Virus record (IMG/VR): IMGVR_UViG_3300025616_000044
Coordinates: 1 to 22,021 of that record
Reading direction: 5' to 3' (one strand)
DNA: 22,021 nt
Source of the DNA: a virus
Numbering within the stretch: position 1 is the stretch's first letter; every line of letters starts with the position of its first letter. The notes under the pieces were generated by a model, which saw nothing but the letters and a program-made list of their open reading frames with translations, ran no database searches and had not been told where the DNA came from. Shown here one piece after another: positions 1 through 22,021 of this stretch. The translations under genes were made by a program, and so were the position numbers.

Positions 1-371
1 CATTGGTTGTTGGCGAAGTTAACTCTAGTAATGTGTACTTCTCAGGCGGCGGCGGAGGCGGTGGGAACAACGAGGATGGCGGCGGGACTGGCGGATTGGG
101 CGGCGGTGCAACTCGGAGAAAAACCACTCAAGGTCCGGGTATTGCTGGAACCGCTAACACCGGCGGTGGGGCTAGTGGTGGATATGCAATTTCTGCCAAT
201 CAAACCGGAGCAACCGGCGGTTCGGGAGTAATTATTCTTAGAATACCAACTGGTTACACAGCAACATTTTCTGGTGGGGTTACATCTAGCCTTTCTACTG
301 CTATTTCTGGATTTAACATCTATGCAGTTAAAGCGACTTCCACAGGATCAGAAACTGTGACGTTCAGCTAA
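1..371 (+). CDS. Glycine-rich phage tail protein, C-terminal part (5' truncated by window edge)
   Basis: The open frame runs in from the left edge, so only the last ~122 residues are visible. The TTG at position 3 is not a credible start. The visible part opens with a dense glycine tract (GGGGGGG, GGGTGGLGGGA) with few other residues. It continues to GGSGVIILRIP and a short Thr/Ser-rich beta-type tail. A Gly-rich stretch followed by 'GSGV(V/I)I(I/L)R' is the usual signature of the glycine-rich domain at the ends of phage tail fibre or adhesin proteins. By family knowledge this would be a virion surface protein involved in receptor contact. It is followed 9 bp later by the next gene and belongs to the adhesion cassette that continues to about 4.7 kb. 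The N-terminal attachment domain is outside the window, so the exact tail component cannot be named. Confidence 0.8.
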   Translation, partial: LVVGEVNSSNVYFSGGGGGGGNNEDGGGTGGLGGGATRRKTTQGPGIAGTANTGGGASGGYAISANQTGATGGSGVIILRIPTGYTATFSGGVTSSLSTAISGFNIYAVKATSTGSETVTFS

Positions 372-380
372 GGAATACAA

Positions 381-737
381 ATGGCACATTTTGCAAAACT
401 TGACAAAAACAATTTTGTTGTATTTGTTACTGTTGGTCGCGACGAAGACAAAGAAGATGAATTGACTTCTAGGACTGGCGATGTTTATAAGCAAACCAGT
501 TACAACACAATTGGTGGTGTTCACGTCCTTGGCGGCACACCATTTCGCAAAAATTACGCAGGTATCGGGTACAAGTACGACCCCCAACGCGACGCTTTTA
601 TTCCTCCGCAACCTTTCCTGAGCTGGACGCTCAACGAAAAAACGTGCTTATGGGATGCTCCTGTTGCATATCCATCGGACGGCGAGCGGTATCAATGGAA
701 CGAGGAAACAACTTCTTGGGTGTTGATCAATGTATAA
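381..737 (+). CDS. Small conserved phage virion-associated protein, 118 aa
   Basis: This is a complete ORF with a good Shine-Dalgarno (AAGGAA at 370-375, 5 nt before ATG). The protein begins MAHFAKLDKNNFVVFV. Its second half carries the conserved blocks FRKNYAGIGYKYDPQRDAFIPP and WTLNEKTCLWDAP, ending in RYQWNEETTSW. I recognise this as a small family found widely in marine and freshwater tailed phages, usually close to tail-fibre genes. Its molecular function is not established. The repeated W-x-x-x-E/N-x-x-x-x-W pattern suggests a compact beta-sheet protein, possibly a fibre tip, fibre chaperone or decoration component; that is inference. It lies between the glycine-rich tail protein and a gene whose ATG overlaps its last codons (730-737). 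Confidence 0.85.
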   Translation: MAHFAKLDKNNFVVFVTVGRDEDKEDELTSRTGDVYKQTSYNTIGGVHVLGGTPFRKNYAGIGYKYDPQRDAFIPPQPFLSWTLNEKTCLWDAPVAYPSDGERYQWNEETTSWVLINV

Positions 738-1059
738 CTCACCATTTACGCCGTTTGGCCCGACCTACCTTGTTGGCACGTCTCCGGTGCAGGTTTCGAC
801 CAACAACAACGACAACCCTACAAGCTATCGGGTCCGCAATACCAGCGCTTCGGCGCAGTATCTTGCATGGGTAGCACCGGCTCCTGGCAATGCAACCCCA
901 ACGATTACGGTTGCAGCTCCGACAGCCGGAAGCCCGAAGCGGCAGACGCTTGGATTCTTGCCTAGCTCAGTTGAGGTCTTTGGCGGCATTCCTGCAAACG
1001 CTTGGTTCCAAGCTGACGCAGTTGGAGCCTTTGAAATTACTCCAGGCGAAGGACTCTAA
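730..1059 (+). CDS. Phage structural-type hypothetical protein, 109 aa
   Basis: The ORF starts at ATG 730 inside the end of the preceding gene (8-base overlap) and stops at TAA 1057-1059, sharing its last base with the next ATG. The protein is rich in Thr, Ala, Pro and Asn and has no membrane segment or catalytic motif. It reads as a small beta-sandwich-like virion protein, from TPFGPTYLVGTSPVQV through YRVRNTSASAQYLAWVAP to VFGGIPANAWFQADAVGAFE and a terminal TPGEGL. Similar short proteins occur beside fibre genes in podoviruses, but I know of no assigned function. The translational overlap on both sides suggests it is made together with the fibre proteins. A decoration, head-fibre or fibre-associated role is possible. 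Confidence 0.75.
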   Translation: MYNSPFTPFGPTYLVGTSPVQVSTNNNDNPTSYRVRNTSASAQYLAWVAPAPGNATPTITVAAPTAGSPKRQTLGFLPSSVEVFGGIPANAWFQADAVGAFEITPGEGL

Positions 1060-2186
1060 TGGCTCTCAGGGCAATTGCTGGTGGTGGTGGTGGCGGCGGC
1101 AGCGGCACGGTCACGACCGTCAGCGTTGCTTCTGCCAATGGCCTTGCTGGAACGGTTGCAAATGCAACGACGTCACCATCTATCACGCTTAGCACGACCG
1201 TCACAGGCGTTCTGAAAGGCGATGGCACGACCGTCAGCGCTGCCGTAGCAAATACGGACTACCTGACACCACCGAGCGGCTCAGCACTGCTTAAAGCGGG
1301 TGGTGGTGGCGCTCTTGCCAATGCGTCAGCAGGTACGGATTTCCAAGCTCCGATCAGTTTGACAACAGTCGGCACAAGTGGAGCGGCGACGTTTGCCGCT
1401 AATGTGCTTAACATTCCAAATTACGCTGCTGGCGCTGGTACTGGCACGGTCACCAGCGCATCGGTTGTTAGCGCAAACGGTTTTGCTGGTACGGTTGCAT
1501 CGGCTACCACGACGCCAGCAATCACGCTTACGACCAGCATCAGCGGAATGCTCAAGGGCAGCGGTGGAGCGCTTGCGGCGGCGACTGCCAATACGGACTT
1601 TCAATCGCCGATCTCGCTGACAACGGTCGGGTCAACTGGCGCAGCGACGTTTGCTTCAAACGTGCTTAACATTCCCAACTACAGCGTGGCTGGAACGGTC
1701 ACCAGCGTAGCGACGGGAACAGGGCTGACTGGTGGGCCAATCACCGGCTCCGGCACGATTGCAATTGATTCAACGGTGGTTACGCTGACCGGCACTCAAA
1801 CGCTGACCAACAAGACCGTAACGGCTTTAGCGAGCGCGTCAACGGTTCAAGATAGCGATGGCAATAGCTACGCTTTTGGCTATCGGACAATGCCTCAGTC
1901 GGCCAATACGAGCGGCACGCTGATTTTGTCTGATAACGCCAAGCATTACTACGTCACTGGCAGCGTTACGGTTCCGCTCAATGCAACGGTTGGGTTCGAC
2001 ATTGGCACAGTGATCACAATTGTCAGCAACAACACGGCGCTCAGCATCATTCCGGCGTCTGGCGTCACGCTTCAGCTCGCCAACTCTAGTTCTGCCGGCA
2101 CTCGATCATTGGCCAGCAACGGTATTGCGACGATGCTTAAGGTCGCTGTCAATACGTGGTATGTCAGCGGGACCGGCGTGACATGA
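1059..2186 (+). CDS. Repeat-built phage tail fibre protein, 375 aa
   Basis: ATG 1059 overlaps the previous stop (TAATG). After a Gly-rich leader (IAGGGGGGGSG) the protein is built of tandem repeats. A block beginning GTVTTVSVASANGLAGTVA and ending near NTDY/NTDF occurs twice, at about residues 17-90 and 131-180. The block ISLTTVG..GAATFA.NVLNIPNY also occurs twice. A third, partial unit follows (GTVTSVATGTGLTGG), then the widespread fibre motif VTLTGTQTLTNKTV. The C-terminal third (residues ~270-375) is non-repetitive and would hold the tip domain. Such repeats are typical of trimeric fibre shafts of podoviruses and siphoviruses. No tailspike depolymerase signature is visible. The gene ends with an ATGA overlap with the beta-propeller gene, so the two products are probably made together. 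Confidence 0.85.
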   Translation: MALRAIAGGGGGGGSGTVTTVSVASANGLAGTVANATTSPSITLSTTVTGVLKGDGTTVSAAVANTDYLTPPSGSALLKAGGGGALANASAGTDFQAPISLTTVGTSGAATFAANVLNIPNYAAGAGTGTVTSASVVSANGFAGTVASATTTPAITLTTSISGMLKGSGGALAAATANTDFQSPISLTTVGSTGAATFASNVLNIPNYSVAGTVTSVATGTGLTGGPITGSGTIAIDSTVVTLTGTQTLTNKTVTALASASTVQDSDGNSYAFGYRTMPQSANTSGTLILSDNAKHYYVTGSVTVPLNATVGFDIGTVITIVSNNTALSIIPASGVTLQLANSSSAGTRSLASNGIATMLKVAVNTWYVSGTGVT

Positions 2187-3265
2187 GTGGTTTTCTGGGG
2201 ATGATGTTCCCTAGCGGCGGTTCTGGTGGTTTGCCTCCGGTTACGCCGTCGACCTACATCGCATTTGGTGGAACAACGGCAGCAAAGCGCATCTCGGTTT
2301 ATGGTTGGGATTCTGCAAGTGGATTCGGGTCACTTTTCACGACGCCAAGCATTCCAAACAACATCAGCCAGGTTTCATTTGTCCGTGACAACTCTGTTTT
2401 TTCAGCGTCATTTGTTGCCGCTCCTTATTTCAGCGTCTGGCAATGGTCTGGTCTTGGTTTTGGGACGCAATATTCCAATCCTGGCAGTTCTCTAAGCCCA
2501 TCAACCGGAGGTCCGGCAGGGTTTACTTGGACCAAGACGGTTGACGCGATTCTGACGTCAAACGCAACGGCAGTATCGTATCCGCAAGCATGGGCTTGGA
2601 GCCAATCCAGCGGATTTGGATCTAAGTATTCAAACGGCTCAGCGATTAACTCGGTTGGTGCAACGACTGGCATCACGCTAAACGGTGACAATACTCAGGT
2701 TGCATTCAGTCAAAACGCAGGAACGGCAATTTCGCTTTATCCATGGTCATCATCGACCGGGTTTGGCACTCGATACTCAAATCCGGTGACAATTCCTCCG
2801 TTTGGCAACAATCCTGGCAGCGTATCGTTCAACCAAACAACGAATGACGTTGCGATTGGCAGCACCGCATCACCGTTTATTGCTGCTTATCCGGTAACGT
2901 CGGCGGGTTTTGGCGTTAAATATTCCAACCCATCATCAGCAATTGGTGGCACGGTTTATTCGGTTAGATTCTCTCCTACTGGTGGTCAGCTTGCTGTTGG
3001 AAACAACTCAACGCCGGCAGCGCTAAAGATCTATCAATGGGGTGCTGGTTTCGGTTCTTTATATTCTGGACCGTCAATAAGCACGACAGTCAATTCTGCT
3101 GACTGGTCTAGCACGGGATCAGAAATTGCCGGCGCAACATCAGCAGTTATTCCATACGTCAGAGCATATCCTTGGACGTCTGGTGGAGTTGGGTCTCAAT
3201 ATACAAACCCATCAACAACGCCAGGCGTTCCCAATTGTGTATCATTTAGCAATCAGACAAGGTAA
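2183..3265 (+). CDS. Seven-repeat putative beta-propeller protein in the tail-fibre cassette, 360 aa
   Basis: The best start is ATG 2183, which forms an ATGA overlap with the fibre gene; an upstream in-frame GTG at 2156 is less likely. The protein consists of seven imperfect repeats of about 45-52 residues. Each ends in a motif like GFG(S/T)xYSNP. These motifs begin at about residues 48, 93, 145, 194, 243, 290 and 336. Each repeat is preceded by a WxW/YPW pair (for example SVWQWSG, ISLYPWSS, RAYPWTS) and by a beta-strand such as VSFVRDN or VRFSPTG. Seven WD40-like units with extra strands at both termini are the expected layout of a closed seven-bladed beta-propeller; that fold is inferred. 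There is no signal peptide and no catalytic motif. Its position suggests an adhesin or receptor-binding part of the tail. Confidence 0.8.
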   Translation: MSGFLGMMFPSGGSGGLPPVTPSTYIAFGGTTAAKRISVYGWDSASGFGSLFTTPSIPNNISQVSFVRDNSVFSASFVAAPYFSVWQWSGLGFGTQYSNPGSSLSPSTGGPAGFTWTKTVDAILTSNATAVSYPQAWAWSQSSGFGSKYSNGSAINSVGATTGITLNGDNTQVAFSQNAGTAISLYPWSSSTGFGTRYSNPVTIPPFGNNPGSVSFNQTTNDVAIGSTASPFIAAYPVTSAGFGVKYSNPSSAIGGTVYSVRFSPTGGQLAVGNNSTPAALKIYQWGAGFGSLYSGPSISTTVNSADWSSTGSEIAGATSAVIPYVRAYPWTSGGVGSQYTNPSTTPGVPNCVSFSNQTR

Positions 3266-3268
3266 ATC

Positions 3269-3634
3269 ATGATCACCGATCAAGAAAAGCAAGCCGGCTT
3301 AGTCATGAATGCTTTCCACCGTGAAATGGAAATCTACGGCTACCAGCTCAACATTGACAACTACTCGGCAATGCTGGACGCGCTTCCGGCTGGCGAATGG
3401 CCAGCAGACTTGGAAGCATTTCGAACGATTAAGACCGAAGATTTGCCGCACGATCTAAGCGATGGTCAAGTGGCTCAGATCAACGATTATCAATATCGTG
3501 ATCGTCTGCGCGTTCTGGTTCGCACCGAAAAGGCTGAACAGAATAAGTCGATTCGGGTGCGTGACGTGCTGAAAGCGCAGATTGGATCTAACTATGATGC
3601 ACTGGTTGCAGCTTACAAAATCAGCCAAGGTTAA
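3269..3634 (+). CDS. Conserved phage hypothetical protein, 121 aa
   Basis: ATG 3269 follows the propeller stop by 3 bp and is preceded by AAGG (3259-3262). The protein is mainly alpha-helical by composition. It starts MITDQEKQAGLVMNAFHREM, has a central segment IDNYSAMLDALPAGEWPADL, and ends in a charged helix (RVLVRTEKAEQNKSIRVRDVLKAQIG). No motif identifies an enzyme and there is no membrane segment. Sitting between two tail-tip/fibre proteins, it could be a fibre-assembly chaperone or a small virion protein. I cannot assign a family with confidence. Coding status is supported by tight spacing with both neighbours (3 bp and 2 bp) and by a protein-like composition. Confidence 0.75.
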   Translation: MITDQEKQAGLVMNAFHREMEIYGYQLNIDNYSAMLDALPAGEWPADLEAFRTIKTEDLPHDLSDGQVAQINDYQYRDRLRVLVRTEKAEQNKSIRVRDVLKAQIGSNYDALVAAYKISQG

Positions 3635-3636
3635 TC

Positions 3637-4701
3637 ATGGCCGTTAGACTTTCCCCGTTAGCTGGCGCCGGTTGGCAGTTTTTCGATAACCTCGGAATCC
3701 CGCTGAATGGTGGTCTGCTGTATACGTACACCGCAGGAACAACGACGCCACAAGCGACGTATACCAGCAACACGGGAACCATTGCCAATGCCAATCCAAT
3801 TGTGCTGGATGCCGCAGGGCGCACCGCTAACGAGGTTTGGCTGACGGTCGGAGTGTCTTATAAGTTTGTGCTCCAGACTAGCGCGGCGGTCACGATTGGC
3901 ACTTACGATAACGTCTCTGGCATCAATGATCTGACGGGCATTACAAGCGGATCGTCGATTCTGCGTGGCGATGGATCGGGCGGCATCGGCAACGTGACAA
4001 TTGGTTCAGGGTTGAGCTACGTTGGCAGCACGCTATCCACGACCGGCCAATCTTTGCCTAGCAGCGGTGGTGGCTATTTGTACCGTGACTCGGTATCGTC
4101 AGCGCTTAATTACGACGCAATCATCAAGCGTGCAGCGCTTCCGGTTGCCACGACAGCTCAGATCGGTGCCTTGCGACCTGATGGAACGACGATCACCATT
4201 GGCGGCACCAACAACGAAATTATCAGCGCTGTTGCCACGACGCCAACGATCAGCACCGGCGTCTTGCAATTCAGCTTGTACTACAAGGTAACCAGCGGAT
4301 CAGACACGTTTACTGTTCCGTCTGGCGTCACTCGGTTGCGAGCCACAATCGGCAGCGGCGTTTACTCAAACGGCACGACCGTTATTTACACGGTTGCCGC
4401 TGGTTTCATCACGGTCACGCCTGGCGCATCAATTGCGATCACCAATGGTGGTGCTGCCGGCAACACAAGCATTGGCTCATATCTGACGGCACAAGGTCCG
4501 ACCGGATCAACGCCAGGGCCGGCGGGTGGTTCTGCGTTGAATTCAACATTTTCAATTGGCTCAGCAAACTACATCACCAAGACATTTGACGGGGCACTGG
4601 CAAACCAATGCCGAGGAACAACCAACATTGTGCCGGTTCAAGCGCTATACGATGGGGCGTCTCCTCCGACGCTCAATGGCTACGTGATCATTGAGTATTG
4701 A
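3637..4701 (+). CDS. Phage tail fibre/tailspike-like protein with conserved N-terminal domain, 354 aa
   Basis: ATG 3637 is preceded by AAGG (3627-3630). The N-terminal ~110 residues form a well-known phage domain: [56 protein letters not shown] and [18 protein letters not shown]. This module is usually found at the start of podovirus tail-fibre or tailspike proteins and probably anchors them to the tail or to another fibre. A shaft of short Gly/Ser/Thr beta repeats follows ([18 protein letters not shown]). From about residue 215 there is a C-terminal domain ([20 protein letters not shown], then [20 protein letters not shown]) resembling the glycine-rich fibre-tip domain also present in the first gene. 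The final TGA ends 2 bp before the ATG of the gp4-like gene. Confidence 0.85.
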
Positions 4702-4703
4702 CC

Positions 4704-5672
4704 ATGACTGCGCCAATTGAAATCATTTCGCGGTCTCTGAAAGACATTGGGGCGCTCGAGGCTGGCGAAACGCCAACGACCGACGCAGCCCAGGATGCGT
4801 TCGATATGTTGAACGACATATTGGACCAATGGTCAAACGAACGGATGATGATCAGTTATCAGACTGAAATTATCTTTCCGACGTCAACCAATCAGGTTCA
4901 GTACACAATCGGACCTGGTGGTCAAGTCGGAGCAGTATTTACCGGCTCCATCTCCGGCACGACGCTAACGGTCACGGCGCTAACAAGCGGATCGGTGCAA
5001 CTCGGTCAGACTTTGGTTGGAACAGGTATCGCAACTGGCACGACGATTGTGCAGTTTGTCACCGGCGCTGGCGGCAATGTCAACGAATTCGGCACGTATA
5101 TTGTCAGCACAAGCCAGACGGTTGCCAGCACCACAATCACGGCGAGCTATCAGCGTCCGGTCAGCATCAACAGCGCGTTTGTGCGCGTGATCAACCAGTC
5201 TGGTGGTGGTGGCCAATCTCAGAACTCGCTGGATTATCCTGTTGCAGTCATTGGATTGGATCAGTACGAGCTGATTGGTCTCAAGAGTCTCAACGGACCC
5301 TGGCCGAAAGCGCTCTACTATCAACCGGCTGAGCTGCTTGGCACGATCTATCTCTGGCCAGCTCCGGCGCAGGGCGAAATGCACATTTTTGCCGACACGA
5401 TGTTTCGGCGCTATAGCAATCTCTACGAGTCGATTGCTCTGCCGCAGGGCTATCTAATGGCTCTGCGTTGGTGTTTGGCCGAGCGTCTATGCCCAATGTA
5501 CGGAAAAAATTCGCAGACGCAGCTCGCTATGATCAACGCTTACGCAGCGCAAGCTAAAGCCACGCTCAAGCGTACCAATATGCGACCGAGCCTAACGGCA
5601 CAATTCCCTGACGTTCTGTTCTCCGGCAAAGCCAAGGACGCGAGCTGGATCTTGACCGGCGGGTTTGTGTAA
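4704..5672 (+). CDS. P22 gp4-like tail accessory factor (head-tail completion protein) with inserted domain, 322 aa
   Basis: I place the start at ATG 4704, not the TTG at 4698. The N-terminus ([40 protein letters not shown]) and the C-terminal half ([20 protein letters not shown], then [10 protein letters not shown] and [20 protein letters not shown]) match the P22 gp4 family. In P22, gp4 binds the portal ring and is the platform for gp10 and the tailspikes. Family members are usually about 160-250 residues, so this one is long. The excess is a block at about residues 77-147 ([20 protein letters not shown] to [17 protein letters not shown]) placed between the canonical 'YTIGPGG' and 'INSAFVRV'. 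This block resembles small beta domains found in many phage tail proteins. The stop overlaps the next start (TAATG). Confidence 0.88.
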
Positions 5673-7147
5673 TGGCTGACTTTGGGTTTGTTGGAGCGTC
5701 TTACGAAGCTCCGACCATCTACCAAGATGCCCAAGAGTGCATCAACTGGTATCCCGAGATTGATCCGGTAAAGCCCGATGGATCGCGCGGCGTTATCGCG
5801 TTGCTGCCGACTCCCGGTTACCAAACGATTGTCACGCTGCCAAACGGTCCCGTGCGCGGAATGAGAGCGATCAACCCATTTGGGCAGATGGTCGCGGTCG
5901 CAGCTAACAAGTTGTACGTGATCCTTGCAGACTGGTCGTATACCGAGGTTGGGACGCTTATTACGTCGAGCGGACCCGTTAGCATCACCGAGATCCAAAC
6001 GACCGATGACGGGGCTTCTAACGGCGTTGTGGCGTATATCGTCGATGGGTCTGCGCGATATATTTACAATCTGACAACCAGCACGTTTGCCCAACTATCC
6101 AGCGATGGACCGTGGGCCGATGCAACGGTTTGTGACTATGCCAACGGCTACGTGGTTTACAACAAGCCAAACAGCCAGCTATTCACGTCAACCGATCCTG
6201 GCTCAGCCTATACGACCAGCACGCTCTATGGTCGCAAAGATGGCGGGTCGGACAATCTGGTCTCGTTGTTTTTTGATCACCAGCAGCTATTCTTGTTTGG
6301 CGAATACACGACTGAGGTCTGGGTTGAATCACCAGGCACCGACCCGACGATTGCCAGCTTTCCATTTGCGCCGATCAGCGGAACATTTATTCAGCACGGC
6401 ATCAACGCGCCATTTTCTGTCGCTCGATGGTCCGAATCGTTTATGTTTGTCACGCGGGATCTATTGGGTCACGCGACCATCGGCACCATTAATGGTTACC
6501 AATTTATTAGACTATCAACCCATGCGGTTGAGAACTCGCTGATTGGTTACGACGTCTCGGATGCAATTGCCTACTCCATGCAGATCACAGGGCATGAGTG
6601 GTACATCGTCACATTTCCACAAGCCAATCTGACGTGGGTCTATGACTCCACGACAAAGCTCTGGTTCAAGTGGATGAGCTTGGATCTGTTGAACAACTTC
6701 CAGCGCAATCGCGGCAATTGTGCGACGTTTTTTAACACGTACAACTTGGTTGGCGACTACCAGAACGGCAAGATCTACATTGTAGATACCGAGGTGTTCA
6801 CCGAGGGCGGCAACCCGATTCGGCGTCTGCGTCGCACTCCTCACTTGGTTTCTGATTTCCAGCGCGAATACTTCGACGAGCTGCAAATCCAATTTCAGCC
6901 TGGCGTCGGCACAAGTACCGGACAGGGACAAAACCCACAAGCGATGCTGCGCTGGTCAAACGATGGCGGCAGCACTTGGTCGAATGAGCATTGGACCGGC
7001 ATCGGGCGCATAGGCAAATACCAAAACAGAGCAATTTGGCGTCGGCTCGGCATGGCCAGAGATCGGGTCTGGGAAGTGTCAATCAGCGATCCGGTCAAGG
7101 CAGCAATCATCTCGGCAAACCTCAAGGCAAGCGTGGGTGATAACTGA
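5672..7147 (+). CDS. P22 gp10-like packaged DNA stabilisation protein, 491 aa
   Basis: ATG 5672 overlaps the gp4-like stop. The protein matches the phage stabilisation family (P22 gp10, tail hub). It begins GFVGASYEAPTIYQDAQECI with the conserved NWYPE, then LLPTPGYQTIV and MRAINPFGQMVAVAANKLYV. The middle carries HGINAPFSVARWSESFMFVT and GYQFIRLSTHAVE, followed by WVYDSTTKLWFKW. In P22, gp10 assembles on gp4 and closes the portal channel after packaging so that DNA does not leak; by homology this should be a hexameric tail-hub protein. Length is close to that of P22 gp10. No signal peptide or membrane segment is visible. It is followed, with a TGATG overlap, by a short fibre-like gene in the place where P22 has its tail needle. 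Confidence 0.9.
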   Translation: MADFGFVGASYEAPTIYQDAQECINWYPEIDPVKPDGSRGVIALLPTPGYQTIVTLPNGPVRGMRAINPFGQMVAVAANKLYVILADWSYTEVGTLITSSGPVSITEIQTTDDGASNGVVAYIVDGSARYIYNLTTSTFAQLSSDGPWADATVCDYANGYVVYNKPNSQLFTSTDPGSAYTTSTLYGRKDGGSDNLVSLFFDHQQLFLFGEYTTEVWVESPGTDPTIASFPFAPISGTFIQHGINAPFSVARWSESFMFVTRDLLGHATIGTINGYQFIRLSTHAVENSLIGYDVSDAIAYSMQITGHEWYIVTFPQANLTWVYDSTTKLWFKWMSLDLLNNFQRNRGNCATFFNTYNLVGDYQNGKIYIVDTEVFTEGGNPIRRLRRTPHLVSDFQREYFDELQIQFQPGVGTSTGQGQNPQAMLRWSNDGGSTWSNEHWTGIGRIGKYQNRAIWRRLGMARDRVWEVSISDPVKAAIISANLKASVGDN

Positions 7148-7674
7148 TGGCAACGACCTATCTGCGATACCCACAATCGCCATTTCTTGATCCGGTCACC
7201 AGTCGGCCAGCGCGGGAATGGTTGATTTGGTTGCAAAACCCTAACGTGCAGACGATTACGGTTGGCGTTGGGCTGGTCAATAGCGTCAACGGTGGCACGA
7301 CGGGTTTGACGCCAGCGGCGGCAACGTCTGGCGCGGTTACGTTGGGCGGAACGCTCAACACGGCATCCGGCGGCACTGGCGCCAATACGCTAACAGGCTA
7401 CGTCAAGGGCGCCGGCACAACACCGCTCACGGCGAGCGCAACAATTCCAATTGCGGACGTCTCTGGCGCTGGCACGATGGCGACGCAGAATGCCAGCAGC
7501 GTAGCAATCACGGGTGGATCGGTTGCCGGCACGTCAGTCAGCGCAACCACGCTCACAACGTCCAGCACCGTGACAGTCAATAACTTAGCAGCATCCGGCA
7601 CTCATACGGTGATTGCAAAATGGTTGCCGGTTGTTTGTGACGGTACAACTTATTACTTGCCGCTGTACAATTGA
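7147..7674 (+). CDS. Short tail fibre-like protein next to the tail hub, 175 aa
   Basis: ATG 7147 overlaps the gp10-like stop (TGATG). The N-terminal ~35 residues (YLRYPQSPFLDPVTSRPARE, then WLIWLQNP) form a conserved leader that I associate with proteins encoded just after gp10-like genes. The rest is a low-complexity Thr/Gly/Ala beta-repeat fibre with motifs GGTTGLTPAAATSGAVTLGG, LNTASGGTGANTLTGYVKG and TIPIADVSGAG, ending in a short globular tip (VVCDGTTYYLPLYN). These repeats are common in phage fibre shafts. Its position matches the gp26 tail-needle slot of P22, but the predicted beta-repeat composition is unlike the coiled-coil needle. I therefore infer a short fibre or plug attached to the hub, and do not call it gp26. 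Confidence 0.75.
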   Translation: MATTYLRYPQSPFLDPVTSRPAREWLIWLQNPNVQTITVGVGLVNSVNGGTTGLTPAAATSGAVTLGGTLNTASGGTGANTLTGYVKGAGTTPLTASATIPIADVSGAGTMATQNASSVAITGGSVAGTSVSATTLTTSSTVTVNNLAASGTHTVIAKWLPVVCDGTTYYLPLYN

Positions 7675-8027
7675 TGCAAGCCAACGAATTATTCAAGCAT
7701 TTTGCTGGTCGATTTGATGTTGACCCACAGGTAAAACATCATTTTTCAGGCGGCATCTATGCCAAGCAAATGTTTATCCCGAAGGGATACGTTGCTGCGA
7801 CCCACAAGCATACTTATTCCCATTTGAGTATACTGGCATCGGGTCAAGTGATTGTTTCGACTGATGATTCTGTCGAAAGTTACAACGCTCCAGCGTGCAT
7901 TGAGATCAAAGCCGGCACTCACCACAAGATTGAAGCGTTGCAGGATTGCGTATGGTTTTGCATCCATGCAACGGACGAAACAGACGAAGATGCAATTGAT
8001 GCTGTGTTAATCAGCAAAGGAATTTGA
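7674..8027 (+). CDS. Cupin-domain protein, 117 aa
   Basis: The start is ATG 7674, sharing its A with the previous TGA; the in-frame TTG at 7671 is rejected. The protein is a single compact cupin. Motif 1 is seen as THKHTYSHLSILASGQVIV, with potential metal ligands H44, H46 and H50. The second half has IEIKAGTHHKIEALQDCVWF with H83/H84, then CIHATDETDED. Conserved glycines at the strand turns (G54-equivalent and G81) fit a one-domain jelly roll. Its substrate is unknown; small cupins include isomerases, oxygenases and plain sugar-binding proteins. It lies in translational overlap between tail and ejection genes, so it is probably expressed late and may be a virion or glycan-related component. 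That role is inference. Confidence 0.82.
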   Translation: MQANELFKHFAGRFDVDPQVKHHFSGGIYAKQMFIPKGYVAATHKHTYSHLSILASGQVIVSTDDSVESYNAPACIEIKAGTHHKIEALQDCVWFCIHATDETDEDAIDAVLISKGI

Positions 8028-8029
8028 TC

Positions 8030-8884
8030 ATGCCTTTAGGTCTACTTACCAGTCCAGCAGTCATTGGCGGCGGTCTTAGTTTGCTTGGCGGTGTTTTTGG
8101 AGCTAATGCGGCTCAATCTTCGGCAGATACTCAAGCAGCAGCGGCACGATATGCTGCCGATCTTCAGCAACGTCAATTTGATCTAATCAACCAGCAGCAA
8201 GCGCCGTATCGCGGCATCGGCTATACGTCATTGAGTCAGATCGGCGGGATGCTCGGCGGTCAGACGCCAATGTTTGACTCGCAGGGCAAGCCCATGCTGG
8301 ACGCCAACGGTCAGCCAATGATGCAGACTGGTTCCGGTTATTTGACAAAGCAGTTTGGTCCAGAGGATCTCAAGACGAACCTGGCTCCAAATTATGAGTT
8401 TATGCTCAAAGAAGGGCAGAGGGCGGCACGTCAACGGTTAAATGCTGGCGGCAGCGGTGGCAGCGATATTGACCGTGGCATCACTAGATTTGCCGAAGAC
8501 TACGCCAGCAACGCTTATCAGAACGCTTTTCAAAATTTTTCAAACCAGCGCAAGGACATTTACAACACGTTGGCCGGCATTGCTGGAATTGGTCAGACGG
8601 GACAATCGGCAGTTAACGCAGCAAACCAAGCGCTCGGCACAAACCTGTCGAGCTTGGCAACTGGCTCGGCGGCGGTTCAAGGTGCTGGCCAGGTTGCAGC
8701 AGCAAACGCTTATGGTGGAGCGTTGGGCAACATCGGTGGGTACAGCTACTTGCAAGGTTTGCGGAACCCTAACCAGCAGCAAGCTCCCGCACCGATTCAG
8801 ATTGGGCCTTCTTCGCCGGCGTTAATTGGCGCCGGTGCCCAACAGCAGAGTATGCAAGGCGATTTCAATTATCACGCGGCTTAA
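8030..8884 (+). CDS. P22 gp7-like DNA ejection (DNA transfer) protein, 284 aa
   Basis: The start is ATG 8030 with AAAGG at 8016-8020; the TTG at 8024 is rejected. The N-terminus is a hydrophobic Gly/Ala helix (SPAVIGGGLSLLGGVFGANA). An amphipathic helix follows (QAAAARYAADLQQRQFDLIN) with the hallmark QQQAPYRGIGYTSLSQIGGM. Downstream are LTKQFGPEDLKTNLAPNYEF, LKEGQRAARQRLNAGGSGGS and a long Ala/Gln/Asn-rich helical tail. This order is shared by the 'DNA transfer protein'/gp7-like ejection proteins of podoviruses, which are packaged in the capsid and released into the host envelope ahead of the genome. The hydrophobic start would allow membrane insertion. It precedes two further large ejection-type proteins, the same order as gp7, gp20 and gp16 in P22. 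Confidence 0.85.
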   Translation: MPLGLLTSPAVIGGGLSLLGGVFGANAAQSSADTQAAAARYAADLQQRQFDLINQQQAPYRGIGYTSLSQIGGMLGGQTPMFDSQGKPMLDANGQPMMQTGSGYLTKQFGPEDLKTNLAPNYEFMLKEGQRAARQRLNAGGSGGSDIDRGITRFAEDYASNAYQNAFQNFSNQRKDIYNTLAGIAGIGQTGQSAVNAANQALGTNLSSLATGSAAVQGAGQVAAANAYGGALGNIGGYSYLQGLRNPNQQQAPAPIQIGPSSPALIGAGAQQQSMQGDFNYHAA

Positions 8885-8887
8885 ATC

Positions 8888-10387
8888 ATGGCACTTGATC
8901 CAACCATTCCGCTGGGCGTCAAGCCGATTGATTTTCTTGGTTCTGCTGGAAATTTGCTGAACTTGGCTCGGGGCGCACAAGCGCTTGAGCAAGAACAGGC
9001 AATGAACCCGATTCAACAGCAAAAAGCTGCGCTTGAGCTTGGGACGGCTCAAAAAACGCAACAAGCCGAGATTGAACGACAAAAAGCATTGAGTCGTCAA
9101 GCGGTTACCGGCGCGGATGTTGCTGAATTTAACCAAGCCAGTCAAATTGAAGGCGCATTACGTCAGACGCTTAATCCTTTGTACAGACCAGAGTGGATTG
9201 CGAATGCGGTTAAAAATCCACAACAAGCAATCAATGATATTCGGCTGAGCACAGATCGAGCTATTGCAGGTGGCGTTCCTGTTGATCGGGCTGAAGCATA
9301 CAAAGCGTCAATGTATGCGGTTCTTGCCGATGCCAAAAGAGCAAACAATCCGGAGCTTCTGGGAAGCTGGATGTTCAATAATTTGGTTGGTCAGCTACCA
9401 CCAGGAACACAACAGAAATTGCTTGCTCCGGGTGAAGCGCCATCTGTCAGCGCTGGTGGGGTTCCGGGTTATCCGGTTTTAGGGCCTGGCGGAAATACAT
9501 TTCAATCATTCCAAGTGGGTCCGCGTCCGACAACACCAGAGATGCCGCAGGAAGGCGCACAAACTGGCGCAATCGTAAAGCCTTCTTATGCTGCGGGTCC
9601 GCTCGAAACAGGGCCGGCAGCAAAGCAGGGTCCGGGCGTTCCGTTGATGCAACCGGAGGCACCAACGCAGCCACAAGGCGTTACCGCTACTCAAATGTCG
9701 ATGCGCTATCCGCAGCGGACGCCTGGTCAGGCTTTCTTGCCGGTTCAAGGCGAAGAAGAAGATCGATTGGTGGGTCAGAAATATAGAAACGGTTTGATTG
9801 CCGCTCAACCTGTCATGACCAAGGCTCGACGTGATCTTGAGGAAGTCATTAGCATGGCCGACAAGATTGAAAAGGCAGCGGTATTTGACTCTGCTGGCGT
9901 CATGGGTGCAGCAGAGCGAAAAATAAAATCAGCGCTTGGAGATGTAGACTATCAAAAGCTCTCCAAAGATTTGGCTAACGCTCGGATTGCTACAATCCAA
10001 GCCAAAGGCGGGTCGCTGGACACCGTTGGCGGTCAAGAGCTTGTCAGGATTTCAAACGGTGATGAAACCTATTCTCCCAAAGTATTGAAATCTGTTGCTC
10101 AACGCGCTTATGGCGACGTGATCGCAACCGAGCTTGAAGGCAGGGCGGCGGCGACATTTGCTCAAAGATATGGCGATGCTAACCACAACACATTTAAGCA
10201 ATTGTGGTCCAAGAATGCTGATTCTCGCATCTTTGAAATCATGGCTCTGCCGAAGCTCATTCAAGACAAAGCTGAGCGGATCAAGGCTGCAAACGAGATC
10301 TTGAAGAATGCTTCGCCGAAAGAGCGCGAAGAATTCAATCGCAAATACCAAAACATTCTGCGTCTTGAGCAAACTGGATCGCTGTAA
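8888..10387 (+). CDS. Putative internal virion / DNA ejection protein (gp20 position), 499 aa
   Basis: ATG 8888 lies 3 bp after the gp7-like stop. Residues ~30-80 are a Gln/Ala/Glu-rich helix likely to form a coiled coil (ALEQEQAMNP, then QQQKAALELGTAQKTQQAEI). Residues ~185-290 are a Pro/Gly/Gln-rich linker (PGYPVLGPGG, PGVPLMQPEAPTQPQG). The C-terminal ~200 residues are charged helices, including MADKIEKAAVFDSAGVMGAA, ARIATIQAKGGSLDTVGGQE and KSVAQRAYGDVIATELEGRA. There is no signal peptide or enzyme motif. By position between gp7-like and transglycosylase genes, and by a long helical architecture with linker, it corresponds to the gp20-type ejection protein. Primary-sequence similarity to P22 gp20 is not obvious to me, so the call rests mainly on context. 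Confidence 0.75.
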   Translation: MALDPTIPLGVKPIDFLGSAGNLLNLARGAQALEQEQAMNPIQQQKAALELGTAQKTQQAEIERQKALSRQAVTGADVAEFNQASQIEGALRQTLNPLYRPEWIANAVKNPQQAINDIRLSTDRAIAGGVPVDRAEAYKASMYAVLADAKRANNPELLGSWMFNNLVGQLPPGTQQKLLAPGEAPSVSAGGVPGYPVLGPGGNTFQSFQVGPRPTTPEMPQEGAQTGAIVKPSYAAGPLETGPAAKQGPGVPLMQPEAPTQPQGVTATQMSMRYPQRTPGQAFLPVQGEEEDRLVGQKYRNGLIAAQPVMTKARRDLEEVISMADKIEKAAVFDSAGVMGAAERKIKSALGDVDYQKLSKDLANARIATIQAKGGSLDTVGGQELVRISNGDETYSPKVLKSVAQRAYGDVIATELEGRAAATFAQRYGDANHNTFKQLWSKNADSRIFEIMALPKLIQDKAERIKAANEILKNASPKEREEFNRKYQNILRLEQTGSL

Positions 10388-12978
10388 TGGATGAAGTCTC
10401 AGAGCTGATTCTTGGAAAGCCATCCAAGACCGTTGTCACCGACCAATTGCTCGACGCTGTAAAAGCGGTTGAGAGCGGCGGCAACCCTCGCGCTGTCAAC
10501 AAAGAGTCTGGCGCGATGGGTGCATATCAGTTTATGCCTAGCACGGTCAAGGCTTTGCAGAACCAAGGCGTCAAGTTTGATCCATTCAACGAGCCACAAG
10601 CGCGGGAAGCAGCTCGTGGGTACTTGCAAACCCTGCTAGACAAAAACAACGGCAACGTTGATAAAGCGCTGGCGCAGTACGGTGGTTTTGTTACCAAGAA
10701 TCCATCTGGCTATATCAGCAAGGTCAAGTCCAAGATGCCAGCGGCACCGGCTGACGAGATTAGTGCGTTGATTCTCGGCACAGAGAAAGCCGAGGAGCCG
10801 GCTAAGCCGGCGCCACTTAAGCCACCGGCGTTCACGTCATCTGGCTTACCCGAGGGCAATTTGGTCCGCAAGATTATGCAGGACAGATTGGCTCCAAAGC
10901 CGGCTCAAACGGCTCCAGCAGCGACAGCGGATCAGATCCCTACTACGACAGTCGCACCGCAGCCAGCGACGCCTAAGACGGAATATAAGATCGGCAGCGT
11001 GGCCGATCTCGGGAAAGGCATCGTCTCTCTGGCTGACGTTGCTGCCGGAAATCTTACCGGTCTTGTTGGTCAAGGAAGCTATGCGATACAACGTGCAATG
11101 GGCGTTTCTGAACCAGAAGCTCGAAAGTCTGTTGCTGAATTTGTTGAAAAGCGCACGGACCCATTTGGCCGAGCTTTGGGTATCTCTAACGATCCAGCGT
11201 ACAAAGCCGAAGCCACTCGTCGACTGACCAACTTCATTAGCGAAAACATCGGCAAAGGAACGGCTTGGATTTCTGAAAAGACCGGCATTCCGCTCGGTGA
11301 CGTTGAGAATATGGTTGGTTCGCTAGGACTGCTGCCAATTCCTGGCGTTGCCAAGGCTGGTCAGAAAGTTGGCGCAGTTACTTATGGCGCAGAGCAAGCG
11401 TTGCGCGACCAGTTTGCAGCCAAGGCACCGGAACCACGGGTTGAGCCAGGCATCGGAGCACCAGCTCCAGCAACGCCGGCACCGGGGCAACCAAAACCTC
11501 GCGTTGTTTACGCTGACGTTCAGCGTCAATTAGCTGAGCAAAAAGCAGCCAAGGAAGCGGCGTTTACAGAAAACGCAAACGCGCCAACGCAACGTGAATT
11601 AAAAGCGGCACAAGAGCAAGCATTCCAAAATCTTGACAACGCTCCTAGCTTGCAAGCAGCTCAAGCGCGTGCGGCGGGTGCTACACCGGGCAGCGTTGGT
11701 GCGGCAGCGGTTGATACGCCACGTGTGCGGGTGGAGCGAGCGGCAAACTTACCTATTCCGATTACGTTACACAAAGCGCAAGCCACTAAAAACCCGAATG
11801 ACGTAAAATATTTTGCAGTTGCCGCTAAAAATCCAAATTTGGCCGAGCAAGTGTTTGAGCGTAACGCTGAGCAAAACGCTCAAGTACAACAAAATATGCA
11901 AGCCGGTATTGAAGCAACTGGCACGCAATCTCAAGGCGTTTCACCAACCGACTTTGGGCAGCGCATCAAGACCTACGTGCAAGACATCAAAGATGCTCGC
12001 ATGGCCGACATTCGCAACCAGTACGCAGCGGCAGAAGCGGCAGGTGAGCTGGCGCAACCAGTTTCCTACCAGCCGGTACTAGACTTTATCAACAAGTCAA
12101 CGGCAAATCGCCCAACTCGGAAATCTCAAAATCCGTTGTATGGAATCATTGAGGAAGAATTTGCAGCTAACGATCCAAGCGGCACGCGGTCAATCGGCGT
12201 GCGCCAGCTTGAAGATATTAGGCAGATGATCAATGATGAAACCGACTGGACAGACAAACGTCAAGCTGCGCTGTCAGCCAAAACCAAACGACTTATTGAC
12301 AATATTACTGAGAACGCTGGCGGCGACATTTACAAGCAAGCCAGGCGGCAGCGAGCACAATGGTCCAACGACTTTGAGAATCAAAGCACGGTCAGATCAA
12401 TCAATCAAATTAAAAAGGGAACGACCGAGCAAAGCGTCCCGACCGAAAAAATATTCGATCAGATTTTCCTTAGAAGTTCTGGTGACCAAGTACGCAGGGT
12501 TTTTGATCTGCTAGACAATTCTGGGCCAGAAGGTCAGCAGTTGTTGCGTGACATTAAAGGTCGATTTGGTGAGCATATCTTGGAAAACACAACCAAGTCA
12601 GCCCAAGTTGACACCAAAGGTCGGCGTTATGTGTCGACAGCAGAATTAAACAAGTTGGTTACCAATCTTGACAAGAGCGGCAAGTTGGATCTGGTGTTTG
12701 GTCCTGAATGGGCTGACCATTACCGCACGCTTAATGACGTTGTTGCAGATATCCAAACCATTCCCAAAGATGTTGTAAGCACGTCTGGCAGCGGTGAGAC
12801 AATCCTTGGGGTTTTGGGGGGATTGGGTATTGAGGGTGCTGGTCGCATTTTTGCTGATGAACCTGGGTATGGTTTGCTTGCATACGGTGGTGGAAAGCTG
12901 TTAAATGTTGTGCGCGAAAACCGTAAAATTTCACGTGACCAAACCAAACTCAAAGATTTCTTGAATTACAAACCGTGA
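10387..12978 (+). CDS. Ejection protein with N-terminal lytic transglycosylase domain (gp16 position), 863 aa
   Basis: ATG 10387 overlaps the previous stop (TAATG). Residues ~17-115 form an SLT-type lytic transglycosylase: LLDAVKAVESGGNPRAVNKE with E29 as the likely catalytic glutamate, GAMGAYQFMPSTVKAL, and ALAQYGGF in place of the usual AYNAG motif. The domain would cut murein locally during DNA entry. The motif DE(V/I)SxLILG occurs on both sides of it (residues 2-10 and 123-131). A Pro/Ala-rich linker follows, then long Ala/Gln/Glu-rich helices with two hydrophobic Gly-rich stretches: VSLADVAAGNLTGLVGQGSY, and near the C-terminus ILGVLGGLGIEGAGRIFADE. Large helical proteins encoded after gp7- and gp20-like genes correspond to gp16-type ejection proteins, here fused to a peptidoglycan enzyme as in T7 gp16. 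The substrate and release into the periplasm are inferred from these families. Confidence 0.88.
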   Translation: MDEVSELILGKPSKTVVTDQLLDAVKAVESGGNPRAVNKESGAMGAYQFMPSTVKALQNQGVKFDPFNEPQAREAARGYLQTLLDKNNGNVDKALAQYGGFVTKNPSGYISKVKSKMPAAPADEISALILGTEKAEEPAKPAPLKPPAFTSSGLPEGNLVRKIMQDRLAPKPAQTAPAATADQIPTTTVAPQPATPKTEYKIGSVADLGKGIVSLADVAAGNLTGLVGQGSYAIQRAMGVSEPEARKSVAEFVEKRTDPFGRALGISNDPAYKAEATRRLTNFISENIGKGTAWISEKTGIPLGDVENMVGSLGLLPIPGVAKAGQKVGAVTYGAEQALRDQFAAKAPEPRVEPGIGAPAPATPAPGQPKPRVVYADVQRQLAEQKAAKEAAFTENANAPTQRELKAAQEQAFQNLDNAPSLQAAQARAAGATPGSVGAAAVDTPRVRVERAANLPIPITLHKAQATKNPNDVKYFAVAAKNPNLAEQVFERNAEQNAQVQQNMQAGIEATGTQSQGVSPTDFGQRIKTYVQDIKDARMADIRNQYAAAEAAGELAQPVSYQPVLDFINKSTANRPTRKSQNPLYGIIEEEFAANDPSGTRSIGVRQLEDIRQMINDETDWTDKRQAALSAKTKRLIDNITENAGGDIYKQARRQRAQWSNDFENQSTVRSINQIKKGTTEQSVPTEKIFDQIFLRSSGDQVRRVFDLLDNSGPEGQQLLRDIKGRFGEHILENTTKSAQVDTKGRRYVSTAELNKLVTNLDKSGKLDLVFGPEWADHYRTLNDVVADIQTIPKDVVSTSGSGETILGVLGGLGIEGAGRIFADEPGYGLLAYGGGKLLNVVRENRKISRDQTKLKDFLNYKP

Positions 12979-12985
12979 GTTGATC

Positions 12986-13189
12986 ATGTCAGATATTGAT
13001 CCCGTCAAATATGGTCAGCTAATTGCCAAAGTCGATCTGCTGGAAAAGCAAGTGGCTGATATGCAAGCCGACATAAAGAAACTGTTGGAGCTTGCTAATC
13101 AAAGCAAGGGTGGCTTTTGGTTCGGGATGGCAGTCATCAGCGGCATCAGCACCGCTGCCGGTTGGATCATCAGCCACTGGTCCAAATGA
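12986..13189 (+). CDS. Small coiled-coil / single-TM protein, putative holin-like (67 aa)
   Basis: The likely start is ATG 12986; a TTG at 12980 in frame is rejected. The N-terminal ~40 residues are a charged heptad-like helix (AKVDLLEKQVADMQADIKKL). One hydrophobic segment follows (FWFGMAVISGISTAAGWIIS) with a short basic end (HWSK). This topology, a cytoplasmic coiled coil followed by one C-terminal membrane helix, resembles XhlA-type phage haemolysin/holin-associated proteins. Its stop overlaps the start of a 3-TM holin, so it lies at the head of the lysis cassette and probably regulates or assists membrane permeabilisation. It is not a spanin: there is no lipobox, and the membrane helix is at the wrong end. 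The assignment is inferred from topology and context, not from a diagnostic motif. Confidence 0.75.
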   Translation: MSDIDPVKYGQLIAKVDLLEKQVADMQADIKKLLELANQSKGGFWFGMAVISGISTAAGWIISHWSK

Positions 13190-13587
13190 TCGGCATCGAT
13201 GCGATCCTCGGGCTTGGTGGTGAAATCATCAAGCGGGTCTGGCCAGATCCAGCACAACAGGCCAGCGCTCAGCTTGAGCTGCTAAAGCTCCAGCAATCAG
13301 GCGAGCTTGCCAAGATCGTTGGCCAGCTCGAAATTAATAAAGCCGAAGCAGCATCGGGCAGCTTGTTTGTTGCCGGCTGGCGTCCGGCGATTGGATGGGT
13401 CTGCGCCACGGCGCTTGCGTATCAGTACGTTCTGCGACCAATTGGCTCTTACGTTGCAAGACTGAACGGGATTGAGGTTGGCGATATGCCGACGTTGGAC
13501 GCGAGCTTGTGGGAGCTGATGTTTGGTATGCTCGGGCTTGGCGGTCTACGGACCTTTGAGAAAGTTCAGGGCGTTGCATCTAAATGA
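13186..13587 (+). CDS. Phage holin, GTA-type 3-TM family, 133 aa
   Basis: The start is ATG 13186, giving an ATGA overlap with the preceding small gene; an upstream extension to 13117 would overlap that gene widely and is rejected. The N-terminus has GLGGEIIKRVWPDPAQQASA, then a helical block QLELLKLQQSGELAKIVGQL. The signature SLFVAGWRPAIGWVCATALA follows, then YQYVLRPIGSYVARL and a third hydrophobic stretch near LWELMFGMLGLGGLRT. This pattern, especially 'GWRPxIGWVCxxAL', defines the 3-TM holin family described for gene-transfer-agent release. Its role is to permeabilise the inner membrane so that the endolysin encoded next (4-base overlap) reaches the murein. Confidence 0.9.
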   Translation: MIGIDAILGLGGEIIKRVWPDPAQQASAQLELLKLQQSGELAKIVGQLEINKAEAASGSLFVAGWRPAIGWVCATALAYQYVLRPIGSYVARLNGIEVGDMPTLDASLWELMFGMLGLGGLRTFEKVQGVASK

Positions 13588-14093
13588 AAGACAACTTTCA
13601 GAAAGCGCTGGATCTGACGCTAGGCTTTGAGGGCGGGTACTGCAACCACCCATCAGACCCAGGCGGTATGACTAACCACGGCGTCACTAAGCGCACGTGG
13701 GAGGACTGGACGGGCGAGAGTGTCGACGAGCAATGTATGCGCGATTTGTCCGTCTCTGACGTAGTGCCGCTCTATCGTGGGCGCTTTTGGAATAAGGTTT
13801 GGGGCGACGATCTGCCGGCAGGTCTGGACTACTGCGTCTTTGATTGCGCGGTCAACAGTGGACCCAAACAGGCAATTGTATTCTTGCAGCGCATCCTGGG
13901 CGTTGATGATGATGGGGTCATTGGTCCGATCACAATCGCAGCAGTCAAGCGCGAGAAACCGTCAGATTTGATTGAGGACTACAGCGATCTCAGGCTGAGA
14001 TTTCTTGAGAAACTAAAGGCTTATCCGGTCTTCGGCAAGGGCTGGACCCGTCGAGTTAACGCTGTTGAAGACTACGCGAAAAAAAATATATAA
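13584..14093 (+). CDS. Endolysin, GH108-type N-acetylmuramidase with PG-binding C-terminus, 169 aa
   Basis: ATG 13584 overlaps the holin stop (ATGA). The N-terminus has the GH108 catalytic motif FEGGYCNHPSDPGGMTNHGV, with E16 as the likely acid and downstream NHGVT. DVVPLYRGRFWNKVWGDDLP and LDYCVFDCAVNSGPKQAI follow, both typical of the family. The C-terminal half (LQRILGVDDDGVIGPITIAA, then RLRFLEKLKAYPVFGKGWTR and VNAVEDYAKK) is the associated peptidoglycan-binding module. The full length of 169 residues is normal. No signal peptide is seen, so export depends on the holin. I recognise no Rz/Rz1 spanin pair after it; the next 73 bp are non-coding. The enzyme should hydrolyse the glycan backbone of peptidoglycan at the end of infection. 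Confidence 0.92.
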   Translation: MKDNFQKALDLTLGFEGGYCNHPSDPGGMTNHGVTKRTWEDWTGESVDEQCMRDLSVSDVVPLYRGRFWNKVWGDDLPAGLDYCVFDCAVNSGPKQAIVFLQRILGVDDDGVIGPITIAAVKREKPSDLIEDYSDLRLRFLEKLKAYPVFGKGWTRRVNAVEDYAKKNI

Positions 14094-14134
14094 AACAAGC
14101 GTTTGGCACTAGACACCGTAATCTGGGCGTGTTA

Positions 14135-14164
14135 TTTAGCACCAACGCAACAAATGGTGCTAAA
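14135..14164 (+). repeat. Perfect 10-bp inverted repeat abutting the metallophosphoesterase start
   Basis: TTTAGCACCA (14135-14144) and TGGTGCTAAA (14155-14164) are perfect reverse complements separated by a 10-nt spacer (ACGCAACAAA). The right arm ends 2 bp before the ATG at 14167. No T-tract follows on either strand, so it is not a standard intrinsic terminator. It also occupies the place where a Shine-Dalgarno would be, and none is present. It could be an mRNA hairpin covering the start codon or a dimer-protein operator. The interval between endolysin and phosphoesterase (14094-14166) holds nothing else that I can identify. Confidence 0.75.
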
Positions 14165-14166
14165 AA

Positions 14167-15153
14167 ATGAAGGGAAAACAAAAGGTCTCCGATGAAGATT
14201 TTCTCGGAGCCTGGACCCGATTAAAGAGCGCAGCCAAAGTCGCTCAGTTTTTTGGTTGCACAGACCGATGGGCGCATCAAAATCGGCGTCGGTTGGAAGC
14301 GAAACTGAAAATCCAGCTTGTTGCCAAAGCAGATACGGCAAAAGCGTTCGAGCATCTGCAAACCCATCATCTGACCAAAGCTCGGCACCATACTGGCATC
14401 ACCGATGGGGTGGTGATTGTATTCTCGGACGCGCACTTCTGGCCAGGACTGCGAACCACGGCGTTTAAGGGATTGCTCTGGGCAATCAGCAAGCTCAAAC
14501 CTTATGCCGTAATCAACAACGGCGACGCATTTGACGGGGCTTCAATCAGCCGGTTTCCGCGCATTGGCTGGACTCAGCAGCCTAGCGTCAAAGAGGAGCT
14601 GAATGCGTGCCAAGAGGCTCTGGCAGAGATTGAAGCGGTAGCTAAAGCAGCGCGGCACAACGTGCAATTGATCTGGCCGTTGGGCAACCATGACAGTCGT
14701 TTTGAGAATTTTCTAGCAGCGAACGCGCCAGGTTATGAGGGTGTTGCCGGCTTTACCCTGAAAGACCATTTCCAAGCCTGGCATCCGTGCTGGAGCTGCT
14801 GGTTGACCGATGACGTGGTGGTCAAGCATAGATATAAGAATGGCGTGCACGCGACGCATACGAACACCATGGGGAGCGGCACTTCGATTTGTACCGGCCA
14901 TCTACACTCGCTTAAGGTCACGCCGTATACGGACTATCGCGGCACGCGCTACGGCATTGACACCGGGACGCTGGCAGACATTGATGGCAAACAGTTCAAC
15001 GACTATTTGGAAGACAATCCGGTTAACTGGCGTTCCGGATTTGCCGTGCTTACATTCCGAGATTCCCGCTTGTTGCTTCCCGAATTAGCAATCAAGCACT
15101 CTGAGGGAATGCTTGATTTCCGTGGCGAGCTGGTCGACGTCAGCGCTTTATAA
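14167..15153 (+). CDS. Calcineurin-like metallophosphoesterase with N-terminal HTH-like region, 328 aa
   Basis: ATG 14167 is the first possible start after an in-frame TAA at 14161. The canonical metal ligands are all present: SDAHFW (D88, H90), NNGDAFDG (D120), PLGNHDSRFE (N174, H175, D176), a histidine block KHRYKNGVHATH, and TGHLHSLK (H245, H247). A di-metal phosphodiesterase or phosphatase active site is therefore expected; the substrate is unknown. The N-terminal ~50 residues (DEDFLGAWTRLKSAAKVAQF to CTDRWAHQNRRRLEAKL) look like a small helix-turn-helix region, suggesting DNA or RNA contact. The C-terminal part (YGIDTGTLADIDG, YLEDNPVNWRSGFAVLTF) is conserved in similar phage proteins. 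It follows the lysis genes but has no Shine-Dalgarno, and its end overlaps a convergent gene by 6 bases. Confidence 0.9.
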   Translation: MKGKQKVSDEDFLGAWTRLKSAAKVAQFFGCTDRWAHQNRRRLEAKLKIQLVAKADTAKAFEHLQTHHLTKARHHTGITDGVVIVFSDAHFWPGLRTTAFKGLLWAISKLKPYAVINNGDAFDGASISRFPRIGWTQQPSVKEELNACQEALAEIEAVAKAARHNVQLIWPLGNHDSRFENFLAANAPGYEGVAGFTLKDHFQAWHPCWSCWLTDDVVVKHRYKNGVHATHTNTMGSGTSICTGHLHSLKVTPYTDYRGTRYGIDTGTLADIDGKQFNDYLEDNPVNWRSGFAVLTFRDSRLLLPELAIKHSEGMLDFRGELVDVSAL

Positions 15154-15336
15154 ATCGCTTGGCTCATCACGCACCGACCATTGTCGAACGTGAAAATATT
15201 CACCGTACTGGTGACGCAGATCTGGCGGGTAACCACGATCATCTAACCAATGAAATAGATTGTCGTGCAGGTCGGTATCCCAGATTTTGGGAAAACCGTA
15301 GCGCCAACCCTCGGGTGGATCAACCCAGACTTTCAT
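15148..15336 (-). CDS. Small conserved phage protein, 62 aa (last gene of leftward operon)
   Basis: The protein begins MKVWVDPPEGWRYGFPKIWD and continues to WLDDRGYPPDLRHQYGEYFH before a short charged end. The 'MKVWVDPPxGWRYGFPK' opening is one I recognise from small phage proteins of unknown function. It is aromatic-rich and has no membrane segment or metal motif. The ATG (15336) overlaps the stop of the upstream gene by 4 bases, so it belongs to the leftward operon. Its TAA (15148-15150) runs into the stop of the convergent metallophosphoesterase gene, with the two stops sharing the palindrome TTTATAAA. No terminator separates the two convergent units. Confidence 0.8.
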   Translation of the reverse strand: MKVWVDPPEGWRYGFPKIWDTDLHDNLFHWLDDRGYPPDLRHQYGEYFHVRQWSVRDEPSDL

Positions 15337-15551
15337 TTCTCTCCCCTGTCTCTAATAGCCATTGCTGCTAGTTTGGTTATTTGGGATAGGTACTCTGGAT
15401 TCACGGCTAGAGAATCGCAAATTTTGGCGCACTCCTCCCTCTCATGCGCGGCAACAACAGCGGCAAAACGTTCCAGCGCTTTGGGGTGCGTTATATGGCA
15501 CGACGGTAGATTTGCCTTCCACGCCATGCGGATAATGTCATCTTTATTCAT
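15333..15551 (-). CDS. Small conserved phage protein, 72 aa
   Basis: The protein starts MNKDDIIRMAWKANLP and contains the common small-phage-protein segment LERFAAVVAAHEREECAKIC, ending in a short helix IRDRGEK. Families with 'ALERFA.LVAA.ERE.CAK.C' are frequent in early regions of phages of Gram-negative bacteria; no function is established. The pair of cysteines (ECAKIC) might bind a metal, but two residues alone are not enough to say. The ATG overlaps the stop of the upstream 56-residue gene by ATGA, and its own stop overlaps the next start, so it is translated as part of a coupled series. Confidence 0.8.
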   Translation of the reverse strand: MNKDDIIRMAWKANLPSCHITHPKALERFAAVVAAHEREECAKICDSLAVNPEYLSQITKLAAMAIRDRGEK

Positions 15552-15718
15552 CGAATCACCTTCTCAATCAGGTTGCGAGCCAGCGGTTGCTTGCCAAGCA
15601 GCCAGCTCTGAATGCGTCCCATGTCCCAAGTGATGACTTTGAACTGGTTGGGGCGCTGGTAAGCAGTTGAGATCTGGGACTTGTCCCAATCTTTGACGAT
15701 CTTGCCTTTGACGATCAC
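15548..15718 (-). CDS. Small hypothetical protein, 56 aa, GTG start
   Basis: This is a short ORF filling the gap between two overlapping operon genes. It starts with GTG (15718-15716), which overlaps the upstream TGA (15715-15717) as GTGA, and a GGAG (15727-15730) lies 8 nt ahead. The stop TGA (15548-15550) overlaps the next ATG. The product reads VIVKGKIVKDWDKSQISTAY, QRPNQFKVITWDMGRIQSWL, LGKQPLARNLIEKVIR. It is basic and contains no recognisable domain. Coding status rests on the precise 4-base overlaps at both ends, the Shine-Dalgarno and the absence of any other frame that fills this space convincingly. No function can be given. Confidence 0.75.
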   Translation of the reverse strand: MIVKGKIVKDWDKSQISTAYQRPNQFKVITWDMGRIQSWLLGKQPLARNLIEKVIR

Positions 15719-15987
15719 GTGTTTTTCTCCTTGAGTTTGGCTTCAACGGCTCGGGTATACGTTACGTCTGACCAGCACGTAGTCCAATCACGAGAACCCA
15801 TAATTTCAACAACTTCTTGATATGTCAGACCAACCCATTCTTGTTTTGGTTGCGCCAACCTATCGCGCAACGCCAGAATAGTTGTGCAAATCTCACAATC
15901 GCATCCGTGCAAATTTTCTGGTTTTGTTTGATCTGCTGAATATTCCAAAACATCCAGCGCTTGTTTCAATAGTTCGCGGTCAGTCAT
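15715..15987 (-). CDS. Conserved phage protein, 90 aa
   Basis: The protein begins MTDRELLKQALDVLEYSAD and contains ILALRDRLAQPKQEWVGLTYQEVVE, here split as ILALRDRLAQPKQEWVGL followed by TYQEVVEIMG. It ends with FxRAxEAKLKEKN-type residues (YTRAVEAKLKEKNT). This architecture is very common in phages of Proteobacteria: an N-terminal 'ELLxQALDxLE' helix, 'RLAQPxQEWVGLT', and a terminal 'A.EAKLKEKN'. Its function is unknown. CDCEIC in the middle is a possible metal-binding cluster. The ATG is preceded by AAGGAG and overlaps the stop of the HTH gene. It is a good landmark for the early/accessory region of such phages, but gives no clue to mechanism. Confidence 0.85.
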   Translation of the reverse strand: MTDRELLKQALDVLEYSADQTKPENLHGCDCEICTTILALRDRLAQPKQEWVGLTYQEVVEIMGSRDWTTCWSDVTYTRAVEAKLKEKNT

Positions 15988-16202
15988 TGCTGTTTCTCCT
16001 TGGACAGTTTCGGCCCTGATTGCAATTCCCGTGGCAGGGAGGACACCGTTTCATTCTTGCTCCTCATTCTTTTGATCATCTTGTGGACGTTCTGGGGGCT
16101 GCAACCCAGAACCCTGGCTATTTCATTCATAGACGGCAACCGGCCTAGTGACTTCTCCAGACCACCGATTGCGTCCAATAACCGGATCTGAGCCATTCTC
16201 AT
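15984..16202 (-). CDS. Small HTH DNA-binding protein, 72 aa
   Basis: The central segment GRLPSMNEIARVLGCSPQNV, continuing HKMIKRM, is a clear helix-turn-helix: a turn after 'EIARVLG' and a recognition helix starting 'SPQNVHKMI'. The layout resembles the N-terminal winged-helix of LexA-type or sigma-like regulators but lacks any catalytic or dimerisation domain. The C-terminus is a basic, disordered tail (KLSKEKQQ). Overlap with the Erf gene (16199-16202) and with the next gene downstream implies coupled expression with the recombination genes. A transcription regulator or DNA-organising accessory factor is likely, with the target unknown. The palindromes in 18467-18523 are candidate binding sites, which is only a guess from co-localisation on the same operon. 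Confidence 0.8.
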   Translation of the reverse strand: MRMAQIRLLDAIGGLEKSLGRLPSMNEIARVLGCSPQNVHKMIKRMRSKNETVSSLPRELQSGPKLSKEKQQ

Positions 16203-16960
16203 GCCGCTGCTTTCATCAGCGCATCAAGAGCGCCGATTCGAGCTGAGAACGTCTGAAGGAACCTGGCACGTTCAACCATCGACAGCCGGTTCACTTCAGC
16301 GTCGTTAGCAGTACGCAGCAGCTTGAGCTTGGCAATACGATCAATCGGCGGCACTTTGCCGGCTTTCATCACGGCATCGGCCAGCGCATTGAACTCGATA
16401 ACCCATGCAGCTTCATCGGTAGACATTGAGCGTGGCTTGGCTTCGTTAGGGACGCGCAATGCCCAAGTGCCACCAGCTCCATCCTCAAATTCAATCACGT
16501 CTGGCGGCGGCTCAGTGGGCTTCGGCAGCGCTTTGGGTGCTACCGCATCTAGAGGGTTTGCCGGCTTTACCTCGGGCTTCTGAGGCGGCTTCCTGCTGGC
16601 AGCATTGCCGTCATCATCCTCGGCAGCAATACCGCACGCAGCCATCAGCGAATAGCGCCGAGCGTAAGTCAATGCCGAGCCATACCCTTGCGGGTCGTGC
16701 TTTGCTGCTGGCACGTGCAGCTTGCCCATGCGTAGCGTTTCACCCGACTCGTGCAAGAAACACGTCTCCACAGTTACGCCGTCTTGGACATCAAACGTCT
16801 CCTGGTAAACAGCGATGCCGTTCTCAAGCAGAGCGTCATTGACTGCTTCCAAGCAGCTCGCAAGGTCGACGTACTTATTCTTGAAGTGAGAGTTTGTGTT
16901 GGTCTTGAGCGCTGGTGCAAACGCACGCTTGGCTGCGACAAATGCTGCTGCAATTTTCAT
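16199..16960 (-). CDS. erf: Erf-family single-strand annealing recombinase, 253 aa
   Basis: Hallmarks of the ERF superfamily are clear in the first 120 residues: NSHFKNKYVDLASCLEAVND, ALLENGIAVYQE, then HDPQGYGSALTYARRYSLMA and CGIAAEDDDGNAA. Erf proteins such as that of P22 form rings on single-stranded DNA, anneal complementary strands and support circularisation and recombination of the phage genome. A Pro/Lys-rich linker (PPQKPEVKPANPLDAVAPKA) follows, then a C-terminal helical domain. The ATG overlaps the stop of the exonuclease gene (16957-16960), so the annealing protein and its partner nuclease are translationally coupled. Length is in the family range. No defects are seen. Confidence 0.92.
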   Translation of the reverse strand: MKIAAAFVAAKRAFAPALKTNTNSHFKNKYVDLASCLEAVNDALLENGIAVYQETFDVQDGVTVETCFLHESGETLRMGKLHVPAAKHDPQGYGSALTYARRYSLMAACGIAAEDDDGNAASRKPPQKPEVKPANPLDAVAPKALPKPTEPPPDVIEFEDGAGGTWALRVPNEAKPRSMSTDEAAWVIEFNALADAVMKAGKVPPIDRIAKLKLLRTANDAEVNRLSMVERARFLQTFSARIGALDALMKAAA

Positions 16961-17913
16961 TTCGACACCTTGATGGTGATGGTGGACTGGCGCATAGAGT
17001 GCGCTGGTTTGGCAGGAACGATCTTCTCCGGCTGCGCTGCATAGTTACGGATCGGCCAGGAGATACGGAATTCTTCAGCGTGCGCCAGCGTGGCGTTGCC
17101 AAGCATTTCTTTCAGCTCGGTTTCGTTGTCTGCAATGCTTGCCTCAAGAACCTTGATTTCCTGCTTGGCTTTGACAATCCGCTCGGCCAGCGTGGCTCCC
17201 CAATCGCCAAGATCAACAGAGTCAAGGTTTGGATCGCCAGGCCACTTGGTGCCGTACTCCTCGGGAGTGGCAGGGTCGTACCACTCAACTTCGCCGGTCT
17301 CCGTCCAATGCAAAATCTTGGACTCAAACTCAAACGCTTTCTTGCGGATTAGCGCTTGCGTCTCTTCATGAGGAGCGAACAGGAATATCCGCAGCTCGAT
17401 GCCTTGATACAGAACACAAACGGCTCCCCACTTGGCGCCGGTGATGTCCATCTGCGCTTGGAGCTGTAGAGGACCACGGCTCATTGCTGGACAATCTTCG
17501 GGATATGAGCTGGTGAGCTTGGCTTCGAGCACGCCAACGCCGTCGAGCGTGATGCTGTCCTGGCCGATCACGTATACGCCGGCATCTGGGTTGTTGGTCA
17601 CGACCAGACCGTTGCCGTCACCGTTGCCGTCTAGCGAACAGGCGATCGGTGCGTCAGGATGGAAATATGCTTTTGGATGGTCGAGCACTAGATTAGACAA
17701 TGCTAAACGTCCCGACGCTTCCAGCAGAAGCGGAACCTCGAGCAGATTGCCCCAGTGCATTGCTTCGTTGGTCTTAAAAGGCGTTTCAACGTCCTGTAGC
17801 GCGTTCAACACGCTCTTGAGTACATCGTTGGGCGTCTCATACTTTGAGTGGCCCAGAAGGGCCGGGACGCGGCTTGCGCTGAGCATTGTGTTAGGGGTTA
17901 CTTTGCCGACCAT
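16957..17913 (-). CDS. YqaJ-type viral exonuclease (PD-(D/E)XK), partner of Erf, 318 aa
   Basis: The N-terminus LSASRVPALLGHSKYETPND has the YqaJ/lambda-exonuclease-like 'S.S..PALLG' motif. Catalytic motifs follow in order: WGNLLEVPLL (E60), CSLDG (D95), VLEAKLTSS (E130, K132) and LQLQAQMDITGAKWGAVCVL (Q154). This is a PD-(D/E)XK nuclease expected to degrade the 5' strand of linear duplex DNA and load the Erf annealing protein made from the next gene. The C-terminal ~90 residues hold a coiled coil (RIVKAKQEIKVLEASIADNE) and a basic end, possibly for partner contact. The start is supported by GGAGG (17920-17924, 6 nt upstream). The upstream small gene ends in TAATG with this start. Confidence 0.9.
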   Translation of the reverse strand: MVGKVTPNTMLSASRVPALLGHSKYETPNDVLKSVLNALQDVETPFKTNEAMHWGNLLEVPLLLEASGRLALSNLVLDHPKAYFHPDAPIACSLDGNGDGNGLVVTNNPDAGVYVIGQDSITLDGVGVLEAKLTSSYPEDCPAMSRGPLQLQAQMDITGAKWGAVCVLYQGIELRIFLFAPHEETQALIRKKAFEFESKILHWTETGEVEWYDPATPEEYGTKWPGDPNLDSVDLGDWGATLAERIVKAKQEIKVLEASIADNETELKEMLGNATLAHAEEFRISWPIRNYAAQPEKIVPAKPAHSMRQSTITIKVSK

Positions 17914-18023
17914 TACAAACCTCCAGAGAGAGCAAGAAACAAACAGATTGCGGACATTGCGCCGACTGCGATCGACGCCAGGATGATTGTCAGATTGGAA
18001 TCGTGTTGGTCTTCAGGTCTCAT
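17913..18023 (-). CDS. Very small membrane protein, 36 aa
   Basis: This short ORF lies just upstream of the exonuclease. It begins MRPEDQHDSN and continues with one hydrophobic helix (LTIILASIAVGAMSAICLFL, then ALSGGL). The stop TAA (17913-17915) overlaps the exonuclease ATG as TAATG. A Shine-Dalgarno GAGGAG lies 7 nt before the ATG at 18023. The N-terminus is charged and the helix has small residues spaced for packing (A, G, A, S), giving a single-pass inner membrane protein. No family is recognised. Small phage membrane proteins of this kind can act in superinfection exclusion or host-membrane modulation, but nothing here shows which. Confidence 0.7.
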   Translation of the reverse strand: MRPEDQHDSNLTIILASIAVGAMSAICLFLALSGGL

Positions 18024-18186
18024 CGCTCGGCTCCTCGTTTTGTACTGACGTCAAAGTGACAAATTCTTCTTCGCGGTAAATTTGAAATTCAAGATTTTTG
18101 AATTCGTAATACACCTCAATAACTTCTCGATGAACATAATCAAGAATGATTTTTTCTATTTCTTTTTTGTTAAATGTAATTTTCAT
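18013..18186 (-). CDS. Small A+T-rich hypothetical protein, 57 aa
   Basis: The ORF begins at ATG 18186 with a strong Shine-Dalgarno (AAGGAG, 5 nt spacing) and ends at TGA 18013-18015, overlapping the next start by 11 bases. The product opens MKITFNKKEIEKIILDYVHR and continues EVIEVYYEFKNLEFQIYREE to an acidic end EEPSDET. It is charged, with alternating hydrophobic residues typical of a small alpha/beta protein. The DNA is visibly more A+T-rich than its neighbours, with many AAA and GAA codons, which hints at a separate origin. No family or function is recognised. Confidence 0.75.
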   Translation of the reverse strand: MKITFNKKEIEKIILDYVHREVIEVYYEFKNLEFQIYREEEFVTLTSVQNEEPSDET

Positions 18187-18201
18187 AATAGCTCCTTGAT
18201 T

Positions 18202-18215
18202 GGGGCCGAAGCCCC
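18202..18215 (-). promoter_or_regulatory. GGGGC-UUCG-GCCCC hairpin in leftward operon leader
   Basis: On the minus strand the 14-base sequence GGGGCTTCGGCCCC folds into a 5-bp G/C stem closed by a C(UUCG)G tetraloop, an exceptionally stable RNA hairpin. It lies between the first operon gene's stop (18232) and the Shine-Dalgarno of the second gene (18192-18197). There is no following U-tract, so it is not a standard terminator. It could protect or process the mRNA, or partly attenuate transcription. Confidence 0.65.
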
Positions 18216-18231
18216 GTGGTTGAGTTAGGGC

Positions 18232-18411
18232 TTACGCCCATCCGAGTTTTGCCGCATGGGCAATTGCCTCGGCTTTGGTGTCATAAATGACGTAGACATA
18301 AGCCCCGTCATTCCAACGAATGTTGACTCGGAAACAATCTCCGAAGTCGGTCATGCTGACTGAGTCAGCGGTGAGATGGTTGCGACCGAGAGAAAGTTGG
18401 TTGCCGTTCAT
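18232..18411 (-). CDS. Small hypothetical protein, first gene of the leftward operon, 59 aa
   Basis: I place the start at ATG 18411 because AGGAG (18419-18423) lies 7 nt before it; the in-frame ATG at 18435 would lie upstream of this signal. The protein reads MNGNQLSLGRNHLTADSVSM, then TDFGDCFRVNIRWNDGAYVY and VIYDTKAEAIAHAAKLGWA. The second half, with alternating beta strands followed by a C-terminal 'KAEAIAHAA' helix, looks like a small beta-beta-alpha domain of the kind common in phage early proteins. No function is assigned. It is the first gene after the predicted promoter at 18457-18485, so it would be the earliest and most abundant product of this operon. Confidence 0.75.
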   Translation of the reverse strand: MNGNQLSLGRNHLTADSVSMTDFGDCFRVNIRWNDGAYVYVIYDTKAEAIAHAAKLGWA

Positions 18412-18456
18412 TTTGTTGCTCCTGTTGTGCGCCACGACGTGCAGCGCATGAGTCGT

Positions 18457-18485
18457 ACTGTACAGAGGTTGACAACCGTTGACAA
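18457..18485 (-). promoter_or_regulatory. Predicted sigma70-type promoter of the leftward operon
   Basis: On the minus strand TTGTCA (plus 18480-18485) and TACAGT (plus 18457-18462) are separated by exactly 17 bp. They match 5 of 6 and 4 of 6 bases of the -35 and -10 consensus. Transcription would start near 18450, leaving a leader of about 40 nt before the AGGAG and ATG of the first gene. The spacer and -35 overlap the palindrome GGTTG-A-CAACC (18467-18477) and a 10-bp-spaced direct repeat of TTGACAA, which suggests repressor control. Confidence 0.6.
18467..18477. promoter_or_regulatory. Candidate operator palindrome over the leftward promoter
   Basis: GGTTG-A-CAACC is a perfect inverted repeat with 5-bp arms around one central base. 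It is followed by a second TTGACAA 10 bp downstream (18469-18475 and 18479-18485), about one helical turn. The position inside the predicted promoter spacer suits a repressor or activator site. No protein can be assigned; the HTH product of the same operon is one candidate. Confidence 0.45.
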
Positions 18486-18506
18486 GGGGTCAGAACAAAT
18501 ATTTTT

Positions 18507-18523
18507 CTAGGGACAAACCCTAG
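18507..18523. promoter_or_regulatory. Second candidate operator, inverted repeat CTAGGG-N5-CCCTAG
   Basis: CTAGGG (18507-18512) and CCCTAG (18518-18523) are perfect reverse complements around ACAAA. A+T-rich tracts flank the element (ATTTTT before, TACAAATTTTTT after). It lies in the middle of the 257-bp divergent control region, which otherwise holds no gene that I can support between 18412 and 18668. A dimeric regulator site is the simplest reading. A weak rightward terminator is less likely, because the T-tract begins 7 nt after the stem. Confidence 0.5.
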
Positions 18524-18668
18524 TACAAATTTTTTCCACAAGCCCATCGACTTCGGGCATCATCTGCCGTTCGTTCTCAAGAGTTTCCCTGTCGGGACAT
18601 TTCAACGGTTCAAACAGAGCGCCGGCTCAAAAACAACCCGAACGGGAAACAGCAAGGAACCTACCTAA

Positions 18669-19091
18669 ATGATGACGTTGCAGTTCACCATCCCTGGGCC
18701 ACCCGTCGGCAAGGGCAGACCACGGTTCAGCACGCAGGGCGGCAAGCCCCGCAGCTACACGCCGGCTGTCACGCGAGAGTACGAAGCACTGATAGCAGCG
18801 CGAGCTGCTGAAGCAATGGCCGGCAGAGAACCACTCAAGACGCCGTTGAGAGTCATGATCGAGGCGACCATGAGCATTCCGCTGAGCTGGTCGAAAACAA
18901 AGCGCCAGGCGGCGTTAGATGGTGATGTATATCCATCGCGGCCAGACGTCGACAACATTGCCAAGACCGTTTTGGATGGGATGAACGGCGTGGTTTACGA
19001 GGACGATGCCCAGGTCACGCATTTGAAAGTCAATAAAAAATATGCCCAAGAGGGATCGGTCACGGTCTGGTTGTCGGAGAATCTCAAATGA
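18669..19091 (+). CDS. rusA: RusA-family Holliday junction resolvase, 140 aa
   Basis: The protein begins LQFTIPGPPVGKGRPRFST with the typical N-terminal strand 'P.P..KGRPRF'. The catalytic motif follows: RPDVDNIAKTVLDGMNGVVY, then EDDAQV. D93, D95 and an aspartate at 112/113, with K99, correspond to the catalytic Asp residues and Lys of RusA. It should resolve four-way junctions and other branched DNA formed during phage recombination or replication. AAGGAA lies about 9 nt before ATG 18669; the alternative start at 18672 would remove one residue. It is the first gene of the rightward early operon, opposite the exonuclease/Erf genes, and its stop overlaps the next start by ATGA. Confidence 0.92.
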   Translation: MMTLQFTIPGPPVGKGRPRFSTQGGKPRSYTPAVTREYEALIAARAAEAMAGREPLKTPLRVMIEATMSIPLSWSKTKRQAALDGDVYPSRPDVDNIAKTVLDGMNGVVYEDDAQVTHLKVNKKYAQEGSVTVWLSENLK

Positions 19092-19255
19092 GCAAAAAGG
19101 CAAATACCGAAGCAAAAAGACGACTGGAACGGATGCCCTACAGACTGATGGACATTAACGGAAAACCCGTCAGAGATTATACAAAAACCGAAAAGGAGAT
19201 CGTAAAAGAAATCAAAAGAGAGTACGAAAGCAGCCTCAAAAACAACCAGTCATAG
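19088..19255 (+). CDS. Small basic protein, 55 aa, upstream of the origin-like region
   Basis: This short ORF starts with ATG 19088, overlapping the RusA stop as ATGA, and ends at TAG 19253-19255. The protein is MSKKANTEAKRRLERMPYRL, then MDINGKPVRDYTKTEKEIVK and EIKREYESSLKNNQS. It is highly charged, with many Lys, Arg and Glu, and is predicted to be helical with a likely amphipathic C-terminal helix. Nucleic-acid binding or a partner-protein role is possible, but no family is recognised. It ends only 2 bp before the first DnaA-box-like repeat. That position, and coupling to a resolvase, suggests an early function. Confidence 0.75.
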   Translation: MSKKANTEAKRRLERMPYRLMDINGKPVRDYTKTEKEIVKEIKREYESSLKNNQS

Positions 19256-19431
19256 CCTGTGGATAACCTGTGGATAACTACCCTGAAAGCTGTGGATAAC
19301 CCTGTGGATAACCCTGTGGATAACTTTTCTTCATATACGCGTGCGCGTAGAGATCTAAGACTAAGATCTAAGACTAAGATCTAAGACTAAGAGAGCTAAG
19401 ACTAAGATCGAAGGAGAAGATCTGTGACTAA
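19256..19431. other. Origin-like region: five DnaA boxes plus GATC 13-mer repeats
   Basis: Between the small basic gene and the next gene lies a non-coding region laid out like a miniature bacterial replication origin. TGTGGATAA, the reverse complement of the consensus DnaA box TTATCCACA, occurs five times without mismatch and in one orientation, at 19258, 19269, 19291, 19303 and 19315. Starts are 11, 22, 12 and 12 bp apart, close to whole helical turns. A pyrimidine/A+T-rich stretch and the palindrome TACGCG-TG-CGCGTA (19336-19349) follow. Then come tandem 13-mers beginning with GATC (19352-19431), reminiscent of the GATCT-initial 13-mers of the E. coli oriC unwinding element. By established knowledge such clusters recruit DnaA. 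That the phage replicates from here, rather than titrating DnaA or being regulated by it, is inference. Confidence 0.75.
19352..19431 (+). repeat. Six direct repeats of a 13-bp GATC-containing unit
   Basis: Three exact tandem copies of GATCTAAGACTAA occupy 19352-19390. A 15-bp variant GAGAGCTAAGACTAA (19391-19405), a diverged GATCGAAGGAGAA (19406-19418) and GATCTGTGACTAA (19419-19431, 11 of 13 identical) follow without gaps. The diverged unit carries the AAGGAG Shine-Dalgarno, and the last unit covers the GTG start codon at 19424. The array is therefore both an iteron-like element and the translation initiation region of the next gene. Confidence 0.85.
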
Positions 19432-19681
19432 GATGAAAGACTCCATATTTAATTTTACTAAAGAAATAAGAGGAGGTTTGAAAAAAATAAAAGGTGCCCA
19501 AATAAGTAGCAAGCTGGTAAACGAATTGATTGCTCTGGACATGACGTCAGCGCAATTGCAAACCGGCATCGAATCGGTAATCAGACGCCGAATTGATGCC
19601 AAACAACCCGAGGTCGAAACAATGGAGGAGCTTTTATCCGAAGTTGTGACTGACCAAATCCTGAGAAACAATCTAAAGTGA
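19424..19681 (+). CDS. Small hypothetical protein encoded from the origin-like repeats, 85 aa
   Basis: The start is GTG 19424: AAGGAG at 19411-19416 lies 7 nt before it, while the in-frame ATG 19433 would be 16 nt away. The protein is MTKMKDSIFNFTKEIRGGLK, KIKGAQISSKLVNELIALDM, TSAQLQTGIESVIRRRIDAK, then an acidic segment VETMEELLSEVV. It is basic in the first half, acidic in the second and mostly helical, with no known motif. Its initiation region lies inside the GATC repeats, so protein binding to the repeats would affect its expression. A replication-linked role such as an initiator or regulator is possible only by position. Its stop overlaps the next GTG start. Confidence 0.78.
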   Translation: MTKMKDSIFNFTKEIRGGLKKIKGAQISSKLVNELIALDMTSAQLQTGIESVIRRRIDAKQPEVETMEELLSEVVTDQILRNNLK

Positions 19682-20058
19682 ATCAAATGAATAAACCAAT
19701 CGCAGCCAAAGGCACTTACGAGCAGAAACCCGGAAAAGGCGCAGCATTTCCGAATGACAAAAAGGTCGAGGATTGGCACGCCGATTACAAAGGACGGATC
19801 TGCTTGCCGGACGGTTCGATGCACTGGCTGGACGTGACGATCAAAACCGCTGCCAGCGGGATGCAGTACGCTGCAATTTCGATTGGAAACGCTTGCGAAC
19901 CGACCATCGCGGTCGATCATGGCCCCAAAAGGCATCCAGACGGCCACAGAAGCGGTTTCCAGAGCGTGACTGAGGCTACCCTACCAACCCGAGTCAAAAA
20001 CGCGCCACAGCCCCGCGCATCGGGTTTTGAGGATTTGGACGAAGACGTGCCTTTTTGA
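19678..20058 (+). CDS. SSB-like protein with acidic C-terminal tip, 126 aa
   Basis: The start is GTG 19678, overlapping the previous TGA (GTGA); ATG 19687 would remove three residues. The core reads FPNDKKVEDWHADYKGRICL, PDGSMHWLDVTIKTAASGMQ, then YAAISIG. This three-strand 'DYKG.I..PDG..HWL..W.KT...G..Y..I.IG' pattern occurs in small phage proteins of OB-fold-like appearance. The C-terminus ends in FEDLDEDVPF, matching the acidic tip of bacterial SSB (E. coli DFDDDIPF), which binds partners such as exonucleases and helicases. A Pro/Arg-rich linker precedes it. I infer ssDNA binding plus recruitment of host or phage repair proteins. The alternative is a protein that only mimics the SSB tip. 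Confidence 0.75.
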   Translation: MNQMNKPIAAKGTYEQKPGKGAAFPNDKKVEDWHADYKGRICLPDGSMHWLDVTIKTAASGMQYAAISIGNACEPTIAVDHGPKRHPDGHRSGFQSVTEATLPTRVKNAPQPRASGFEDLDEDVPF

Positions 20059-20059
20059 G

Positions 20060-20356
20060 ATGAAAATGGATAATTTGCCAGACCCAATTCAATTCATTGC
20101 TGAGAATGGGCCAATGACGTCGCGTCAATGTGCTCAGTTATTGCCAGCGCTGACGCAAAAGAATGTGGACGATAAATTGCGCCAGGCATTTCGCGTTGGC
20201 AAGCTATCGCGTCGCATTGACGAGGAGTCACGCACCAATCGACCGAGCTACGTTTATTTCGATGCGAATGGCAGGTCCAGCAATAAAGAGCCAGAGCATT
20301 GCACCATTCTCAGAACCCTTGGAAAGCATCAGGAGACAGAAATTGGAATTCACTAA
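20060..20356 (+). CDS. Small protein with possible winged-helix fold, 98 aa
   Basis: ATG 20060 lies just after the SSB-like stop; ATG 20066 is the next in-frame option and the Shine-Dalgarno is weak for both. The protein begins MKMDNLPDPIQFIAENGPMT. It then has SRQCAQLLPALTQKNVDDKL and RQAFRVGKLSRRIDEESRTN, followed by RPSYVYFDANG. The order helix (FIAENGPMTSRQCAQLLP), helix, basic helix, then a beta hairpin ending in 'YVYF' fits a winged-helix DNA-binding domain. The C-terminal ~25 residues look disordered. It may regulate early transcription or act in replication. The identification is from pattern only. Confidence 0.65.
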   Translation: MKMDNLPDPIQFIAENGPMTSRQCAQLLPALTQKNVDDKLRQAFRVGKLSRRIDEESRTNRPSYVYFDANGRSSNKEPEHCTILRTLGKHQETEIGIH

Positions 20357-20636
20357 TGGGAAGTTTGTTTACAAAGCTGACGATGCTGAAATCAGCTTTC
20401 CCGACGTCCAGCCGGTCTTCTTCTTGTCCGGCGCGATGTTCGTGCCGCACTACGTTCTGCCGCACGTCTGGGTATCATTTGGCAACAAGATGCTCACAAC
20501 CAAGAATCTGATTGAGCGAAACGCGCAAGCCGGAACGAGTTATCTTTGGGTTCGACCTTGGATTGAGAAGATCTTTGGTTCTAAAGATATTTTTTCGATG
20601 AAAGAATCGCAACTGAAGGAGGCTCTTATTGCATGA
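20343..20636 (+). CDS. Hypothetical protein, 97 aa, TTG start
   Basis: The frame is open upstream, but the best start is TTG 20343: AGGAG at 20331-20335 lies 7 nt before it, and no ATG occurs near it in frame. The protein is MEFTNGKFVYKADDAEISFP, DVQPVFFLSGAMFVPHYVLP, HVWVSFGNKMLTTKNLIERN, then AQAGTSYLWVRPWIEKIFGS and a C-terminal helix. It is aromatic-rich, with several beta strands and no transmembrane helix long enough to call. No family is recognised. It overlaps the end of the previous gene by 14 bases, and its own TGA overlaps the next ATG, so it sits firmly in the operon. Confidence 0.7.
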   Translation: MEFTNGKFVYKADDAEISFPDVQPVFFLSGAMFVPHYVLPHVWVSFGNKMLTTKNLIERNAQAGTSYLWVRPWIEKIFGSKDIFSMKESQLKEALIA

Positions 20637-21040
20637 CCCTACAAGTCGGAGAATCAATTACCAGCATTCAGCTAAATGTTAGCGAGCTGCAAAAACAATG
20701 CGCTGGATTCAATGTTGAATTGGAAACTGTATTAACCCTTGCAAAGCAAATACATGGCGATGCAATAGCGTTAATAAATGAATGGGAAGAAAAGCATGAA
20801 ACCGATGATAGACGAACAAACGTCCGACCTATTTATGGAGGAGTGGCTATGCGACCTACTTGCGGATCCTGTCGATATTTCGAGCTTCTTGGAGGAGATG
20901 GGGAAACATCGTATATGGGCGAATGTCGACGCCGATCACCAGAGCTGCTGGTAGACGAGAGCGGCAACGAAACTCCTGCCTGGCCACCAGTGGACGATGA
21001 CCATTGGTGCGGCGAATACTCACCGGATACCCTTTCATGA
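20633..21040 (+). CDS. Cys-rich zinc-binding-type phage protein, 135 aa, with possible internal start
   Basis: ATG 20633 overlaps the previous stop (ATGA). The N-terminal ~70 residues are helical (ESITSIQLNVSELQKQCAGF, NVELETVLTLAKQIHGDAIA). The C-terminal ~60 residues form a four-cysteine module: PTCGSCRYFELLG, MGECRRRSPELL, and PPVDDDHWCGEYSPD, a pattern (CxxC, C, WCGE[YF]) common in small phage and bacterial metal- or zinc-binding proteins. A strong GGAGGAG (20837-20843) lies 5 nt before an in-frame ATG at 20849, exactly at the start of the Cys module. The module may therefore also be made alone (63 aa). The stop overlaps the DUF3310 start. Confidence 0.78.
   Translation: MTLQVGESITSIQLNVSELQKQCAGFNVELETVLTLAKQIHGDAIALINEWEEKHETDDRRTNVRPIYGGVAMRPTCGSCRYFELLGGDGETSYMGECRRRSPELLVDESGNETPAWPPVDDDHWCGEYSPDTLS
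20796..20954 (+). CDS. Possible overlapping 52-aa ORF in another frame (uncertain)
   Basis: In a different frame from the Cys-rich gene, ATG 20796 opens a 52-codon ORF: MKPMIDEQTSDLFMEEWLCD, LLADPVDISSFLEEMGKHRI, then WANVDADHQSCW. It is acidic and amphipathic, with a protein-like hydrophobic pattern, and a weak GGGAAG precedes it. It overlaps the middle of the Cys-rich CDS, whose residues there (HETDDRRTNVRPIYGGVA) look less protein-like. The alternative reading is two genes, this one and then the Cys module from 20849. I cannot decide between the models from sequence alone. Confidence 0.35.
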   Translation: MKPMIDEQTSDLFMEEWLCDLLADPVDISSFLEEMGKHRIWANVDADHQSCW

Positions 21041-21282
21041 CTGAACACGACCCCGTAAACCATCCACAGCACTACACTCAGCATCCTTCGGGAATCGAGT
21101 GCATCCAGATCACCGAGCATATGTGCTTTAACCTGGGCAACGCGATCAAGTACATTTGGCGAGCAGATCTCAAAGCCGGTATGCAAGACCTTGAGAAAGC
21201 CAGGTGGTATCTGGATCGGGAAATTGAGCGACGCAAGAAAGCGTTTGACGTACATCTGCAAGACGTGTTAAAACGCGCATGA
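21037..21282 (+). CDS. DUF3310 family protein, 81 aa
   Basis: The start is ATG 21037 (ATGA overlap with the previous gene); the extension to 21004 is rejected. The protein reads DPVNHPQHYTQHPSGIECIQ, then ITEHMCFNLGNAIKYIWRAD and LKAGMQDLEKARWYLDREIE. The order 'DPVNHPxHY', 'GIECIxIxE', 'FNLGNAIKYIWRA' and 'DLxKARWYLxREI' defines DUF3310, widespread in tailed phages and related to the nucleotide kinase of T7 (gene 1.7 product). The short length here suggests a single domain. A nucleotide-metabolism role is plausible but unproven for this form. It is the last gene before a terminator-like structure. Confidence 0.9.
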   Translation: MTEHDPVNHPQHYTQHPSGIECIQITEHMCFNLGNAIKYIWRADLKAGMQDLEKARWYLDREIERRKKAFDVHLQDVLKRA

Positions 21283-21322
21283 TTGGGTCCGGGCGCACTC
21301 CTCGCCACACAATTGCCCAATC

Positions 21323-21349
21323 GGGCAACGAGGGGTTGCCCATTTTTTT
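21323..21349 (+). terminator. Intrinsic terminator with alternative upstream hairpin
   Basis: GGGCAAC (21323-21329) and GTTGCCC (21335-21341) form a 7-bp stem with a GAGGG loop, followed by A and seven T residues (21343-21349), a standard rightward terminator. TTGCCC at 21313-21318 can instead pair with the same GGGCAA (21323-21328), giving a competing hairpin that would disrupt the terminator. The structure ends 11 bp before the next gene's ATG. Confidence 0.75.
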
Positions 21350-21360
21350 CGGTGGTGCTT

Positions 21361-21723
21361 ATGGATAATGAAGCCAGCACATTTGTCACGGTGCTATTGC
21401 ATTCCGGGACAAACGCGCATTTGCTGCATTGGACCACCAACAGCTATGCCCATCACGTCGCGCTTGGCGAGTACTATCAGCAAATTCCTGAGTTGGTTGA
21501 TCAGCTTGCGGAAGCGATCATGGGGCGCTTTGGGCAGTTCAAGAGCTTTCCCGACGATTACTACTTGCCGACCGATGATCCAGCGGAATATTTAGAGGGC
21601 ATCAAGTACTTTGTGCAAGATGCGCGAGAATATATGCCGGACGATACGGAAATCCAGAATCTCATTGATGAGATTGCTCAGCTTCTCGACACCACCCTTT
21701 ACAAACTTAAATATCTCAAGTAA
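21361..21723 (+). CDS. DUF5856-type, Dps/ferritin-like phage protein, 120 aa
   Basis: I place the start at ATG 21361; extension to 21283 would run across the terminator and gives an unlikely N-terminus. The protein begins MDNEASTFVTVLLHSGTNAH. It has LLHWTTNSYAHHVALGEYYQ, then QIPELVDQLAEAIMGRFGQF and a C-terminal helix LIDEIAQLLDTTLYKLKYLK. The pattern 'LLH.....H..HW.T.SYA.H.AL..YY..IPELVDQL.E' is that of DUF5856, seen in many aquatic phages. It resembles the first helices of Dps/ferritin-like proteins ('HW....FF.LH..FD....E..D..AE'). A small helical protein with conserved His/Asp/Glu is likely; metal or DNA binding is inferred. The Shine-Dalgarno is weak. Confidence 0.75.
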   Translation: MDNEASTFVTVLLHSGTNAHLLHWTTNSYAHHVALGEYYQQIPELVDQLAEAIMGRFGQFKSFPDDYYLPTDDPAEYLEGIKYFVQDAREYMPDDTEIQNLIDEIAQLLDTTLYKLKYLK

Positions 21724-21731
21724 GGCAAATC

Positions 21732-21962
21732 ATGAAAATGAAAGACAACGACACCAAGCAGCCCAAGGGCTATGGCTACGGTTCAAACGCCAAGGTTCCC
21801 GCTGGCGTTGCTGGCCAGGACAAGAGCGGAACGCGCTCCGAGCGCATGGTCAACGGCATCGGCATGGGCGAAGCTGACATGGCCGGTAAAGACAGCCAGT
21901 ACAACACTGGCGTCACCAAAGGCACCTGCTACACGCACGACCGGGTTAGCTATCAGAAATGA
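21732..21962 (+). CDS. Small Gly/Lys-rich phage protein, 76 aa
   Basis: ATG 21732 lies 8 bp after the DUF5856 stop, with AAGG shortly upstream; a second ATG (21738) gives a protein two residues shorter. The sequence MKMKDNDTKQPKGYGYGSNA, KVPAGVAGQDKSGTRSERMV, NGIGMGEADMAGKDSQYNTG, then VTKGTCYTHDRVSYQK is rich in Gly, Lys, Asp and Ser and looks largely disordered. No domain is recognised. Small proteins of this type sit near internal or structural genes in some podoviruses, but I cannot give a role. The stop overlaps the next start (ATGA). Confidence 0.72.
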   Translation: MKMKDNDTKQPKGYGYGSNAKVPAGVAGQDKSGTRSERMVNGIGMGEADMAGKDSQYNTGVTKGTCYTHDRVSYQK

Positions 21963-22021
21963 TTCGACCACTGCGTAACTTCATCACCGTGCAACCGGCA
22001 GTTCGCAAACTGTCGGACGTG
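21959..22021 (+). CDS. N-terminal fragment, possible GroES-like protein (3' truncated by window edge)
   Basis: ATG 21959 overlaps the preceding TGA and the frame is open to the right edge. Only 21 codons are visible: MIRPLRNFITVQPAVRKLSD then V. The 'I(R)PLxxxxxVxP' opening with alternating hydrophobic residues resembles the first strand of GroES-like co-chaperonins, some of which are phage-encoded. With so few residues the call is tentative, and any small beta-barrel protein would fit. Confidence 0.4.
   Translation, partial: MIRPLRNFITVQPAVRKLSDV

Follow-up and report, generated by a model that had tools for sequence, protein, structure and literature searches.

The stretch between position 19256 and about position 19490 of the analysed window, a 22,021-bp fragment of a viral contig, is likely to be a replication origin, predicted to be fired by host DnaA, of a P22-like phage lineage without a recognisable initiator gene. 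DnaA binding, unwinding, and origin function are inferred in this reading, and nothing about it is experimental; what has been shown so far is how the element is built, that it is conserved and under cis-constraint beyond protein coding, that duplex stability is lowest there, and that no gene for an initiator, helicase, or polymerase can be recognised. Among double-stranded DNA phages of this kind, it is usual to encode at least an initiator. No description of a phage origin relying on host DnaA alone was found in the literature searched, in which subscription journals were mostly not covered.

The genes of the window match those of P22-like phages, and its packaged-DNA stabilisation protein is related to that of Xanthomonas phage PBR31 and to those of uncultured podoviruses. 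The parts of the element and its neighbouring genes are listed in Table 1; small HTH-like proteins of 72 and 98 aa are also encoded. Translation of the gene directly downstream of the element most likely starts at the ATG at 19433, with AAGGAG upstream, and its 82-aa product is helical in a model, has no solved relatives, and gave no meaningful match in a fold search (best E 0.57). In the relative L184, the 55-aa gene is separated from box 1 by an inserted gene for a 203-aa DNA methyltransferase-like protein (L184:2922-3558; phrog_24333, E 1.6e-83), with the element intact. The early genes of another relative, G001 (L190/L191), include an ORF for a 155-aa Cys-rich HNH-like protein to the right of the SSB gene (rotated coordinates 1814-2281), possibly a homing endonuclease, for which no Pfam match over the cut-off was obtained.

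Table 1. Parts of the putative origin and neighbouring genes, in window coordinates; percentages are majority identities.
Feature	Position	Strand	Remarks
ERF single-strand annealing protein	16199..16960	-	PF04404, E 4e-24
YqaJ / RecE-like exonuclease	16957..17913	-	PF09588 and phrog_434
RusA Holliday-junction resolvase	18669..19091	+	PF05866, E 4e-35
55-aa ORF	19088..19255	+	after RusA, ending just before box 1; outside the element
DnaA box 1, TTATCCACA	19258..19266	-	exact match; 99.6% (31 distinct relatives)
DnaA box 2, TTATCCACA	19269..19277	-	exact match; 99.3% (31 distinct relatives)
DnaA box 3, TTATCCACA	19291..19299	-	exact match; 98.2% (31 distinct relatives)
DnaA box 4, TTATCCACA	19303..19311	-	exact match; 92.5% (31 distinct relatives)
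DnaA box 5, TTATCCACA	19315..19323	-	exact match; 99.3% (31 distinct relatives)
Spacer CTTTTCTTCATATA after the boxes	19324..19337		nearly invariant, 99.5%
14-bp GC-rich block TACGCGTGCGCGTA	19336..19349		sequence variable in relatives, length kept
Three perfect tandem 13-mers GATCTAAGACTAA	19352..19390		type 2 relatives carry GATCTTAGTCTTA there
Degenerate continuation of the 13-mer array	19391..19432		GATC at 19406 and 19419; Shine-Dalgarno AAGGAG at 19412-19417
AT-rich stretch in the next gene, codons 1-19	19433..19490		synonymous sites frozen; probable unwinding region together with the GATC block
82-aa protein gene	19433..19681	+	first gene after the element; highly conserved, without assigned family
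SSB-like protein	19690..20058	+	phrog_18154, E 1.7e-5

A preliminary description made from the sequence alone had claimed five perfect minus-strand DnaA boxes in one orientation with rough helical phasing, followed by a palindrome and a run of GATC 13-mers, all within 19256-19431. The boxes held as exact matches (19258-19323), and these are the only five copies of TTATCCACA in the 22-kb window. Shuffled windows contained a mean of 0.11 perfect boxes, and none of 100 shuffles reached five; a DnaA box cluster beyond chance, which is one criterion of an oriC-type origin, is present. With start-to-start spacings of 11, 22, 12, and 12 bp, the helical phasing of the boxes is only rough. The palindrome held in part, as TACGCGTGCGCGTA is self-complementary at 12 of 14 positions and it is not the palindrome that is kept in relatives (see below). 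The run of 13-mers was confirmed as three perfect units and a degenerate continuation, and five GATCs (19352, 19365, 19378, 19406, and 19419) fall within 71 bp (19352-19422), so that raised GATC density, a further oriC-type criterion, is also met in the window. The limits of the element had to be corrected, since the conserved element runs on to about 19490. In total, the sequence of boxes, GC block, GATC 13-mers, and AT-rich stretch spans approximately 235-240 bp, and all five boxes are oriented away from the presumed unwinding region.

With neighbouring proteins as queries, 57 and 36 viral loci were recovered. The check for conservation in related phages that had been proposed with the preliminary description was positive, as the element is found at the same locus in every recovered relative spanning the site (35 distinct versions from about 40 viral contigs). 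These 35 elements hold 174 box-like words, about five each, with three to five perfect boxes per element; worn boxes mostly read TTGTCCACA or TTATTCACA, and box 4 is the one most often degraded, to TTGTCCACA. The boxes (92-99.6%) and the spacer (99.5%) are better conserved than the flanking coding DNA. The GC-rich block is 14 bp long in all relatives and, with varying sequence, consists mostly of alternating pyrimidines and purines in 31 of 35 elements; the palindrome is less conserved than this alternation. The 13-mers occur in two concerted versions, GATCTAAGACTAA and the polarity-flipped GATCTTAGTCTTA. In L011, L012, L013, L038, L181, and L185, the CTAAG words of the 13-mer array have, almost without exception, changed to CTTAG together, including the non-tandem copies, and this switch is explained neither by simple inversion nor by a co-varying protein.

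The GATC triplet at 13-bp spacing is the only one in five of six relatives and is absent in G002. When viral contigs were searched for a box and, 10-40 bp after it, three GATCs spaced 13 bp apart, 37 contigs out of 2.9 million carried the pattern, and those examined all belong to the phage family of the window, including four newly found contigs that were assigned on inspection. The same pattern was absent from 84,980 bacterial and archaeal genomes searched. Neither the element pattern nor the 82-aa protein family led to a host when bacterial genomes were searched, and named-phage and plasmid DNA either did not match the whole locus or matched in box words only.

Duplex stability was calculated from nearest-neighbour energies for the window and six relatives. 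In all seven records, the 150-bp stability minimum of the entire record adjoins the boxes at approximately 4-5 s.d. below the mean and starts about 89 bp past the start of box 1 (range 62-98 bp, the value of 62 bp stemming from G001, a contig that ends inside the element). The 50- and 100-bp minima are also located at the element in three closed genomes; the 100-bp minimum of the window and of G003 is located elsewhere. An adjacent AT-rich putative duplex unwinding element, the third oriC-type criterion, is therefore met by duplex stability, with unwinding itself being inferred. A second very AT-rich stretch of the window (18053-18190), which lies partly within a 57-aa leftward ORF and partly beside it, is comparable to the element in duplex stability at 100 bp. 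DnaA-trios beside the boxes do not form a run of four or more, except for an A-rich run at 19482. The left flank, consisting of the 55-aa gene, was rejected as unwinding element (stability percentile 0.8-3.3, not a minimum) and as part of the element, its synonymous diversity being ordinary and a gene being located between it and box 1 in L184.

In the gene to the right of the element, synonymous diversity amounts to 0.03 at codons 2-18, compared to 0.25 over the remaining codons. Selection of the ordinary kind at gene starts is insufficient to account for these frozen codons because the same stretch in six control genes gives values of 0.16-0.41. As the first 17 codons of this gene are frozen at synonymous sites, the cis-element extends to about 19490, and a constraint beyond protein coding acts within the element and reaches approximately 57 bp into the coding sequence. 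Nearly frozen synonymous sites were also observed inside a 135-aa ORF (20816-20866; 0.03 over 17 codons), where they probably mark an internal start at ATG 20850 with GGAG, as inferred from sequence alone.

In three relatives, the two ends are identical over 88, 127, and 123 bp, so that these records close into circles of 33,505, 31,345, and 31,239 bp, respectively, in which every perfect box falls in the array. Gene content was assessed in the first closed genome from an ORF map and by scanning the early genes for protein families, and in the window and all six relatives by searches. Neither an O-like initiator over the cut-off nor a DnaB-type helicase was found in the six relatives and the window, no DnaA gene was found in the six relatives, and no family-A polymerase in the four relatives searched for it. 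The earlier statement that the window encodes no initiator, helicase, or polymerase thus held and is extended to the closed relatives. No integrase or repressor was recognised. PF13730 gave no match over the cut-off in G000-G006, in which phrog_270 and phrog_391 did not match either; a single weak HTH_36 / PF13730 match in G004 remained below the cut-off. Matches to these initiator families were obtained outside the array clade, with L041 matching PF13730, phrog_270, and phrog_391, MW202520 matching PF13730 and phrog_270, and MW202674 matching phrog_270. L041, the nearest outgroup contig, encodes a YqaJ homologue and an SSB-like protein with 62% identity over 58 residues, and at the corresponding place it has a 330-aa protein matching O-like replication-initiation families and no box array between the YqaJ and SSB genes. 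The P22-like phages PBR31, MW202674, and MW202520, which have the stabilisation protein in common with the window, carry genes for replication, and none of them has more than one perfect box. The genomes with the array are thus those without an initiator in this small comparison, which covers a handful of lineages and is not a statistical test.

DnaA boxes in tandem are not restricted to this family. A scan of viral contigs for three close boxes yielded at least 119 stretches in many kinds of phage, and among named phages such arrays are present in the T5-like Spc35, where the array lies in the terminal repeat, in several Klebsiella and Escherichia podophages, and in Streptomyces phages. Because arrays are common in phages and at least two array-bearing contigs outside the family encode Pol A, an array by itself is not enough to infer an origin; what carries the argument here is that a weak duplex is attached to the boxes, that cis-constraint acts on the element, and that an initiator is missing. 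The arrays of many unrelated phages (viral contigs L062-L176) consist of 3-12 tandem boxes in the same direction. Of 104 loci outside the family, 32 have DNA belonging to the least stable 0.5% on the 3' side of TGTGGATAA, compared to 11 on the opposite side, although the contigs are not independent; the 3' side is also where the weak duplex lies in the element of the window. Similar arrays, 78-83% identical over about 60-75 bp, also occur on small endosymbiont plasmids of Palibaumannia (NZ_CP011788) and Buchnera (NC_017260).

In the proposed mechanism, host DnaA-ATP would bind the five tandem boxes and form a head-to-tail oligomer, the strain of which would open the adjacent weak duplex formed by the GATC 13-mers and the AT-rich stretch. 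Host helicase, primase, and polymerase would then be loaded at the opened duplex and copy the circularised genome. The phage-encoded ERF, YqaJ-like exonuclease, RusA, and SSB-like protein would turn the early products into concatemers by recombination for headful packaging. The HTH-like 72- and 98-aa proteins, the role of which is unknown, may be origin binders. Should the host have Dam, the dense GATCs could, as a matter of speculation, couple firing to the methylation state of the host.

The oriC-like replicator proposed in the preliminary description is supported by the conserved array at the same locus in the relatives, by the stability minimum beside the boxes and the frozen synonymous sites, and by initiators being absent from closed genomes but present in array-less relatives; its function has not been shown. 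Misfits to the E. coli scheme are the box direction, the 13-mer consensus, the lack of a trio run, and the flip of repeat polarity in some relatives. Box direction alone is not fatal because it is reported to differ among oriCs, and one box of T. maritima can be inverted without loss (PMC10316083). The GC-skew check suggested earlier was run and showed one positive arc following transcription without a bidirectional V shape; since the skew tracks gene direction, it is uninformative for or against an origin. A bolder reading, toward which the evidence leans only slightly, is that a lineage of tailed phages lost the initiator module that its relatives have and now uses a stand-alone oriC-like replicator in its place, for the firing of which host DnaA alone would suffice; boxes pointing away, an alternating GC block, and GATC 13-mers of flippable polarity make up its architecture.

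The main rival, already offered in the preliminary description, is a DnaA sink similar to datA, in which the boxes titrate host DnaA and block new rounds of host chromosome replication while the phage replicates otherwise, e.g. by recombination-dependent replication. This is unlikely, having been weakened but not excluded. In its favour, many unrelated phages have tandem boxes in the same direction, including some that encode a Pol A themselves, and each new copy of a multiplying genome would add five perfect boxes that draw on the DnaA pool. However, a sink leaves the frozen synonymous sites, the stability minimum, the GATC 13-mers, and the fixed order and distances unexplained, and the phage would be left without a recognisable way of starting replication. 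Features of datA are a box cluster with an IHF site and no unwinding element; the box cluster is present here, but a strong unwinding-type region is attached to it.

It is likewise unlikely that the element is a promoter or operator at which DnaA times transcription of the operon for the 82-aa and SSB-like proteins. DnaA is a known transcription factor (reviewed in PMC8203912), the element lies directly upstream of co-directional genes, and the spacer CTTTTCTTCATATA is nearly invariant. A scan, however, found no sigma-70-like promoter, the constraint extends into the coding sequence, and the GATC repeats would be unexplained. Still less support remains for an origin of the iteron type to which a small phage protein, so far unrecognised, would bind, such as the HTH-like 72- or 98-aa or the 82-aa protein, with DnaA as a helper as in the plasmids P1, F, and RK2, which is very unlikely. 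The 13-mers are iteron-like and switch in concert between GATCTAAGACTAA and GATCTTAGTCTTA, but no residue of the HTH72, 82-aa, SSB, RusA, 55-aa, 98-aa, and 135-aa proteins separates the two repeat types, and identical HTH72 and 82-aa proteins occur with both. None of the well-sampled early proteins varies together with repeat type, which speaks against a phage-encoded iteron binder; the few differences by repeat type in the 90-aa, 72b, and 76-aa proteins are supported by only one or two sequences of type 2. Moreover, neither HTH-like protein is similar to the outgroup initiator, and no cognate Rep protein was recognised. A structural role as packaging site, T5-like injection stop signal, or recombination hot spot is all but excluded: T5-type injection stop signals have been described with repeats, palindromes, and DnaA boxes (PMC13250531), but the T5-like example found sits in a terminal repeat, whereas the present element is several kb from the terminase genes and interior in most contigs, the cut points of which vary. 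Position was the ground for rejecting both an injection signal and a packaging site; the terminal-repeat location expected of a T5 signal does not apply to the element, and three relatives close as circles.

If the preferred reading of an origin fired by host DnaA is true, viral replication would be tied to the most tightly controlled cell-cycle switch of the host, which raises the question of how the phage escapes from this control. The element would also represent a small natural origin (approximately 235 bp) with conserved parts, in which rules on box direction, GATC spacing, and the GC block are directly testable, and it would give meaning to many unexplained DnaA-box arrays of phage genomes.

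Among phage systems, origins of the lambda/P22 type, which use an O or gp18 initiator and a helicase loader, belong to the same phage group as judged by P22-like head genes and also combine repeats with an AT-rich stretch near recombination genes. The lambda origin is located inside gene O. In contrast, the phages of the window's family have no recognisable initiator or loader gene, so that the initiator-gene criterion of an O/gp18 initiator-origin module is not met in the array clade, and the sites of the element are host DnaA boxes. Iteron plasmid origins of P1, RK2, F, and pSC101 share direct repeats, DnaA boxes, and AT-rich 13-mers with the element (PMC5043065) but need a plasmid Rep protein, for which no counterpart was found. 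The T5-type injection stop region and the box arrays of T7-type and other phages are similar in having tandem DnaA boxes on a phage genome; two of the phages tested, however, encode their own DNA polymerase A, and the architecture of boxes plus GATC 13-mers was found only in the family of the window. An origin predicted by Ori-Finder in Pseudomonas phage PseuGes_254 also has an AT-rich stretch with DnaA boxes and a GATC region, but this phage encodes a primase and a DNA polymerase, and the prediction comes from a single genome (PMC11512268).

The element is also close to oriC of E. coli, in which a DnaA box cluster lies beside AT-rich GATC-bearing 13-mers and a further AT-rich stretch, with a length of 245 bp compared to about 235 bp in the phage element and a high GATC density in both (PMC13220808, PMC5835720). 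The E. coli 13-mer consensus is GATCTNTTNTTTT. It is not met by the phage units GATCTAAGACTAA and GATCTTAGTCTTA, which match only in GATCT and the 13-bp period. Unlike in the left half of E. coli oriC and in B. subtilis, the phage boxes point the opposite way, away from the unwinding region. The phage element furthermore differs from E. coli oriC by the GC-rich alternating block between boxes and 13-mers, by the lack of neighbouring dnaA and dnaN genes, and by its location in a phage. Thus, the element fails the strict E. coli oriC type on 13-mer consensus, box direction, and trios but is inferred to work like a DnaA-oriC origin, and it is best described as an initiator-less, oriC-like phage replicator.
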